Below, one piece after another: positions 1 to 64,000 of a stretch of DNA of 64,000 nt (position 1 is the first letter of the stretch; each line of letters opens with the position of its first letter). The position numbers and the translations under genes are program-made. Where the stretch lies: NCBI GenBank assembly GCA_003216715.1, contig QCIK01000001.1:62001-126000 (forward strand), read 5' to 3'. The notes beneath the pieces were generated by a model. That model was not told the DNA's origin, did no database searches, and worked only from the letters and a program-made list of their open reading frames with translations. The DNA comes from Prochlorococcus sp. AG-402-L09 (GTDB lineage: Bacteria; Cyanobacteriota; Cyanobacteriia; PCC-6307; Cyanobiaceae).

Positions 1-472
1 TCCATTCAGAAGTTGATTCTTCTTTTGTATTTGGTCGTAATAAATGAAATTCTTTTCCATTCCCCCAAAAACCTTTAATTTCAATGATTTGATCAATTGC
101 TAAACCTCTGCTTCTACTAAGTGGACTTATTCCACCGGTCAAGATATATCCCATTCCTGTCCTCCCAGATAAACCAATTGGAAAACTTCTTTGATGCTTC
201 TTTAAAAAAGACGATAACTCTCCCATCGTTACACCAGCTTCAATTTCTACATGCTTTTTGTCTAAATTGAAAAATATGTTTTGGTAGTTTTTTCTTAGGT
301 TTAAAATCAAATGTTTATCTGCGGCGGCTCTACTTGTAGTTCCTCCACTAGATACTAAAAATGGTTTAGAAGTTAGTTGGGTTAATTTTAGTGATTGGAA
401 TAATTCTGTGTTGACAGTTTCAAAAACCCCAAGGACATCACTATCATTGGAATTTTGATTTATTAGCGACAT
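1..472 (-). CDS. FAD-binding (PCMH-type) oxidoreductase, N-terminal part
   Basis: About 157 residues are visible; the C-terminus runs off the left edge. The translation has the layout of an FAD_binding_4 domain: residues 41-48 (SSGGTTSR), a beta-rich segment ending in VEIEAGVTMGELSSFL near residues 75-90, then GMGYILTGGISPLSRSRG near 106-123, where such enzymes bind the FAD pyrophosphate. Family members are flavin-dependent oxidases or dehydrogenases of varied substrates, and the substrate cannot be told here. The ATG at 472 is the first good start. The gene is divergent from cbiX across about 100 bases, so the two may share a promoter region. Confidence 0.8.
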   Translation of the reverse strand, partial: MSLINQNSNDSDVLGVFETVNTELFQSLKLTQLTSKPFLVSSGGTTSRAAADKHLILNLRKNYQNIFFNLDKKHVEIEAGVTMGELSSFLKKHQRSFPIGLSGRTGMGYILTGGISPLSRSRGLAIDQIIEIKGFWGNGKEFHLLRPNTKEESTSEW

Positions 473-572
473 TGAATTTTTAATAATCTGCTCCTTTTTC
501 TATAATGAATTTCTTAAGTTGATATTTTATAAAACAATATTCAATTAAAGTGTATTAGCGGCTAAAAGTGTT

Positions 573-1586
573 TTGATTTCCTCTGCATCAATCAATTACC
601 AATATCCATCTAATATTGGAATTGTTTTATGCGGACACGGGAGTAGAGATCCTAAAGCAGTAGAGGAGTTTATTAATGTAGTCAATAAAATAAAATCTAG
701 AATACCCAATATTCCAGTTACATTCGGATTCCTAGAATTTAACCGACCAATAATCACTGAGGCCTTAGATCAACTTAAAAATAAGGGGGTAGAGAGAGTA
801 ATTGCATTACCCGCTATGTTGTTTGCTGCGGGGCATACTAAAAATGACATCCCTGCGGTTTTAAATAAATACTCTGCTGAAAATGGAATTCCGATTCAAT
901 ACGGAAGGGAGCTTGGCCTAAATTCTTTAATGATTGGTGCCGCAGGTGCAAGAATTAAAGAAATAATTGATAGTAATCCAATATTTCCTATTTCTGAAAC
1001 ATTACTTGTTGTGGCAGGCAGGGGATCGTCAGATCCAGATGCTAATTCAAATGTTTGTAAGATTACAAGGATGCTTGTTGAGGGTTTTGGTTTTGGATGG
1101 GGAGAAACTGTTTTTTCAGGTGTAACATTCCCTCTCGTTGATCCTGGCCTGAGAAATGCTCTTAAATTAGGTTTTAAAAGAGTAATTCTCTTACCTTATT
1201 TCCTTTTCTCTGGAGTTTTGGTAAGTCGTGTTAGAGATCATTCGTTGAGAGTTGCAAATGATAATTCTGATGTGAAATTTTTAAACGCAGGTTACTTATC
1301 AGACCAAGATTTAGTTATTGATACTTTTATGGAAAGAATTCAAGAAGTTTTTAATGGAGAGAATTTTATGAATTGTGCTTTATGTAAATATCGCTCTAAT
1401 TTATTAGGTTTTGAAAGTGAGGTAGGACATGAACAGATCAGTCACCATCATCATGTTGAAGGTTGTCTAGATATTTGCGTAGAGAATAAAGCTCATGAAC
1501 ACTCTCATGAACATTTTCCATATCCACATGCTGAGCATCCTTTAGGACCTGTCACGCTTCTCTCTTTAAATAAAAGCCAAATATAA
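573..1586 (+). CDS. cbiX: Sirohydrochlorin cobaltochelatase-type protein CbiX
   Basis: 337 residues with two homologous halves. The first begins CGHGSRDP at residues 20-27 and carries AGHTKND near 87-93; the second begins AGRGSSDP at 148-155. CbiX inserts cobalt into sirohydrochlorin (or precorrin-2) in anaerobic-type cobalamin synthesis. The C-terminal 60 residues hold several cysteines and a His-rich tail (HHHH, then HEHSHEH), as in long CbiX proteins, probably for metal storage or delivery. The start is TTG; no in-frame ATG fits between the upstream stop at 546 and the conserved domain. Cobalamin synthesis matches the B12-dependent ribonucleotide reductase at 8.3-10.7 kb. Confidence 0.9.
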   Translation: MISSASINYQYPSNIGIVLCGHGSRDPKAVEEFINVVNKIKSRIPNIPVTFGFLEFNRPIITEALDQLKNKGVERVIALPAMLFAAGHTKNDIPAVLNKYSAENGIPIQYGRELGLNSLMIGAAGARIKEIIDSNPIFPISETLLVVAGRGSSDPDANSNVCKITRMLVEGFGFGWGETVFSGVTFPLVDPGLRNALKLGFKRVILLPYFLFSGVLVSRVRDHSLRVANDNSDVKFLNAGYLSDQDLVIDTFMERIQEVFNGENFMNCALCKYRSNLLGFESEVGHEQISHHHHVEGCLDICVENKAHEHSHEHFPYPHAEHPLGPVTLLSLNKSQI

Positions 1587-1921
1587 AAAAAATAGCTTTA
1601 AATTAAAGAATCATTTGTCTCTTTCTTGCATGCGTCGCAATGGACTCGTTATTTATACATTTTTTTAATGTTTAGTTTCGGGTGTTTTCCCCAGGTGATT
1701 TCCACAGCTAGTGAAGAGTTTTCCACTATAAAGAACTAAAAACCTAGTTCTTATGAAGGGCTTGTGGGATTCAATAGATTTTTTAATAGTAATTTACACT
1801 TATACACTTTAGAAGATTAAGCTTGTTTTGTTCGAGACGATTTCTTGAGATGTGCTGGTACAAAATGAGTCTAGTTTTGTCTCGGATTTTTGGTATAGCT
1901 TTTCTTTATCTTTGACGTTTA
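1587..1921. other. Intergenic region with DnaA-box-like cluster
   Basis: There is no credible gene in this 335-base gap. Three nonamers resembling the DnaA box TTTTCCACA lie on the plus strand at 1685-1693 (TTTTCCCCA), 1698-1706 (ATTTCCACA) and 1719-1727 (TTTTCCACT). Each differs from that nonamer at one position. The rest is AT-rich and probably holds the promoter of the DUF2811 gene. Whether the boxes bind DnaA is inference; there is no dnaA or dnaN in the window. Confidence 0.35.
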
Positions 1922-2242
1922 ATGGAAAATTTAAGATCCTTATCTCATAGAAACCAAATTTTTAAAAAGGAAATGGAGTTTAATCAAATTGAAACTCGTG
2001 TTAATGAGATAAAAATTGAAGATGACAGATGTTGTGAAAATAACTTGGACCTTATGTCCATAATGCTTGAAACTGAGGTGCCTGAAGCTCTTTATGTAGG
2101 TATGAAGGATTTTATAAGTGGAAACGATAATTGGGATCAATCCAAACTTATTAGCTCAGCTATCGCAAATTTTCTTTTTCAAAATGGTTCTGATGATAGG
2201 TCAATAACAGAGAAATACTTAAATGATATTTTCAACCTTTAA
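1922..2242 (+). CDS. DUF2811 family protein
   Basis: 106 residues. The C-terminal 60 or so (from MLETEVPEALYVGMKDF through WDQSKLISSAIANFLFQNG to YLNDIF) match my memory of the small cyanobacterial DUF2811 family, whose function is unknown. The N-terminal 45 residues are charged and poorly conserved in character, and an internal ATG at 2057 would give a protein of usual family length, so the start is uncertain. The 3' end overlaps the convergent GMC oxidoreductase by 11 bases. Confidence 0.7.
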   Translation: MENLRSLSHRNQIFKKEMEFNQIETRVNEIKIEDDRCCENNLDLMSIMLETEVPEALYVGMKDFISGNDNWDQSKLISSAIANFLFQNGSDDRSITEKYLNDIFNL

Positions 2243-3875
2243 AGTCCATTATTGCCTTCTCGCAAGCTCTTTTAGTTATAGCCATCATTGTTAAGGTTGG
2301 GCTTTGCCAAGATGAAGTTGGCCAGCAAGCTCCATCAACTACCAATACATTTCTGCATTCCCATAGACGATTCCAATTGTCTAAAACGCTCGTTTCTTTA
2401 TTGGTTCCCATTGGTGCCCCTCCTACCTCATGTATGTAATAACCAGGGGGTGGAGCATCGTTTTTAATCGCAACAGATTTTTTTAGAATTTGTTTGGTAA
2501 ATGGAATATTTACTATTTCATTAACTGGGGTAATAGTCCCATTTCCAGAATTGATAATAAGTTCGATCATTCTGTTCATTTCTTTGACCATTCGTTTTTC
2601 ATTTTCGCGCCAAACTATTGATATGTGTGGGATAGAAATGTCATATAGATCTTTGCTTTTTGAGAGAGAAACAGTATTTTTATGATTCGGGAGTACTTCT
2701 CCATGACCAATAAGGAATCCTGTTTTTGTATCTTTAAATTTTTTTAAAACATCTGGTGGTTCGAATCTATCAATTCCTCCCCAGATTCCATATCCTCCAA
2801 CAAAGTTATTTTTAGTAGATTGGTTTCTACCCATGGGAATAAAGAAGCTGCCAGCTCCTGTTAAAAGATGATGATTAGTTTTCTTTGAATAATTAGTCAA
2901 ACTCTTATCGATTGGGACAGTAAAAAACCTGCAGGTTGATATATGATCCATTAAGTTTTTCCCCAATAAATTGGAGGGCTCAATTAGACCATTTGAATTA
3001 TTACTTTCTTCTGAACTTAATAGAATTCTAATTGTTTGGATTGTTGACGAACATAATATGATTAATTTACTTTCTAATTCACTTCTCTCTCCATTTTTTT
3101 GATTTACTATAACAACACTTTTAGCTGACTTTCTATCCTTATTCAATACTAATTTCTCTACTATATGATCTGAAAGTACTTCTACTTTACCTAACCTATC
3201 AGCTTCTTTTAATGTACTGCCTAAACTGCTATATCTGGGCCAAATTGCTTTATTTTTATTGGTTCCAAAGCCTCTAGAGTGAATAAATGGAAGATTTAAT
3301 TTTTCTTTTATATTGGAGGCGAATATTGCTTCGCTTTCTGTGAAGGGAAGTTTGCCAATATATTCACCATTAGGTAGTTGATTCAGATCATCTTTGTTGC
3401 CATATATTTTTAGAAAATTCTCTATTTCTGAATAATGTGACTCAAGATCTTTATAACCAATAGGCCATTCAAGGTCGTATTCTTTACCTTTTGAAGCTTC
3501 AAAATCTTCGTGGGCTAATCTTAAGGTTATTCCTCCCCAAGTTAGGCTTCTTCCACCAACTTGATTGCCTTGCGTCCACATGAATGGAGCTTTTGGTGGG
3601 TGGGTGTAAGGATTTGCGTTCTTGTTTGCGTACAGTAACGGATTTGATTTCCAGAAACCTGGATGCTGAGGTTGCTTTTGATAATTTCCAGTTGTTACTC
3701 CTATCAGTCTCCGAATCATATTGCAAGGCTCTGTTCCGTTTGCCTGCTTGATACTTAATTCAGGACCTCTTTCAATTACTAATGCTCTAACACCTGCCTT
3801 GGCCATTGTGAGAGCTGCCATTCCTCCTGTTGCTCCAGAACCGATAATTATGACTTCATATGGCTTGTTAATCAT
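2232..3875 (-). CDS. GMC-family (choline dehydrogenase-like) FAD oxidoreductase
   Basis: 547 residues. The N-terminus EVIIIGSGATGGMAALTMAKAG (residues 7-28, GxGxxG at 12-17) is the ADP-binding fold for FAD, followed by VIERG. A middle motif GNQVGGRSLTWGGITLR near residue 105 is the GMC signature. The C-terminal YYIHEVGGAPMGT and VVDGACWPTSSWQSPTLTMMAI correspond to the catalytic His region and the conserved family ending. These enzymes oxidise alcohols or sugars, and the substrate is unknown here. The family is usually 530-570 residues, so the length is complete. It is transcribed alone on the minus strand. Confidence 0.88.
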   Translation of the reverse strand: MINKPYEVIIIGSGATGGMAALTMAKAGVRALVIERGPELSIKQANGTEPCNMIRRLIGVTTGNYQKQPQHPGFWKSNPLLYANKNANPYTHPPKAPFMWTQGNQVGGRSLTWGGITLRLAHEDFEASKGKEYDLEWPIGYKDLESHYSEIENFLKIYGNKDDLNQLPNGEYIGKLPFTESEAIFASNIKEKLNLPFIHSRGFGTNKNKAIWPRYSSLGSTLKEADRLGKVEVLSDHIVEKLVLNKDRKSAKSVVIVNQKNGERSELESKLIILCSSTIQTIRILLSSEESNNSNGLIEPSNLLGKNLMDHISTCRFFTVPIDKSLTNYSKKTNHHLLTGAGSFFIPMGRNQSTKNNFVGGYGIWGGIDRFEPPDVLKKFKDTKTGFLIGHGEVLPNHKNTVSLSKSKDLYDISIPHISIVWRENEKRMVKEMNRMIELIINSGNGTITPVNEIVNIPFTKQILKKSVAIKNDAPPPGYYIHEVGGAPMGTNKETSVLDNWNRLWECRNVLVVDGACWPTSSWQSPTLTMMAITKRACEKAIMDFKG

Positions 3876-4216
3876 TTTTAAGAACTTGTATATTTTAAAT
3901 TTGGATGATTTAGATAATTATTTTATGATATTTAAGATATATATTAAATCATAGGCATAGCTTTTAGGTAGTTAGAAAATTTGATTAATTAATTTCGTTT
4001 ATATTTTTTCTATTAAAGATTTAACTTGGAAAATTTTTATATGATAATTTTTAAATCATTTTTTGTAAATATTAATATCTATATGTTGATTTATTCATTA
4101 TGATTTAGCAGGGATTATATTACTATTTTTATTGTTCTAATATATGTTAAATTCAATATTTAACTGTTAGCCCCTTTTTGAATTAAAATATAATAATTGT
4201 TAGCTATTAGAAAGTT
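3876..4216. other. AT-rich intergenic region between divergent genes
   Basis: A gap of 341 bases between divergently transcribed genes. It is extremely AT-rich, and no open frame or RNA fold stands out. It must hold promoters for both neighbours. Confidence 0.5.
4189..4194 (+). promoter_or_regulatory. Candidate -10 element of pentapeptide gene
   Basis: TATAAT lies 22 bases before the ATG at 4217, which would give a very short leader. No convincing -35 hexamer sits 17 bases upstream, so the call rests on the -10 match and its place only. Confidence 0.35.
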
Positions 4217-4687
4217 ATGTTTAAACGTCTTCTTTTTTTTGTAAGCTCGGTTCTATTTTTCTTTTATTCTCTGCCAGCTTATGCAGCTTTGGACTATGGA
4301 AAGCAAACCTTGATAGGCGCTGATTTTTCTAACACCGATTTGCAAGGTGCGACTTTCTATTTAAGTGATCTCCAAGATGCTGATTTTTCAGGTAGTGATC
4401 TTCAAGGAGCTAGTTTTTTTGATGCAAAGCTTGAAAACGCTAATTTAAGTAATACAAATATGAGAGATGTAACAATGGATGCGGCCATACTTAACGGTGC
4501 CAACCTTTCAAATAGCATATTAGAAGGTGCTTTTGCTTATAATGCTAAATTTGAAAACGTTGTTATTGAAGGTGCCGATTTTACTGATGTATTAATCGCG
4601 AATGATGTTAAAAACAAGCTGTGTATTATCGCAGATGGCATAAACAGCGTCACTAATAAAAAAACAAGTGAGACATTAGATTGTTAG
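4217..4687 (+). CDS. Exported pentapeptide-repeat protein
   Basis: 156 residues. Residues 1-23 form a signal peptide (basic MFKR, a long hydrophobic core, then PAYAA), which suggests thylakoid lumen or periplasm. From about residue 34 to 125 the chain is made of A(D/N)LXX-type repeats (GADFS, GATFY, DADFS, GASFF, NANLS, GANLS, GADFT), which fold as a right-handed quadrilateral beta-helix. The tail has two cysteines (KLCII and the terminal DC) that could form a disulfide cap. The role is unknown; several cyanobacterial lumenal proteins have this design. The glycosyltransferase gene follows 8 bases downstream, so they are probably cotranscribed. Confidence 0.85.
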   Translation: MFKRLLFFVSSVLFFFYSLPAYAALDYGKQTLIGADFSNTDLQGATFYLSDLQDADFSGSDLQGASFFDAKLENANLSNTNMRDVTMDAAILNGANLSNSILEGAFAYNAKFENVVIEGADFTDVLIANDVKNKLCIIADGINSVTNKKTSETLDC

Positions 4688-4695
4688 GAAATAGT

Positions 4696-6792
4696 ATGCT
4701 TATTAAGAAAAATATTAATCACTCAAAATATATTTTTTGGATTTCAGTTTTATTTATATGGATTATAGCCACCTTCGCAGACCGGATTTGGTGGAATTTT
4801 TATAGCAATACTCCTTCATGGGATCAGGCTGATTATCTGAACAGTGCTCTTGAGCATGCTCGAGCACTTTCTTTTTTAGAGGGAAATGGAGCTTCTGACT
4901 TTAGTTCTTTATTAGATAAATCTCCAAAGATTCCTCCTTTGGCCTCAATAATAAATGGAGCTTTTATTGCTTTTGCTGGTGATTCCCCTCATCAAGCTGC
5001 CTGGTCTTTAAGTTTTTGGAATGGATTTTTGATCTTTAATATTGCTTCATGGGGACTTTATTTGAGAGGAAAAAGATTTGCGCTTTTTTGTGTACTTATT
5101 AGTGCATTTTCTCCTTTCTTATTTCATTTAAGAACTGATTATGTCTTGGAGTTACCTTTAATCTCCGCCATTACATTTTATTTGTTTCATCTAGGAAGGT
5201 GGAGTGATAAATCAATTGGTGGTAAATGGATTCAATTGATAATCGCTACTTTTGCATGCGCCTTTTCTCTATTGATTAAGCAAAGCTCTTTATTAGTCAT
5301 AATACCTTCTTTATTATTTATTTTTCTTCTTTCTTTCAAAAGAGATAAAAAATTTCGAATACAATTTTTATGTTTATTTCTTATCAATCTTTTAGCGATC
5401 TTACCTTGGTTTTATCATAATTGGATAATGATATTAAGTGGAACTTATAGAGCTGTTTTTGAATCGGCTGCGATAGAAGGAGATCCATTCGTTTTGGGCT
5501 TTAAAAGTATTTTCTGGTACTTTCCATATTTAGATAATCAGTTTGGAAGTATCATTTTCTTTTCTGGCTTGTCAGGAATAATATTTGCCTTTTTAACTGA
5601 TTTAAGATCTTTTAAAGCTTCATCAAAGTTACCCTATATTTTTGATGAAAATAATTATAAATGGATATGGATTTATTATAATTTGATTACTTGCTGGACT
5701 TTTACAACTTTCATTCCTAATAAGGATGAAAGATATATTGCATGTACGATCCCTTTAATTATTTTGCTGTTAGCTCTTGGATTCTGTAAGTGGAGTGATT
5801 GGCTAGATACTTATTTTAAATTCAAATATTATGTTTTATTATTGATTCCTCCTATAAGCTTTTTACTATCCAATTCTATTAATAGGTTTAAAAATATAGA
5901 AAATATCTCGAGTAAATATTATCCTGTTAAAGACATTATATCAATAATCAAATCAGATCAGACATTCGATGAAAAAGAAACAGTTATTGTTGTTCCAAGC
6001 ACTCCTGATATTAATCAGCACAATGTAAGTTATTTTGGGAGAATGCAAGGTGGAAATATTTTAGGTAGACAACTTGGGCAATCTCTTTTGCATATAGAAC
6101 CTGTTATTAAATATTCAAATTGGATTATTTTGGCTGAGGGTGATCAGGGTTCCGTTTCAAGTAATTCAATAGCTTTAGATAAAGCTATTAGAGATAGTTC
6201 TATTTTTATAAAAGTTCGAGAATTTCCTAGAAAAAAAGAAGGAAGCTATTCTTTATGGAAGCGAAGTTCAAGTTCACTTAAGAAAAATGAATTTCATAAT
6301 AGATTTATTGAACTAGCAAATGGAATGGAGCTGGGGCCATTAGGGATTAAATTGATTTTTGATGAAATAGAAATAGAACATATGCTTGATGGGCATTTTA
6401 AATATCAAAGTATAGTTAGAGATAAGGCGTTATCCAAAATAAGTTCAGACCCTGAAAATGTTGAATCTTTATGGTCCCTATCTCTTCTAAAGATATTATC
6501 GAATCGACCATCTGAAGCAGATATTTATCTAAGAAATTTAGAAATTTTGTTGCCTAATAATCCTTGGCCAAGTGCTTACAGAACTATCGTTAACTTTGCC
6601 TCTTGGAATCCTTGGAAGGCATCATTAATAGCTGATAGAGCTTACAAGAGAAATCCAAATTACTTTCTAAAAGGTTTGGGTGATATGAGTGCACTATTTC
6701 GTGGAGCCTTTTGGCGCTTGAAGTCAGCTTCAAATAGTGTTCCGAATGCAATAAAAAGTATTGATGAAGCTTTAAAACCAATAGAAAAATAA
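4696..6792 (+). CDS. GT39-type membrane glycosyltransferase (ArnT/PMT-like)
   Basis: About 698 residues from the ATG at 4696. A TTG five codons earlier overlaps the previous stop and is less likely, because an AGGA ribosome site precedes this ATG. The N-terminal half has roughly ten hydrophobic helices. After the first helix comes TPSWDQADYLNSALEHA, with the acidic residues expected in the first outer loop of lipid-phosphosugar-dependent transferases, and later RTDYVLELPLI. The C-terminal third is soluble and helical with a TPR-like look (SLWSLSLLKILSNRPSEADIYL). Such enzymes move a sugar from a polyprenyl carrier to protein or lipid; the acceptor here is unknown. Confidence 0.75.
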   Translation: MLIKKNINHSKYIFWISVLFIWIIATFADRIWWNFYSNTPSWDQADYLNSALEHARALSFLEGNGASDFSSLLDKSPKIPPLASIINGAFIAFAGDSPHQAAWSLSFWNGFLIFNIASWGLYLRGKRFALFCVLISAFSPFLFHLRTDYVLELPLISAITFYLFHLGRWSDKSIGGKWIQLIIATFACAFSLLIKQSSLLVIIPSLLFIFLLSFKRDKKFRIQFLCLFLINLLAILPWFYHNWIMILSGTYRAVFESAAIEGDPFVLGFKSIFWYFPYLDNQFGSIIFFSGLSGIIFAFLTDLRSFKASSKLPYIFDENNYKWIWIYYNLITCWTFTTFIPNKDERYIACTIPLIILLLALGFCKWSDWLDTYFKFKYYVLLLIPPISFLLSNSINRFKNIENISSKYYPVKDIISIIKSDQTFDEKETVIVVPSTPDINQHNVSYFGRMQGGNILGRQLGQSLLHIEPVIKYSNWIILAEGDQGSVSSNSIALDKAIRDSSIFIKVREFPRKKEGSYSLWKRSSSSLKKNEFHNRFIELANGMELGPLGIKLIFDEIEIEHMLDGHFKYQSIVRDKALSKISSDPENVESLWSLSLLKILSNRPSEADIYLRNLEILLPNNPWPSAYRTIVNFASWNPWKASLIADRAYKRNPNYFLKGLGDMSALFRGAFWRLKSASNSVPNAIKSIDEALKPIEK

Positions 6793-6832
6793 GAAGTTAA
6801 AGATACAATCTCAATCTAGACCTGCAGAGGAT

Positions 6833-7003
6833 TCAGAGTTGGTCTCTTTCAAAGGTTTTTGTTATTTCTTTTAGAAATTCAACTATTTGGATATTTGTAT
6901 ATCCAAGCTCAGTTCTAAGCCCTTTGCATGAAGAGGTAATCTCTTTCCAAATGTCAGCTCTTACAATTGCTTCTCTGTCTTTTAAGTAACGCTCTTCTTT
7001 CAT
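6833..7003 (-). CDS. Small hypothetical protein, 56 residues
   Basis: An ATG at 7003 and a TGA at 6833-6835 enclose 56 residues, MKEERYLKDREAIVRADIWK at the start, then CKGLRTELGYTNIQIVEFL. It is charged and helical, with no signal peptide or membrane helix. I do not recognise a family. Support is an uninterrupted frame with protein-like composition in a gap otherwise empty. A strong inverted repeat lies 46 bases upstream of the start. Confidence 0.5.
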   Translation of the reverse strand: MKEERYLKDREAIVRADIWKEITSSCKGLRTELGYTNIQIVEFLKEITKTFERDQL

Positions 7004-7048
7004 TTTGATTTAATTATGTAAGGTATGGGTTCATGAGCTTTTTAAGAA

Positions 7049-7088
7049 AAGCAACCTAAAAAATCTCTATGATTTTCTAGGTTGCTTT
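7049..7088. terminator. Strong hairpin, possible terminator
   Basis: AAGCAACCTA (7049-7058) pairs perfectly with TAGGTTGCTT (7078-7087), and inner bases AAAATC/GATTTT extend the stem, leaving a short loop. On the minus strand the stem is followed by a T-rich run, which fits termination of leftward transcripts such as one from the tRNA-Ser side. On the plus strand the tail is weaker. It could also act in the leader of the 56-residue gene. Confidence 0.5.
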
Positions 7089-7339
7089 GATTGATATCAG
7101 ATCAGTATCTTAAAAATTTTAAAAACCTACATTTCGAAATACCATAACGAAAAAATTAAAGAAGCATGAGAATTATGGGATTCTTATAGGTATTAAATAT
7201 TAGATTTGCTTATCATATTAGGCACAAGATTACTTGATTTTATTATGATTCTTCGTTTAATTCTCCTAATATAGTGCTTGTTTTTTAAATAGTAGGGACA
7301 AGTATTTAATTAAATATCTCCAAACTCCCCGAAAAGGAA

Positions 7340-7426
7340 CGGAGAGTGGGGGATTCGAACCCCCGATGGAGTTGCCCCCATGCTAGTTTTCAAGACTAGA
7401 GCCATAAACCACTCGACCAACTCTCC
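7340..7426 (-). tRNA. tRNA-Ser (UGA)
   Basis: On the minus strand the acceptor GGAGAGT pairs with ACTCTCC, the T arm reads GGGGGTTCGAATCCCCC, and the anticodon stem-loop is CTAGTCTTGAAAACTAG with anticodon TGA. A long variable arm (GCATGGGGGCAACTCCATC region) marks a class II tRNA, as required for serine. Counting the discriminator G at 7340 the gene is 87 bases; CCA is not encoded. Anticodon bases lie at 7390-7392. Confidence 0.97.
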
Positions 7427-7627
7427 ATCGAAATTTTACCTTATTTAGGTTCTGAAATCTGAAAAAAATTGCGCAAACAACAATTTCATCCCTATTTGCT
7501 ATTAACTCAGTTTCAAAAAAGATCCTTGTAGATCTTTTAAAAATTTCAGAACCTATAGATTCTCTGTATGCATAAATGTCAATGAGATTATTTGTGCAAT
7601 AATTTCAGACATTGGTAAATCACATTC

Positions 7628-7822
7628 ATGGCAAGCAACAAGAGCCCACAATCTCGTTTCCTTGGAGACCTTCCAATGGAGGGTGGTATTAGTCAAAAAG
7701 AAAAATATCGCTACGTAGCTCATTTAATGTTTTTCATTGGATGTGCACTATTTTCCTTTGGGATTTGGGCTCTCTCCGGCTTTAATGCTTCAAGCGGGGC
7801 CTCAGGACCATTTCCTTTCTAA
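7628..7822 (+). CDS. Small single-helix membrane protein
   Basis: 64 residues. A polar N-terminus with GDLPMEGGISQKEKYRY is followed by one membrane helix (about residues 33-52, FFIGCALFSFGIWALSGF) and a short Gly/Ser/Pro tail. Function unknown. The helix closely resembles that of the 67-residue protein at 44774-44977, so the two look like distant paralogues. It lacks the ExxNxR signature of high-light-inducible proteins. Confidence 0.7.
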   Translation: MASNKSPQSRFLGDLPMEGGISQKEKYRYVAHLMFFIGCALFSFGIWALSGFNASSGASGPFPF

Positions 7823-7873
7823 AATTAGGAGGAATATAAAATTGATTTTGGATTAGTAGACTTAAATAAAAAA

Positions 7874-8137
7874 TTATTTAACCGATAACTGATTTATAGT
7901 GTTTTCTCTATCTTCAATAAGTGTTAGGAGCCATTTAGATCCTAATGCTCTAGATATACTTCTGTTTTTTATTAGTTCACAAATTCTTTTATAAAGTTTG
8001 TCTGATTCAATATTGGAATTGAACCATTTTTCGAATTTCAGAATTTCATCTGGGCTTTTACAAGCTCTCAGTTGATCGATAAGTGCATCATTAGTACTTG
8101 TCCCACTTATCTTTAATGGTTTATTCGTCGTAGTCAT
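7874..8137 (-). CDS. Hypothetical protein, 87 residues
   Basis: A small soluble, helical protein (LIDQLRACKSPDEILKFEKWF, later ALGSKWLLTLIEDRENTINQ). No domain recognised. It is convergent with the small membrane protein at 7628 and lies downstream of nrdJ on the same strand, about 160 bases away, with a weak hairpin (CCAAAT/ATTTGG, 8175-8192) between them. Confidence 0.6.
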   Translation of the reverse strand: MTTTNKPLKISGTSTNDALIDQLRACKSPDEILKFEKWFNSNIESDKLYKRICELIKNRSISRALGSKWLLTLIEDRENTINQLSVK

Positions 8138-8298
8138 TTAAATTTTAAGGACACAAGACATATTTAATAGTTAGCCAAATTTTCTAATTTGGACAATTAT
8201 CTTTAAAACTTCTTTGAAAAAGTATACTTTTTTGATTCTTTCGGTAACTTCTATCAGTTGGTATGAAAATACTCGTACTCAAGATTGAATGATTGCTC

Positions 8299-10689
8299 TT
8301 ATGATGGTTTGGCTAGGGGGAGTAAACATTTATCAGAATCGCAACCTGCTGGGCCTGCTTCAGTAAGCTCCCCTTGATCATATCGACTAAGAGCATCGAA
8401 GAAGTCACAATCCTCTCTTCTTTCTATGACCTCTGATTGCAATTTTGTGTAACTTTCTTCGTCAATAGGTTCAAAAGGAAGTCTGGGGAAGGTTGCATTT
8501 GCATCAAACCTTGCCAGCAAGGCAGCTGAAATATAACCTTTATTTTCGTTGATTGAGCTATGAAGAGCTTTGGCTAAACTTTCTATCTCATTCTCTCTGA
8601 ATTCAATTGTGGCAGAGGTGTTGTGGTCTGTGTAGTTCGTTTGAACTTGCATATAAAAATCAAATTGTGCAAGAGCTGAGAAATTATTGATATCTATTTC
8701 ATCAGCACCAGGTATGTTTGCCCAACTCACCTCAGTCGGTATTTCAACTAGCCACTCAGTACATTTGGGATCAAATGGATTGTCTAGTAATTTTCCATTT
8801 TCATCTTTATCTGATTGAGAAGGAACGATTGTGTATCCATAATCCATGCAAGCTAAAGCGACTGGATCGTTCTTCCTAAAAGTAATTCTTCTAATAAAAC
8901 GCTGAGCTTTTGGTGGATGCCAACCTGGTGAAGCACCTGTTAGAAGACTTTTTGTCCCTGCAGGTTGAACTGTTGTACAACGACTTGGACGGCGAATATT
9001 ATGTCTATCACAATAATCAAATACTGTATCGTTGACTATCTTCCTCCATCGACTCAAAAAAGTAGCTTCTTTGAGTTTGAAATCCTTTCCTTCTTTGGTC
9101 TCAGGTCGTCCGGCTTCCCACCATTTTAACCATGGTGTCCCAAATGCATGAACAAAAAAGTCAAAAAGTCCTGTGAAGCTAACCCCAACAATAGGATCCC
9201 ATTCCCTACTTCTTCTGTACCGCTCTACTTCAAATCTATGGTTAAGTAGACAAGCAACTGACAAAGCTGCTGCTTTAAAGGCATCGTCTTGTTGACTTAT
9301 GTCTAAGGGATCAATTTGATTGAGATGGATTTCTGCAAGATTACAGTGAAAATCTGAGCCTAAAATTTCACCGCAAGGATTAAGACCATATCTACTGAGT
9401 CTGTGAAAAAGTTCATCATCATCAAATGGACCGTAATTTGATTGAATCCATTTGGAGGCCTCCTCTTTCCCTTGATCGCAATAGATATCTATAAATTCAT
9501 TTCTTAGTTCTACTGTTGAAAGTATGTCTGCATTAGAGCGAGCAATCGCTTCTGGTGCAAATTGAATTGCTCCTTCTCCTGAATGAAATTGCTTAGTAAC
9601 GGCTTCGACAAGAACTTTTAATTCAGGTTTGGTGTGGTAAACACGAGTATGGTTGGCCATTCTTAATGCATCCTTTTCTGGGTCAATACTCCAATTCCCA
9701 TCTGAGTCTTGCTTCCATAGATTTTCTTTAGCGCCAGCAGCTTCTAAATCTTCCGAAGAAAATTGACGCATACCAGCACTTCTTCTGATATTGCCAGCAA
9801 CGATTGTGACGGCTGCCTCGTCTATTAGGAGACAACATTCAATAGATGTTAGTTTTCTTCCAATTGCTTTATTTAAAAGTTTTGTCACACGAGGATATAA
9901 ATCTTTGAGTTTGACTGGGTTTGCCATTCCTCCAAACCCTTTGAGTGATTCACCCGCCGGCCTTACATCTTTTAAATTAATGGATACATTAATTACATTA
10001 GAAGTGAAACTATTGTCACTACTTAATTCCAGGATTTTTTGATAGCTATCAACCCATCCACGTCTACTATCTCCAACTTTTATGAGTACATTATTTCCTT
10101 GAATAGAGAATGTAGTTTTTTCATTTCTTTCTTTAGAGGGTGTTAATCCAATATCGGAAACACTTTGAATATTTATTGTATTGATAACTTCTGGTAGTTG
10201 ATCAATCAAGTGAGGTTCGATTATTGCGCCTGTTCCGCAACCCATCATGGCTAAATCCATCATGAGTCCAAAGGCTTGCCAATCAACAAGATTTGTTGAG
10301 GTGCAATTGTAGGCTCCAGAAAAATTTTTTTCTTTCTCAATCCATTCTGTTCCTCCTATCCAAAGCCATCTGCCTGAAGGAAGAGCTTTTTTCTCCTGTT
10401 GCATTTTTTGCATTAAATTTATTTCTGCTTCGTTTAATCCACCTAGCTCTTTTAGACCATTAAGGTTTCTTTTATTTACTTGTTCCCAGCTTTCACGACC
10501 TGCTGGAAGTTTTCTACTATATGTTCTGTAAAAAACAGGATTAGCTGCAGGTGCAGTTATTGGAAAATCGGACGAAACATTTTTTTTACCCGATGCTGAT
10601 TTATTGGTTTCGGGCTGGCTTGTTGCGATTGTCAAAATCTTTGTATCCCTTAGTAAGTACCACGGTAACGCCATGTATAGCGTTAGCAA
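8299..10689 (-). CDS. nrdJ: Adenosylcobalamin-dependent class II ribonucleotide reductase
   Basis: 796 residues from the ATG at 10689. It reduces ribonucleoside triphosphates to deoxy forms using a thiyl radical made with coenzyme B12, in the monomeric RTPR style. Visible features are AYNCTSTN (C129, first of the active-site redox pair), GLNPCGEI (C439) and FHCNLAEIHLN (C449), the TVQPAGTKSLLTGASPG loop, and a C-terminal CDSDKC pair (C783/C788) that shuttles electrons. The family is about 740 residues and conservation begins near PVFYRTYSRKL (51-61), so translation may begin later, for example at a TTG near codon 19. Oxygen-independent synthesis of dNTPs ties this cell to B12 supply (see cbiX). 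Confidence 0.93.
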   Translation of the reverse strand: MLTLYMALPWYLLRDTKILTIATSQPETNKSASGKKNVSSDFPITAPAANPVFYRTYSRKLPAGRESWEQVNKRNLNGLKELGGLNEAEINLMQKMQQEKKALPSGRWLWIGGTEWIEKEKNFSGAYNCTSTNLVDWQAFGLMMDLAMMGCGTGAIIEPHLIDQLPEVINTINIQSVSDIGLTPSKERNEKTTFSIQGNNVLIKVGDSRRGWVDSYQKILELSSDNSFTSNVINVSINLKDVRPAGESLKGFGGMANPVKLKDLYPRVTKLLNKAIGRKLTSIECCLLIDEAAVTIVAGNIRRSAGMRQFSSEDLEAAGAKENLWKQDSDGNWSIDPEKDALRMANHTRVYHTKPELKVLVEAVTKQFHSGEGAIQFAPEAIARSNADILSTVELRNEFIDIYCDQGKEEASKWIQSNYGPFDDDELFHRLSRYGLNPCGEILGSDFHCNLAEIHLNQIDPLDISQQDDAFKAAALSVACLLNHRFEVERYRRSREWDPIVGVSFTGLFDFFVHAFGTPWLKWWEAGRPETKEGKDFKLKEATFLSRWRKIVNDTVFDYCDRHNIRRPSRCTTVQPAGTKSLLTGASPGWHPPKAQRFIRRITFRKNDPVALACMDYGYTIVPSQSDKDENGKLLDNPFDPKCTEWLVEIPTEVSWANIPGADEIDINNFSALAQFDFYMQVQTNYTDHNTSATIEFRENEIESLAKALHSSINENKGYISAALLARFDANATFPRLPFEPIDEESYTKLQSEVIERREDCDFFDALSRYDQGELTEAGPAGCDSDKCLLPLAKPS

Positions 10690-10746
10690 GTTTTTTTAAC
10701 ACCATCTACAGGGCTCTAAGAAAAAAACAAATTTTTCCTTTTAGTA

Positions 10747-11430
10747 ATGAATAGAACCCCGGAACCAGAACTTATGCAAATCCCTTCGCAGGTAAGGGCT
10801 TATGCGGATGCGGATTTCTCTAGGAGTGATTCTAGGGTTGTTAAATCGCTTGAAAAATATTTAAAAAGAGCAGGAAGAACTCTTAATAAAAATGATTTAA
10901 TTTTTGATATGGCATGTGGACCAGGAAATATTGCAGAGAGAATTGCTTTGAATTGGCCTTTTGTAAATGTTGTAGGAATTGATGGCTCAAAGGAAATGTT
11001 GAATGAAGCAGAAAAAAGACTTTCCTACAATCTTACGAAAAATCTCTCTTATGAATTGATTGACATTAATTCAATAGCCTCAGGTGATAGACATTTTCTT
11101 TTTAAAGCTGATGTCTTAGTCAGTAATAGTGCCTTGCATCATTTTCACGATCCTTATTGTTTTTGGGGTGCATTAAAAAAACTTGGTAAAACAAAGTGTA
11201 TTCATATTCATCGTGATTTAATAAGGCCTTCTTCTGTTGAAAAAGCATTTGAGTTAAAAGAAAAACATCTTTCAAATTCTCCAGAAATTCTAAAAAAGGA
11301 TTTTTATGCATCTCTCAAGGCATCATTTACAGTTGAGGAAGTATCTCAACAGCTAGTAGATGCGGAGTTATCTCAATTAGAGGTTTTTCAAGTTGATGAG
11401 CTTTATTTTGAGATTATTGGGTGTATTTAA
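10747..11430 (+). CDS. Class I SAM-dependent methyltransferase
   Basis: 227 residues. Motif I is LIFDMACGPGNIAERIA (residues about 53-69), followed by VVGIDGSKEML (motif II, acidic residue binding the SAM ribose) and VLVSNSALHHFHDPYCFWGAL (post-motif II). The fold is the ordinary Rossmann-like methyltransferase; the substrate is unknown. It is divergent from nrdJ across 57 bases and lies 36 bases before prfC, possibly cotranscribed with it. Confidence 0.8.
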   Translation: MNRTPEPELMQIPSQVRAYADADFSRSDSRVVKSLEKYLKRAGRTLNKNDLIFDMACGPGNIAERIALNWPFVNVVGIDGSKEMLNEAEKRLSYNLTKNLSYELIDINSIASGDRHFLFKADVLVSNSALHHFHDPYCFWGALKKLGKTKCIHIHRDLIRPSSVEKAFELKEKHLSNSPEILKKDFYASLKASFTVEEVSQQLVDAELSQLEVFQVDELYFEIIGCI

Positions 11431-11466
11431 TCTTTTTCCTGAACAATTGAACAACCAAAAACAATA

Positions 11467-13134
11467 ATGAAATCAACTCCACAAGACAAAACTAATTTAG
11501 ATTCAAATTTAGAAGAAGAACTAACTATCTCTTTAAGTAAGGAGGTTGGTAAGAGAAGAAATTTTGCGATTATTTCCCACCCTGATGCAGGGAAAACCAC
11601 TTTGACAGAAAAACTTTTACTTTATGGCGGAGCTATTCAACAAGCAGGAGCAGTAAAAGCAAGAGGAGAGCAGAGAAAAGTTACTTCTGACTGGATGGAG
11701 CTTGAAAAACAAAGAGGCATATCAATTACATCAACTGTTTTACAATTTGTTTATAAAGATAAGACTATTAATTTATTAGATACTCCTGGTCACCAAGATT
11801 TTTCGGAAGATACGTATAGGACACTTGCCGCTGCTGATAATGCCGTGATGCTTGAGGATGCAGCGAAAGGACTTGAGCCTCAAACAAGAAAGCTTTTTGA
11901 GGTTTGTAGAATGCGTCAAATACCAATTTTTACGTTCATCAATAAGATGGATAGGCCAGGTCAAGAACCGCTTGAATTATTAGATGAGATTGAGTCTGAA
12001 TTAGGATTATCAACCTTTGCGGTCAATTGGCCAATAGGAAGTGGTGAACTTTTTAGAGGTGTTGTTGAGCGTGCAACCAAAGAAGTTGTTTTATTTTCTA
12101 GAGCGGAAAGAGGAAAGCAATCTAGTGAAATAAGGTTGAAAATTAATGATCCAGAACTTAAAGATTTAGTTGAAGAAGAACTATTGACAAAAGCACTTGA
12201 AGAGATTGAGATCCTTGATGAGGCGGGTTGTGACTTAAATCAAGAATTAATATTATCTGGTGAATTAACTCCTGTGTTTTTTGGATCTGCAATGACCAAC
12301 TTCGGTGTTAGGCCATTTTTAGATAATTTTCTTGAGCTATCTCAGGGCCCCGTTGCTAGAAATAGCTTTGATGGACCAATCGTTCCTACAAGAGAATCAT
12401 TTAGTGGATTTGTCTTTAAATTACAAGCAAACATGGATCCAAAACATAGAGATAGAGTTGCCTTCGTGCGGGTATGTAGTGGGAGGTTTAAAAAAGATAT
12501 GACAGTTCAACATGCTAGGACGGGTAAACAAATCAGGCTCTCAAGGCCCCAAAAGATTTTTGGCCAAGATAGGGCCGTTGTTGATGATGCTTACCCTGGG
12601 GATGTTATTGGTTTGAATAATCCTGGGATGTTTTCGATTGGAGATACATTATTTATTGGGCCTAGAGTTGAATTTGAGGGGATTCCTTGTTTTAGCCCCG
12701 AGATATTTAGCTGGTTAAGAAATCCAAATCCTTCAGCTTTTAAGAACTTTAGAAAAGGTGTCAATGAATTAAGAGAGGAGGGAGCAGTCCAAATTCTTTA
12801 CGATAAAGATCAAAGTAAAAGAGATCCAATTTTGGCCGCAGTTGGTCAGCTTCAGCTTGAGGTGGTACAACACCGACTTGCTAGTGAATATGGAGTGGAA
12901 ACTAGGCTTGAACCAATGGGTTTTCAAGTCGCTAGATGGGTAAAAGGGGGATGGCCGGCTTTGGAGGAGGTTGGAAGAATTTTTAATTGCAAAACTGTTC
13001 AGGATGCTTGGCTTAGACCAGTACTGCTTTTTAAAAATGAATGGAATCTAAATCAGTTAAAAGAAGATCATCCTGAAATGGTATTAAATTCAGTCGCTCC
13101 GGTTGTCAGTGGAGTTGATCCTGTTTCCCTTTAA
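11467..13134 (+). CDS. prfC: Peptide chain release factor 3
   Basis: 555 residues, the usual RF3 size. The GTPase domain carries [15 protein letters not shown] (P-loop), RGISITST (switch I), [16 protein letters not shown] (switch II) and NKMDRP. An EF-Tu-like domain II follows, and the C-terminal RF3 domain contains [10 protein letters not shown] and [18 protein letters not shown]. It recycles RF1/RF2 from the ribosome after termination. The N-terminus has a short extra acidic segment before the G domain. Confidence 0.96.
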
Positions 13135-13189
13135 ATTAGATTAATATCTAATTAATAAAGAGAATTCATACTTCTTTTTTGAAAAATCT

Positions 13190-13879
13190 ATGGATCCTGG
13201 TACTAATTCACAATCAAATTCAAACTCACAAGATCCGTATTTAATTCTTGGAGTAAATGAGGGTGCAAGTTTTGATGCTATTCAAGAAGCAAGGGACAAA
13301 AAGTTAGTAGAAGCAGTAGATGACCAAATTACTAAAGCAAAAATAGAAGCAGCTTATGATTCTTTGTTAATGGTAAGTCTTAAGTCAAGACAACTTGGTA
13401 ATGCAAGTAATGAGGCAATAAATGCATCAAAGAAAGAAAATGAAGCTAAGAAAGTTGGTGAGATAGGACCTGGTTCGCTTCTCACTAGGTTGAAAAATCT
13501 AAATCTTCCTAAATCCGAGGCCTCAAATTCTATTTTTTTTCCAAGATTAGAACTGCCATCTGGACAAGAATTAAATATAAGACTTTCTCTTGGAATATTG
13601 GCTTTTTTACTTGTTTTAATTGTGCCTTCTGAGAGTGTTGAACTAATCCTTTCATTCTCAACAATAGGTTTATTCATCAGTCAGTCTCGTCGAGGCAGGC
13701 CTTTCTTTTCCTCGATCCTCTGGTGCATTCTTCTTCTGATTATTGGACTTTTATCTGGGGCATTACTTTTAGGTGGTGCTCAATCAATTATTGATAACGC
13801 TGGATCGTTGTCTTCAGACAAATTTGAAGCGATACCAGCAGTATTTTTGATTTGGTTGGGGGTGGTTTTCCTTGATTAA
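13190..13879 (+). CDS. CPP1-like (DUF3353) J-like membrane protein
   Basis: 229 residues. The N-terminus (DPYLILGVNEGASFDAIQEARDKKL, about 16-40) is J-domain-like but lacks HPD. The C-terminal half has about four membrane helices. This architecture is the cyanobacterial/plastid CPP1 family; the plant member is a chaperone for protochlorophyllide oxidoreductase, so a role in chlorophyll-enzyme stability is inferred. It lies 55 bases after prfC and is convergent with hslO. Confidence 0.75.
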   Translation: MDPGTNSQSNSNSQDPYLILGVNEGASFDAIQEARDKKLVEAVDDQITKAKIEAAYDSLLMVSLKSRQLGNASNEAINASKKENEAKKVGEIGPGSLLTRLKNLNLPKSEASNSIFFPRLELPSGQELNIRLSLGILAFLLVLIVPSESVELILSFSTIGLFISQSRRGRPFFSSILWCILLLIIGLLSGALLLGGAQSIIDNAGSLSSDKFEAIPAVFLIWLGVVFLD

Positions 13880-13899
13880 ATCTTTAATCGATTAAAGAT
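13880..13899. terminator. Palindrome between convergent genes, possible bidirectional terminator
   Basis: ATCTTTAATC followed directly by its exact reverse complement GATTAAAGAT, immediately after the CPP1-like stop and overlapping the hslO stop. A short hairpin between convergent genes suits a shared terminator, although flanking T-runs are weak. Confidence 0.4.
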
Positions 13900-14783
13900 A
13901 TCAATTCTTCCTCGTTAACAATATAAACATTTTTGCAGAATTGACAGGTTAATTCTGCTTTCCCATCTTCCTTGATCATTTCCTTAAGTTCATTTTTTCC
14001 AAGGATTTTTAATGCTGATAGGCTTCTTTCTCTTGAGCATCTACATTTAAATCGTACTTCTTGAGATGTGCTAATAATATCTGAAGGTGATTGATCAAGA
14101 TCAGGAAAAATCTCTTCAATAAGAGAAATAAGGTTATTTCCTTTTTTGTTTAATAACTCACTAAAAGAGTTAATCTCTTTACACCTTTCTTCAAGTAAGG
14201 CTATCAATGAGTAGTCTCGTTCTGCTTTAGGTAGTATTTGTGCTAATAGTCCTCCACTACAAATTATTCCATTCTGATTGATTTTTTCTCCAACAAACAC
14301 AGCTGATGGGGTTTGTTCAGAATGTAATAAATAAGAAGCTATATCTTCACCTATACCTCCATTGATTAATTCAACTGTGCTGTTGTGTGGTTCGCCTTTG
14401 CCATCATCTCTAATAACGTGAAGATATCCAATACCCGTAGCCTTTTTAAAATCAAATGTGTAGTTATTATTTTTATTTTTAATTAGGTCTAATTCAAGAC
14501 TTGGATCACCAACGTATCCTCTCACGCTTCCATCTCGACCCGCATCAATGGTTAATCCTTTGAGTGGGCCGTTTGAGCTTACCCTCAAAGTCACCCTTCC
14601 ATGGTTTACCTTCATTGAACTCGCAAGCAAGAGGCTTGCACTCATGCCTCTGCCTACAACGGCAGAAGTTAAATATGAAAGGGAATGTCTTTTTTTTGCT
14701 TCTTTGCTTGATTCAGTTGTTGATACTGCGACTAGCCTAATCCCTCCTTTTGCAGCAGTGGCTCTAACTAGTTTATCTGTCAT
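13884..14783 (-). CDS. hslO: Redox-regulated chaperone Hsp33
   Basis: 299 residues. The C-terminal zinc site is complete: C247 and C249 (CRC) with C280 and C283 (CQFC). These bind zinc when reduced and form disulfides on oxidative stress, which switches on holdase activity. The N-terminal body has [13 protein letters not shown] and the conserved [16 protein letters not shown]. The gene overlaps the upstream ATPase gene by 4 bases (ATGA type), so the two are translationally coupled. Confidence 0.95.
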
Positions 14784-15427
14784 TGATTAGTTGAATCGTT
14801 TGAGTTGGGGATAAGTTGACCATCGTGCAACTGAAAACTGTCGGTATTCAAATTTTTAAAAAGTTCGGGTTCATGAGTAACTATTAGAATCGTTTGCTTG
14901 CTTTTAAGCTTTGCTAGTAATTCTATGATTCCTTTCCTCACTGACCAATCTAAACCTGCGGTTGGCTCGTCCAATATAAGTACTTTTGGACTCCTTATTA
15001 ATTGAACAGCAATAGCTAATCGTCGTTGTTGCCCTCCACTAAGAGATTCTGGCGGCTTCTTTAAATCTATGTTGATTAACCCAACCTTTCTGAGAGTTGA
15101 AATTAGTTCCTCGGTAGATAACTTCTTGTGTCCAAGGCGTAATTCTTGAGCTACTGATAACCCAAGAAAATATCTTTCTGGAAATTGAAAAACTAATCCA
15201 CATAACCATCTGCGCTGTCGCGCATTTAAAGTTTTGTTGAACCATGTTATTTCTCCTTTCTGAAATCCCGATAGACCGCTAATGATTTCTACCAATGTAG
15301 TTTTTCCACTTCCACTGGGACCTCGAACTATTGTGATTTTTCCAGCCTTAGATTTTAAACACAAATTCCTAAGGATTGGCTTCTCTGCTGTTGAGGGATG
15401 GTAATAAATATTTTTTAAACTAAGCAT
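14780..15427 (-). CDS. ABC transporter ATPase, ECF (CbiO/EcfA)-like
   Basis: 215 residues: Walker [10 protein letters not shown] (about 35-43), a Q-loop of the form [18 protein letters not shown], signature [12 protein letters not shown], Walker [13 protein letters not shown] and the switch His in VTHEP. The FQFPE Q-loop resembles ECF-type ATPases that energise vitamin or metal uptake. No permease lies beside it. It could serve BioY at 63 kb, but that is inference. The gene runs directly into hslO. Confidence 0.75.
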
Positions 15428-15542
15428 TCTTTTTCATTAAGGCTTTGATCAACTAAATAAAAATTTTTCTATTTTCTTTAATCAATTTACATTAGATTAT
15501 ATTTGATATCTTTTAGTTTTTCTTTTTCAAGACCTATTGTTT

Positions 15543-15992
15543 ATGGAAGTTCGATTTCGTGAAGTTGATCCTTTCAATTGTTGGATATGGCTTAGATTTT
15601 CTGATGTCCTTAGTAAAGGAGAAAAAGATTATATTGATGGTATTTTTGATTCTTGGTATGTCCTAGGTCGACTTGGAGGATTTAATTCTGAAAATTTGCA
15701 AACTCATGAAATGGGTTCTGATGTCAGTTGGATGAGCTATGAAAATGACGATACCTCTTCTAGTCTTCCATCATTGATGCATAACCTAGGTGAATTTGAG
15801 TTTAATGAACGCTGGGCTAGATGTTGGGTCGATTTAGGCACTTCTGACCTCATTTCAATTGATATTTTGATAAATGTACTAAAACAAATGGATGTTGATG
15901 TTGTGAAAATAGAGGAACTAATTATTGGAGGGGTAAATCAAGATTGGCCAGTAGAAGAACATCCAGATGCAATTTTTTCTTCAACAGAGTAA
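15543..15992 (+). CDS. DUF3531 family protein
   Basis: 149 residues from the ATG at 15543; a TTG two codons earlier is also open. It begins MEVRFREVDPFNCWIWLRF and ends GGVNQDWPVEEHPDAIF, which I recognise as DUF3531, a family of cyanobacteria and plastids with unknown role. It is acidic, soluble and rich in tryptophan. It sits 6 bases before rsmE, so the two are very probably one transcript. Confidence 0.75.
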   Translation: MEVRFREVDPFNCWIWLRFSDVLSKGEKDYIDGIFDSWYVLGRLGGFNSENLQTHEMGSDVSWMSYENDDTSSSLPSLMHNLGEFEFNERWARCWVDLGTSDLISIDILINVLKQMDVDVVKIEELIIGGVNQDWPVEEHPDAIFSSTE

Positions 15993-15998
15993 TTTTCT

Positions 15999-16763
15999 AT
16001 GGCTGAGAAAAGAAGATTATTTATAAATCCAAATCGATTAAGTTCTGAAATCGATTCAAATGGAGAGCTGATTTTGACCTCTGATGAATCACATTATTTA
16101 TCTAGGGTGATGAGGATGAGATCGGAAGATCTTTTAGAAGTTATTGATGGAAAAGGTCGTCTTTGGAATGCAAAAATTGTTGAAAAAAAAACCATAAAAC
16201 TTACCAATGGTTTCGATAAACCTCTCAAAGTAGTTTCTAGAGAGAGACCATTAATATGCATTGCTGTAGTTATTCCTAAAAAAGGGTTTGAAAACTTTTT
16301 GCAAATGAGTTGTGAGATAGGAGTTGACATCATTCAACCATTAATTTCAAAACGCTCAGTAGTTAAAGAATGCCATATCGAAAAAATTATTAGATATCAT
16401 AAAATTATTCATGAAGCCGTTGAGCAATCTGAAAGACTTTGGAGTCCAGAATTAATGCAGACATTGACTTTTATCAATTGGATGAATGATTTGCCTTCCG
16501 AGGCTCAAATTGGATTTGCTACAACACGCATTAAGGACTTACAAGATTGCATGAATTGGTTAAAAGAGACATCAGATAAAGTCAATCAAGTTTGGGTTGT
16601 AATTGGCCCAGAAGGAGGATGGAATAGAGATGAAGAGGCATTAGCTTTTGACGCTGGCTGCTTTGCGGTGACTATGGGAGAAACTATTTTGAGGACGTCA
16701 ACAGCTGCCGTAAGTGCCTGCCAGTTAATGACTTCATGGAGAAGACTTAAATCATCCTTTTAA
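15999..16763 (+). CDS. rsmE: 16S rRNA m3U1498 methyltransferase
   Basis: 254 residues with the SPOUT (knotted) methyltransferase layout of RsmE: an N-terminal PUA-like part (DESHYLSRVMRMRSEDLLEVIDGKG) and C-terminal VVIGPEGGWNRDEEALAFDAGC and MGETILRTSTAAVSACQL, which form the trefoil knot and SAM site. It methylates U1498 of 16S rRNA in the decoding region. Confidence 0.93.
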   Translation: MAEKRRLFINPNRLSSEIDSNGELILTSDESHYLSRVMRMRSEDLLEVIDGKGRLWNAKIVEKKTIKLTNGFDKPLKVVSRERPLICIAVVIPKKGFENFLQMSCEIGVDIIQPLISKRSVVKECHIEKIIRYHKIIHEAVEQSERLWSPELMQTLTFINWMNDLPSEAQIGFATTRIKDLQDCMNWLKETSDKVNQVWVVIGPEGGWNRDEEALAFDAGCFAVTMGETILRTSTAAVSACQLMTSWRRLKSSF

Positions 16764-16826
16764 GATTGAATATTTTTGATCATAAAACCGTCTATTGTTT
16801 AGAAATAGGCATGCTGGTTAGGAACG

Positions 16827-17570
16827 ATGGCTAACTTCTCTTCTATAAGCGGTATTTGGATTAATGCTTTTTTGATTAATTTCTTGTTGATATTTGTAGG
16901 ACATAGGCTTCCATTTTTAACTAAAAAAGGATGGATTCATGCTGGAATACTTGGAACACTTTTATTAGGGTCTATTGGTTGGAATGGTTGGATATCAGTT
17001 TGTGTCTATCTCTTGTTGGGAACTTTAGTTACAAAAATTGGATACAAAAATAAGGCTTCCCGAGGGATTGCTGAAGCAAGAGGTGGTCAACGTGGCCCTG
17101 AAAATGTATGGGGGTCTGCAGCAACAGGTTGCTCACTCGCCTTATTAAGTTGTCTTTGGCCAAATTTTTTAAATTTATTCATGGTAGGTTTTGCTTCTAG
17201 TTTCAGTGCAAAACTTTCCGATACCTTTTCAAGTGAAATTGGCAAAAGATTTGGTAAAAGAACTTTTCTAATTACGACTTTAAAGTCAGTATCACCAGGA
17301 ACAGAGGGGGCAATAAGTATCGAAGGTTCAATAGCTGGTTTGTTAGGAAGTTTTATTATGACTGTTTTTATGCTTAATCTATCGATTATTTCTGGACTAT
17401 CTGTTTCTTTTATAGTCTTCTTCTCTGGTTATTTAGCAACATTTTTGGAAAGTTATATTGGAGCAGTAGTTCAAAATAAGATTGATTGGATGACTAATGA
17501 ATTAGTTAATTCTATCCAGACATCTATAGCCGCTATTATTTCTATTTTTTTATATTTGAATTTTGTTTAA
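16827..17570 (+). CDS. DUF92 membrane protein, VTE6-like (phytyl-phosphate kinase type)
   Basis: 247 residues with about six membrane helices. The conserved parts GQRGPENVWGSAATG, KLSDTFSSEIGKRFGKRTFLITTLK and SPGTEGAISIEGSIAG mark DUF92/TIGR00297. The plant and Synechocystis members phosphorylate phytyl phosphate in phytol recycling for tocopherol and chlorophyll, so that function is inferred. Located after rsmE with a 63-base gap. Confidence 0.78.
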   Translation: MANFSSISGIWINAFLINFLLIFVGHRLPFLTKKGWIHAGILGTLLLGSIGWNGWISVCVYLLLGTLVTKIGYKNKASRGIAEARGGQRGPENVWGSAATGCSLALLSCLWPNFLNLFMVGFASSFSAKLSDTFSSEIGKRFGKRTFLITTLKSVSPGTEGAISIEGSIAGLLGSFIMTVFMLNLSIISGLSVSFIVFFSGYLATFLESYIGAVVQNKIDWMTNELVNSIQTSIAAIISIFLYLNFV

Positions 17571-17575
17571 AATGT

Positions 17576-18223
17576 TTATTTTAAATCAGCCCAATTCTTC
17601 AGTGCTGGCCATTCGCTAATTTGGTCATAAATCCATTTATGACCCTTAGTATTTAGATGTATTCCATCTGATGAGAGTAATTCTTTAAATGATAATAGAT
17701 TGAACATTTTCTCATGGATAGATAAAAACGGAACATTTAATTCTAAGCAAGCTTCTTCAATTTTATTTTCATATTTAGAACAAGCTTGATTTGAATACCA
17801 AAGACATTCTGCAAAAGGCATTGAGTCTTCATTAACAGGTGTTAATCCAAGAACCATTATATCTACTTCATTCTTAATTTCGTTTACTAATTGTTTTAAG
17901 CCAAATTTAAAAGCATCTTCGGAAAGTTGGGGCCTGCCATCTTTTCTTCCAATTCTAGCTGTATCATTTAATCCAATTGATAGCAAAATACCTTCAGGAA
18001 CTTTTCTCCTTAACTCTCCCCTTGATGCCCACTCATTCTTATATCTTATAGCAACTTTCTCTAATCCATCTCCTCTTATTCCAAGAGAATAAATGATAGG
18101 TGCACCATCTAAATTTAACCAGTTTTGTCTTAATCTCTCAGACCATCCCCCTCCCTCTAGATCTCCCCATCCGTAAACCCCACTATCTCCAATTATGATT
18201 AATTTTTTCTGATATTTATTCAT
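17576..18223 (-). CDS. SGNH/GDSL hydrolase
   Basis: 215 residues, soluble. Catalytic blocks are present: IIIGDSGVYGWGD (nucleophile Ser, block I), the block II Gly in YSLGIRGDG, LSIGLNDTARIG (block III Asn) and DGIHLNTKGHKW (block V Asp-His). These are esterases or lipases of broad specificity. It lies 24 bases after phnE, probably the last gene of the aspC-phn transcript, though a link to phosphonate use is unproven. Confidence 0.85.
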   Translation of the reverse strand: MNKYQKKLIIIGDSGVYGWGDLEGGGWSERLRQNWLNLDGAPIIYSLGIRGDGLEKVAIRYKNEWASRGELRRKVPEGILLSIGLNDTARIGRKDGRPQLSEDAFKFGLKQLVNEIKNEVDIMVLGLTPVNEDSMPFAECLWYSNQACSKYENKIEEACLELNVPFLSIHEKMFNLLSFKELLSSDGIHLNTKGHKWIYDQISEWPALKNWADLK

Positions 18224-18247
18224 AAGTCGATATGTTGAATAAAATAA

Positions 18248-19798
18248 CTAACTAATGAAATTGTTGGTTGAATTCTTTAACCAATAATTTTGAGAAGTGT
18301 TAAATAAAAATTCTCCTGACATTGTTAATAAAGAGAAAGTAGCAGTTATTATAATGACTTGTGCCCAATCGAATGAGCTTAGTGATTCCTGTAATTGCCA
18401 TCCTAATCCTACTCCTCCGACTGCACCTATAATTGCTGTTTCCTTTAGAATTACGTCACATCTATATGCTCCATAAGCTAAGTAACTATTACTTTGGGGG
18501 GCTAATATTCCATAAAGTGTTGCTGATTTCTTGCTTGAACCATTGCTTTTAATTGCTCGATAAATATTTTTTTCTTGATTTAGTATATTATCTGTAAGTA
18601 ATCTTCCCATGACACCCATATGTGTGATTCCTAGTGATAATGCGGCTACAGATATATTAGGATTAGTAAAAAGAAGAATAAGTATAGTGGTCAATGGAGG
18701 AGGTATCAATCTAAGGAAGATCCAAATAAGATTTTGAACTTTTAGAGGGAATTTACCTGGGAATAATACTAGTAAAAGAGAAGGTGTGCCTATTGCAATC
18801 CCAGACGCGAAAAAAGTTATTAAAATTGTTGTAATGATTAGTTTAAAAAGAGGTAAGGTATTAAATCCATTTCTTATCTCTACGAATGAAGGTAAATTTA
18901 AATACGAAAAGCTTAATGGAGTAAATATCTCAAAATTTAGATTATAAAGCCAACTAATACCTAACGGTAGAGATAGTGAAAATATTGAGATTGAAATTAA
19001 GAGAGAATTTTTCAAACTAATATTTTCAGATAAATAACTTCTTAAATATCTTATAAATTTCTCTAATAAAATCATAACTAACCAAAGCATCCACAAAGAA
19101 GTCCACATTTCATTGAACTCAAAGGATTTTAAAGTTAAATATAGTTCTGTTCCTATACCTCCTAATCCAAATATTCCAAGTAATGTTACACCTCTAATTG
19201 CACATTCAAATCTGTAACTTCCATATGTAGATACGATAGGTATTAACTTTGGTAGTAGAATAGTTATAAATGAGCTTATAACATTAGATCCAGTTTTCTT
19301 AATTGCTATTAGAGGTTGTATGTCAAAACTATCTAGTTGCTCTGAAATTACTCTTGCTGTTAAGGCTGAATAGGGAATGGCTATAGATATAATTGCCACC
19401 CAAATATTCAAACCTAAAATTTGTATAAATAACAGGCCCCAGATTACTTCATGTATTGATCTTGGAATTGCTAATGAGTATTTTATTAATTTACCTAAAT
19501 AAGAAAATTTAGGAATACTTTTCCAAAATAAATCTGTAGATAGTACACCTAAAAGAATTCCAATAAGCATACTTATAACCCAGCTAGTTAAAGCAGTAGC
19601 AACTGTTATTTGAAGTCCTTCCCATGCGCTTTTAACTACTTCTTGATTGAACGATGGTTTTATTGCTGAGCTTATGAATAGAAATATGATATTTAGACCC
19701 CCAATATGAAATCCTTTGATGACTTCTATTAGAATGGGAATGTAGGCTATTGATGGGATTAATGTTAATAAAGTTGATACTGGTTTTATTAATTTCAT
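18248..19798 (-). CDS. phnE: Double-length phosphonate/phosphite ABC permease
   Basis: 516 residues with about twelve membrane helices, twice the size of a single PhnE. Each half has its own cytoplasmic coupling (EAA-like) loop: RVISEQLDSFDIQPLIAIKKTG in the first and RAIKSNGSSKKSATLYGILAPQ in the second. The protein therefore looks like a tandem fusion of two PhnE units that supplies the whole membrane pore. It works with the PhnC ATPase and the PhnD binding protein just upstream; 6 bases separate it from phnC. Confidence 0.85.
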   Translation of the reverse strand: MKLIKPVSTLLTLIPSIAYIPILIEVIKGFHIGGLNIIFLFISSAIKPSFNQEVVKSAWEGLQITVATALTSWVISMLIGILLGVLSTDLFWKSIPKFSYLGKLIKYSLAIPRSIHEVIWGLLFIQILGLNIWVAIISIAIPYSALTARVISEQLDSFDIQPLIAIKKTGSNVISSFITILLPKLIPIVSTYGSYRFECAIRGVTLLGIFGLGGIGTELYLTLKSFEFNEMWTSLWMLWLVMILLEKFIRYLRSYLSENISLKNSLLISISIFSLSLPLGISWLYNLNFEIFTPLSFSYLNLPSFVEIRNGFNTLPLFKLIITTILITFFASGIAIGTPSLLLVLFPGKFPLKVQNLIWIFLRLIPPPLTTILILLFTNPNISVAALSLGITHMGVMGRLLTDNILNQEKNIYRAIKSNGSSKKSATLYGILAPQSNSYLAYGAYRCDVILKETAIIGAVGGVGLGWQLQESLSSFDWAQVIIITATFSLLTMSGEFLFNTSQNYWLKNSTNNFIS

Positions 19799-19804
19799 TA
19801 TGAA

Positions 19805-20539
19805 TTAAAATAGCCAATCAAACTCTGATTGATTTATGTTATGTATTTCTCTATCTATTACAATCTCTCCATTTTTTAACCCAATAACTCTATTAAAATT
19901 ATTTACTAAATTAATTTGGTGAAGACTTATAAGTATGGTCTCAGGGATTTTAATTCTAAGATAATTTTTTTGATTAATAAATAAATTTAAGATATTTTTT
20001 GATAATAGAGGGTCTAAATTTGAGAAAGGTTCGTCTCCAAGAAGAATCTCTGGTTCTTGTCTTAAAAGACGTGCAATTGCTATTCTTTTTTTTTGCCCAC
20101 CAGAAAGTTTATTTATATAGGAATAAATAGTTTTTTTAGGCAGAGAGACTGCTGCTAGGCATTCTTGGCATAAACCTTTATCTAAGACTCCGAGTAGATT
20201 TTTTAAAGCCCATATGAAATTGTGTTTACCTAGTGCACCGCAGTTTATATTCTGAGCGACATTTAGCTCTTCTATCAAAGATAAATCCTGCCATATAGTT
20301 CCAATTTTTGACGACTCAATATTTGAAATTTTTTTAATGTGAGAACCTTTCCATATTACATCCCCTTCGTTTGGGATTAGTGATCCATTCGCGATCGAGA
20401 TTAATGTACTTTTGCCAGATCCGCTCTTGCCAATAAGCGCTATTTTCTCACCTTGATGTATTGTTAAATTAATATCTTTTAGTCTAATACTTTCTTTACT
20501 GCCATGGCTTATATTCTTTAATTCTAGTAACTTAGTCAC
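19805..20539 (-). CDS. phnC: Phosphonate/phosphite ABC transporter ATPase
   Basis: 244 residues: Walker A GKSGSGKST, Q-loop IWQDLSLIEELNVAQNI, signature LSGGQKKRIAIARLL, Walker B EILLGDEPFSNLDP and switch LHQINL. Gene order phnD-phnC-phnE and the QDxxLIxxLxVxxN pattern favour PhnC over other importers. Its start overlaps the phnD stop by 4 bases (translational coupling). Confidence 0.88.
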   Translation of the reverse strand: MTKLLELKNISHGSKESIRLKDINLTIHQGEKIALIGKSGSGKSTLISIANGSLIPNEGDVIWKGSHIKKISNIESSKIGTIWQDLSLIEELNVAQNINCGALGKHNFIWALKNLLGVLDKGLCQECLAAVSLPKKTIYSYINKLSGGQKKRIAIARLLRQEPEILLGDEPFSNLDPLLSKNILNLFINQKNYLRIKIPETILISLHQINLVNNFNRVIGLKNGEIVIDREIHNINQSEFDWLF

Positions 20540-21447
20540 TTAATCTTTCCAATTTTTCTACCTATCTTTTCTATTTTATTATAATTTTCGTTTTTTGATA
20601 TAATAAATTTCTTTGCGCTAAATAATTCGAGAATTTGTTTTTGTTTTTTTGACTTTTCATTGAAACGTAAAAATACATTTGTAAGCTCTTTCGTAAAACC
20701 TTTTTTGAACTTTTTATCTAGGTTTTCTTGAGCAAGCCAATGATAATTATGATAAGAAGGAGTCTTCCAAATCACAAAGACTTTTGAGGGGTCCACGCGT
20801 CCTCTCTCAAGATTTCTCTTCCATACTTCTTCGCTAAGAGCACCTGCCTCATATGAACCACTTTGCACAAGCATTAATGTTGAATCGTGGCTACCACTAA
20901 AGCCTGGACTTGCGCCTTTGAAATCTTTAAGTTGAACACCTGCTTTGTTTAAAAAATATTGTGGCATCAATCTTCCTGATGTTGAACTTTCAGAGCCAAA
21001 AGTAAAACGCTTGCCTTTTAGTGTTTTTAAGTCATTTATGTTATTTATTTTTTGGATTGAACTTTTTTTGTTTGCAATAAAAATACTATGGAATTTTTCA
21101 TCAATATCTCTTTGTGCTATTACCTTGGATCCTTTGCTTTGAAGTCTTGCTTGTACACCCGTTAAAGCACCGAACCATACTAAATCTAAATTCCCAGTCC
21201 TAAAAGCTGTTACGGCTGCAGCATAATTAGTAACTGGTTTATAACGGACTTGAACATTGAGCTGCTCGCTTAATTCAGAGGATAATACTTTATATAGACG
21301 ATTCAGGTGCTCTGGGTTTTGATCTGGTATCGCCCCAATGCGAAGTATTTCCTCTGCTTTTAATGAACCTAGATTAGATAAATTAAATATTGAGAAAAGA
21401 GCAATAGTTAGTTTCGTGAACTTGATTGATCTCGGCGATTGATTCAT
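20536..21447 (-). CDS. phnD: Phosphonate/phosphite-binding protein
   Basis: 303 residues. Residues 1-31 are a signal peptide ending ...SLKAEE. The mature part has LRIGAIPDQNPEHLNRLY and the conserved TAFRTGNLDLVWFGALTG and TFGSESSTSGRLMPQYFL segments of the PhnD/PtxB family, whose backbone and Ser/Thr residues hold the phosphonate or phosphite. Which ligand it prefers cannot be read from sequence alone. The ATG lies 23 bases downstream of the aspC stop; an A/T-homopolymer-rich spacer sits between them. Confidence 0.88.
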   Translation of the reverse strand: MNQSPRSIKFTKLTIALFSIFNLSNLGSLKAEEILRIGAIPDQNPEHLNRLYKVLSSELSEQLNVQVRYKPVTNYAAAVTAFRTGNLDLVWFGALTGVQARLQSKGSKVIAQRDIDEKFHSIFIANKKSSIQKINNINDLKTLKGKRFTFGSESSTSGRLMPQYFLNKAGVQLKDFKGASPGFSGSHDSTLMLVQSGSYEAGALSEEVWKRNLERGRVDPSKVFVIWKTPSYHNYHWLAQENLDKKFKKGFTKELTNVFLRFNEKSKKQKQILELFSAKKFIISKNENYNKIEKIGRKIGKIK

Positions 21448-21470
21448 TTTTTATTTTTTTATTTTTTTAT

Positions 21471-22649
21471 TTAAAATTGATTTAATAGTCTTTCTAACCT
21501 ATCAACTCCATCCTTGATCATTTCATTTGAAGATGCATATGAGATTCTTATGCATTTGTCATCTCCAAAAGCAATCCCTGGAACTATTGCTAGGCCAACC
21601 TTTTCTAGTGCTAATTTACAGAAATTTATTGAATCGATATTCTCTAGATTAATTTCTGGGAAAACATAGAAAGCTCCAGTGGGAGGGACAAAAGAAATAT
21701 TTTTTATTTTTTTTAGTCTTTCTGTTATCAATAACCTCCTTTTGTTATAAATTTCTGCCATTTCATGAACGCAATCTTTTGGGCCCTGAAGTGCGGCAAT
21801 AGCTCCTTTTTGAGCAAAACTGCATACATTGCTTGTACTTTGACTTTGTAAAGCAATGGCTTTCTTTATTACCTCTGTATTTCCTGTTAGATATCCAATC
21901 CTCCAGCCAGTCATTGCCCAAGCCTTGGCAAAACCGTTGACTGTGAAAATTCTATTTTTTAAATCTGGTGCTATTTTTGCAAAACTGTGATGAACTTGAT
22001 TTGGAGAAATAAGAAATTCATAAATTTCATCACTCATTAAAAAAATTCTTGGATGTCTTCTTAAAAACTCAGCAATAGTATTCATTTCTTGCTCGGTTAA
22101 AACGCAGCCTGTTGGATTACTTGGAGAGTTGATAATTAATAACCTTGTTTTTTCAGTTACGTTTTCTTCTAGAGAATTGATATCTATTTTGAAATTATCT
22201 TTAGTTGAAGATTTAATTTTAATTGGCTTGGCACCAGCTAAAAGGGTTATCTCTGGATAACTAAGCCAATATGGTGCAGGTATGAGGACTTCATCTCCAG
22301 GATTTAAAACTACTTGAAATAAATTGTATATTGCTTGTTTCCCTCCATTTGTTACCAAAACATTGTCTGTTTTTGTGGGAACTTTATTAATATTTGATTG
22401 CTTTTGGGCAATGGCTTCTCTTAATTCTGGATCTCCAGCAGCAGGTCCATATCGAGTTTTTCCATCTTTTAATGCTTTTAGAGTGGCATCGATAATAAAT
22501 TCTGGGGTATCGAAATCAGGTTCTCCAGCGCTTAAACTACAAATGTTTTTTCCTTCAGCTTTTAAAGCCTTAGCTTTTGCGCTGATCTCAAGAGTTAGAG
22601 AAGGTTTTATTGAGAGAGCTCTTTTAGATATCTGTGATTTTTCAGTCAT
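21471..22649 (-). CDS. aspC: Aspartate aminotransferase, class I
   Basis: 392 residues. PLP-enzyme features: LSAGEPDFDTPEFI near 38-52, YGPAAGDPELREAI, NSPSNPTGCVL, the cofactor lysine in VNGFAKAWAMTGWRIGY, and the substrate-binding Arg near the C-terminus (CIRISYASS). It interconverts aspartate/2-oxoglutarate and oxaloacetate/glutamate. It heads the minus-strand run that continues into phnDCE. Confidence 0.92.
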   Translation of the reverse strand: MTEKSQISKRALSIKPSLTLEISAKAKALKAEGKNICSLSAGEPDFDTPEFIIDATLKALKDGKTRYGPAAGDPELREAIAQKQSNINKVPTKTDNVLVTNGGKQAIYNLFQVVLNPGDEVLIPAPYWLSYPEITLLAGAKPIKIKSSTKDNFKIDINSLEENVTEKTRLLIINSPSNPTGCVLTEQEMNTIAEFLRRHPRIFLMSDEIYEFLISPNQVHHSFAKIAPDLKNRIFTVNGFAKAWAMTGWRIGYLTGNTEVIKKAIALQSQSTSNVCSFAQKGAIAALQGPKDCVHEMAEIYNKRRLLITERLKKIKNISFVPPTGAFYVFPEINLENIDSINFCKLALEKVGLAIVPGIAFGDDKCIRISYASSNEMIKDGVDRLERLLNQF

Positions 22650-22740
22650 CTTCGAAGCATAACTTCAAAATGTTTTTCTTAGATTCACTTTTAAAGTGAA
22701 TTGATCTAATTACAAACTTACTACTTAATCAGATACTTGC

Positions 22741-23154
22741 ATGCCTTTGATGAACATAAACTTTGTAATTGCTTCTGAAAACCCTAAAGAATTGTCTGAT
22801 TTTTATGCCAAGGTCAACTCTGACAAGGCAAATAAAGGTTTTAATGCAACTCATTATTTTATTTCAATAAATAATCGATCCAAAATACATTTTTATCGAC
22901 CTAATGAGAATCATGAATGGCAAAGGAAAGGAAATTCAACCTCATTATGTTTTCAAGGTGAACCTTCTGAAGATCCATCAAAAATGATTGAAACGTGGAT
23001 TTCTGAGATATTAAAAATAGGAGGTAGTGTTATGGGCGTAACAAAATTGGCAAACTTTGGAGCTGAGCAATGGATTCTTGATCCAGAAGGTAATAAATTC
23101 TTGATTTTAGTGCCGTACCTTTCAAAAGGATCAGATTTGGATGCTCTGATGTGA
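22741..23154 (+). CDS. VOC (glyoxalase/bleomycin-resistance) family protein
   Basis: 137 residues: MNINFVIASENPKELSDFYAKV at the start and AEQWILDPEGNKFLILVPY at the end are the two halves of a VOC fold. The usual metal ligands are only partly evident, so it may bind without catalysis. Its TGA overlaps the GTG start of the next gene, which couples it to the uracil-DNA glycosylase. Confidence 0.75.
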   Translation: MPLMNINFVIASENPKELSDFYAKVNSDKANKGFNATHYFISINNRSKIHFYRPNENHEWQRKGNSTSLCFQGEPSEDPSKMIETWISEILKIGGSVMGVTKLANFGAEQWILDPEGNKFLILVPYLSKGSDLDALM

Positions 23155-23714
23155 AAAAAAATAGCGCCCCTGATAAAGACTTTTCTGAAGTTTGTAATTT
23201 CTGCAATTCCAAAAACAAAATTGTTGTATCTAGGGGTAACCCTTTCGCTAAGTTGATGATTATTGGAGAGGCCCCAGGAGCAAAGGAGGAGGAACTGGGA
23301 GAACCTTTTGTAGGAAGGTCTGGAAAATTACTTGATAAATTGCTTCAAAATGTAGGAATTGATATCAACCAAGATGTTTATTTTTGCAACGTGGTCAAAT
23401 GTAGACCACCCCAAAATAGACGCCCAACAAAGGCTGAAATCCAAGAAAACCTTCCCTGGTTGTATCAACAAATAAAACTTGTAAATCCCAGAGTAATAGT
23501 TCTAGTTGGAGCAACAGCACTAGAAGCGATTTTGAAAATCAAGTCTCGTATTAGTATTCTCAGGGGGAAATGGATCGATTGGGAGGACAGACTTGTTATG
23601 CCTGTTTTCCATCCATCTTATTTACTTAGGAATCCATCAAAAGAGGAAGGTAAACCGATGAGTCTGACTAATTCTGATTTCCTAAAAATCAAAGAAAAAA
23701 TTGATTTTTTATAA
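23151..23714 (+). CDS. Family 4 uracil-DNA glycosylase with one iron-sulfur cysteine missing
   Basis: 187 residues, GTG start overlapping the previous stop by 4 bases. Motif I is IIGEAPGAKEEELGEPFVGRSG (38-58), and motif II VFHPSYLLRNP lies near the end. Family 4 enzymes hold a 4Fe-4S cluster with four Cys; here C15, C18 and C84 (KCRPP) are present, but the fourth, 16 residues after C84, is N100 (codon AAC). The enzyme should remove uracil from DNA after cytosine deamination; stability or cluster loading may be altered. Confidence 0.87.
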   Translation: MKKNSAPDKDFSEVCNFCNSKNKIVVSRGNPFAKLMIIGEAPGAKEEELGEPFVGRSGKLLDKLLQNVGIDINQDVYFCNVVKCRPPQNRRPTKAEIQENLPWLYQQIKLVNPRVIVLVGATALEAILKIKSRISILRGKWIDWEDRLVMPVFHPSYLLRNPSKEEGKPMSLTNSDFLKIKEKIDFL

Positions 23715-23766
23715 TAGCCCTTAAATATGTCATTCTTACTAATTAAAGAGGCTCAATTGTTAACTC

Positions 23767-24990
23767 ATGATTGCGACCCTGGAAAAGAATATGGAAGAAA
23801 ATAATCTCTCACAGCGATATAGCACCAGAATTATCCGTAGAGATACTAGGACTGTAATGGTGGGAGATATTGGTATTGGCGGCGATAATCCAGTTCGGGT
23901 TCAGTCAATGATTAATGAAGATACGATGGATATTGAGGGCTCAACTGCCGCAATAAGGAGATTGCATGAAGTTGGATGTGAGATTGTCAGATTAACAGTT
24001 CCAACTCTTGCAAGTGCAAAAGCTGTGGGGGAAATCAAGAAACTTCTAGCTAGCACTTATCAACCAGTTCCATTGGTAGCGGATGTTCACCACAATGGAA
24101 TGAAAATAGCTTTAGAAGTAGCTAAGCATGTAGATAAAGTTCGTATCAACCCGGGATTATTCGTTTTTGAAAAACCTGATCCCAATAGAACTGAATTTAC
24201 TCAAGATGAAATTGACGTAATAAAAGAGAAAATTATACAAAAATTCGAACCAATTGTTAATACTCTAAAAGAGCAAAATAAGGCCTTAAGAATAGGCGTC
24301 AACCATGGCTCTTTGTCTGAAAGAATGTTATTTGCTTATGGAGATACTCCCTTTGGAATGGTTGAATCAGCTATGGAATTTATTCGAATATGTCATTCAT
24401 TGGATTTTCATAATATTGTAATTTCGATGAAGGCTTCTCGAGCACCAGTGATGCTTGCTGCTTATAGAATGATGGCGGACACAATGGATAAAGAGGGATT
24501 TAATTATCCTCTTCATTTAGGTGTAACCGAAGCGGGAGATGGGGATTATGGAAGAATTAAAAGTACGGTAGGGATAGGTACATTGTTATCCGAAGGTATT
24601 GGAGATACCATTAGAGTTTCTTTAACAGAGGCGCCTGAAAAAGAAATACCAGTTGCATATTCAATTTTACAAGCGGTTGGTTTGAGAAAAACTATGGTTG
24701 AATATATTAGTTGTCCTAGTTGTGGTAGAACATTATTTAATTTAGAGGAAGTTGTAGCAAGAGTTAGGGACGCTACTCAACATTTAACGGGTTTGGATAT
24801 CGCTGTAATGGGTTGCATCGTTAATGGACCTGGAGAGATGGCAGATGCTGACTATGGTTATGTAGGTAAAGGTGTTGGAACCATTGCGCTTTATAGAAAT
24901 AGAGATGAAATCAAGAGGGTACCTGAGGATGAAGGAGTTCAGGCTTTAGTTGATTTAATTAAAGAAGATGGTAAATGGGTAGATCCTTAA
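23767..24990 (+). CDS. ispG: HMB-PP synthase (GcpE) of the MEP isoprenoid pathway
   Basis: 407 residues. The TIM-barrel half has [13 protein letters not shown] and [10 protein letters not shown]; the C-terminal half carries the 4Fe-4S ligands in CPSCGRTLF and [20 protein letters not shown]. It converts MEcPP to HMB-PP using electrons from ferredoxin in cyanobacteria. The length matches cyanobacterial IspG. Confidence 0.96.
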
Positions 24991-25043
24991 AAATAGAATA
25001 TACATTTTAATTGTTTTATTATTAAAAAAATTATTTGATAATT

Positions 25044-26348
25044 ATGTTGAAGATATTTTTAAAAATATGTTTATTATCAGTTGTTTTCCCTGCGCCATCT
25101 TTTTCCTTCCAGGCAAACTCTTCTACTTTGATTACTAATAATCCAAAAGAGATTATTGATCAAGTATGGCAAATTATTTATCGCGATTTTTTGGACTATT
25201 CAGGAAAATATAAGGCAAAAGATTGGATTAAATTAAGAAAGGAAATTCTATCAACAAAATATTTTGATAATGAAGATGCATACGTTGCAATAAAAGATAT
25301 GTTGACAGGATTAGATGATCCTTATACAAGATTTTTAGATCCTAAAGAATTAAATGAAATGAGAATAGATACAACGGGTGAATTAATGGGAGTAGGTATT
25401 CAAATATCACTTGATCAAGTTACTAATCAAATTGTAGTTGTTTCACCAATAGAAGGAACACCAGCTTTTCTTGCAGGAATAAAACCTAAGGATATAATTG
25501 TCTCAATAGATGGCAAGTCTATCGAAGGTCTGAGTATAGATAGTACCGTTAAACTTATTCGAGGCAAAAAAGGAACTAAGGTTGAATTAGGTATTCTTAG
25601 AGAAGATGAGTTATTAAATGTCTCATTGATACGAGATAGAATTGAAATTAATGTGGTTGATAGTCGAATAAATAATACAGTTTTAGGTGCGAAAATTGGT
25701 TATCTAAGGTTGAAACAATTCAATGCAAAATCTCCAAATGAAATGAGTTTATCGATTAATAAATTAGAAAAACAACAACCTATTGGTTATGTATTAGATC
25801 TTAGAAGTAACCCAGGTGGTTTGCTTGAGGCAAGCATTGAAATAGCTAGACAATGGATAAATAAAGGAATAATTGTCAGTACTAAAACAAAAGATGGTAT
25901 TACTGATATTAGGAAAGCAAAAAGCAGAGCTTTAACCAACAGACCAGTTGTAGTTTTAATCGATGAAGGATCTGCGAGTGCTAGCGAGATTCTCTCTGGA
26001 GCAATTAAAGATAATAAAAGAGGAGTATTGGTTGGGAAAAAGACTTTTGGTAAAGGATTAGTCCAGTCTGTCAGGTCTCTTTCTGATGGCTCAGGTCTAA
26101 CAGTTACAGTCGCTAAATATTTAACACCAAGTGGTAAAGATATTAATAAAAATGGAATAAAACCTGATATTGAAGTAGATCTTTTATTAAATGATGAAAA
26201 TAGATTAACAAATTCAGATCTAGGAACTTTAAAAGATAGTCAATATGTTGTGGCTGAAAATATATTGCTTAAAAAGTTTAAAGTTGAAGGTAATAAAAAT
26301 TCTTATAACCCCTTAAAATCTAATTTAGGCTACGCTCTAAAAAAATAA
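25044..26348 (+). CDS. Carboxyl-terminal processing protease (S41, CtpA-type)
   Basis: About 434 residues from the ATG at 25044; an upstream TTG is less likely. A signal peptide (MLKIFLKICLLSVVFPAPSFSF) directs it to lumen or periplasm. A PDZ domain follows (GVGIQISLDQ to VSPIEGTPAFLAGIKPKD), then the S41 core with DLRSNPGGLLEASIEIA, the catalytic Ser in DEGSASASEIL and Lys in GKKTFGKGLVQS. CtpA relatives process the D1 C-terminus of photosystem II. Which paralogue this is remains open. Confidence 0.88.
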   Translation: MLKIFLKICLLSVVFPAPSFSFQANSSTLITNNPKEIIDQVWQIIYRDFLDYSGKYKAKDWIKLRKEILSTKYFDNEDAYVAIKDMLTGLDDPYTRFLDPKELNEMRIDTTGELMGVGIQISLDQVTNQIVVVSPIEGTPAFLAGIKPKDIIVSIDGKSIEGLSIDSTVKLIRGKKGTKVELGILREDELLNVSLIRDRIEINVVDSRINNTVLGAKIGYLRLKQFNAKSPNEMSLSINKLEKQQPIGYVLDLRSNPGGLLEASIEIARQWINKGIIVSTKTKDGITDIRKAKSRALTNRPVVVLIDEGSASASEILSGAIKDNKRGVLVGKKTFGKGLVQSVRSLSDGSGLTVTVAKYLTPSGKDINKNGIKPDIEVDLLLNDENRLTNSDLGTLKDSQYVVAENILLKKFKVEGNKNSYNPLKSNLGYALKK

Positions 26349-26903
26349 TTAAAACTTATCAATTCTCCTATATCCATACCAGTCAGGGATAAGTTTTTCG
26401 CTTCTTTTTTTGGGATCTGGTATTAAATTTATTTCCCAATTCTTTATTTTTATTGGATGCAAATCGTCAACTTGTTCCAAATAATTTATACCTGAGTAGT
26501 CATCATTATGTTTGTTTTTTAAATTTGACTCCCAATTTTTTTTGGCTTTTTTCTTTGCTTCAATACCCTTTTTTGCGACAATTAGATTGAATTCATGCTC
26601 TTCGTACATCTTTTTTGGATTGTACCCGCCCAAATTAACAAACCAAAGTGAAAAATGTTCTATTCGTGAACTAAGCAAACTATCTTTATTAGATTTAGAT
26701 AAGACTATTTCATATCCATCAACATATTTAATACACTTATAACTATCAATATGAAGTCCGCTTTTTTTACCTATCCATTGTTTCCTAAGCTCAGGGAATG
26801 TAGCCTCTATTGTTTCCCCTAAAACCCATCTTACATCATGTATTTCTATATTACTTTTTAAACTTCTTCCCCCTAAAACAACAATAAAAAGAGATAAATT
26901 CAC
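26349..26903 (-). CDS. DUF1543 family protein
   Basis: 184 residues. LFIVVLGGRSLKSNIEIHDVRWVLGETIEATFPELR and LHIDSYKCIKYVDGYEIVL agree with DUF1543, a small family of unknown function; a second, more diverged copy may start at LWFVNLGGYNP. Basic in its middle and tail. It sits between convergent ctpA-like and upstream nadA, 9 bases after the nadA stop, so likely cotranscribed with it. Confidence 0.65.
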   Translation of the reverse strand: MNLSLFIVVLGGRSLKSNIEIHDVRWVLGETIEATFPELRKQWIGKKSGLHIDSYKCIKYVDGYEIVLSKSNKDSLLSSRIEHFSLWFVNLGGYNPKKMYEEHEFNLIVAKKGIEAKKKAKKNWESNLKNKHNDDYSGINYLEQVDDLHPIKIKNWEINLIPDPKKRSEKLIPDWYGYRRIDKF

Positions 26904-26912
26904 AAGTTTAAA

Positions 26913-27899
26913 TTAATTGCTCATATCCAGCATCTTTTTCAGTGGCTTGTAGGCCATTGATCTAATTTGTTCGTCCATGTGTAACTCTGGATTCATTTCT
27001 TTTAGACAATTTAATACTTTTTCTAAAGTATTCATTCTCATGTATGGACATTCATTACAGCTACAACCATCCATTCCAGGAACTTCGATATATGTCTTTA
27101 AAGGATCAGTTAACCTCATTTGATGAATTATTCCTGGCTCAGTTAGAACGATAAATTTATCATTCTCACTATTTTGTGAGTAATTCAGCAATTTGCTTGT
27201 TGAACCTATGAAATCTGCTAAATCTAAAAGATTTTCTTGACATTCTGGGTGGGCAAGTACTTCAGCGGTTGGGTTCTTTATTTTTAACTTTATAAGAGAT
27301 TCTTCATTAAAAGTTTCATGTACGAGACATCTCCCTGGCCATAAGGTTAATTTGCGTCCACTCTGACGTTCAACCCATCGACCAAGATTTCTGTCTGGTG
27401 AAAATAAAATTGGTAAATCTTTTGGTAATTGTTTTACAAGATCAACAGCATTACTGCTTGTACAAATCAGGTCGCTTTTTGCCTTTACCGCTGCGCTGCA
27501 ATTTATGTAGCTGATAGCAAAATGATTGGGATGTTTATCTAAGAATTTTTGAAAGTCATCAGGTTGGCAGTCGTCTGCAAGTGTGCACCCAGCATCAAAA
27601 TCAGGAAGAAGCACAGTTTTATCGGGACATAGTATCTTTGCTGTTTCAGCCATGAAATGAACGCCACAAAAAACAATGACGTCTGCATTTGTCTCAGAGG
27701 CTTTTCTTGATAATTCAAGTGAATCTCCAATGAAATCTGCAATATCCTGAATTGCAGGCTCTTGATAGTAATGAGCAAGAATTACTGCGTTTCTTTTTTT
27801 ACGCAAAAAATTGATCTCATCAATGAGATTTTTGCTTGTATTTGAGACTGATATATCAGTCTCGTAATAGGAAACAGTAGTAATTAGTTTCCAATTCAA
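26913..27899 (-). CDS. nadA: Quinolinate synthase A
   Basis: 328 residues. It condenses iminoaspartate with dihydroxyacetone phosphate, the first committed NAD step. Visible are AVILAHYYQEPAIQDIADFIGDS, the first Cys in VIVFCGVHFMAETAKIL, a second in DLICTSSNAV, and the third within CSCNECPYMRMN; three such Cys hold the 4Fe-4S cluster. The start is a TTG at 27899; no ATG is available before the conserved part. The TTG abuts the ATG of the divergent phosphoesterase, leaving no promoter gap. Confidence 0.94.
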   Translation of the reverse strand: MNWKLITTVSYYETDISVSNTSKNLIDEINFLRKKRNAVILAHYYQEPAIQDIADFIGDSLELSRKASETNADVIVFCGVHFMAETAKILCPDKTVLLPDFDAGCTLADDCQPDDFQKFLDKHPNHFAISYINCSAAVKAKSDLICTSSNAVDLVKQLPKDLPILFSPDRNLGRWVERQSGRKLTLWPGRCLVHETFNEESLIKLKIKNPTAEVLAHPECQENLLDLADFIGSTSKLLNYSQNSENDKFIVLTEPGIIHQMRLTDPLKTYIEVPGMDGCSCNECPYMRMNTLEKVLNCLKEMNPELHMDEQIRSMAYKPLKKMLDMSN

Positions 27900-28789
27900 T
27901 GTGTTGGGGCAGTATAGAGGGTAATTTCCAAAAAAATCTGACAGATATCCGAATTGCTATCGCTGGGGATTTACATGGGTCATGGAATCAGGATGATCTA
28001 GATCTGCTTTTGGAACTGAATCCTGATGGTGTTTTATTTGTTGGTGACTTGTCCGATGGTGATTTAAGAATTGTTCGGGGAATAAATAAAATTCCTATAC
28101 CCACTTCAGTAATACTGGGAAATCATGATAGAGGTAGAGACGGTTCTGGCAATGTTTTAAAAGCCCAGTTGGATTTGTTAGGTGAAAAGAATTGTGCATG
28201 GAATTTATCGAAATGGGCATTAAATGAACTTTCTGTCGTTGGAGCTAGACCTTGCAGTGGTGGTGGTGGGTTTTTCTTAACACCAGAAGTTAAGTCTGTA
28301 TTCGGGGATGTCAGCCTTGATGAATCTGTCTTTAGGATTGTTTCTGCAGCTAAGTCAGCACCATTAGATTTCCCTCTATTAATACTTGCTCATTCGGGAC
28401 CAGTTGGCCTTGGATCAGAGGCCTCTAGCCTTTGTGGCAGAGATTGGAAATTGCCATCAATGGATTGGGGGGATAAAGATCTTGGTGTCGCAATTGATCA
28501 AATTCGTAAATTTAGGGTTCCAGAATTAGTCGTTTTTGGTCACACTCATCATCAATTAAGAATTGGGGGTAATCGAACTAGAAAAACTTTTGCTCAAGAT
28601 CTATGGGGGACTTCATATTTAAATGCAGCGTGTGTTCCAAGAAGAGGTATTGATTCTGCAGGTGAGAATTTGTGTCATTTCTCTTGGGTTGAGTTCTCTA
28701 ATAACAAGCTTGTTCATGTATCCCACAGATGGTTTAGGAATGATGCATCAATGGCATATAAAGAGATTTTATTAAACCAAGAAAAATAA
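27899..28789 (+). CDS. Calcineurin-like metallophosphoesterase (TIGR04168-like)
   Basis: 296 residues. Metal-binding blocks appear in order: IAGDLHGSW (DxH), LFVGDLSDGD (GD), ILGNHDRG (GNHD), LILAHSGPVG (H) and VFGHTHHQLR (GHxH). The cyanobacterial/plastid subgroup TIGR04168 fits my memory. Substrate unknown. The ATG at 27899 shares a base with the divergent nadA start codon, so one or both true starts may lie further in; the first core motif begins only at residue about 20. Confidence 0.82.
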   Translation: MCWGSIEGNFQKNLTDIRIAIAGDLHGSWNQDDLDLLLELNPDGVLFVGDLSDGDLRIVRGINKIPIPTSVILGNHDRGRDGSGNVLKAQLDLLGEKNCAWNLSKWALNELSVVGARPCSGGGGFFLTPEVKSVFGDVSLDESVFRIVSAAKSAPLDFPLLILAHSGPVGLGSEASSLCGRDWKLPSMDWGDKDLGVAIDQIRKFRVPELVVFGHTHHQLRIGGNRTRKTFAQDLWGTSYLNAACVPRRGIDSAGENLCHFSWVEFSNNKLVHVSHRWFRNDASMAYKEILLNQEK

Positions 28790-28828
28790 TTTTCACTATA
28801 TTTTTGTATTCCTAATACCTAATTGACT

Positions 28829-29632
28829 TTAACTTTGCTTATTTAAATCAGGATCCTTAAATTTTCTTTCTGCAATCAAATAAGCACCAATTGCAGAGCC
28901 TATAAATCCCAAAATATTTCTCATTAAAGGCAAAATATCATTAGTTCTCGTTACAACAGGAGCAATGCCAAAAATTCCAAATAGCATTATCCAAAGAGGA
29001 GAAAGGAGCAAAAGCCATCCGATTGAAAATGATTCAGTTTCTTTCCTTGGCGAGGCTGCGAAACCTGCAATAATCCCTCCCAACAAAGAGGTCAATAAAG
29101 TCCATTGCCATTGTTCCTGGGGTAAGCCAGGGACAACTTCACAACCACCACGGTCTAAACAGGTCTCAACCGCTTGTATTGAAGCTAAGATTGCACCGTC
29201 CTCTCCATTATCTCTTACGTAAAATTGGTTGCCAAACCTGGTTTGTAATTCCACCCAAAATATTCTGGGCATTAGAGCAAAATATGCATCTCCAACATTA
29301 AAACTCAGTAAATTCCCACCTCTTGGATCAGCAATTATAAGTAAACTTGTTTCATCAAGATTCCAATAGTCTTTGACTGCTAAACCAGGGGTTTTTTCAT
29401 ATTGCGACAGAACCCTTATTTTCCAACCCGTTTCTTGTTCATAAGAATTTAGCGAGTTCTCCAACTCTGATCTTTGTTTCTCACTAAGGGCTTTTGCAAG
29501 ATCGATTATTGGTGTTTGTTCTTTTGGTAATAGTTCAGGATTATCGTAAGCAAATGTACGCCCTACCATCGAAAACATTATCACCAATACCATGCAAAAA
29601 GTTATGACGTTCTTGAATGATTTTTCCAGCAT
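28829..29632 (-). CDS. TPM-domain protein, Psb32/TLP18.3-like
   Basis: 267 residues: signal peptide or N-terminal anchor (1-28), a TPM domain from IIDLAKALSEKQRSELENSL through WKIRVLSQYEKTPGLAV and LLIIADPRGGNLLSFNVG, a Cys pair (CLDRGGC), and two or three C-terminal membrane helices. Psb32/TLP18.3 acts in photosystem II repair in the thylakoid lumen; this assignment is by domain layout. The start codon faces the MidA-like gene across about 30 bases. Confidence 0.82.
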   Translation of the reverse strand: MLEKSFKNVITFCMVLVIMFSMVGRTFAYDNPELLPKEQTPIIDLAKALSEKQRSELENSLNSYEQETGWKIRVLSQYEKTPGLAVKDYWNLDETSLLIIADPRGGNLLSFNVGDAYFALMPRIFWVELQTRFGNQFYVRDNGEDGAILASIQAVETCLDRGGCEVVPGLPQEQWQWTLLTSLLGGIIAGFAASPRKETESFSIGWLLLLSPLWIMLFGIFGIAPVVTRTNDILPLMRNILGFIGSAIGAYLIAERKFKDPDLNKQS

Positions 29633-29664
29633 GTGCCTGATGTTCTCTGAACTTATTCTCCATC

Positions 29665-30867
29665 ATGATTGACCCGACTGCGAGATGTCCTAAATGGTTG
29701 ATCGATCGCATGATTGAAAGTGGTGGTTCAATAAGCTTCTACAGATATATGGATTTAGTTTTAAATGATCCTAAAAATGGGTTTTATTCAACTGGAAGAT
29801 TAAATATTGGTAAGGACGGGGACTTTTGTACCTCACCATCTTTGGGTAATGATTTTGCAAGTTTATTAGCTATTCAAATTGTTGATTGGCTTCTCGATCT
29901 AGAAACATCAGAAATTGAATCAGAACGGTTTTCTCTTGTTGAGATTGGGCCAGGAGAAGGAACTTTATCAAGGGATTTGATAATGGCTATTCATGAAATT
30001 GCACCTGCTTTAATAAGTAAAATAGAGCTTGTTTTAGTTGAATTAAATCTAGGGATGAGAAAACGACAAGAAAAAGTAGTTAATAACCTGCTGGGGATTA
30101 ATTATCGCTGGAGCAACATCGAAGATCTTATTTCTAGGCCAGTAACAGGTGTCGTTATTGCTAATGAAGTTCTGGATGCATTTCCTGTAGAGAGATTGGT
30201 TTTTAGCGATAATAATGTTTTTAGGCAGGGACTTTCTTTAAAAAAAATAAATGATGAATATCTTTTGGAGTTTGTTGACCTTAAGCCTACTTATAAGATT
30301 ATGAAATTTTTGGAAGATGCTAGTAGTCTTTTGAAAATCGAGTTTCCACCAAAGGATATTTGTAATAGATGGGTCACAGAGTGGCATTGTGATATCCCGA
30401 GTTGGTTTGAGAACTTGTCTAAGATTTTACTTAATGGATCATTATTAGTTGTCGACTACGCGATGGAATCGAAACGTTATTACAGCGCAATGAGAAATGA
30501 CGGTACTCTTATTGCCTATAAAAATCAAGAAGCAAAATCTAACGTTTTGCACGATGCTGGCTTGTGTGATTTGACAGCACATTTATGTATTGAATCAACA
30601 GTTAATTATGCCCTGTCTAACGGATGGAAGTTTATAGGTGAAACTAGGCAAGGACAAGCTCTCTTGGCATTAGGACTTTCAAAATTTCTTTATTCTCTTC
30701 AAAATAAAAATAGTAATGATTTATCAGCCGCATTAAATCAAAGAGAGTCATTATTGAGGCTAGTTGATCCAATGGGACTTGGGGAATTTAGGTGGTTGGC
30801 TTTTCAGAAGGAAAATAATGATGATTTGATTTTAAGTAGCCGTTTCCTTGAAGAACCAATTAACTAA
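29665..30867 (+). CDS. MidA/NDUFAF7-family SAM methyltransferase
   Basis: 400 residues. The N-terminus (ISFYRYMDLVLNDPKNGFYSTG, then GDFCTSPSLGNDFASLLAIQI) is typical of the DUF185/NDUFAF7 family. SAM motif I is LVEIGPGEGTLSRDLI, with VIANEVLDAFPVERL after it. The human member methylates an arginine in complex I; a similar role for the cyanobacterial NDH-1 is inference. Its 3' end overlaps aroB (convergent) by 8 bases. Confidence 0.85.
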   Translation: MIDPTARCPKWLIDRMIESGGSISFYRYMDLVLNDPKNGFYSTGRLNIGKDGDFCTSPSLGNDFASLLAIQIVDWLLDLETSEIESERFSLVEIGPGEGTLSRDLIMAIHEIAPALISKIELVLVELNLGMRKRQEKVVNNLLGINYRWSNIEDLISRPVTGVVIANEVLDAFPVERLVFSDNNVFRQGLSLKKINDEYLLEFVDLKPTYKIMKFLEDASSLLKIEFPPKDICNRWVTEWHCDIPSWFENLSKILLNGSLLVVDYAMESKRYYSAMRNDGTLIAYKNQEAKSNVLHDAGLCDLTAHLCIESTVNYALSNGWKFIGETRQGQALLALGLSKFLYSLQNKNSNDLSAALNQRESLLRLVDPMGLGEFRWLAFQKENNDDLILSSRFLEEPIN

Positions 30868-31966
30868 GTTTTTGCAAGCATTCATATATCTCTTTATCAG
30901 AGACATCATTGAATAATTTTACAGCACCAATTTTTAAGGGCATAACAAAACTTACTTTGCCATTCTTAACTTTCTTGTCTCCTTGAAGTGAGCTTAGAAC
31001 ACTCCTTAGTTCAAGCTCTGGCCACTTAGAGGGTAAACCTGCTTTCTTTATTAATTGTTTCTGCCTTTTTGCATCAATCTCTTTCCAGAGCCCCCTTTGA
31101 ACTGCTAGCTGACCAACTGCAACCATTCCCATTGCAACTGCCTCACCATGTAGCCATTTTCCATACCCACAAAGATTTTCTATTACGTGGCCAAATGTGT
31201 GTCCATAATTTAAAAATGCTCTTACTCCACTTTCCTTCTCATCTTTCATAACAATTTCTGCTTTTGATATAGCAGAGCGATGGATTATTTCAATTAAAAG
31301 TTTCTCTTTTATTCTTGATAAATCAGAAATATTATCTTGACTCTCCAAAAGTTCGAATAGCTCGAAGTCTGATATGACTCCATATTTTATTATTTCAGCC
31401 ATACCTGCTTTGAACTCTCTAGCTGGAAGAGTCGCTAAGGTTTTAGGGTCTATCAAAACTAATTTAGGTTGATGAAAAGCACCAATAAGATTTTTCCCTT
31501 TCGAATGATTTATACCTGTTTTACCTCCTATAGAAGCATCAACCATTGCGAGTAACGTTGTAGGAATTTGGACTACATGAATTCCACGCAACCAAGTGGC
31601 AGCTGCAAAACCAGTCATATCTCCAATCACGCCACCTCCTAGAGCAATCATTAAAGAGCCTCTCTCTAGCCTGGCTTCATAAGCTGCATCGTGAATTAAA
31701 TCTATAGAAGATTGATTTTTCTGTTCTTCTCCTGCTTTTAATATTAAAAGTTTTGGTTTGTACTTACTTTCAATCAGACTTTTAATTATGCAATCACCAT
31801 AATGATCTGAGACTTCTTTGTTGGATACAACTAATACTTTTAGTCCTTCTTTGAAACCAATTTTACATAGCTCATCTCCTATGCATTCAAGACTACTTTT
31901 CCCTATAACTATTTCGTACGGGTTAGTAGTTAAAGAAACTTTAATATGGAGGTTGTCTTTATTCAC
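30860..31966 (-). CDS. aroB: 3-Dehydroquinate synthase
   Basis: 368 residues. NAD-binding part: LKAGEEQKNQSSIDLIHDAA, MIALGGGVIGDMTGFAAATWLRG, QIPTTLLAMVDASIGGKTGINH. Metal-binding part: GMAEIIKYGVI, LNYGHTFGHVIE and LHGEAVAMGMV supply Glu and two His. It is the second step of the shikimate pathway. Full length; the ATG at 31966 is unambiguous. Confidence 0.96.
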   Translation of the reverse strand: MNKDNLHIKVSLTTNPYEIVIGKSSLECIGDELCKIGFKEGLKVLVVSNKEVSDHYGDCIIKSLIESKYKPKLLILKAGEEQKNQSSIDLIHDAAYEARLERGSLMIALGGGVIGDMTGFAAATWLRGIHVVQIPTTLLAMVDASIGGKTGINHSKGKNLIGAFHQPKLVLIDPKTLATLPAREFKAGMAEIIKYGVISDFELFELLESQDNISDLSRIKEKLLIEIIHRSAISKAEIVMKDEKESGVRAFLNYGHTFGHVIENLCGYGKWLHGEAVAMGMVAVGQLAVQRGLWKEIDAKRQKQLIKKAGLPSKWPELELRSVLSSLQGDKKVKNGKVSFVMPLKIGAVKLFNDVSDKEIYECLQKLS

Positions 31967-32249
31967 AGTTGTGAGGTATTAGATTTTTCATGAGTTATTT
32001 GATTAAATCATGAAAGCATTAAAGTAATTATATGGTTGACTAACACTTTTAATAAACCAATGATATGTGTTCGTATACGATCAGTATTTATTACGGGATC
32101 AAAATAATCTAATAGTGGAATATTCTTTAGTTTGTGAATGAAGGATGTACTATTAAAATCAAACTTTATACAATATATTTATTTGATTTACGAATTTTTT
32201 GTTGTTTGCCTTCTAATGAGCAAAGCTCTAAAAATGAGGATTTGAACTA

Positions 32250-33395
32250 ATGGTTGGTGTTGTGGGTGGAGGTCAGCTTGCAATGCTTCTTGTTGAAGCT
32301 GGAAAAAAAAGAAATATTGATGTTGTCGTTCAGACGACAGCTAAAACGGATCCTGCTGCTAAAAAAACTCAGCAGATGATTTTGCATGATCCTACAAATG
32401 TAGGTGGTACAAAACTTCTTGCCGAAAAGTCCAGTGTTATTACTTTTGAGAATGAGTGGGTTGATATTCCAAGTTTACTGTCGCTACAAAATAATGGAGT
32501 TTCTTTTGTTCCAAGACTTCAATCTATAAGACCTTTGATTAATAAAATAACTCAAAGAGAGTTATTAAATAGGCTTGATATTCCCTGCCCTAAATGGTTG
32601 CCTGTCCCTCTAGAAAAATCATCAGAAATCGATCTTTCTTTTGATTGGGGATTCCCATTGATGGCAAAAGCTGCCACAGGTGGATATGACGGGAAAGGGA
32701 CAAAAATTATTAAAAATTCAAAAGAACTTGAACAATTTCTTGAAGTTGAGAGAGATGAACAATGGATGCTAGAGAAATGGATTTCTTTTGATAAAGAATT
32801 ATCTATTGTTGCAAGTCGGGATTCAAAAGGTATAGTTCGCAGCTTACCTATCGTAGAGACTTACCAATCTAATCAAGTATGTGACTGGGTCCTTGCTCCA
32901 GCTGACATTAATTATGACGTTGATTTAATGGTGAAAAATATCCTATCTTCTTTGCTTACTGAGTTGGATTATGTTGGAGTAATTGCTATTGAATTTTTCT
33001 ATGGGTCTGAAGGATTACTTGTAAATGAAATAGCTCCAAGAACTCATAACTCAGGTCATTTCTCTATAGATGCATGTAGTAGCAGTCAGTTTGATCAGCA
33101 AATTTGTATCACATCTGGTATTGATGTTCCTATGCCTGAAATGCTTGTTAATGGGGCTTTAATGGCAAATTTGCTTGGCTTAGAAATCAATTATCCAATT
33201 TCACTTACTCAGAGGTTGAATCGTTTAAGGGATATTCCTGGCTTGAAGATTCATTGGTATGAAAAAGAAGAAGAAAAAAAAGGAAGGAAGCTTGGTCACG
33301 TTACTTACCTTTTGAAAAATACAGATGCTTTGTCTAGAAAAAAAGAAGCATTAGATGTGTTGAAAACTATACGTTCAATTTGGCCTGCCTCTTGA
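32250..33395 (+). CDS. purK: N5-carboxyaminoimidazole ribonucleotide synthase
   Basis: 381 residues with the ATP-grasp layout: GVVGGGQLAMLLVEAGKKR at the N-terminus, then FPLMAKAATGGYDGKGT, and the metal site VGVIAIEFFYGSEGLLVNEIAPRTHNSGHFSIDAC. It uses ATP and bicarbonate to carboxylate AIR in purine synthesis. The ATG at 32250 starts right at the conserved fold; the 283-base gap upstream is AT-rich without another gene. The putative 6S RNA lies about 45 bases downstream. Confidence 0.95.
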   Translation: MVGVVGGGQLAMLLVEAGKKRNIDVVVQTTAKTDPAAKKTQQMILHDPTNVGGTKLLAEKSSVITFENEWVDIPSLLSLQNNGVSFVPRLQSIRPLINKITQRELLNRLDIPCPKWLPVPLEKSSEIDLSFDWGFPLMAKAATGGYDGKGTKIIKNSKELEQFLEVERDEQWMLEKWISFDKELSIVASRDSKGIVRSLPIVETYQSNQVCDWVLAPADINYDVDLMVKNILSSLLTELDYVGVIAIEFFYGSEGLLVNEIAPRTHNSGHFSIDACSSSQFDQQICITSGIDVPMPEMLVNGALMANLLGLEINYPISLTQRLNRLRDIPGLKIHWYEKEEEKKGRKLGHVTYLLKNTDALSRKKEALDVLKTIRSIWPAS

Positions 33396-33441
33396 TGGTA
33401 TTTTGTTTAGATTGTACAAGTACTACTTTGTTGGTAAAGGC

Positions 33442-33632
33442 CTTTTCAAGTGCTCTGATCTGACTCTCTTTCGATATGGGGAGGCTGTCGTGAAAGTAAC
33501 GTATACCAGCTTTGCTCTGGAAACGAAGCTTCACTTTGAATCCCCCTCTGGTTCTACCAGGTCGATGCTTCTTGGGCCTTACGGCAAAGCGGTACTAACT
33601 CTTTAAGTCATTGCTCTCACTGGCTTGAAAAG
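33442..33632 (+). ncRNA. ssrS: Putative 6S RNA (ssrS/Yfr7), boundaries approximate
   Basis: The GC content jumps above the flanks, and the region folds as one long rod. CTTTTCAAG (33442-33450) pairs perfectly with CTTGAAAAG (33624-33632), TGACT (33461-33465) with AGTCA (33606-33610), and AGCTTTG (33508-33514) with CGAAGCT (33524-33530) as a terminal hairpin, with unpaired stretches between. A 191-base rod with an open centre directly 3' of purK is what I recall for cyanobacterial 6S RNA, which binds RNA polymerase. Identity rests on fold and position, not on a database match. A small overlapping reading frame is not considered coding. Confidence 0.65.
33563..33595 (+). repeat. Direct repeat copy A inside the ncRNA
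   Basis: 33 bases starting CGATGCTTCTTGGGCCTTAC recur at 36223-36255 with 30 of 33 identical and no gap. Matching continues a little on the left (ACCAGGT against ACTAGG). A further AT-rich match is TAACTGAAATAAAATTTA at 33698-33715 against 36263-36279. This copy lies within the paired part of the RNA and holds a GCC-TTAC-GGC hairpin. Confidence 0.8.
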
Positions 33633-33791
33633 TGATAATAATCCCTATTTTTGCTCCGGTCCTCCTACCAAGAGGTCTACCTTTGGCCTTGCCAAATTAA
33701 CTGAAATAAAATTTATATCCCTAAGGCATTGCTGGAATTGCATTCGGATAGATTTTATCTGAAACATTTTGGACTTATGGAATCATCACGA

Positions 33792-36113
33792 TTACTCTTC
33801 TCTTGAGCTTTTAACAGCTTCTTTAAAGAATTTATAGTACTCTTTATATATTTCATTATCATTGAACAAATATTTTTCTGCTTTTTGCTTTAACTCTTTC
33901 TTTGTTGAATCTAATAATATTTTATCTTTAGAATATAATTTGCACCAATTTATATAATCCTCTGGAGATTTTGCTATCGGTGGATTCTCTATCTTCATTT
34001 GTTTATAGCCTGCAGAGACAATTCTTACTTTTTGATTGTGAGGATAGGTAATAAATGGGATTCCATATGCCATCGCTTCATAAAAAGTGACGCCACCACC
34101 AAAGTAAAAAGGATCTAACATTATATCGCAGCTTCTTGTTATGTGGAGGAAATCATCTGTTCCCATCCGATCAAGAAAAATTGATCTTTCTATCAACAAA
34201 TTATTCTTTTTTCTCCATCGATCTTGGATTAATTTGAATTTATAGTTGCTTTTATCTGTTATTAGAACTAAATAGGCTTTCTTGATGTTTAATAATATTG
34301 ATTCAAGTATCTCGTCATAACTTGGATGAAGTTTGACTAATGACTGAATTAAACCAATATAAAAATTACTTGGTGAATTTATTATATTTTTCAGTGTAAC
34401 CTTGCTCTCATTTATTTTAGGAGCAGCAAAATTGAAAGGTAATCTTTTAAATCTTATCAAGGTTTCTGTGTAGTCTAAATCGCACTTGCGAGGTTCTATT
34501 CCATGAGTAATATAATAATCAATATTTCTAATACCCGATGTAGATCCATGTCCCAAACCAGTAACTTGCACTAATGCTAATCTTGATAAAGCCAGAATAT
34601 ATGAAAAGCTATTCATACCAATATCTGGATAAAACATTACATCAAGTTGGTTTGAAAGTATTTCTTTTGCTGCCATTTGTGGGCAATTAGGTAAATTAAT
34701 TACTTTTTTAAAAGAGTCATTTATTTCTTTTATAGTTGAATGATTTTTTTCGTCTGGAATGATATATATTGTTATATCAATATCAGTTTCTGATAAATCT
34801 TTCAAGACATTGATGAAACACTTACCAACACTATGATTTGCTCTAAGAAACATTGAGCAAACACCTATTTTTAAATTTTTTCTTTTACTTGAGTCAACCA
34901 AATATTTATCATGAGAGAATCCATTCAATATCATCCCCTTTGATTTTGAGATTGCGTTAGAAAAATCCTCAAGAATCTCTCTATCATCTAGCCTATTTTG
35001 GTAGGCTAGATAGAAAATACTTGAAGTGAAACTCTTCGGATATTCATAAATCATATTGTCCTTATTTTTTAAATTATTAATTTCTTTTTTAAATTGACTT
35101 CTTTCATTGTCAATTTGTGAATTATTCTCCACAATTGGAGATAATATTAGATTCGAGTTTATAAAATAAAAAATATTATTGGGAGCATGCCTTGATGCAG
35201 ATGATAAGTATTTATATGCATCTGAAAATCTTCCAAGATCGATCAATATGCTTCCCAGATTAGAATATGCTTCAGCAAAATCAGGTTTAAGTTCAATAGC
35301 TTTGCACAGAGATGCTTCTGCTTCTTTTGATTCGCCCATATCATTCAATATGTTTCCCAGATTGGAATGAGCTTCTGCATAATTAGGTTTAAGTTCAATT
35401 GCTTTGCGAATAGCTAATTCTGCTTCTTGAAATTTGCCAATATTTCTCAATATGTTTCCCAGATTTAAATGAGCATCTGCGAGACTAGGTTTAAGTTCAA
35501 TTGCTTTGCGAATCGCTAATTCTGCTTCTTGAAATTTGCCAAGGTCATTCAATATGACTCCAAGATTACAATAAGCTTTTACGAATTCAGGTTTCAATTT
35601 AATTGCTTTACGCAGTGATATTTGAGCTTCTTTTAATTTACCAAGTTTCTTTAAAGTATTTCCCAAGTTGTAATGGGCTTCTATGTAATTAGGATTAAAT
35701 TCAATTGCTTTACGTATTAATATTTCGGCTCCTTGTGATTCACCAAGATCATTCAATGTGTTTCCCAAATTATAATGTGCTATTGCAGAATTAGGATGAA
35801 GTTCAATAGCTTTACGTTGCAATAATTCAGCTTCTTTTAATTTACCAAGACCTTTTAAGATTGTTCCAAAATTAGAAAAAACTCTAGGATCAGAAAAACC
35901 TTGATCAATAAAATATTGGTAATACTTTGCTGCTTCTTGTATGTTTCCTTGTGAATGAAACTTAAATGCTTGATTAATTATTTGTTCTTTAGAAGGAGTA
36001 TTAGTAGTAATAGCGATGTTTTTTTTGATTTCTCCTAAAGTAAATGGAACTGAGAATGTTTTTACCTCAGTAATTTTCTGCTTTCCTTCTACTTCTTTAC
36101 TAGATCTATCCAT
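33792..36113 (-). CDS. TPR protein with OGT/SPINDLY-like glycosyltransferase C-terminus
   Basis: 773 residues. From about 45 to 330 there are eight or nine 34-residue TPR units of the form xAEAHSNLGNILxDxGxxxEAExxxxKAIELKPx. The C-terminal half (about 410-760) has LKIGVCSMFLRANHSVGKCF, DVMFYPDIGMNSFSYILALSRLALVQVTGLGHGSTSGI and DIMLDPFYFGGGVTFYEAMAYGIPFITYPH, like GT41 O-GlcNAc transferases. It may glycosylate proteins or surface glycans. Two neighbouring TPR units are almost identical in DNA (offset 102 bases), which implies recent unit duplication. The gene lies between two copies of part of the ncRNA. Confidence 0.83.
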   Translation of the reverse strand: MDRSSKEVEGKQKITEVKTFSVPFTLGEIKKNIAITTNTPSKEQIINQAFKFHSQGNIQEAAKYYQYFIDQGFSDPRVFSNFGTILKGLGKLKEAELLQRKAIELHPNSAIAHYNLGNTLNDLGESQGAEILIRKAIEFNPNYIEAHYNLGNTLKKLGKLKEAQISLRKAIKLKPEFVKAYCNLGVILNDLGKFQEAELAIRKAIELKPSLADAHLNLGNILRNIGKFQEAELAIRKAIELKPNYAEAHSNLGNILNDMGESKEAEASLCKAIELKPDFAEAYSNLGSILIDLGRFSDAYKYLSSASRHAPNNIFYFINSNLILSPIVENNSQIDNERSQFKKEINNLKNKDNMIYEYPKSFTSSIFYLAYQNRLDDREILEDFSNAISKSKGMILNGFSHDKYLVDSSKRKNLKIGVCSMFLRANHSVGKCFINVLKDLSETDIDITIYIIPDEKNHSTIKEINDSFKKVINLPNCPQMAAKEILSNQLDVMFYPDIGMNSFSYILALSRLALVQVTGLGHGSTSGIRNIDYYITHGIEPRKCDLDYTETLIRFKRLPFNFAAPKINESKVTLKNIINSPSNFYIGLIQSLVKLHPSYDEILESILLNIKKAYLVLITDKSNYKFKLIQDRWRKKNNLLIERSIFLDRMGTDDFLHITRSCDIMLDPFYFGGGVTFYEAMAYGIPFITYPHNQKVRIVSAGYKQMKIENPPIAKSPEDYINWCKLYSKDKILLDSTKKELKQKAEKYLFNDNEIYKEYYKFFKEAVKSSREE

Positions 36114-36222
36114 TTTCTCTATTCTCTCTTTCGGTTCTTGCGATAATACTATTTTTACCCAGAGAATTCAGTCATAAAAATTTAAGGATGCTGATGTGAC
36201 ACTGCCACTAGCCACTACTAGG

Positions 36223-36255
36223 CGATGCTTCTTGATCCTTACGGCAAAGTGGTAC
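36223..36255 (+). repeat. Direct repeat copy B (degenerate ncRNA fragment)
   Basis: The second copy of the segment at 33563-33595, 30 of 33 bases identical at a fixed offset of 2660. GG to AT and C to T changes weaken the GCC-TTAC-GGC hairpin, so this copy looks non-functional. It lies 110 bases before the start codon of the TPR gene, outside it, in a stretch with no other gene. Confidence 0.8.
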
Positions 36256-36363
36256 TTAGTTCTAACTGAATAAAATTTACTAAAATACTAGTTTTCTATT
36301 TTTTATTTCTATATTTTTTGTTTATCTAGATCGTTGATTTGTGGACTTTATAAACGACTGGAA

Positions 36364-36714
36364 TTAAGAGGTTAGTCTTTTAGCTTTGCGGACTTTTCGT
36401 AGTAGCTCGTGATCTTCTCTTGCCCTTTGATCAAGGATTGCTAGGTCTTTTCTTGCTTTTTGATCAACTTTTTGAATATCTTCTCTTGCTCTCTGGTCAA
36501 GCAGTGCAACATCTTTTCTTGCTCTTTGATCGATGTTCTCAAGGTCGGCTCTAGCTCGTTGATCGACATTCTCTAAATCGATCTTTGCTCTTTCTACCAT
36601 GCTCGCCATTGAGTCAACCATCATTGATAATGCTGCTGGAACTTGCTTCCCAGAAGCTGTAAAAGGGGACTTTTCATTAAGATAATTACCAGTGTTTGCT
36701 TGATTCGAAGCCAT
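36364..36714 (-). CDS. Hendecad-repeat coiled-coil protein
   Basis: 116 residues. Residues 45-105 are an exact 11-residue repeat: DQRAR recurs at 51-55, 62-66, 73-77, 84-88 (DQKAR) and 95-99, with a degenerate unit (VERAK, 40-44) before them. Period-11 sequences form right-handed coiled coils or lie as amphipathic helices on membranes. The N-terminal 40 residues are neutral (GKQVPAALSMMVDSMASMVE). The DNA repeats less exactly than the protein, so selection keeps the pattern. No family recognised. Confidence 0.75.
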   Translation of the reverse strand: MASNQANTGNYLNEKSPFTASGKQVPAALSMMVDSMASMVERAKIDLENVDQRARADLENIDQRARKDVALLDQRAREDIQKVDQKARKDLAILDQRAREDHELLRKVRKAKRLTS

Positions 36715-37017
36715 AGGTTTGATTAAAATAGGCTTTTTTAAGAGAAGCCACTTTCTTGATATTTCTATTATCTCTTTTTTATTAGCCCAATAAATAAAAA
36801 CCTTATGAAGGAAAACGAGATGTAATAGAAAATAAGAGCCTTTTAATTGAAAAGCTCATTTTCCTTCATTTGAACTCTGACGCCCTTTTTTTATTTTGAG
36901 TTAAGGCCATTTATCAGTTTATGAAATTACCTAATTAATTAGGTAATTCAGACTTCTAAATTCTTTTTATATATTTTGATAAGATCTATATAAGTTGTCT
37001 GACGTGATTTGATTATA
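36715..37017. other. AT-rich spacer with hairpins
   Basis: No gene seen. It holds a 22-base imperfect hairpin (GAGC/GCTC ends, 36836-36857) and the 24-base perfect palindrome listed separately. Confidence 0.5.
36925..36948. promoter_or_regulatory. Perfect 24-base palindrome
   Basis: AATTACCTAATT is followed at once by its exact reverse complement AATTAGGTAATT. No T-run follows on either strand, so an operator for a dimeric regulator is more likely than a terminator. It lies 70 bases beyond the 3' end of the 74-residue membrane protein gene and about 210 bases upstream of the hendecad protein gene. Confidence 0.45.
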
Positions 37018-37242
37018 TTAAAAATATTTTCCTTTAGGATAAAGTCTCGCTATTCTGTTTTTTTGAGTTTCTTTTTCTAGCTTTTTTCGTTTTCGATCTT
37101 TGTAGGAATCTTCATCATCATTAAGTCTAAAAAAGACAAAAAAGAACATAATTCCTGTGAAGATTAATCCTATGAATAGCACCCAAAATCCAATAAAGCC
37201 TGTAGGAGATAAGTAATCAAAGTTGAAAGAACTATTCCTCAT
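37018..37242 (-). CDS. Small single-helix membrane protein, 74 residues
   Basis: One strong helix (about residues 14-39, TGFIGFWVLFIGLIFTGIMF) followed by a highly charged tail with DDEDSYKDRKRKKLEKE. Positive-inside rule puts the tail in the cytoplasm. No family recognised; neighbours are other small proteins. Confidence 0.6.
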   Translation of the reverse strand: MRNSSFNFDYLSPTGFIGFWVLFIGLIFTGIMFFFVFFRLNDDEDSYKDRKRKKLEKETQKNRIARLYPKGKYF

Positions 37243-37430
37243 TTTTGTTATATGAAAAATCTATTCTTCTATCCTATCTATAATTAATAGAAAATGAATG
37301 AATAGCTTTATTTTATGTAAATCTGAAAACCAAGCTTTCAAACTAAGTGCTTCTAGTCTGTGAATGAGAATTTTTACGCATTAACACATAAATAAAATTT
37401 ATTAAAATAAAGTTATTATTTTATTTTGAA

Positions 37431-37565
37431 ATGGAAGAGACGCATAACTATGCTATGAATCTTGTGGTTCCACTAATGGGAATTGCCCCGCTGCTAATGC
37501 TTTTTGTATTGAAGGGTGAGAAGAAATCTAAGAATACAAAAAACTGGACCAGATCGACTAACTAG
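37431..37565 (+). CDS. Small single-helix membrane protein, 44 residues
   Basis: MEETHNYAMNLVVPLMGIAP opens a frame of 44 codons ending TAG at 37563. One hydrophobic helix (about 10-30) and a basic tail (KGEKKSKNTKNWTR) fit a small inner-membrane protein. No clear ribosome site. Conservation in relatives would decide it. Confidence 0.5.
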   Translation: MEETHNYAMNLVVPLMGIAPLLMLFVLKGEKKSKNTKNWTRSTN

Positions 37566-37884
37566 AATTCAAAAATATTATTTTTATATATTTTTTATGA
37601 ATTGACCTAAAGCTATTTGTAATAAAAACTTTTTTACTTTACGGTTTTAAAAATTAAGGATTATCAAGACTTAATCAAATTTTATTTTGATTATCTTTTT
37701 ATTTGTATTCGAATACTTATCTAATCATAAAAAGTTAGATTGACCATGAAAATTAATTCTTCAACAAATTATTGTTCGGTTTTCACTCACGGTAAACATT
37801 ACTTTCCGCTAATTTATACTCACTAACTTAAAATCCTCTGATTTTTTAAGTAGCTTCAAATATTTCAAATTCATTCCCCTTCTA
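37566..37884. other. AT-rich spacer
   Basis: No supported gene. A 26-codon frame at 37746-37826 is too short and lacks a ribosome site. There is a weak inverted repeat near 37670-37695. Confidence 0.4.
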
Positions 37885-37986
37885 ATGCAAAAACAAAAAA
37901 CTCAGCAATTTGCTAAATTTTATTTAAAGGATCTTAAATCAAAATCACCAAAATATCACAATGAAAAATCAGATTCGAGAAATTAA
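37885..37986 (+). CDS. Possible 33-residue basic peptide
   Basis: The frame begins MQKQKTQQFAKFYLKDLKSK and ends ...EKSDSRN. It is strongly basic and could be helical. There is no ribosome site, and the region is so AT-rich that lysine codons arise easily, so this is only a candidate. Confidence 0.25.
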   Translation: MQKQKTQQFAKFYLKDLKSKSPKYHNEKSDSRN

Positions 37987-38247
37987 ATCCATCTTAGAAT
38001 AGAATTTTTCTTTCTCAAATTTTTAATATTAGTTTCAATATCAATTTAATACGATTATGATTAAAGTTTTAGTGAATTGTCAAGCTGCTTACTTAATCCC
38101 ATAATGAGATTAAAAAAGTGATTTATATTCCTATTTAAAAAAACAAAGTAATTTATACCTACACTTGCTTGAATAATAAAAAGATTATAAATAATATCTT
38201 TTTTGATAAAAATCATGCTAATTGTAACTTAGTTTTATTGGAGGGAA

Positions 38248-38427
38248 ATGAACAAACCCATTCAACGAAAAACTACTTTAAAATGGAGTTCCAATGGCGA
38301 ACTATCTTCAATTGATATGGCTAGGATTCTTGAACTTCTAGCACATAAGGAATTAACGCAATGTGTGTTAGCTTGTGATGCAAAAAAAAAATCTTCTGAG
38401 ATACTATTTCTTTTAAAAGATCGATAA
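38248..38427 (+). CDS. Small hypothetical protein, 59 residues
   Basis: An unusually good ribosome site (GGAGGG, 5 bases before the ATG) starts MNKPIQRKTTLKWSSNGELS, followed by SIDMARILELLAHKELTQCVLACD. The protein is soluble and helical in its second half. Ribosome sites this strong are uncommon in the window, which supports real translation. No family recognised. Confidence 0.62.
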   Translation: MNKPIQRKTTLKWSSNGELSSIDMARILELLAHKELTQCVLACDAKKKSSEILFLLKDR

Positions 38428-38515
38428 TAAGTGGATTTACCTAAAGAAGTTTTGTTAATTTATCTAGAAATATAATTGTTTAATAGTATGTTTAGATACT
38501 ACTAATTTTAAAAAT

Positions 38516-38662
38516 ATGAAAACAGCACAAGACAGATATTTTGAATGTTTAGAAGTTTGTATTGAAGATGAGCAGGGAAAATCTTGTCGCCAGGTATGTG
38601 CACCTATTTTAAATGATGACCCTTCTGATCATCCTACTGTTCCAATTATGAGAAATAAGTAA
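38516..38662 (+). CDS. 48-residue twin-CX3C peptide
   Basis: A frame from ATG 38516 to TAA 38660. Residues 12-16 are CLEVC and 25-29 CRQVC, two CX3C motifs separated by 8 residues (IEDEQGKS). This pattern gives a disulfide-bonded helical hairpin in unrelated proteins, or could bind metal. The rest is acidic (NDDPSDHPT). No signal peptide. It follows the 59-residue gene by 88 bases. Confidence 0.55.
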   Translation: MKTAQDRYFECLEVCIEDEQGKSCRQVCAPILNDDPSDHPTVPIMRNK

Positions 38663-38856
38663 TATTTGAGTTTTTAAATAGCAAAATATTTTTCTTAATT
38701 AAATAGATTAATCTTGAATATAATTAGATTAGAAATATTTAATAATTTTACATTTGATTTTAAAATCAATCTTCTATGTATTAATGGCCACTTTATTGAT
38801 TGGAAGTTCTAATCAAGTATTAAATTAGCTATAATTAAAAAATAACTATATTAATT

Positions 38857-39015
38857 ATGGATACACCTATCAACCATATAAATCTATTCAATGCTATCCT
38901 TGCATTATATGTTATCGGCTATCAACTTTCTATTTGCTTGGATTGGAGTTGGATTCCAATGAATAAAGAGGATTATCAACTTCCATATCAAGATAAATGG
39001 AGTCGTATTAGTTAA
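38857..39015 (+). CDS. Small membrane-associated protein, 52 residues
   Basis: MDTPINHINLFNAILALYVI begins a frame with one hydrophobic helix (about 9-27) and a tail rich in Trp, Tyr and Asp (CLDWSWIPMNKEDYQLPYQD). The composition is protein-like and unlike chance translation of AT-rich spacer. Function unknown. Confidence 0.5.
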   Translation: MDTPINHINLFNAILALYVIGYQLSICLDWSWIPMNKEDYQLPYQDKWSRIS

Positions 39016-39190
39016 GAAATATCTAGTTAAGAGTTAGGAAATCTTAAAAGCTTTAGATATAATTAGGATTTTTTGATATACATTAATACAATTATAAAAG
39101 AATATAGGTTCATAGTTTTAATATTTTTTTCAAACTTCTTTAGTTCATATAATAGTTAGTTAGCTTACATGAACAATTTATTAGATGATA

Positions 39191-39367
39191 TCAGATGTTC
39201 TGAACTACGTGAAACAATCCAAACGAATATCCGCCGATCAGGATCCATCCAAGAATTGCTGAAATTATTGTTGACCTTCTGTTGTGCCTTCTAATTGCAT
39301 TCTCAATCATTTCATTTACATCATCTCTATTGATCAGATTTGTTGATTTAGGATTGGTAGAAGTCAT
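39191..39367 (-). CDS. Small single-helix membrane protein, 58 residues
   Basis: ATG at 39367, TGA at 39191. An N-terminal soluble helix (NRDDVNEMIENAIRRHNRRS) precedes one membrane helix (TIISAILGWILIGGYSFGLF). The basic stretch RRHNRR before the helix predicts N-terminus in the cytoplasm. No family recognised. Confidence 0.58.
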   Translation of the reverse strand: MTSTNPKSTNLINRDDVNEMIENAIRRHNRRSTIISAILGWILIGGYSFGLFHVVQNI

Positions 39368-40001
39368 TTGTGTAATGTGAATTTTATGCTTTGAGATTGT
39401 GTAAGTAAATCTCTAGTAGAACAAAATCGGTTTGAATTGAATTTGCTTAAGAAAGCAGATGATGCCATATTTATTAGTGATCTTTGATCAAAACAAATAG
39501 AGGACGTGAAAACAGAGATAAAGCTTTTTGTAAATATTTGTTAAGACTATAATGGATTATTTTGGGAGTTGTGTAGGTAAAATCACTTTAATTTGTTTTT
39601 TGTGGGAGTTTCGAATCTCTAAGCTTTGATTTGGGACGTTTTGGCAATATCTTTTGATGGACCATAAGAGTCTAAATTTTCAAATTTATTCGATGCTTGC
39701 TAACAGCTAGATAATTTAGTGAGGTTTAACTCTCATCTGTTTATATCTTCATTACTTACTCAGTAATCTTATCAACGTTTAAGATGGGTTTACTATAAAT
39801 TTATAATTTAAGAATATTATCTCTTACAAATCCCTCTTAGAAACAGATTACAAGTTTATAAGCTAGTATTCATTTTGCTATTTCTCAGGATTTTAGTAAT
39901 TAAAAAGATACAATAAAATCAAAGATTTAATAAAAATTTCTTTTCATCTATATAGAAACAGTTCAGTGAAAATAAATTTTTAAAGGCCCAATAATTACTC
40001 C
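39368..40001. other. Long gene-free spacer
   Basis: 634 bases with no frame I would call. A TTTCGAATCT motif at about 39608-39617 resembles a tRNA T-loop, but the stem is poor and no cloverleaf surrounds it. The rest is AT-rich. Confidence 0.4.
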
Positions 40002-40454
40002 TTATTTGTTTTCGTTATTATCTTGTTCATTTTTTTCCATGAGCTTTCTAGTTAGAAAAGAATATGAAGCTTGATGTTTTTCCTTCCATTCTTTGTGTTC
40101 CTTTATTTGTTTTTTCAACTTTTCAAGACTTTCTTTCTCTTCGGGGTAAACCCTTTCTAAGTATTCAGGGCTTAAATTTATATTACCTTCAAATTCATAA
40201 ACCATTTCCTCGAATGACTCGCATATTCCAAGTATGTCTGCCATGAAATCCTCAAATTCATCAATATTTATTTCTTGAAGGACTTTTCTCAATTTACTTT
40301 GACTTGATTCTTCTGGTTCCCATTCTTTTTTTAATACATGCAGCAGATTTAGTTGTCCTATTCTATCTAGAAGATCCCAATTGGATGCATCATCGGCTGA
40401 ATAAAAGTATGAGCCATCTCCTGATTGATAAAATTTGGCTCTTTCTTTATCCAT
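40002..40454 (-). CDS. Acidic hypothetical protein, 150 residues
   Basis: Soluble and very acidic. The first 60 residues (YQSGDGSYFYSADDASNWDLLDRIGQL) look folded; the rest is helical (SLEKLKKQIKEHKEWKEKH), probably coiled coil, with a low-complexity end (NEQDNNENK). I do not recognise it. It stands alone between two long spacers. Confidence 0.65.
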   Translation of the reverse strand: MDKERAKFYQSGDGSYFYSADDASNWDLLDRIGQLNLLHVLKKEWEPEESSQSKLRKVLQEINIDEFEDFMADILGICESFEEMVYEFEGNINLSPEYLERVYPEEKESLEKLKKQIKEHKEWKEKHQASYSFLTRKLMEKNEQDNNENK

Positions 40455-40692
40455 TTATATTAAAAGAGAAATGTATTAAATTCTCTCTATCCTGTTTACT
40501 GTGGTAAGTCATCTGATTCGCTCTATTGTTCACTAATTTTGAATTTTAATAATTTATCAAAACTTTGGTTGATTTTTTCAATATTAGAATAGCATTTCTT
40601 TTGACAAAATTCTATTATTCTGAATATTTTTAGATTTAATCTTTATTTTTCAGGAAATATCTATATTATATTATAGTGCCAAATTATTATGT

Positions 40693-41094
40693 TTAATCAA
40701 AGAAATCTAATGGAAATGGACCAATAGTTTTAGAAGTTAATGAATCATTATAATTTTGACAACTGATTAATATTCCTTCACCTAAACCGTATTCAATTCG
40801 AGCGTGTACTTCTCCAGTTTTTTGATTAGCTTTTAAGAATATGGGACCTTCAGAATTTGGCAAAGTGACAAATCTCATCTTTTTATATTCGAACTTTTCT
40901 TCTATTTTTCTAACAGCATTGATTCCTATTTTTAATGAAGGAGACATTACTCCTATCGTAATCCAATCTGAATTATTTATAATACTTTTAAGTTCATTGA
41001 AAAGTTCTTTAGACTGTTCCCCATTTAGTTTAGGAGCAGATCTAAATCTTTCAAGATCCTTTAATTCTGATATGTTATTATCTTTTAATGACAT
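40693..41094 (-). CDS. DUF1824 family protein
   Basis: 133 residues. WITIGVMSPSLKIGINAVRKIE and GPIFLKANQKTGEVHARIEYGLGEGILISCQ followed by GPFPLDFF match DUF1824, a cyanobacterial family of unknown role. Soluble alpha/beta composition. Confidence 0.72.
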   Translation of the reverse strand: MSLKDNNISELKDLERFRSAPKLNGEQSKELFNELKSIINNSDWITIGVMSPSLKIGINAVRKIEEKFEYKKMRFVTLPNSEGPIFLKANQKTGEVHARIEYGLGEGILISCQNYNDSLTSKTIGPFPLDFFD

Positions 41095-41394
41095 ATGAAT
41101 TATAAATTTCTTTATGTTATCAGATCGAGCTATTTTTGGGAGTTGTTTCTTATAGATAAATATTTTTAAAAATTTATTTTCTCGATAGAGGATTACCTGA
41201 TTGATAGTTTAAAAGCCTATTTTAGATATTGATTTCTTACTATTTAGTTATTATAATAAATATACAACTAAAATATACATATATATATAGTATTAATAAT
41301 AGAGAAAATAAAAATTTTTTCTATTCAATATAGATACTAGATTATTTTTAAGGTTCATTTTTAATTCTAATCTAATATTTCATTGAGATACTAG
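41095..41394. other. AT-rich spacer
   Basis: No gene or RNA seen; includes runs of alternating AT near 41270-41290. Confidence 0.4.
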
Positions 41395-41586
41395 TTAATT
41401 AAGATTATTCGATTCTTTAATTCTCCTGGAATCATGGAGTTGTTCCAATTCGTTGTAGACCTCTCGTAATGTTTTCTTTATATGGTCTGAATTCTCGATT
41501 ACTCCCAGAGAATTGATTGCTTGTAAAAGATTTTCTTTTGCTTCTATCAACCCTCTACATTGAGTACTACCAGCTTCAGAGGACAT
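41395..41586 (-). CDS. Small helical hypothetical protein, 63 residues
   Basis: MSSEAGSTQCRGLIEAKENL then IKKTLREVYNELEQLHDSRR: a soluble, mostly helical protein with one Cys. No family recognised. The ATG is well placed and the composition is protein-like. Confidence 0.55.
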   Translation of the reverse strand: MSSEAGSTQCRGLIEAKENLLQAINSLGVIENSDHIKKTLREVYNELEQLHDSRRIKESNNLN

Positions 41587-42023
41587 CTTTATTTGGTTAT
41601 GGGTATAGTATTATTATATCTATTCTTCATAAATGATTAATTTTCTTTCAACTTTTTAAATAATTATTGTTGCTACTAGAAAAGCTAAACCTCAGGCTTA
41701 CAATTTTATCATTGTAATTATTAACAGTAAATTTATCTTTTAACCATTAGACTTATCTAAAAATTATTTATCATTTCTAGCCATAGCACTTATCTTTCTG
41801 AATTCAGAAAGTAGACCTTAAAATTTCTTCTTCTTTAAGTTAAAATAACGTTTTTGTAAAATTAGAATATTCTTGGCAGAGTTATTATCCTCATATCAGA
41901 GATTTGGCTTAGCAGCTTTATCTTTTTCGTTTAATCATTTATTTCTTTAACTTCACTTTAGATTTTTATACTTGACGAAACACTGTTTTGTATTTAAAAA
42001 CAAAATTAAGACTTTGTTCCTTT
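41587..42023. other. Spacer with palindrome and likely promoter
   Basis: 437 bases without a gene. It holds an 18-base palindrome (listed separately) and, at 41972-41977, TTGACG, a plausible -35 with AT-rich -10 candidates around 41991-41998, upstream of the DUF1651 gene. Confidence 0.4.
41794..41811. repeat. Perfect 18-base palindrome
   Basis: CTTTCTGAATTCAGAAAG, exactly self-complementary. It lies 208 bases upstream of the minus-strand start at 41586 and 213 bases upstream of the DUF1651 ATG, so it sits centrally between divergent genes, where an operator would lie. Confidence 0.4.
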
Positions 42024-42293
42024 ATGGCAAACATAAAAAAATTAGATAGCCCTATCGGTTGGCTTGTAGATCCTCATAATAAATGGGTTATTCATTTTGA
42101 CTTTAAACATAAATCCGATGACCAGAACGCTACAGATTTCACTATTGATATGTGGGGGGTTGTCTCAAGCGGCAAACCCATGGAATTTAAAAGTAGAAGA
42201 AAAGTCACAAAACAAGAATCGCTTAACACATGGAATCAATTGGTAACATCAAATTGGGTTGAATTTGATATTGAAAAGTTAAAGACTGCTTAA
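42024..42293 (+). CDS. DUF1651 family protein
   Basis: 89 residues from the ATG at 42024. A TTG 12 codons earlier is open but gives a poorly composed N-terminus. SPIGWLVDPHNKWVIHFDFKH, DFTIDMWGVVSSGKPMEFKSRRKVT and TWNQLVTSNWVEF agree with DUF1651, known to me only from Prochlorococcus and marine Synechococcus, where it tends to be multicopy. Function unknown. Confidence 0.7.
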   Translation: MANIKKLDSPIGWLVDPHNKWVIHFDFKHKSDDQNATDFTIDMWGVVSSGKPMEFKSRRKVTKQESLNTWNQLVTSNWVEFDIEKLKTA

Positions 42294-42412
42294 AAAGCAC
42301 TTATAACTTATATTTTGATTTGCAACTTTATTACAATAAAATTAATGTTTAGTCTGATTGTACATTTCTACTTTACTACCTAACATTATCTTTATTATTT
42401 ATGACTTAGTGA

Positions 42413-42652
42413 ATGCTAAAAACCATGAAAAAACTTTTTAAGTTATTACTTATATTCACTGCTGTATTAACTGGATGGACCTCAATTGTTTTATTGTCTA
42501 ATACAAATTCTAATTTGGAGATTAGGGAAATCATCGCAAAAATGTATTTAAACCAAAAGCGATTTATTTTTAATGTAAAGGACTTATCATTTTTATTGGT
42601 AAAAGATGCTAATCAGCGTTTTTCTGATAACAGTCAAGGTATTATTGAATAA
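42413..42652 (+). CDS. Small protein with N-terminal membrane segment, 79 residues
   Basis: Lysine-rich start, a hydrophobic helix (LFKLLLIFTAVLTGWTSIVLL, about 8-28) and a polar exported tail (NLEIREIIAKMYLNQKRF). It could be an uncleaved signal anchor. A second ATG four codons in (42425) is an alternative start. No family recognised. Confidence 0.5.
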   Translation: MLKTMKKLFKLLLIFTAVLTGWTSIVLLSNTNSNLEIREIIAKMYLNQKRFIFNVKDLSFLLVKDANQRFSDNSQGIIE

Positions 42653-42656
42653 AAAA

Positions 42657-42699
42657 AGCAAAACATCTGATTAAAAAAATGTACCTTAATATTTTGCTT
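42657..42699 (+). terminator. Possible terminator hairpin
   Basis: AAGCAAAA (42657-42664) pairs with TTTTGCTT (42692-42699), with a large loop containing a short ACAT/ATGT pairing. It follows directly after the 79-residue gene. No strong T-run follows. Confidence 0.3.
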
Positions 42700-42760
42700 A
42701 GGAATTAATAGCTATGTTTATTAATACTAATTTGAATAATTAATCTGGAGTTCAAAAACA

Positions 42761-43225
42761 ATGTTAAATAAAACTCTTTATCTTGCCTCACCTTATGGCT
42801 TTTCTGAGCATTCGAGATTGAAACTTTTACCTGATTTTATTACTAAGCTAGAGTTTTTGGGAGCGAAGGTTAGGGAACCTTTTGCACGCAATAGCAATAT
42901 CGACACTTCTATTCCTGGATGGGCTAATAAAGTAGCTTGTTTAAACCTAAATGACTTGAGGCAATCGGATGGCTTATTTGCAATAGTCAATGGAGCCCCT
43001 CCTGATGAGGGCGTGATGATTGAGCTTGGAGTGGCTATTGCTTTAGAGAAGCCTATTTTTTTATTTAGAGATGATTTTCGTAAATGCACTGATTCTGATG
43101 AATATCCCCTTAACCTAATGATTTTTTTGGGTCTCCCTGCTGATTCATGGAGTGATTACTACTATCGTTCTCTAGATGAGATTAGTAGCAAAAACAAAGC
43201 CATTTATAAATGGTTGAAAAATTAA
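42761..43225 (+). CDS. Nucleoside 2-deoxyribosyltransferase-like protein
   Basis: 154 residues. TLYLASPYGFSEHSR at the N-terminus, LRQSDGLFAIVNGAPPDEGVMIELGVAIALEKPIFLFRDD in the middle: this is the NDT pattern, with the catalytic Glu in DEGVMIELG. Such enzymes swap or hydrolyse the base of deoxynucleosides or 5'-monophosphates. Purine/pyrimidine salvage is inferred. It is 55 bases before the MetF-like gene on the same strand. Confidence 0.78.
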   Translation: MLNKTLYLASPYGFSEHSRLKLLPDFITKLEFLGAKVREPFARNSNIDTSIPGWANKVACLNLNDLRQSDGLFAIVNGAPPDEGVMIELGVAIALEKPIFLFRDDFRKCTDSDEYPLNLMIFLGLPADSWSDYYYRSLDEISSKNKAIYKWLKN

Positions 43226-43280
43226 ATTCAATTAAATTTAATTTAACTACTTCATATAGTTTAAACTTATCATATATAAA

Positions 43281-44126
43281 ATGAAGGATATTTTATTTGA
43301 CTTGAATGATATAAGAATAGAAATATCTTTTAAATCATTTGATGAACTTCGTTTAATTCTAGATTTTTACCAGCGAAATGATCTTTATAAAATTAATATA
43401 CCTTGTAAAAATTTAATAAAAAAAGATTTTTTATTAAATTCGATAAAAATTTCAAGAGAAGAGTTTCCAGATATAGAGATTATTCCACATTTTAGTATCC
43501 TCCATGAATTCAAGAGAAATAGAAATAATACTCAGGATTCATTTGTTAATTTTATTAAGATTGTAAAACATCTTGGCTGCAAGGAAGTTCTTCTTGTCTC
43601 AGGTTCTAAAAGAAGATCAACATTAGATTCCGTATCATCTTTATCTCTGCTCAAAGATAATCTATTATTTCACAATAATGATATTTCGATTGGAGTAGCA
43701 TTTAATCCTTATCTGCCTAGCTTATTGTTTGATGAGGAGATTTTAAGGTTAGAAAAGAAACTTCAATCAGGAGTCGTGAGTTCTATTTGGATTCAATTTG
43801 GTACAGATTACCAACTTCTCGAAAATAGAATTCAAATTTTGAAAAGTATAATATTATCCACAATGAAACACAATTCTACAAAAAAAAATATTAGGTTATT
43901 TGGTAGTATTTTAATTCCTTCTAAACAGTTTTTAACGAGATTTATGTTTAGACCATGGAAAGGAGTTTATTGTTCTAAAGAATTTTTAGGATCTGTGGAA
44001 AATGCTAATAAAGTGGTTATAAAACTATTAAAGACATATAAACAATATAAAATTTACCCAATAATTGAAACTAATTCGTCAAGCAAAGCTAATTTAACAT
44101 CTTTAAAAAATATTTTGAGACACTAA
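43281..44126 (+). CDS. MetF-like TIM-barrel protein
   Basis: 281 residues. The layout recalls methylenetetrahydrofolate reductase: IIPHFSILHEFKRNRNNTQDSFVNFIKIVKHLGCKEVLLVSGSKRR corresponds in order to the PH-, repeating helix and VLVVSG- segments of the barrel, and SIGVAFNPYLP to the PEAHP-like strand. The family's FAD-binding residues are not clearly kept, so it may have another substrate or no flavin. The protein is basic and unusually rich in Ile, Lys and Asn compared with core genes here. Confidence 0.5.
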   Translation: MKDILFDLNDIRIEISFKSFDELRLILDFYQRNDLYKINIPCKNLIKKDFLLNSIKISREEFPDIEIIPHFSILHEFKRNRNNTQDSFVNFIKIVKHLGCKEVLLVSGSKRRSTLDSVSSLSLLKDNLLFHNNDISIGVAFNPYLPSLLFDEEILRLEKKLQSGVVSSIWIQFGTDYQLLENRIQILKSIILSTMKHNSTKKNIRLFGSILIPSKQFLTRFMFRPWKGVYCSKEFLGSVENANKVVIKLLKTYKQYKIYPIIETNSSSKANLTSLKNILRH

Positions 44127-44630
44127 GTCTGTTTAACTCATTTTGCCAAGCTATGAAGAGTTTATTTTAAAAAATTTAATTTACTGATGTTTAGATATCA
44201 AAAGTTCATGAATTTAATTTAGCTAAGCTAAGTTTTAAAGAAATTTTGTTAATTGAAAATCTAGTAGTTATTTTTTTCTCATAAAGATCCTCGCAAAACT
44301 GAACTAACGGTTTAAAAGGATTCATTTCCATTTTATTGTTAAAAAGTTTGGTGGTTTTGGTTGGGAGCGAATTTTCTAACTGTTAATTAAACAGCTAAAA
44401 GTTGAGCTAATTGACATCGAAACAGGAACAAGCTCAAGCATTAAGCACTGTAAAGCTTATATGAATTTTTGTAAAGCCATCTTCTTTGTTTATTCGACCA
44501 TTTTTGTTTGCCTCTTATTCCTACTCGCAAGTATGACTAATTTTTTGTTTTAAAGAGCAGTTCTTGCCTGATTCTTTCATTGACTATTTATCCATGTAAT
44601 AAGTCTTCCTTTTTTATTTGAAGATGGCGT
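44127..44630. other. Long spacer
   Basis: No gene supported. GC content is slightly higher near 44400-44480 than in other spacers, so an untranslated RNA is possible, but I find no convincing stem. Confidence 0.35.
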
Positions 44631-44744
44631 TTAGGCGGGATTGGCTATGAAAGTGTCACTCCATGTGTCACACATCTCTACTTTTTGATCTTTCTTGGCT
44701 TTGTAGAATTTTTTTTGTTCTTCGCGGTCGGTAGAAATTTCCAT
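44631..44744 (-). CDS. Possible 37-residue peptide
   Basis: MEISTDREEQKKFYKAKKDQ opens a frame ending FIANPA at a TAA (44631-44633). It is charged and helical. No ribosome site; includes a 12-base direct spacing of GTGTCAC (44653 and 44665, plus strand) that may be regulatory instead. Confidence 0.3.
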   Translation of the reverse strand: MEISTDREEQKKFYKAKKDQKVEMCDTWSDTFIANPA

Positions 44745-44773
44745 TAATTTGAATATACATTTTTTTAATTTAA

Positions 44774-44977
44774 ATGTTTTCATCTAGGAAAAAATCAGCT
44801 CCAAAAAGCATTCCTCAAACAAATTCTTTTGCTGCTGAAACCCTCTTGCTTAGAAGAGGATCTGAAGCTACTAGGTACAAGGTGGTTTCAGTGATGATGT
44901 TTGTTGCCGGCTTTGGCCTTCTAACTTTAGGAACTTGGGTTCTTAATGATTTTAACTTTCTTACTTTTACAAATTAA
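44774..44977 (+). CDS. Small single-helix membrane protein, 67 residues
   Basis: A polar basic N-terminus (SSRKKSAPKSIPQTN, then RRGSEATRYK) and one helix (VVSVMMFVAGFGLLTLGTWVLNDF, about 38-61). The pattern YR/RY-hydrophobic-G-x-L-x-x-x-G-x-W-x-L-x-x-F-N matches the protein at 7628-7822, a likely distant paralogue. No known family. Confidence 0.65.
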   Translation: MFSSRKKSAPKSIPQTNSFAAETLLLRRGSEATRYKVVSVMMFVAGFGLLTLGTWVLNDFNFLTFTN

Positions 44978-45112
44978 AAAATTTTGTATTTTATTAGCAA
45001 TAATGCACCGTAATATTTTTATACCTTAATTTATTTAATAAATACTTTTTTTAAGTTTTTATATTGGAAAATGATCTCTTTATACCTAAAGTAAAAAAAT
45101 ACCAAATTTTAG

Positions 45113-45448
45113 ATGTCTAACTCCTGGGATAAATATTTTTCTCACTATTCAGACTGGGATGATGCGCATTGTTTCAATGTAAGATTGGAACTGAAGTTTG
45201 AGGAGGAAATAAAAAGCCTGGGCTATGTTGAATTGGTTTTTTCTGATGATGTGTTTCTACTGGATAACAATATTTCTGATAAAACCCTTTCAAAAAGTAA
45301 AACTTATATAAAGAATAGAAATGAAATTTTATTGTCTTTTGACGTGCCTTACGATTGGTCAATTGATACAGACTGGGAAGATAAAGCTCTTATCCTTCTA
45401 GGAATTTGTGATGAGTGGGTCATAGACTCGTCTGTTGAAGACAAATGA
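45113..45448 (+). CDS. Acidic hypothetical protein, 111 residues
   Basis: Soluble, rich in Asp and Trp (HYSDWDDAHCFNVRLELKF, SFDVPYDWSIDTDWEDKALILLGICDEW). The beta-rich composition suggests one small domain. Not recognised. Confidence 0.6.
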   Translation: MSNSWDKYFSHYSDWDDAHCFNVRLELKFEEEIKSLGYVELVFSDDVFLLDNNISDKTLSKSKTYIKNRNEILLSFDVPYDWSIDTDWEDKALILLGICDEWVIDSSVEDK

Positions 45449-45503
45449 TTAAACCCTAGTCTTGGTTTTTTTGATTAAATTGATTAAAATTTTTATTTTT
45501 GGT

Positions 45504-45770
45504 TTATGAGTAGAAAATAAGTGCTAGACCTTTTTGAGTTAAATAAAATTCTTTTTCTTCTCGACTTAAATCCATTGATAATTCCTCACCTTCTTTGATT
45601 GCTTGCTCATAAGGAGGCTTTGATGGAGAAATTCCTTTGTAAATTGCAGCAATACCTAATGGTGTAGCGTTCCATGCGAAATTATCTGTTTCTCCAATTA
45701 GAGGCTGATTCAAGGCTTCTTCAAGAAGATTAGATGAGTTTGATCTTGGACGACTTGTTGTTGATGTCAT
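45504..45770 (-). CDS. Conserved-looking hypothetical protein, 88 residues
   Basis: A Ser/Thr/Arg-rich N-terminus (TSTTSRPRSNSSNLLEEAL), then NFAWNATPLGIAAIYKGISPSKPPYEQAIKEGEELSM and LSREEKEFYLTQKGLAL. The composition is that of a real folded protein, and I have a vague memory of similar short marine cyanobacterial proteins, without a name. Confidence 0.6.
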   Translation of the reverse strand: MTSTTSRPRSNSSNLLEEALNQPLIGETDNFAWNATPLGIAAIYKGISPSKPPYEQAIKEGEELSMDLSREEKEFYLTQKGLALIFYS

Positions 45771-45956
45771 GTTTATATTTAAAATTTCTTATAAAAAAAA
45801 TTTTAGTGATCCTTAAAAGAATTAATACAATACTTTCTAGTACATTGGTTTGTTTTATGTGTGATTTTTGTTGATCTCTGCATTCTTTTGAATACTCAAT
45901 TATATAAGTTGTTTTTAAAAGGAAAAATTTTTTATTAATTCTATTTAAAGATATTC

Positions 45957-46352
45957 TTATGATTTTTCTTGAGTTATCTTTTGAAATAGAATAAATTCTT
46001 TAAATTGCTCAAATAATTCTGCATTATATATTTCTCTGGGTTCAGATAAATTATCCTCAGTTTTATAATTGTACTTTTTGGTGTTGTAGATTATCCCTTT
46101 ATCAGAAATTAATTCATCAATTTCATTGTATGAGATAGTTGAATTATCCATATTGTTTTTTCTATGATGCCTTTCTCTTATTAATTTATTTGTATTTTGT
46201 AGAGCAAGTTCCCCTCTCGCTATCAACGCTTCTTCAACTAATATTCCTACAACTTTTGATTGGCTTAGTTTTTCTTTATTTGCAATTTTGGTTATAATCT
46301 CTTTAGCATTAACCGAAGGAAGATAGCCAATCCTTTTCCTTGTGGAGGGCAT
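45957..46352 (-). CDS. Possible ribbon-helix-helix DNA-binding protein
   Basis: 131 residues. The first 45 (RIGYLPSVNAKEIITKIANKEKLSQSKVVGILVEEALIARG) have the order strand, helix, turn, helix expected of an RHH/CopG fold, with KLSQSKVVGILVEEAL as helix B. The C-terminal part is acidic and low in recognisable features. If right, it is a regulator, perhaps of nearby small genes; palindromes in this region would be candidate sites. Inference only. Confidence 0.45.
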   Translation of the reverse strand: MPSTRKRIGYLPSVNAKEIITKIANKEKLSQSKVVGILVEEALIARGELALQNTNKLIRERHHRKNNMDNSTISYNEIDELISDKGIIYNTKKYNYKTEDNLSEPREIYNAELFEQFKEFILFQKITQEKS

Positions 46353-46441
46353 ATATACTTATTTGTTGGAAATTTAATTTAATTTACTTTACTCTTAGCT
46401 TTAATTCATAAAATCTTATTTATTTCTTGACGTTAGTTTTA

Positions 46442-46618
46442 CTAAAAAATCCATTCTGCTAACATCATTTTTGCTTTTTCCATTTCATTATTAGCCTTAA
46501 GCTCATTTATTTTTTTTAGAGCTGAGTATGCCATCTCTCCTTTTTCCCAAAAAAGAATTTGATTTATTGGGTTTAGAAGATTAGATTCACCATTTTTGTT
46601 TGTAAGGTTTTTAGTCAT
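46442..46618 (-). CDS. Small hypothetical protein, 58 residues
   Basis: From the ATG at 46618: MTKNLTNKNGESNLLNPINQ, then a helical end (ALKKINELKANNEMEKAKMMLAEWIF). A TTG at 46669 would extend it by 17 residues but is less plausible. Soluble; unknown. Confidence 0.5.
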   Translation of the reverse strand: MTKNLTNKNGESNLLNPINQILFWEKGEMAYSALKKINELKANNEMEKAKMMLAEWIF

Positions 46619-46778
46619 ATGGTTATAAAAACAGGTATTACTTAATTTGAATTGGTTTGTTATATTCAATTCCAGAATAGACTATGGACTCTCTATTATA
46701 AAAAAATTCAGTTAAATAGATGTTGCTTGGATTTAGTATTCGAAACAGTTTTTTTATATGCACCCAAGGTTAACGATT

Positions 46779-46994
46779 TTAATGTTTTTTGTCTTCAGGG
46801 AATTCAGGTTTATCTTTCTTTTTTCTCCTACCGTCTGAGAGCTCTAGTAAAGTTGAGAGTTGCTCATACACTGATCTTAGTGATGATAATTCTGGAAGTA
46901 AACCATCGTTTCTGAGATCTTCATCCATGTATCTAAGCTCTTGCCTAACGTAGGAAAGAATAGATTTCGCTTCATCTCTTTTTGGTCCAGCCAT
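46779..46994 (-). CDS. Small helical protein, paralogue of 50072 gene
   Basis: 71 residues: MAGPKRDEAKSILSYVRQEL, then a GLLPELSSLRSVYEQLSTL core and a basic tail GRRKKKDKPEFPED. The protein encoded at 50072-50275 shares the order KR-E-S-L-Y-RQELR-D-L-GLLPELS-L-VY-L-L-KKK-KPEF. Function unknown; strong conservation of RQELR and GLLPELS suggests a binding surface. Confidence 0.7.
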   Translation of the reverse strand: MAGPKRDEAKSILSYVRQELRYMDEDLRNDGLLPELSSLRSVYEQLSTLLELSDGRRKKKDKPEFPEDKKH

Positions 46995-47223
46995 ATTTAT
47001 TCTTATTTTTTAAAAAGATACAACAAAAATCAACTACATTAAGTTTTCAACTGCGTATCAAGACAATGTGTTCTTAGATAAAATATATTTTAGTTTATTT
47101 AAAATTAAATTAATCCTTCTATGACTCTTCTAGATTTATTTTTAACTTAATAAATTTAATTAATAGATAAATAAATTATATATTATTTTATTAAAATAAA
47201 AATTATTAGAATTTTAGTATTTG

Positions 47224-48447
47224 ATGATTTCAGATCTTGTCATTATTGGTGGAGGTGCCTCCGGCTTTATGGGTGCAATCACTGCAATCAGTAGTGGACT
47301 TAGATCTGTTGTGATACTAGAAAGCACGTCAAAAGTACTAGAAAAAGTAAGGATTAGTGGTGGAGGTAGATGTAATTTAACGAATTCATGTTGGGATATC
47401 CCTAATTTAGTAGATAATTATCCTAGAGGAGAAAAGCAACTAATAAGCTTGTTTAATAGATTTTCTACAACTGAAGCTTTTGATTGGTTTCAGAAGAAAG
47501 GTCTTAGCCTTAAAATAGAAAAAGATGGACGTGTCTTTCCTCGTTCAGATTCTTCTGATGAAGTAATAAAATGTTTAACTTCTGTTGCGAAAAACTCTGG
47601 TGTTAAGGTTTTCACTAATTCTCATGTAAAAAATATAAGCCCAAAAAGAAAAGGATTTGATGTATTAGTTAAAGGGGGTATTCACTTTGAAGCAAATAAT
47701 ATTTTGATTTGTACTGGTGGCCATCCAAGTGGAAGGAGATTAGCAAAGACGCTTGGTCATTCAATTATTCAACCCGTTCCATCTCTTTTCTCTTTTACTA
47801 TTTCTGAAAATTCGTTAAAATCTTGTTCAGGTATAACTTTAGATGTTCAGGTTAAACTTACGGTAGACAAAAAAAAATATTCTGGAACTGGACCTATTTT
47901 GATAACACATAAAGGTTTTAGTGGACCACTTATATTACGTTTATCTGCTTTTAGTGCTAGAAACTTACACGCTAATAAATATATAGGTAAGTTAATAATA
48001 AATTGGCTTTGCATGAGTGAGAAAAAGGTACGTTCAGAGATTGATTTATATAAATTAGTGAATGGTAAGAAGTTTTTATTAAATAATAAACCTTTTAAAC
48101 AGTTGCCAAAAAGCCTATGGAATGCACTTCTTTTAAGCGCTAAAATTGATAGTCAGTTAAAATGGGCTGATTTATCTAAGAAAGACAAGGAGTCTTTAGT
48201 AAAATGTTTAATAATGAAAAGTTATTCAATAAACAGTCGCGGTCCTTTTGGTGAAGAATTTGTAACTGCTGGTGGGATATCACTTAAGGAAATTAATTTT
48301 AAAACAATGGAAAGTAGGATTTGCAAAGGTTTATTTTTCGCAGGAGAAGTAATAGATATTGATGGTATAACGGGTGGTTTTAATTTTCAACACTGTTGGA
48401 CAAGTGGCTGGGTTGCAGGGAATTCAATGGTTCCATTGAAAGCTTAA
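47224..48447 (+). CDS. YhiN/HI0933-family FAD flavoprotein
   Basis: About 407 residues from the ATG at 47224. FAD-binding VIIGGGASGFMGAITA (6-21), family signature RISGGGRCNLTN near 45-56, GHSIIQPVPSLFSF, and the C-terminal ITGGFNFQHCWTSGWVAGNSM. The family is widespread; proposed roles include a reductase, and the substrate is unclear. Full length. Confidence 0.88.
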   Translation: MISDLVIIGGGASGFMGAITAISSGLRSVVILESTSKVLEKVRISGGGRCNLTNSCWDIPNLVDNYPRGEKQLISLFNRFSTTEAFDWFQKKGLSLKIEKDGRVFPRSDSSDEVIKCLTSVAKNSGVKVFTNSHVKNISPKRKGFDVLVKGGIHFEANNILICTGGHPSGRRLAKTLGHSIIQPVPSLFSFTISENSLKSCSGITLDVQVKLTVDKKKYSGTGPILITHKGFSGPLILRLSAFSARNLHANKYIGKLIINWLCMSEKKVRSEIDLYKLVNGKKFLLNNKPFKQLPKSLWNALLLSAKIDSQLKWADLSKKDKESLVKCLIMKSYSINSRGPFGEEFVTAGGISLKEINFKTMESRICKGLFFAGEVIDIDGITGGFNFQHCWTSGWVAGNSMVPLKA

Positions 48448-48521
48448 TTTTAATTTATTTTTTATGATTTTTTACTAATCAATATAACTGAGACACTATG
48501 GAGAAATTGAGGTTATGGATT

Positions 48522-48605
48522 TTAACTGAGTGATGCAATTAATGCAGGTATAGCAACTACGATAAGACCCGCAGCAGCGGTTGCAGCAAGTAAAGAAGTG
48601 CTCAC
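48522..48605 (-). CDS. 27-residue hydrophobic peptide, GTG start
   Basis: MSTSLLAATAAAGLIVVAIP followed by ALIASLS: one membrane helix with almost no loops, in the size class of small photosystem subunits, but not matching any I know. The GTG at 48605 overlaps the stop of a four-codon frame (ATG AAA AAA ACG TGA) just upstream. GC content rises sharply over this segment against the AT-rich flanks, which supports coding. Confidence 0.5.
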   Translation of the reverse strand: MSTSLLAATAAAGLIVVAIPALIASLS

Positions 48606-48919
48606 GTTTTTTTCATTATTAAATATATCTTACATATCCATTCAAATATCTTTTGTGAGTATTAATACTATTAACAGTGACTAATTGTTTATTTATTCAA
48701 AAATCTCCCAAATTAATCGATCAATTCATTTGGGATTACTTTTTCAAACATTAGATCTCTAGACTTAGCCCTCGCAAAGCTTTTTAGAGACTCACTTAGG
48801 AATAAAAGGGCAGACTCCCTATGATAGGTATTAATACTCATCAAAGAGAGTTTGCCTTATCGTTTCCACGCTTTAGGCCCTGATATATCTAAAGTTCACT
48901 CAAATTATAGTGAACCAAA
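48606..48919. other. Spacer with structured element
   Basis: 314 bases without a supported gene, apart from the stem-loop at 48809-48856 listed separately. Confidence 0.4.
48809..48856 (+). ncRNA. Structured element, possible small RNA or leader
   Basis: GGCAGACTC (48809-48817) pairs with GAGTTTGCC (48848-48856; one G-U), enclosing a small hairpin CCTA-TGA-TAGG. The segment is less AT-rich than its surroundings and lies 64-111 bases before the DoxX start, so it is either part of that leader or a separate small RNA. Confidence 0.4.
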
Positions 48920-49477
48920 TTGCTAGATTCGATCTTCTACAAATCAATATTTAAAGATTTAGCTTTCCTAGTTATAAGAGTTTTTACTGGAGCACTTTTA
49001 ATCCATCATGGCTTTGAAAAGCTAAATGACATTAACAATTTTGCTGATGCTTTTGTTCGTCCTTTGCATTTACCTTTCCCCATTACTCTCTCGTATCTTG
49101 CGGCTGGTTCTGAAATTGGAGGCAGTTGGTTGTTGATTTTAGGTCTTGGTACAAGATTAGGAGCAACTGCAATACTAGGAACCATGAGCGTAGCGATTTA
49201 TCATGCAGTTGTTACTTCAGGTTTTAATATTTATTTGTTAGAGCTTTTAGCTCTTTATTTTGCTTCTGCATTTTCAATAATTTTGTTAGGTCCTGGTATG
49301 TTCTCTGCCGATTATCTCATAAAACAAATTTTCAATTCGAATCCTGATTTGATTATTTCCATTTTTAGTCAAAGATCAAAATCCAGATCTTCAGAATTTA
49401 TTAAACGAGAAATATCAAAAACTAAAAAGCGAAAGAAATCCCTAGACTTTCCTTTTTCTAGCTTTTTGTCTTCTTGA
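48920..49477 (+). CDS. DoxX-family membrane protein
   Basis: 185 residues with four helices. VIRVFTGALLIHHGFEKL and AGSEIGGSWLLILGLGTRLGA are DoxX hallmarks. A basic C-terminal tail (RSKSRSSEFIKREISKTKKRKKS) extends beyond the usual family end. DoxX proteins are small quinone- or redox-related membrane proteins; exact role unknown. The start is a TTG; no ATG precedes the first helix in frame. Confidence 0.8.
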   Translation: MLDSIFYKSIFKDLAFLVIRVFTGALLIHHGFEKLNDINNFADAFVRPLHLPFPITLSYLAAGSEIGGSWLLILGLGTRLGATAILGTMSVAIYHAVVTSGFNIYLLELLALYFASAFSIILLGPGMFSADYLIKQIFNSNPDLIISIFSQRSKSRSSEFIKREISKTKKRKKSLDFPFSSFLSS

Positions 49478-49489
49478 TCATCCAAAAAA

Positions 49490-49804
49490 TCACTTTTTGC
49501 TAATTTCTTTTTTCTTCATTGATAAGTAGAACCACATCCAAGTTGGTAAAGTAATAAAAAAACCTATAAGAAAGATATAACTTTTTGTTGTGTTCCATGC
49601 TGCTTCATCGCACTGTGATTTGATTTGATTAGAGTCAGTTACTTTACTGCTAAGACTCCTGCAAATATTAAGTCCATGAATACTTAGAGTTCCATATGTT
49701 ATCGCTGTTGGAACAGTAGCAAGGAATATTGCGAGTATTAAATTGCCTAGCCTCAGGTTTAGGTCTTTTCTTTTTTGTTTATCCATATATATATTTTCAT
49801 CCAT
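49490..49804 (-). CDS. Two-helix membrane protein, 104 residues
   Basis: From the ATG at 49804 (MDENIYMDKQKRKDLN; an inner ATG at 49786 is equally possible). Helix 1 is LGNLILAIFLATVPTAITYG, helix 2 SYIFLIGFFITLPTWMWFYL; between them is a loop with two Cys (NICRSLSSKV, KSQCDEA) that may form a disulfide in the lumen or periplasm. Basic ends face the cytoplasm. Not recognised. Confidence 0.55.
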   Translation of the reverse strand: MDENIYMDKQKRKDLNLRLGNLILAIFLATVPTAITYGTLSIHGLNICRSLSSKVTDSNQIKSQCDEAAWNTTKSYIFLIGFFITLPTWMWFYLSMKKKEISKK

Positions 49805-50071
49805 ATCTTTGATATAGCACACTATATTTCTTATTTTTTTACAAAACAACAAGCTTTTTGAGATTAGCTCTTGAATTGTTTGCTCTTATTTTTTAAGCTA
49901 AAAATCTCTCTACTATTTTTTGTAATTATTAGATTCATATAATTTAAGAAATTAAATAGCTTAAAAGTTTGCTAATAACTTGTGGGTTTATAAACTTTGT
50001 AAATCTGAAGATGCTTAATATACTTATCTTAGGTTAAAGTTAATGCTTAGCAGCAATCAATCTATTTTATA

Positions 50072-50275
50072 ATGTCGACAAGTAAGAGAGAGGAAGTTAG
50101 TTCGCATTTGCGTTATATCAGGCAGGAACTTCGAGACCTTGATCAAATGCTTGGCCAATATGGTTTATTACCTGAGTTGTCTGAGCTGAAAGAGGTCTAC
50201 AATTCATTAGATGCTCTACATCAATTACTTTCAGGTAAAGTTAAAAAGAAACCTAAGCCCGAGTTTGATGATTGA
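50072..50275 (+). CDS. Small helical protein, paralogue of 46779 gene
   Basis: 67 residues, MSTSKREEVSSHLRYIRQEL, then LDQMLGQYGLLPELSELKEVYNSLDALH and KVKKKPKPEFDD. Shares its core with the protein at 46779-46994 on the other strand (see there). Soluble, probably a helical hairpin with a basic tail. Confidence 0.7.
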   Translation: MSTSKREEVSSHLRYIRQELRDLDQMLGQYGLLPELSELKEVYNSLDALHQLLSGKVKKKPKPEFDD

Positions 50276-50416
50276 TATCCTTAATTAATATCTGAACAAA
50301 ATTTTAAAACCTTGGGACGAATTATTTAATTTAAAAATTTTTGTTGATCAATATTTTTTAGGACTTGCGAAGAAAAAAAATAATTACATTATACATATAA
50401 GGTAATTATTTAAAAA

Positions 50417-50626
50417 ATGATTGAAGAAACTTGGAAAACTCAGTATAAGCAATGGAAAAATTTAAAACCTTATGAAATCAAATTGATTGATGATGGTCCA
50501 AAAAGCCAATCACAGGCTTGGTTGTTTAACTCTATGTGGTGTGAATGGATTGATTTGAAAAGAAAAAATGTCTTACAAAATTCTACAAATGAAATCTCTT
50601 CTTGGACTGATCCTTGGGAAACGTAG
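50417..50626 (+). CDS. Small Trp-rich hypothetical protein, 69 residues
   Basis: EETWKTQYKQWKNLKPYEIKL, then SQAWLFNSMWCEWIDLKR and SSWTDPWET: seven Trp in 69 residues, soluble. No family recognised. Well-formed ATG start. Confidence 0.55.
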   Translation: MIEETWKTQYKQWKNLKPYEIKLIDDGPKSQSQAWLFNSMWCEWIDLKRKNVLQNSTNEISSWTDPWET

Positions 50627-50650
50627 TGGCTTTTGCCTGGTGATTGTTAT

Positions 50651-51727
50651 TTAATTTTCATTAGAAAAATAATTTTTTTCTAATATGTCATAAACAATTA
50701 TTTCTTTAACAAATACTTGAATAACTACAGCCATTGGAATTGCTAATAATAAACCAAGTGGCCCAAAAAGAATTGTGAATATAAATTGAGCAGTAATTGT
50801 TAATCCTGGCAATAATTTGACTTGTTTTTGCATTATTGAAGGAGTTATTACGTAGCTCTCAATGTTTTGAATTACTATGTATAAGCCTAGTACGGCAAGT
50901 GATTTCCAAGGTGTATCTAGTAATGCAACAGAAAGAGGAAAAATTGTGCTTATTGTTGGACCTACATTTGGTATAACATTTAAAATGCCTGCTATTAGAG
51001 CATTAGCAATTACTAATTTTATTCCTAATAAATATAGACCAATTGAAGCTAGTAGTGCTACACATACAGAGCTTAGTACAACTCCAGACATCCAACTACT
51101 TAGAGCGTTACCGCATATTAATAAAATGGTTCGTGCTCGCCTTCTATAAAATGATGGAATTAATAATATTGCTACTTCTCTATATGAGTTTGGTTGTAAA
51201 GCTATCATTAAAGCAACAGAGATAATGAAAAATAATTGAATAATTCCAATTCCTACATTACTTGCTAGGCTAATCAACTTAGTGATGCTATCTGTTACAC
51301 CACTAGCTAGAGTAGTACCATCTGGAATAATGCTAATCATATTTGTCAATATCGTTCTATCTGCCAAGTTGGGAATATTATCTTTATATATAATCTCTGC
51401 AAAATTAAAAAATGTATTTATTGAGAGCTCCCATAGCTTGCTTACTGCTGATGGTATTTGATTGATTAGTTCTTGAAACTCACTGGTAAATTGTGGTATT
51501 ATTATTACTATTGAAAGACTTGAAATTATTATTATAGATATTATTGTTATTCCTAATGAAATCCACCTGGGGATATGAAAAAAATCTCGTATTTTTCCGG
51601 TGATTGTGCAAAGAGCCATTGCTATAATTATTGATGCAAAAAAAAGTATTATTATTTCTTTTAAACCCCATAAGATCAATATAGAAATAATTAATGCTGT
51701 AATTGATAGCAAGCTTGTTGGTTTCAA
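50651..51727 (-). CDS. AI-2E family (PerM-like) membrane protein
   Basis: 358 residues with about eight helices: paired N-terminal helices, a soluble helical section (EFQELINQIPSAVSKLWELS), and the family end ALIAGILNVIPNVGPTISTIFPLSVALL and VKLLPGLTITAQFIFTILFGPLGLLLAIPMAVVIQVFVKE. Members include the AI-2 exporter TqsA and Na+/H+ antiporters, so transport is certain in kind but not in substrate. It runs on 9 bases after psb28. Confidence 0.85.
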   Translation of the reverse strand: MKPTSLLSITALIISILILWGLKEIIILFFASIIIAMALCTITGKIRDFFHIPRWISLGITIISIIIISSLSIVIIIPQFTSEFQELINQIPSAVSKLWELSINTFFNFAEIIYKDNIPNLADRTILTNMISIIPDGTTLASGVTDSITKLISLASNVGIGIIQLFFIISVALMIALQPNSYREVAILLIPSFYRRRARTILLICGNALSSWMSGVVLSSVCVALLASIGLYLLGIKLVIANALIAGILNVIPNVGPTISTIFPLSVALLDTPWKSLAVLGLYIVIQNIESYVITPSIMQKQVKLLPGLTITAQFIFTILFGPLGLLLAIPMAVVIQVFVKEIIVYDILEKNYFSNEN

Positions 51728-51736
51728 TTAGATTAT

Positions 51737-52096
51737 TTAATTATTATTCAGAGAATTTGCATACCTTGTAGAAAAACGCATGAATCTTTCAAATTCTTTT
51801 TCTGAATTCCAATTATAAGTAGACTTTACTTCCTTAATATAGTTTTCTGAAATAGATAAATCAATTCTTCTTGTTTCTAACTCACCTTCTTGGTCAATTA
51901 GATACATTTTTTGTATTGAGTTGAAATTCTCTAGTGTTATTGTTGTGGGTTTTCTGAATTTATATACTACATAACCTTTTTTGCCATCGACATTTCTAAA
52001 TATATGAATTTCAGGTTGATTTTTTTCGATTTCCCCTTTAATAAATTGAATTGATCCATTCTCACTGATTTTAGTCATCTCTCCCTTAGCTTTCAT
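51737..52096 (-). CDS. psb28: Photosystem II assembly protein Psb28
   Basis: 119 residues. GSIQFIKGEIEKNQPEIHIFRN, GYVVYKFRKPTTI, MYLIDQEGELETRRIDLS and the end FERFMRFSTRYANSLN match Psb28, a cytoplasmic-side factor that binds CP47-containing PSII assembly intermediates and affects chlorophyll protein synthesis. It is 24 bases after the mnmH stop and before the AI-2E gene, on one strand. Confidence 0.9.
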   Translation of the reverse strand: MKAKGEMTKISENGSIQFIKGEIEKNQPEIHIFRNVDGKKGYVVYKFRKPTTITLENFNSIQKMYLIDQEGELETRRIDLSISENYIKEVKSTYNWNSEKEFERFMRFSTRYANSLNNN

Positions 52097-52120
52097 TAAT
52101 AGATATATCCTTATATGAAA

Positions 52121-53173
52121 CTATAAGGGATCAAGCTTCTCATTTAATATTTTAATTAAAGATAATTCTAGACTTAGACCACTTAGATCAATTGAAGTTA
52201 TATTTTTTGTTTTTTTTAGTTCGTATTCATAGCATCTATCGTAATAATCGAGCATTGCTTCACAGGCTTTAGACCATTCTTTTTTTTTAATCGCATCCAA
52301 TGCATCTTTTGTTCTTTGTGGCCCTAATCTTTTGCTTATTCTATTTACAGCATCTTTTAATTCATTTTGAGAGTTATGACTATACAGGGTGACTAAATTT
52401 TTCACACGCTCATTCTTTTGTTTAATTACTTCAATAACCGGGGCTTTTTTCATTTTTGTATACAAACTATTTGGTATGCGACATTTTCCTAGATTAGAAC
52501 TTTCAGCTTCTATCCATATCTCACTAGAGTTGCTTTCTTGAAACTCATCAAGTGATTCTGCGAGAATATTTTCAAATTGTTGACTTGAGGGTTGCTCCGC
52601 CATACCTAATGAACCAAAACTGCTTCCTCTGTGATTAGCAATTCCCTCTAAATCAATAACGAATATATTTTCTTTATTTATGTAATTAAGTAGATCTGTT
52701 TTTCTTGTACCTGTTTTACCTCCTATTAGTCTTATGGGTAGATCAGCCTCGAATTGATTTAAAACCCATTTTCTATAGTTTTTATATCCCCCTTTTAACA
52801 AATAAGTATTAATTCCAATTGTCCTTGCAAGCCATGCAAAAGCACTAGATCTCATGCCTCCTCTCCAGCAATATATTCTCAATGATCTATTCCCTTTCCC
52901 TTTTTCTTTAACCGTTTTTAAGATAATTTCCAATAGTTTTTTAGTGTTAGGAAGTATGATTTTTAAACCATTAAATATTGCTTTTAAGCGACTTTCCTTT
53001 TTATAGCTTTTCCCTATTAGCTCTCTTTCAGTATCAGAAAATAAAGGAATATTAATAGCACCAGGCCAATGACCTTTGCAAAATTCGCTAGGACTTCTTA
53101 CGTCAACAATTTGGCTAGTTGAATTCCGAAAATCCGTTACGGGATAGGATGAATTGGTAGGTTTCTCTGACAT
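52121..53173 (-). CDS. mnmH: tRNA 2-selenouridine/geranyl-2-thiouridine synthase
   Basis: 350 residues (SelU/YbbB). Rhodanese domain with IVDVRSPSEFCKGHWPGAINIPLFSD and the active Cys in RIYCWRGGMRSSAFAWLA (C102), then a P-loop domain with GGKTGTRKT (151-159). It replaces sulfur of wobble 2-thiouridine with selenium, via a geranylated intermediate. Whether this cell has a selenophosphate donor cannot be seen here. Confidence 0.92.
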   Translation of the reverse strand: MSEKPTNSSYPVTDFRNSTSQIVDVRSPSEFCKGHWPGAINIPLFSDTERELIGKSYKKESRLKAIFNGLKIILPNTKKLLEIILKTVKEKGKGNRSLRIYCWRGGMRSSAFAWLARTIGINTYLLKGGYKNYRKWVLNQFEADLPIRLIGGKTGTRKTDLLNYINKENIFVIDLEGIANHRGSSFGSLGMAEQPSSQQFENILAESLDEFQESNSSEIWIEAESSNLGKCRIPNSLYTKMKKAPVIEVIKQKNERVKNLVTLYSHNSQNELKDAVNRISKRLGPQRTKDALDAIKKKEWSKACEAMLDYYDRCYEYELKKTKNITSIDLSGLSLELSLIKILNEKLDPL

Positions 53174-53211
53174 AGTATTAGTGATCAGGTCATTTTAGGC
53201 CGGAATAGTTC

Positions 53212-53928
53212 ATGACTGAAGAAAAACCACATTCAAATAAAGAGAGCCTAAAGGAGTCATTGGATTCTTTTGTCATGGCTTCAGAAAGGAAACGACTTGG
53301 TTTATTAAATGCCTTAGAAGATCGAGTTGAGGAGCTTCTTGCCCTTGGTTCTTCTTTAATGTCTGGATTTGATCCTAGTGTTTATGACTGGCCTCCTGGT
53401 TTCATTTTGCAACTCATTCATAAAAATGATGATAATTTCATAAAAAATAATCTGAAATGTGATGACCTTTGTTGGTTTAATGCTCCATCAGAGGTTGGTT
53501 TTGATTATTCACCTCTTCAGCAATATTTATTAAATGAAAGTTTTGAGGATGCTGATCGTTTTACTAGCTCGAAACTTAGAGAACTGGCTGGGGCTAAGGC
53601 TGTAAAGAGAGGATATGTTTATTTTTCTGAGGTTGAAAAAATACCTTCAGTTGATTTGTCCACTTTGAATAAACTATGGATTGTTTATTCTAGAGGCAAA
53701 TTTGGCTTCACAGTTCAAGCAAAAATATTAGATTCAGTAGGTGGAAGATATGACAAACTTTGGCCTCGAATCGGTTGGAAAAAAGATGGGATATGGACTA
53801 GATATCCAAAAGCATTTAATTGGTCAATTGAAGCACCAAATGGTCATATGCCATTGGTTAACCAGCTTAGAGGAGTTCGATTAATGGATGCTTTGCTAAA
53901 CCACCAAGCATTAACAGCTAAAAGCTAA
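53212..53928 (+). CDS. GUN4-domain protein
   Basis: 238 residues. The GUN4 core lies in the C-terminal half: LREL...KAVKRGYVYFSEVEKIP, LNKLWIVYSRGKFGFTVQAKIL, LWPRIGWKKDGIWTRYPKAFNWSIEAPNGHMPLVNQLRGVRLM. GUN4 binds protoporphyrin and Mg-protoporphyrin and activates Mg-chelatase. The N-terminal helical part (ESLDSFVMASERKRLGLL) resembles the GUN4 bundle of cyanobacteria. Divergent from mnmH. Confidence 0.9.
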   Translation: MTEEKPHSNKESLKESLDSFVMASERKRLGLLNALEDRVEELLALGSSLMSGFDPSVYDWPPGFILQLIHKNDDNFIKNNLKCDDLCWFNAPSEVGFDYSPLQQYLLNESFEDADRFTSSKLRELAGAKAVKRGYVYFSEVEKIPSVDLSTLNKLWIVYSRGKFGFTVQAKILDSVGGRYDKLWPRIGWKKDGIWTRYPKAFNWSIEAPNGHMPLVNQLRGVRLMDALLNHQALTAKS

Positions 53929-54051
53929 CAATTTAATGATTAATTTTTAATTTTCTCTCAAAGGATACTATTTATGGCTTAAGTTAAATATGTCGATATT
54001 TCCAGATTAATTCACTGATCAAAAGATTAATTTACAAAGAAAGTTTTAATT

Positions 54052-54444
54052 GTGGAGATTTCTAAAAATTGGGCTGTTTTTATTCATCCCTCTACTTTAA
54101 AACTAGCAACATTTATTGAAACTCTTTTGGAGCCAGTTATCTGTATTGAAACTGCAAAAAGAATAGAATTGGGTCTTCATGAGGCTCTTGTTAACGCTGT
54201 AGTCCATGGGAACTTATCTAACCCTAATAAAGTTATTCGTGTTAGACGAATTCTTACTCCAAAGTGGTTTGTATGGCAAATACAGGATGAAGGTATAGGC
54301 ATAGTTGAAAATAAAAGATTAAGCACTTTACCTCTCGAAATTGATGCTAATAGTGGAAGAGGAATATATTTAATTCATAAGTGTTTTGATGATGTAAGAT
54401 GGAGTAGGAAAGGGAATAGACTTCAGTTATCAATAAAGAAATAA
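54052..54444 (+). CDS. RsbW/SpoIIAB-like histidine kinase-type ATPase
   Basis: 130 residues, GTG start. N box ELGLHEALVNAVVHGN, G1 box IQDEGIGIV, G2 box SGRGIYLIHKCFDDV: the GHKL ATPase fold without a dimerisation or sensor domain, as in anti-sigma factor kinases that bind an anti-anti-sigma partner. No partner gene is adjacent, so its target is unknown. Confidence 0.82.
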   Translation: MEISKNWAVFIHPSTLKLATFIETLLEPVICIETAKRIELGLHEALVNAVVHGNLSNPNKVIRVRRILTPKWFVWQIQDEGIGIVENKRLSTLPLEIDANSGRGIYLIHKCFDDVRWSRKGNRLQLSIKK

Positions 54445-54448
54445 GTCT

Positions 54449-54706
54449 TTAATGACTCTTGCATCCATCATCTTTTATTTCATCTCTTACCCACAAAATT
54501 GCTTGATTAAGTAGCTCTTCTATTTCTTTTTCATCTCCATCATGAATTAATTGAGAGATTGCGGAAATAATTAATTCAGCGCTTCTTCTTTGTTTATTCC
54601 CCCTAAATTGATGCCAGTTGAGATTATTCAGACTTAGTTCATCGTGAAGATTTTTTGTAAGTAAAATTGTTCTTTCTGACCAAATCCTTTTTTTTTTGCT
54701 TGCCAT
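54449..54706 (-). CDS. Conserved-looking hypothetical protein, 85 residues
   Basis: Basic N-terminus (ASKKKRIWSERTILLTKNLHDEL), then SAELIISAISQLIHDGDEKEIEELLNQAILWVRDEI, and a terminal KDDGCKSH. Soluble helical. Order suggests a cyanobacterial core protein of unknown role. Convergent with the RsbW-like gene with a 4-base gap, and 29 bases after the methyltransferase stop. Confidence 0.6.
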   Translation of the reverse strand: MASKKKRIWSERTILLTKNLHDELSLNNLNWHQFRGNKQRRSAELIISAISQLIHDGDEKEIEELLNQAILWVRDEIKDDGCKSH

Positions 54707-54735
54707 AATTATAAAGTTGTTTTATTTTTTTTGAA

Positions 54736-55797
54736 TCAAATTGGTTTGTTTGCTTTCCATACTTTAGTCATAAAGTGAGATTCAGAAGTTATTGCTACAA
54801 ATCCACTATCTTCTAGTCTTAAATTTATATCATCGATTATATAGTCTTTGTAATATGGCTCATGAAAGATTTTATGAAAGTTTTCCATTATTGGAGTAAA
54901 TTTTGGAGAATCCTCTATCTGAATAGAGTCCGCAAGGACAAGGGTCCCGCCAGGTTCTAACAATCTAAAGCATTCATTTAAAACATTTTGTCGTGCATTT
55001 CTAGGAAGTTCGTGAAATAGAAAAACACAAGTTAATGCTTGAAAACTCGCTGATGAAAAGGGCATATTTTCTGCATTTCCTTTGGTTAATTGAACAAGAT
55101 CCCCACTTCTGGAACTTAGATATTTACTTGCCTGCTTTAAGTATGAACCAGATAAATCAATACCATAAAGTTCTACTTCAGGTAATGCACTTTGTATTTG
55201 CTGGAGTGTTCTTCCAGTTCCTGTTGCTATATCTAAAATTTTCACTCTTTTTGAGTCTTCAGACAAATATTTTTTTAGACCTGTTCTTAACGGAGATAAA
55301 ACTCTTCTTCTCATGGAATCGGCTGTTCCATTGAAAAGAATCTCAACTTGAAGATCATAGATTTCAGCGGAATGCTCACTAAGGTAACCATCAGTTTGGT
55401 GATGAAAATTTTGTAAATAGTAATCAGGATAATCTTTCTCATTGACATTTCTGGGAATTTCTCTGGTTTTATTTTTTTTGCGTCTTTCCCAGATTTGGGG
55501 CATATCCAGCCAAACTAAAGGATATTTTTTTGCCCATTCCAACCATGGAGCTTCGAATAGTTGAGATTTTGGATAAATGCCTGACTCTGCTTCTTGCCAA
55601 TCAATCCTCTCCAGTTTTTCCATTGAGCGTCTAACTTCTGTTATTAGATCTTTATCGATTGGGAATTTTCCTGGAGCTGCTTCAGGTGCAAAAACTTCCA
55701 TTAACTTTGTACTTAACTCTTTGTGAGCTAGGCCAGCAAGCGTTTTTCCTTGTTGAAGAGTGTGATATGCAATTTTTTTAAGGCTTGGCGCTGCCAT
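54736..55797 (-). CDS. Class I SAM-dependent methyltransferase, 353 residues
   Basis: The second half is a methyltransferase: VKILDIATGTGRTLQQIQ (motif I), LYGIDLSGSYLKQASK, NAENMPFSSASFQALTCVFLFHELP and LEPGGTLVLADSIQ. The first 150 residues are helical and specific to the group, probably for substrate binding. UbiE/sterol type by motif; substrate unknown. The N-terminus reads MAAPSLKKIAYHTLQQGKTL. Confidence 0.8.
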   Translation of the reverse strand: MAAPSLKKIAYHTLQQGKTLAGLAHKELSTKLMEVFAPEAAPGKFPIDKDLITEVRRSMEKLERIDWQEAESGIYPKSQLFEAPWLEWAKKYPLVWLDMPQIWERRKKNKTREIPRNVNEKDYPDYYLQNFHHQTDGYLSEHSAEIYDLQVEILFNGTADSMRRRVLSPLRTGLKKYLSEDSKRVKILDIATGTGRTLQQIQSALPEVELYGIDLSGSYLKQASKYLSSRSGDLVQLTKGNAENMPFSSASFQALTCVFLFHELPRNARQNVLNECFRLLEPGGTLVLADSIQIEDSPKFTPIMENFHKIFHEPYYKDYIIDDINLRLEDSGFVAITSESHFMTKVWKANKPI

Positions 55798-55867
55798 GAA
55801 CCATTGATTGATTTCTTTATTATCTAACAGATTTAATTGGTTAGTGACGAATTGACAAAGAAAAATT

Positions 55868-55898
55868 AAGGTCTATGTCCAAATTGTGCATAGACCTT
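55868..55898. terminator. Strong bidirectional terminator
   Basis: AAGGTCTATG (55868-55877) pairs without mismatch to CATAGACCTT (55889-55898), 11-base loop. T-runs follow on both strands: TTTTTT at 55901 on plus, and the complement of AAAAA at 55861-55865 on minus. It lies 40 bases after the glnA stop, so it should end the glnA transcript. Confidence 0.85.
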
Positions 55899-55937
55899 GA
55901 TTTTTTAGACTTCAATAATTAATCCAAGAAATTTGGG

Positions 55938-57359
55938 TTAGGCGTCATAGTACATAGTGAATTCATGTGGATGAGGCCTTTGTCTTAGCTGTTGAACTTC
56001 TTCGTATTTAAGATCTATCCAGTTATCAATGAAATCATCGGTAAATACTCCTCCCTCAGTTAAATATTTGTTGTCACTTTTCAAAGCTTCTAATGCGTCA
56101 TTCAAAGAGGATGGAACTGTTTCGATTTTTGATAATTCCTCTGCAGGAAGTTCAAAAAGGTCAACATCAACTCCATCTCCAGGATCAACTTGATTTTTGA
56201 TTCCATCAATACCTGCCATCATCATTGCTGAAAAAGCAATATATGGATTGGCTAATGCATCACCAGATCGGAATTCAAGTCTCTTTGCTTTTGGGCTTGG
56301 GCCAGTTAAAGGAATTCTTACAGCTGCTGATCTATTTCCTTGTGAATAAACTAAATTAACTGGTGCTTCGAAACCTGGTACTAATCTTTTGTAACTGTTT
56401 GTGGTTGGATTTGTAAATGCGAGGAAAGACGGGGCATGCTTGAGGATTCCACCTATATACCATTTAGCTGTTTGAGATAAGTTCGCATAAGTGCCTTCTC
56501 CATAAAACAGTGGCTGGCCACTTTTCCACAAACTTTGGTGAACATGCATTCCTGTCCCATTGTCATTGAAGACTGGTTTGGGCATAAAAGTCGCAGTCTT
56601 TCCATATTTTCTGGCTACATTCCTGACAATGTATTTGTAAATCATTACATTGTCGGCTGCGTTGATTAGGGGCGCAAATTTCATCCCTAATTCATGTTGA
56701 CCAGCTCCTGCTACTTCATGGTGATGTTTCTCAATTGGTATCCCCAATTCGCTCATCAGTAGAAGCATCTCAGACCTCATATCTTGAGCTGTGTCATTAG
56801 GGGATACAGGAAAATACCCTTCTTTTAGTTGAATTTTGTATCCAAGGTTTCCTCCTTCCTCTACTCTCCCAGTATTCCAGGGAGCTTCTATGGTATCGAC
56901 GCTATAAAAACTTCCGCCTTCCCCTGAGTTATATCGGACATCGTCAAAAATAAAGAATTCTGGTTCAGGGCCAAAGAATGCAGCATCTGCAACACTCGTG
57001 CTTCCTAAATAATCCAATGCTTTTTGTGCCAAAGCTCTTGGACATCTTGCATATGGCTCTCCGCTTCTAGGCTCCTGGATTGAACAAATCAAGCTAAGAG
57101 TTTTGTGATGGTAAAAAGGATCTATCCAGCTTGTTGATGGATCCGGAACCATAGCCATATCCGATTCGTTTATGGCTTTCCAACCGCGAATAGAAGAGCC
57201 ATCAAAAGCAAGTCCTTCTGTGAAAGAGCTTTCTTCAATGAGATCTGAAGCTACAGTTAGATGTTGCCACTTACCATGTAGGTCAGCGAATTTTAGATCT
57301 ATTAGCTCAATGTTCTCATCCTTGATTTGACGAAGAACATCTTGAGAGGTCTTGCTCAT
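55938..57359 (-). CDS. glnA: Glutamine synthetase type I
   Basis: 473 residues from the ATG at 57359 ([20 protein letters not shown]), the length of cyanobacterial GlnA; an earlier start six codons upstream is unlikely. Motifs: [60 protein letters not shown], the ATP segment [27 protein letters not shown], and [24 protein letters not shown]. The usual adenylylation-loop tyrosine region appears degenerate, as in cyanobacteria, which regulate by inactivating factors instead. It assimilates ammonium; see the NtcA site upstream and the terminator downstream. Confidence 0.97.
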
Positions 57360-57423
57360 GATGAATTTGATTTGCAACAGAGATACTTAATTATGAACGT
57401 AATAAGCGTTTGAATCTCTTTTT

Positions 57424-57437
57424 GTATCGACAAGCAC
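57424..57437 (-). promoter_or_regulatory. Candidate NtcA binding site upstream of glnA
   Basis: Read on the minus strand: GTG-N8-TAC (GTGCTTGTCGATAC), five of six key bases of the NtcA box GTA-N8-TAC. It lies 65 bases upstream of the glnA ATG, with AT-rich -10 candidates (TTATTA or CATAAT) 18-28 bases further downstream. NtcA activation of glnA is well known in cyanobacteria; that this box is used is inference. Confidence 0.55.
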
Positions 57438-57584
57438 TTTTTTTAGACTTTTTACAGAAAACTTTCTTTATTTTTTTGTCTTATTTGGGAAATCTAGCTA
57501 ATTCCTATTGCAATACCTAAAAAAAACACCCCGACTTTGCCTATTGCCTTTTAGGCTCAATAATATTCAAAACGATCTGTTTTC

Positions 57585-58745
57585 TTGGCCACTCAAATTC
57601 TTCCTTCTGTTGATAATCAACATCGTAAAGATTTTGGTCCAACTGTTTCTCCTGAAAGGTTATTGCTTGGGCCAGGCCCATCAAACGCAGATCCTGCTGT
57701 CTTGAAAGCGCTCTCTCGGCCTCCCATTGGTCACTTGGATCCCTTTTATGTGGACTTGATGAGTGAGGTTCAAGAATTGCTTAGATATGCATGGCAAACT
57801 AGTAATCGATTAACACTTCCAATGAGTGGGACAGGAAGTGCCGCAATGGAGGCAACGTTAGCAAATGTTGTTGAGCCAAAAGATACAGTTTTAGTTGCTA
57901 TCAAAGGATATTTTGGACATCGACTTGCTGATATGGCAGGAAGATATAAAGCAAATGTTGAAACCATTCAGAAAGATTGGGGGGATGCATTCTCTCTAGA
58001 TGAAATAGAAGATGCGCTGAAGGAACACAACCCAGCCGTATTAGCAATTGTTCATGCAGAAACCTCAACAGGTGTTTGTCAACCTATGGATGGAATAGGT
58101 GATTTGTGCAGAAAACATAATTGTTTACTACTTGTAGACACAGTGACTTCTTTGGGAGGCGTTCCTCTTTATTTGGATGAGTGGAAAATTGATTTAGCTT
58201 ATAGCTGTAGTCAAAAAGGATTAAGTTGCCCGCCTGGATTAGGTCCTTTTTCAATGAATGAGAGAGCTGAAAATAAAATGTCTAATAGAAAGGATAAGGT
58301 CCCTAACTGGTATCTAGACGTTTCTTTATTAAATAAATATTGGGGTAGTGATCGGGTATATCACCATACGGCTCCTGTAAACATGAATTTTGGCATTAGA
58401 GAAGCGCTTAGATTGTTAGCAGAAGAAGGATTGGAAGTTTCATGGGATAGACATAAAAAAAATGCGCAATCACTTTGGAATTCTTTAGAAAATATTGGTT
58501 TGGAATTACACGTTAAAGAAGAATTGAGATTGCCAACGCTAACAACAGTAAAGATACCTGATGGCGTTGATGGAAAGGCTTTTGCTAAGCATTTATTAAA
58601 TAATTTTGGTGTTGAGATTGGAGGTGGACTTGGTGATCTAGCAGGGAAAGTATGGCGAATTGGTTTGATGGGTTATAACTCAACCTCTGATAATGTAGAT
58701 AAGATAATAAATATTTTTGAAACTGAATTACCTAAGTTTAGATAA
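57585..58745 (+). CDS. Class V aminotransferase (alanine/serine-glyoxylate type)
   Basis: 386 residues, TTG start (MATQILPSVDNQHRKDFGP). LLLGPGPSNADPAVL, TLPMSGTGSAAMEATLANVVEP, HAETSTGVCQPM, LLVDTVTSLGGVPL and the PLP Lys in DLAYSCSQKGLSCPPGLGP are class V hallmarks. Cyanobacterial orthologues are often labelled soluble hydrogenase 42 kDa subunit, a misleading legacy name; photorespiratory glyoxylate transamination is more likely. Its end overlaps tadA (convergent) by 18 bases. Confidence 0.88.
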   Translation: MATQILPSVDNQHRKDFGPTVSPERLLLGPGPSNADPAVLKALSRPPIGHLDPFYVDLMSEVQELLRYAWQTSNRLTLPMSGTGSAAMEATLANVVEPKDTVLVAIKGYFGHRLADMAGRYKANVETIQKDWGDAFSLDEIEDALKEHNPAVLAIVHAETSTGVCQPMDGIGDLCRKHNCLLLVDTVTSLGGVPLYLDEWKIDLAYSCSQKGLSCPPGLGPFSMNERAENKMSNRKDKVPNWYLDVSLLNKYWGSDRVYHHTAPVNMNFGIREALRLLAEEGLEVSWDRHKKNAQSLWNSLENIGLELHVKEELRLPTLTTVKIPDGVDGKAFAKHLLNNFGVEIGGGLGDLAGKVWRIGLMGYNSTSDNVDKIINIFETELPKFR

Positions 58746-59267
58746 TAAACCTTCTCTAGATAAAGCTCTTTTGTCTTTGAACCAATCTACGATTATCTTT
58801 CTAGATTCTTCTTCCATTATTCCTCTTTCAATTAGCATTTTATGATGTGCGCTTTTATGTTCTGCAAGATTAATCGTTCCACCTAGTGCACCTCTTTTGG
58901 GGTCTTCAGATCCATAGATAATCTTCCCCATCCTTGCTTGTATTAAAGCGCCTGCACACATTGGACATGGCTCCAGATTTACAATCAAAGTACAGTTATT
59001 AAATCTCCAATCATTATTTATCAAAGAAGCTTGTCGTAGTGCTACTAACTCGGCATGACCTAAAGGATCTTTCATTGCTTCCCTTCTATTCCCCCCATAG
59101 CCAATACATCTACCCCTTTTGTCGAGAATTACTGAAGCAATAGGGACTTCCCCTCTCTCGCCTATAAGCTTCGCTTTAGATAACAATCTTGTCATCCACT
59201 TTATTTTTTCTTCCTGACTCAGTGCGATTGGTTTTGACAATTTTTTAGATGTTTGGAGAATTATCAA
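58728..59267 (-). CDS. tadA: tRNA-specific adenosine deaminase
   Basis: 179 residues from a TTG at 59267. An ATG at 59195 would drop the conserved Trp in KWMTRLLSKAKL, so the longer form is preferred. Zinc/catalytic motif HAELVALRQ (HAE) and PCPMCAGALIQARMGKIIYGSEDPKRGALGG (PCxxC). It makes inosine at the wobble position of tRNA-Arg(ACG). Confidence 0.9.
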   Translation of the reverse strand: MIILQTSKKLSKPIALSQEEKIKWMTRLLSKAKLIGERGEVPIASVILDKRGRCIGYGGNRREAMKDPLGHAELVALRQASLINNDWRFNNCTLIVNLEPCPMCAGALIQARMGKIIYGSEDPKRGALGGTINLAEHKSAHHKMLIERGIMEEESRKIIVDWFKDKRALSREGLLSKLR

Positions 59268-59347
59268 ATAAAATGTTTATCTAGAGATTAATCATTTTTT
59301 TGGTTTGAACTGGATCATCAAATACTACAAATAGAGACTTATTTTCT

Positions 59348-60718
59348 TTGGACCCTTTTGCATCACCTCACAATTTAGATAGAGAACTTCATTCTTTTCT
59401 TGCTGAAGCCTCAAGTAATCTTTGTAATTGGTTTGCCGAAGCAGGCAGTCAAGGTCCAATACCTGACTCATTTGATTTGCCTGAGGCCTTTCCCAATAAA
59501 AAAGGTGTGTCCAATAAAGTTTTATTGAATGATCTTCAATTATTAATGAATGGTTCTTACCGACCATCTCATCCAAGGGCCCTCGCTCATTTAGATCCTC
59601 CTCCTCTGTCAGCATCAATTGTAGGAGAGCTTATTTGTGCAGGTTTAAATAATAATCTTTTGGCTGAAGAATTATCACCTAGCTTGACATCCCTTGAAAG
59701 AAATCTGTGTAAATGGTTTTGTCGGAAATTAGGTCTTGGTGCTTTATCTGGAGGGGTAGCTGCTAGCGGGGGAAGTTTAAGTAATTTAATGGCATTAGTA
59801 ATGGCAAGAAATATTGCCGGTCTAGAAAATGATCCCAGTGCAGTATTTTTTGCCAGTGATGATTGTCATGTCTCATTTTCTAAATCTCCGAGGATTATGG
59901 GACTTAAGCAAGAATCTTTGCAAAAAGTTCCTATTGATGAAAAAGGTAAATTAGATATTTCTTACTTGTCTTCAAATTTAAAAAAAATTAAATCTCAGGG
60001 TAAGAAATGTTTTGCTGTCGTAGCTACAGCTGGAACTACTGTAAGAGGAGCTATTGATCCTCTCTCTGAAATCGCTCAATTTTGCAAAAAAGAGAAAGTT
60101 TGGCTTCATGTTGATGGCGCAATTGGTGGAATTTATGGTCTATCAACAATAACCTCAGAAATTGTTCAAGGCTTATGTTCCGCAGACTCCATAACTGTTA
60201 ATCCACAGAAATTATTGGGTATCGCAAAAACTTCCTCTTTGTTATTGGTAGCTAATAAAAATCATCTTTCTTCTACCTTCTCAACTGGATTACCTTATGC
60301 CGAACCAATTACAGGAAATGACTTTCATGGAGGAGAACTTGGAATTCAAGGTACTAGATCCGCCGAGTCATTAAAATTGTGGATTGGTTTAAGACAATTA
60401 GGTGAAGAAGGTATTGAAAAAATACTTTTGGAGTCTATTAGAAGAAGATGTTATTTAGAATCAATAATTGATTCATCAAAGTTTAAAATAATATCTGGAC
60501 CTCTTCATCTTTTGGCTTTAACACCGATCAATTATACTTCTTCTCAAGCTTCTGATTGGTCTATAAAAACTAGAAGCTCTTTGTTAGTTAATAAGTTTAT
60601 GCTCTCAAGACCAATGTATGGAGATAGATATTATTTAAAAGTTGTTTTGGGCAACCCTAATACTAAATTTGAAGATTTAAAAATTTTAGCTAATCTCATT
60701 AATAATTCAATTATTTGA
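59348..60718 (+). CDS. PLP-dependent group II decarboxylase
   Basis: 456 residues, TTG start. RALAHLDPPPLSASIVGELICAGLNNNLLAEELSP, GGVAASGGSLSNLMALVMARN, ATAGTTVRGAIDPLSEIA, VWLHVDGAIGGIYGL and the PLP Lys in SITVNPQKLLGIAKTSSLLLV place it among glutamate/aromatic/diaminobutyrate decarboxylases. Substrate is not evident. It may share a transcript with the small membrane protein that follows 7 bases later. Confidence 0.85.
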   Translation: MDPFASPHNLDRELHSFLAEASSNLCNWFAEAGSQGPIPDSFDLPEAFPNKKGVSNKVLLNDLQLLMNGSYRPSHPRALAHLDPPPLSASIVGELICAGLNNNLLAEELSPSLTSLERNLCKWFCRKLGLGALSGGVAASGGSLSNLMALVMARNIAGLENDPSAVFFASDDCHVSFSKSPRIMGLKQESLQKVPIDEKGKLDISYLSSNLKKIKSQGKKCFAVVATAGTTVRGAIDPLSEIAQFCKKEKVWLHVDGAIGGIYGLSTITSEIVQGLCSADSITVNPQKLLGIAKTSSLLLVANKNHLSSTFSTGLPYAEPITGNDFHGGELGIQGTRSAESLKLWIGLRQLGEEGIEKILLESIRRRCYLESIIDSSKFKIISGPLHLLALTPINYTSSQASDWSIKTRSSLLVNKFMLSRPMYGDRYYLKVVLGNPNTKFEDLKILANLINNSII

Positions 60719-60725
60719 TTTGAAA

Positions 60726-60890
60726 ATGAATAAGGATTTTTTTAATAAAAAAAATATATTAGCTTTTATAACAGCTTCAATATCAATTTTGATTGGCCTA
60801 ATTTATTTGGCATTAGTTTTTATTTTAGATTTTAGAGGTCCAATGATCCCTCCCTCCTCTGAGGCTTTGATCTCGGCGGTAGTTTTTTAA
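60726..60890 (+). CDS. Small single-helix membrane protein, 54 residues
   Basis: ATG 7 bases after the decarboxylase stop; MNKDFFNKKNILAFITASIS opens one helix (about 11-34) followed by DFRGPMIPPSSEALISAVVF. The last 59 bases overlap the 3' end of the convergent GTPase gene, antisense to its final codons. Support is the tight spacing and clean helix. Confidence 0.5.
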   Translation: MNKDFFNKKNILAFITASISILIGLIYLALVFILDFRGPMIPPSSEALISAVVF

Positions 60891-62385
60891 ATTTTTTTTC
60901 AACTAAAGGATCAATAACCCTCTCATAAGCCCTACGAATAAAACTTTTGAAATACTCATCTCTTTTATTTAAGTTGTAATGATATTCAACAACTTCTTGG
61001 ATTCCACCATCTCCCCAATTTTGGTCTTTTTGGAAATAAGTTATAAAACTTGCTCCTGCAATTCTAGTAAGCCAGGATACACTTACACCTTGAATGACTT
61101 TGCTAACAACTAATGTTGGAAGTGAAAGACTTAATGTTGAGCTTATTAGTGTAACTCCACCTTGAACTAAACCCATAGTTGCAAGTGTTTTTCCTACCGA
61201 AATTGCTAAAGTCTTTGCTCTTTCTTTTGTAATTTCAACACCATAGATTTTTGCTATTTCAATTACCATTTGTGTATTTACAGCCGCCGCAGCGATCATA
61301 TCGATAACAGGTAATGGAGTAAGTATTAATGCTCCGCTACTGATCCAACCATATTTGTCAACACATTTTTTGGCTGATTTACTTCTTTGCATAACTAATA
61401 ATTTTTTACCTTCTTTCCCAAGATTGCTGCATTGAAGCAATATATTATCTGCGATTAGCTCTTCTCCTTCTTCATGTAGGATATTTGCTAACCTTCTAAT
61501 TAAACTATCTATTTCAGGCTCTGGTTGATAGGGTTTTTTGCCAGGGATTGCGATTGTCTGAGGGGATGCGGATGTACAAATAATATCTTTTGGTTCAATG
61601 AAATCACTACATCTAGAATTTAGAATTTCGATTAATCTTTTTTCTTCATTTTCACCTCTTAAATCTATTTTATTAAGTACAAGTAAAAGTCTTTTTCCTA
61701 ATTTAGATAAACTTCTGATTGTTATTGTCTCTTCAGAACGTAAATCTCCTTCTATTACTACTAACATTAAATCAGCTTTACGTGCTTCTATTAAGGCGCT
61801 CTTTTCCCTTTCTCTACCTCCTTTACCCGCTTCTAATATTCCAGGTGTATCAATAATTCTTATTCCTCTCGGAAGCCCTTTAAGTTTGAGACGGAAGGTT
61901 TCTTTCTCTCTTGTTGATCCCATTTCAGGACTAACTTTACCTACAATTCTTTTTAAAAGAGCTCTTATTAGTGATGTTTTACCACTAGAACCAATTCCAA
62001 AAACTACTAAAATAATATCCCCTCTATCTAACTCTAAGGAAACTCTATCCTTTTCATCCTTTAGGGCCTTTGCCTTGACTTTATCATTAATTAATCTAAT
62101 TAACTGATCAATACTTTTTAATGATTTACCTGCAGCTTGCTTTTTAGTTTTTAACGATAGATCTATTAATTTCTTCTCACTCTTAATTTTAAATATTGAT
62201 TTTAGACTGTTTTGTAACCATTCTATTCTCTTTGTATAACTTAAAGCGCCTATTAATAGCAATGTAATTAATATCGCAGGTATATTTATTAATCTAATTA
62301 TTGCACCAACTAATCCTACAAATATCAAGCTAATGAAAATTATTAATATATAAAATATTATTTTTTTTGAATGATAGATTTTCAT
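60832..62385 (-). CDS. Era-like GTPase with DUF697 domain, membrane bound
   Basis: 517 residues. Two N-terminal helices (IIFYILIIFISLIFVGLVGAI and a second) anchor it. The G domain has VFGIGSSGKTSLIRALL (G1), EMGSTREKETF (G2), RIIDTPGILEAG (G3) and LLVLNKIDLRG (G4). The C-terminal half is DUF697 (ALILTPLPVIDMIAAAAVNTQMVIEIAKIYG). Similar proteins in cyanobacteria and plants are of unknown function, perhaps membrane remodelling. Confidence 0.85.
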   Translation of the reverse strand: MKIYHSKKIIFYILIIFISLIFVGLVGAIIRLINIPAILITLLLIGALSYTKRIEWLQNSLKSIFKIKSEKKLIDLSLKTKKQAAGKSLKSIDQLIRLINDKVKAKALKDEKDRVSLELDRGDIILVVFGIGSSGKTSLIRALLKRIVGKVSPEMGSTREKETFRLKLKGLPRGIRIIDTPGILEAGKGGREREKSALIEARKADLMLVVIEGDLRSEETITIRSLSKLGKRLLLVLNKIDLRGENEEKRLIEILNSRCSDFIEPKDIICTSASPQTIAIPGKKPYQPEPEIDSLIRRLANILHEEGEELIADNILLQCSNLGKEGKKLLVMQRSKSAKKCVDKYGWISSGALILTPLPVIDMIAAAAVNTQMVIEIAKIYGVEITKERAKTLAISVGKTLATMGLVQGGVTLISSTLSLSLPTLVVSKVIQGVSVSWLTRIAGASFITYFQKDQNWGDGGIQEVVEYHYNLNKRDEYFKSFIRRAYERVIDPLVEKKFKKLPPRSKPQRREGSLDL

Positions 62386-62403
62386 ATGATAATAAGCATT
62401 TAT

Positions 62404-62880
62404 TTAATACTTTATTCTTAATTTATCTTTATTTATATCAATTATAAAATATATTAAAGCAATGTTAATTGATATATCAGCTATATTAAAAATAGGAAAA
62501 TTAATAGGAACTAGCTCAAAAAAATCTAGAACATAACCTTTGAATAATCTATCAATTCCATTACCTATAGTCCCGCCTAAAAGATATGCAAGTCCAATAG
62601 AATTCCAGTTAGATTTTGGCGGGGATTTTAAAATAATAATAATTAATAATATTGAGACAATTACACTTGTAACAGTAAGAAAGTTTGTTGAGTTACTAAA
62701 AAGACTAAATGCGGCTCCTTTATTTTTTACTAGGGTGAAATTTAATAAATTAGGAATAATATTTTTAGATCTTTCAAAGCCTAATGTACTTAAAACCAAG
62801 AACTTAGTTACTTGATCTAATATAATAATAGAAAGAGAGTAAGTAATGATTTTTATTTTTCTACTCTTAAATGAAATCAT
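62404..62880 (-). CDS. lspA: Lipoprotein signal peptidase (signal peptidase II)
   Basis: 158 residues from the ATG at 62880. An upstream in-frame extension exists but is AT-rich filler inside bioY. Four helices; LDQVTKFLVL, VKNKGAAFSLFS, LGGTIGNGIDRLFKGYVLDFF and FPIFNIADISI hold the catalytic Asp pair (GNGIDR, NIAD). It cleaves lipid-modified prolipoproteins. Its ATG overlaps the bioY stop by 4 bases, so translation is coupled. Confidence 0.92.
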   Translation of the reverse strand: MISFKSRKIKIITYSLSIIILDQVTKFLVLSTLGFERSKNIIPNLLNFTLVKNKGAAFSLFSNSTNFLTVTSVIVSILLIIIILKSPPKSNWNSIGLAYLLGGTIGNGIDRLFKGYVLDFFELVPINFPIFNIADISINIALIYFIIDINKDKLRIKY

Positions 62881-63449
62881 TTTATTATTAATATACGTTT
62901 TAATAATATTGATAATAGACTTATAGATATGCATAGTAATAATTGAGTTGGAAATGGTATAATAGTATTTATCAAAATAAGATCGGATAAAGAATTTAAC
63001 CAATTTCCAAATATTTTACCAAAAATTAGATAACTAATACCTATAATATGTACAATGCATAATGATAGGGTCGTATAAAATGAATAATTGATTAAATTTG
63101 GTTTTGAAGTATTTTTGGCTAAAAAACCACATGTCCAAGCAGCAGGAATAAATCCTAATAAGTACCCAAATTCATGAGTTAAGATATAACCTACACTTCC
63201 TCCTCCATGAAAAACAGGTAAATAGAATAAACCTATAATCAAATACGAAACCGCAGAAATTGTTCCTATTTGAGGTCCACAAAGCAATGAAGTCAAAAGT
63301 AGTCCCTGGATTTGCCAATTGCTATGTAGTGGGATAATTGAGAGAGCCAGCTCTTCTTGAGGGAAAATTATTGATGAGGGTATCATTGCGAATATTATGA
63401 TTAACATTACGCCTGTTATTGCTTTTACTCCACTACTAAATTTATGCAA
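62877..63449 (-). CDS. bioY: BioY biotin uptake (ECF S-component) protein
   Basis: 190 residues with about six helices. NWQIQGLLLTSLLCGPQIGTISAVSYLIIGLFYLPVFHGGGSVGYILTHEFGYLLGFIPAAWTCG is the BioY signature region. It binds biotin in the membrane; with EcfA ATPases and EcfT it forms an importer, and lone BioY may also work. No EcfT is seen here; an ECF-like ATPase lies at 14.8 kb. Confidence 0.9.
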   Translation of the reverse strand: MHKFSSGVKAITGVMLIIIFAMIPSSIIFPQEELALSIIPLHSNWQIQGLLLTSLLCGPQIGTISAVSYLIIGLFYLPVFHGGGSVGYILTHEFGYLLGFIPAAWTCGFLAKNTSKPNLINYSFYTTLSLCIVHIIGISYLIFGKIFGNWLNSLSDLILINTIIPFPTQLLLCISISLLSILLKRILIIK

Positions 63450-63533
63450 TGATTTTAATTAAAATATCTTATACATTATTATTTACAAATTGATTGATAT
63501 GTCAATAAGATCATTTCAAGCTTCCTTGTCATA

Positions 63534-63755
63534 ATGAAATTTTCAATTGGAGAAAAAGTATCCTTACAAGTTCCTTTGCCATACTTAAAGACAGCTGATT
63601 CTATATCAATGCTGAGACCGCCAGATCTAGTCTCTCTCGATGAGGTTGGCATGATTATTGGAATAAGAGCAAATGATTTATTAGAAGTGAAATTTAGAAG
63701 GGGCAATTTCTTGATTCCTTCTGAAAGACTTAAGATTTTAAGTAAAGACAACTGA
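63534..63755 (+). CDS. sipA: SipA-like regulatory protein (DUF3148)
   Basis: 73 residues. FSIGEKVSLQVPLPYLKTADSISMLRPPDLVSLDEVGMIIGIRAND followed by VKFRRGNFLIPSERL matches SipA, an SH3-like small protein that binds and stimulates the sensor kinase NblS/Hik33, which controls high-light and nutrient-stress genes. Complete; ATG at 63534. Confidence 0.85.
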   Translation: MKFSIGEKVSLQVPLPYLKTADSISMLRPPDLVSLDEVGMIIGIRANDLLEVKFRRGNFLIPSERLKILSKDN

Positions 63756-63772
63756 AATTAAATGAGACTTGA

Positions 63773-64000
63773 TTAGGTTTTCCAGCTTTTAATGATTTTA
63801 CTAATAACTTCCTTGTTACTGCAAACGCTTAGCAATGGGTTCTTTAAATATTTATTAGCAGCATCCTTGATTTCTTTACTGGTTATATTTTCGAGTCTTA
63901 GAAGAATTTCTTTATCGTAATCCTTTTTTAGACCAATTCCTAAAAGATGAGCTTTATGCTCAGCTCTTTGACTAATACTCTGCAAAGAATATGCCATTTG
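63773..64000 (-). CDS. M16 zinc peptidase, C-terminal end
   Basis: About 75 residues are visible; the 5' part lies beyond the right edge. AEHKAHLLGIGLKKDYDKEILLRLENITSKEIKDAANKYLKNPLLSVC is the typical C-terminal helical end of one repeat of M16 processing peptidases. The zinc site would be in the missing part. Convergent with sipA. Confidence 0.7.
   Translation of the reverse strand, partial: QMAYSLQSISQRAEHKAHLLGIGLKKDYDKEILLRLENITSKEIKDAANKYLKNPLLSVCSNKEVISKIIKSWKT

Follow-up and report, generated by a model that had tools for sequence, protein, structure and literature searches.

A repeated 6S RNA 3' end marks the probable remnant of an integrative element in Prochlorococcus

The window, i.e. 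the whole stretch of 64,000 nucleotides of Prochlorococcus sp. AG-402-L09 that was analysed, contains an intact 6S RNA gene and, behind an insert, repeats the 3' end of this gene (copy B). With a probability of about 0.88, this second copy is the displaced 3' end of 6S, left by a tyrosine-recombinase element that integrated in the 3' part of the 6S gene and later decayed. The observations behind this reading are the repeat itself, the empty sites of related genomes, a left end homologous to that of an element still equipped with its integrase, relatives of this integrase at 6S in other genomes and a conserved att architecture. Coordinates are given in Table 1.

Table 1 Features of the 6S locus in the window
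Feature	Position	Strand	Basis
purK, conserved left neighbour of 6S, host anchor	32250..33395	+	Pfam ATP-grasp and PurK_C; synteny in congeners
6S RNA gene, target, intact at the left end of the insert	33417..33599	+	RF00013, 86.8 bits, full model
Putative crossover core CTGG-TTCTA-CCAG-GTCGA, imperfect palindrome inside 6S, putative attB/attL	33548..33565	+	
Element left end	33600..33767	+	72.6% identity to G006 element left end, E 2e-21
Degenerate iterons related to GGTCCTACCA, putative integrase arm-binding sites	33658..33697	+	Aligned with the intact iterons of G006 and G005
TPR/glycosyltransferase cassette, cargo	33768..36158	-	blastn, 2400 nt at 92.3% to an unlinked G005 locus
773-aa TPR repeat protein, weak GT41/OGT-like C-terminal match	33792..36113	-	Pfam TPR families; Glyco_transf_41, E 1e-6
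Element right-end remnant, without iterons or integrase	36159..36214	+	Between cassette end and distal 6S copy
Displaced 6S 3' end, attR-type (copy B)	36215..36256	+	88% identity to 6S positions 138-180; 31/34 core
p116, conserved right neighbour, host anchor, coiled-coil-like repeat protein of 116 aa	36364..36714	-	tblastn synteny in the genus

The 6S gene covers the Rfam model RF00013 from end to end (model positions 1-187 of 187), and its score lies well above the gathering score of 46.4. The sequence-only reading had called this RNA a putative 6S and had noticed that 30 of 33 of its bases (33563-33595) recur at 36223-36255. Rfam confirms the identity, and the recurrence was borne out as a repeat of 31 identical bases in 34 (33563-33596 and 36223-36256). 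By blastn, copy B extends to the limits given in Table 1. In the whole 1.6-Mb genome, copy B (E 7e-8) was the sole second copy of any strength, and the next-best match concerned the sequence downstream of 6S. The best unrelated matches within the window reached 19/34 on the forward and 20/34 on the reverse strand, and the maximum in a chance control of 100 first-order Markov windows was 22/34. A direct repeat of the 3' end of the target gene is hence found at both ends of the insert. The target gene itself is intact after insertion, as 6S exceeds the gathering score over the full model and folds with its proximal 3' end.

A second, AT-rich match had been noticed at each end of the insert (about 33697-33716 and 36262-36280). 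The matching letters exist, but they were rejected as part of the duplication because the left match aligns with the left end of the element in G006, another genome of the genus, and the right one is host DNA by p116.

It is very improbable that copy B has nothing to do with an insertion, whether as a dispersed repeat or as a second RNA with a function of its own. Pairing of the distal 3' end with the 5' strand of 6S is still possible (-58.1 vs -58.8 kcal/mol), which would suit a second RNA; since refolding leaves it pairable, non-functionality of copy B is not claimed on structural grounds. However, copy B lacks the 5' half of 6S, and the 6S 3' pattern is single in the genomes of the genus; the exceptions are the window genome and G006, which both carry an insert.

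A 6S match was obtained in 37 of the 41 genomes of the genus. The gene order aroB(-) purK(+) 6S(+) p116(-) p74(-) is conserved. Spacing was counted at the 33 sites where 6S and p116 lie on one contig. Twenty-seven of these are empty, with one 6S 3' end at a distance of 88-119 nt (median 112) from p116; congeners lacking both copy B and the TPR gene, which the sequence-only reading had named as support for an insertion, are present accordingly. The spacing is longer at six sites, with 337, 487, 792, 2768 (window), 3825 (G005) and 7386 nt (G006). In the window, copy B is located 111 nt from p116, like the 6S end in empty sites, so that excision between both copies would give back the empty layout. 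In G035 the element left end follows 6S on a contig that stops short of p116.

Two observations on the neighbourhood of 6S may be added. Protein p116 consists mostly of 11-residue repeats (33-bp repeats in the DNA), occurs genus-wide and has no Pfam family. The two 6S copies of G034 were discounted because this MAG is probably misassembled there: purK and 6S are repeated at a contig end, 26 kb apart, and the downstream context jumps from one copy to the other (L039 502-1830 and L040 6533-7882).

At the same site, genome G006 carries a 7.2-kb insert, bounded at its far end by 42 nt that repeat the 6S 3' end with 98% identity to the 6S of the window. About 90 bp inside this distal copy lies the gene for a tyrosine recombinase of 422 aa, with matches to Pfam Phage_integrase (E 1e-7) and to the integrase family phrog_1 (E 1e-36) and with HDLRR...RHK...Y in its C-terminus. 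Other genes in the insert include M28 and M48 peptidases and an ACP-domain/SHOCT protein. Iterons of the sequence GGTCCTACCA, at a spacing of 12-13 bp, stand directly after 6S and again beside the integrase. A copy B in a strain without the TPR gene had been named beforehand as evidence against an insertion. It was encountered once, in G006; as the distal copy of that genome flanks an insert with an intact tyrosine recombinase, the case favours the insertion model instead.

The first 168 nt past the 6S of the window are homologous to the left end of the G006 element (33601-33767: 72.6% identity, E 2e-21). By alignment, the left end of the window and of G006 is also present in G005, G033, G035 and G040; G032 has a degenerate insert. 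Site-specific insertion at an RNA gene other than a tRNA gene, the central proposal of the sequence-only reading, is supported by this homology together with the empty sites and the integrase relatives at 6S. The alternative that local duplication or illegitimate recombination made the 6S 3' fragment, the cassette having entered independently and no site-specific element being involved, is strongly disfavoured. It would account for the window being devoid of an integrase and for the presence of the TPR cassette elsewhere in G005, and the MAG G034 illustrates that purK-6S may appear doubled, even if probably by misassembly. Yet it leaves two facts unexplained: the sequence that adjoins 6S shares homology with the left end of an element that carries an integrase and occupies this very site, and repeat and integrase architecture recur at 6S in other genera.

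The two copies of G006 differ in their distance from the 3' ends of empty sites, with a mean of 1.5 mismatches for the distal versus 3.4 for the proximal, element-side copy, and the CCATACGGCA variant of the proximal end is common to the proximal ends of G033, G035 and G040. Although one empty site (G014) also has CCATACGG, this pattern fits an element that would donate a new 3' end to 6S. In the window the distal copy is the more diverged one (4.0 mean mismatches to empty sites vs 1.6 for the proximal copy), and donor and original are therefore indistinguishable by sequence there.

In the proposed mechanism, an integrative element would recombine within the 3' part of 6S by means of its tyrosine recombinase. 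The element-borne attP, furnished with its own 6S 3' end, would replace the 3' end of the host; 6S would stay intact because the element brought the replacement, and the former 3' end of the host would be pushed to the far side (attR). In the window lineage, the integrated element would then have lost the integrase and most of its right end, leaving the left end with degenerate iterons, the cassette and the displaced 6S fragment. A tyrosine recombinase is absent from the window insert, and the integrase that adjoins attR in G006 is missing here. The sole PF00589 match in the window genome is a recombinase of 387 aa that is also present in nearly all congeners searched; this genome, which is 92.5% complete, yielded no integrase that might serve in trans. 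The sequence-only reading had left a choice between an old or decayed insertion and an integrase supplied in trans: a decayed remnant devoid of integrase agrees with the data, whereas a trans-acting candidate did not emerge.

A search of 400 genomes of the family yielded 14 substantial relatives of the G006 integrase. Nine integrases share a contig with 6S (G006, G147, G338, G294, G191, G229, G063, G130 and G199), and all nine are located 3' of 6S and point toward it; the one in G063 is about 39 kb away, with transposase-like repeats in between. Remnants at 6S in G061, G241, G346 and G374 show the same order and orientation as the integrase-bearing loci. Two drafts in which no 6S was found (G181 and G389) contain the integrase, iterons and a 6S-like fragment. 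Integrases away from 6S were those of G139 and G203 and a second copy in G191. The integrase clade is monophyletic with a support of 1.0 versus other picocyanobacterial tyrosine recombinases, and its members or remnants occur at 6S in several genera of marine picocyanobacteria, where iterons and a displaced 3' end of 6S accompany them. We infer that the G006-type integrase family catalyses the integration into 6S. The G006 integrase had no match in the collections of genome contigs and viral contigs, nor had the exact 6S 3' end among the viral contigs, and comparison of the integrase with phage records gave distant matches only (22-28%).

Matches of 60 residues to the N-terminus of the integrase were obtained in most congeners and rejected; they belong to a sulfite reductase, not to a recombinase. 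The 60 N-terminal residues of this reductase (L125 3439-5583 in the window genome) are ~41% identical to the N-terminal region of the 6S integrase and lie outside the reductase domains recognised by Pfam. Their counterpart in the integrase is DUF6538-like and putatively arm-binding.

The displaced copies match 6S from CAGGTCG or just before in every attR read; in the fragments upstream of the integrase, CAGGTCG comes first and the 6S 3' sequence follows. Upstream of CAGGTCG most displaced fragments share TGG-N5-6-CAGG, and intact 6S has CTGG-TTCTT-CCAG, an imperfect palindrome. By likeness to the stem-loop cores in tRNA genes, CTGG..CCAG may represent the crossover core, and strand exchange would be expected within CTGGTTNTTCCAGGTCGA. 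Iterons flank the att sites, and their sequences vary by element (GGTCCTACCA, GTCCCAACCA, TGCAGGACCA, GGTTCCAACA, GGTACCCACA, GTCAGACCCA and TTGACTGACA). They are candidate arm sites of the integrase, and joint divergence of arm sites and integrase would produce such differences.

Between both 6S copies, the ORF of 773 aa is the only gene of substantial size, in line with the earlier description of a TPR/glycosyltransferase gene standing alone there; its DNA holds six 102-bp repeats. The copy of the cassette in G005 is unlinked to 6S and occupies a different chromosomal site (L124 8114-12646), where the gene of a different tyrosine recombinase (426 aa) is about 0.7 kb away and a small AlpA-like gene is nearby. 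Because this cassette, 92% identical, sits unlinked beside another recombinase, the TPR gene is regarded as mobile cargo and not as a defining part of the element, possibly acquired secondarily. The cassette may have travelled with the 6S element. A competing explanation accepts the remnant of a 6S element but has the cassette arrive later, either by homologous recombination among TPR/glycosyltransferase genes or with another element; we consider this the lesser, though a substantial, possibility. Homology with the left end of G006 breaks off right at the start of the cassette (33767/33768), TPR genes of such type are abundant, and the G005 cassette, found away from 6S beside a different tyrosine recombinase and the AlpA-like gene, implies that the cassette could have joined the window insert after integration. 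On the other hand, the 6S insert of G061 also contains a TPR gene, so such genes can be cargo of 6S elements, and no second att-like repeat pair was seen around the window cassette.

Cargo of other kinds was observed in related inserts. The 6S insert of G338 carries phnC/phnE/phnE and a phosphate/phosphite/phosphonate-binding protein; these phn genes (L173 4192-7607), in a genome of another genus, tie phosphorus acquisition to the 6S island site. The 6S inserts of G294 and G191 encode T7-type RNA polymerases (phrog_414, E 8e-152). This polymerase group is present in 36 of the 400 family genomes and is only about 26-28% identical to the RNAPs of lytic cyanophages. Within integrative elements of picocyanobacterial chromosomes, genes for T7/podovirus-type single-subunit RNAPs are located at L174 6593-9037 (G294), L227 5352-7778 (G191) and G003:C1:763440-765881, where the gene adjoins another tyrosine recombinase.

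It is textbook knowledge that elements integrate into tRNA and tmRNA genes. Genomic islands placed in such genes by tyrosine integrases are those of the Islander/TIGER type (PMC4383910, PMC12424338). Like these islands, the 6S elements split an RNA gene near its 3' end, restore it and leave a displaced 3' fragment at the far end; a tyrosine integrase lies by one end (G006 and relatives), and relatives have empty sites. Unlike in these islands, the target is the 6S RNA gene. According to PMC12424338, Islander examines tRNA and tmRNA genes only and TIGER sorts targets into tRNA/tmRNA, coding and intergenic, a scheme in which a 6S target would presumably not show as a class of its own.

The tycheposons of Prochlorococcus (Hackl et al. 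2023, Cell), as far as they are recounted in PMC10872708, target seven tRNA genes. They likewise occur in marine picocyanobacteria, possess a tyrosine recombinase and carry cargo that includes nutrient genes, and by that account the 6S target sets the present elements apart from them. A tRNA gene as site was not encountered here: no tRNA was found near the window insert or, with ARAGORN, next to the integrase in the related 6S-family loci scanned. The picocyanobacterial integrase family cluster158946, near tRNA-Phe/tRNA-Cys (PMC10187409), is similar in being a tyrosine integrase family common to Prochlorococcus and Synechococcus, with variable islands at a fixed RNA gene. Its targets, however, are two tRNAs, and it is by target that the two families are set apart here. 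The Synechococcus elements of G294 and G191, with a tyrosine integrase near a T7-like RNAP gene, resemble the int-RNAP module of the cyanopodovirus P-SSP7, but differ from it by the low identity of their RNAPs to those of cyanophages. The elements of this kind also differ from a cyanopodovirus in that they measure about 10-16 kb and that none of the few proteins scanned was recognised as a capsid protein. No open-access paper was found that describes 6S as a target of integration; the main tycheposon paper lay outside this search and may contain an earlier mention.

The 6S-targeting element belongs to the RNA-gene-targeting integrative elements, with 6S as an added target. Tentatively, the 6S elements may form an undescribed clade across marine picocyanobacteria that uses 6S as attachment site and replaces the 6S 3' strand. 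As some of them carry a phage-type single-subunit RNAP, these members could perhaps be phage satellites or prophage derivatives that evade control of the host polymerase, and others might move phosphonate/phosphite transporter genes.

6S RNA is a regulator of the housekeeping RNA polymerase. With a fixed 6S attachment site used by one integrase clade in Prochlorococcus and Synechococcus, a regulatory RNA gene joins the list of targets, and 6S becomes a new locus at which islands can be predicted, in phototrophs that rank among the most abundant on Earth. As the target frequently lacks annotation and would be counted as intergenic, islands of this kind readily escape notice. Since their cargo includes a phosphonate/phosphite-type ABC transporter and phage-type RNAPs, the site bears on the movement of nutrient and phage-derived genes. 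The finding also raises the question whether each integration swaps the 3' strand of 6S, and so may alter 6S function.
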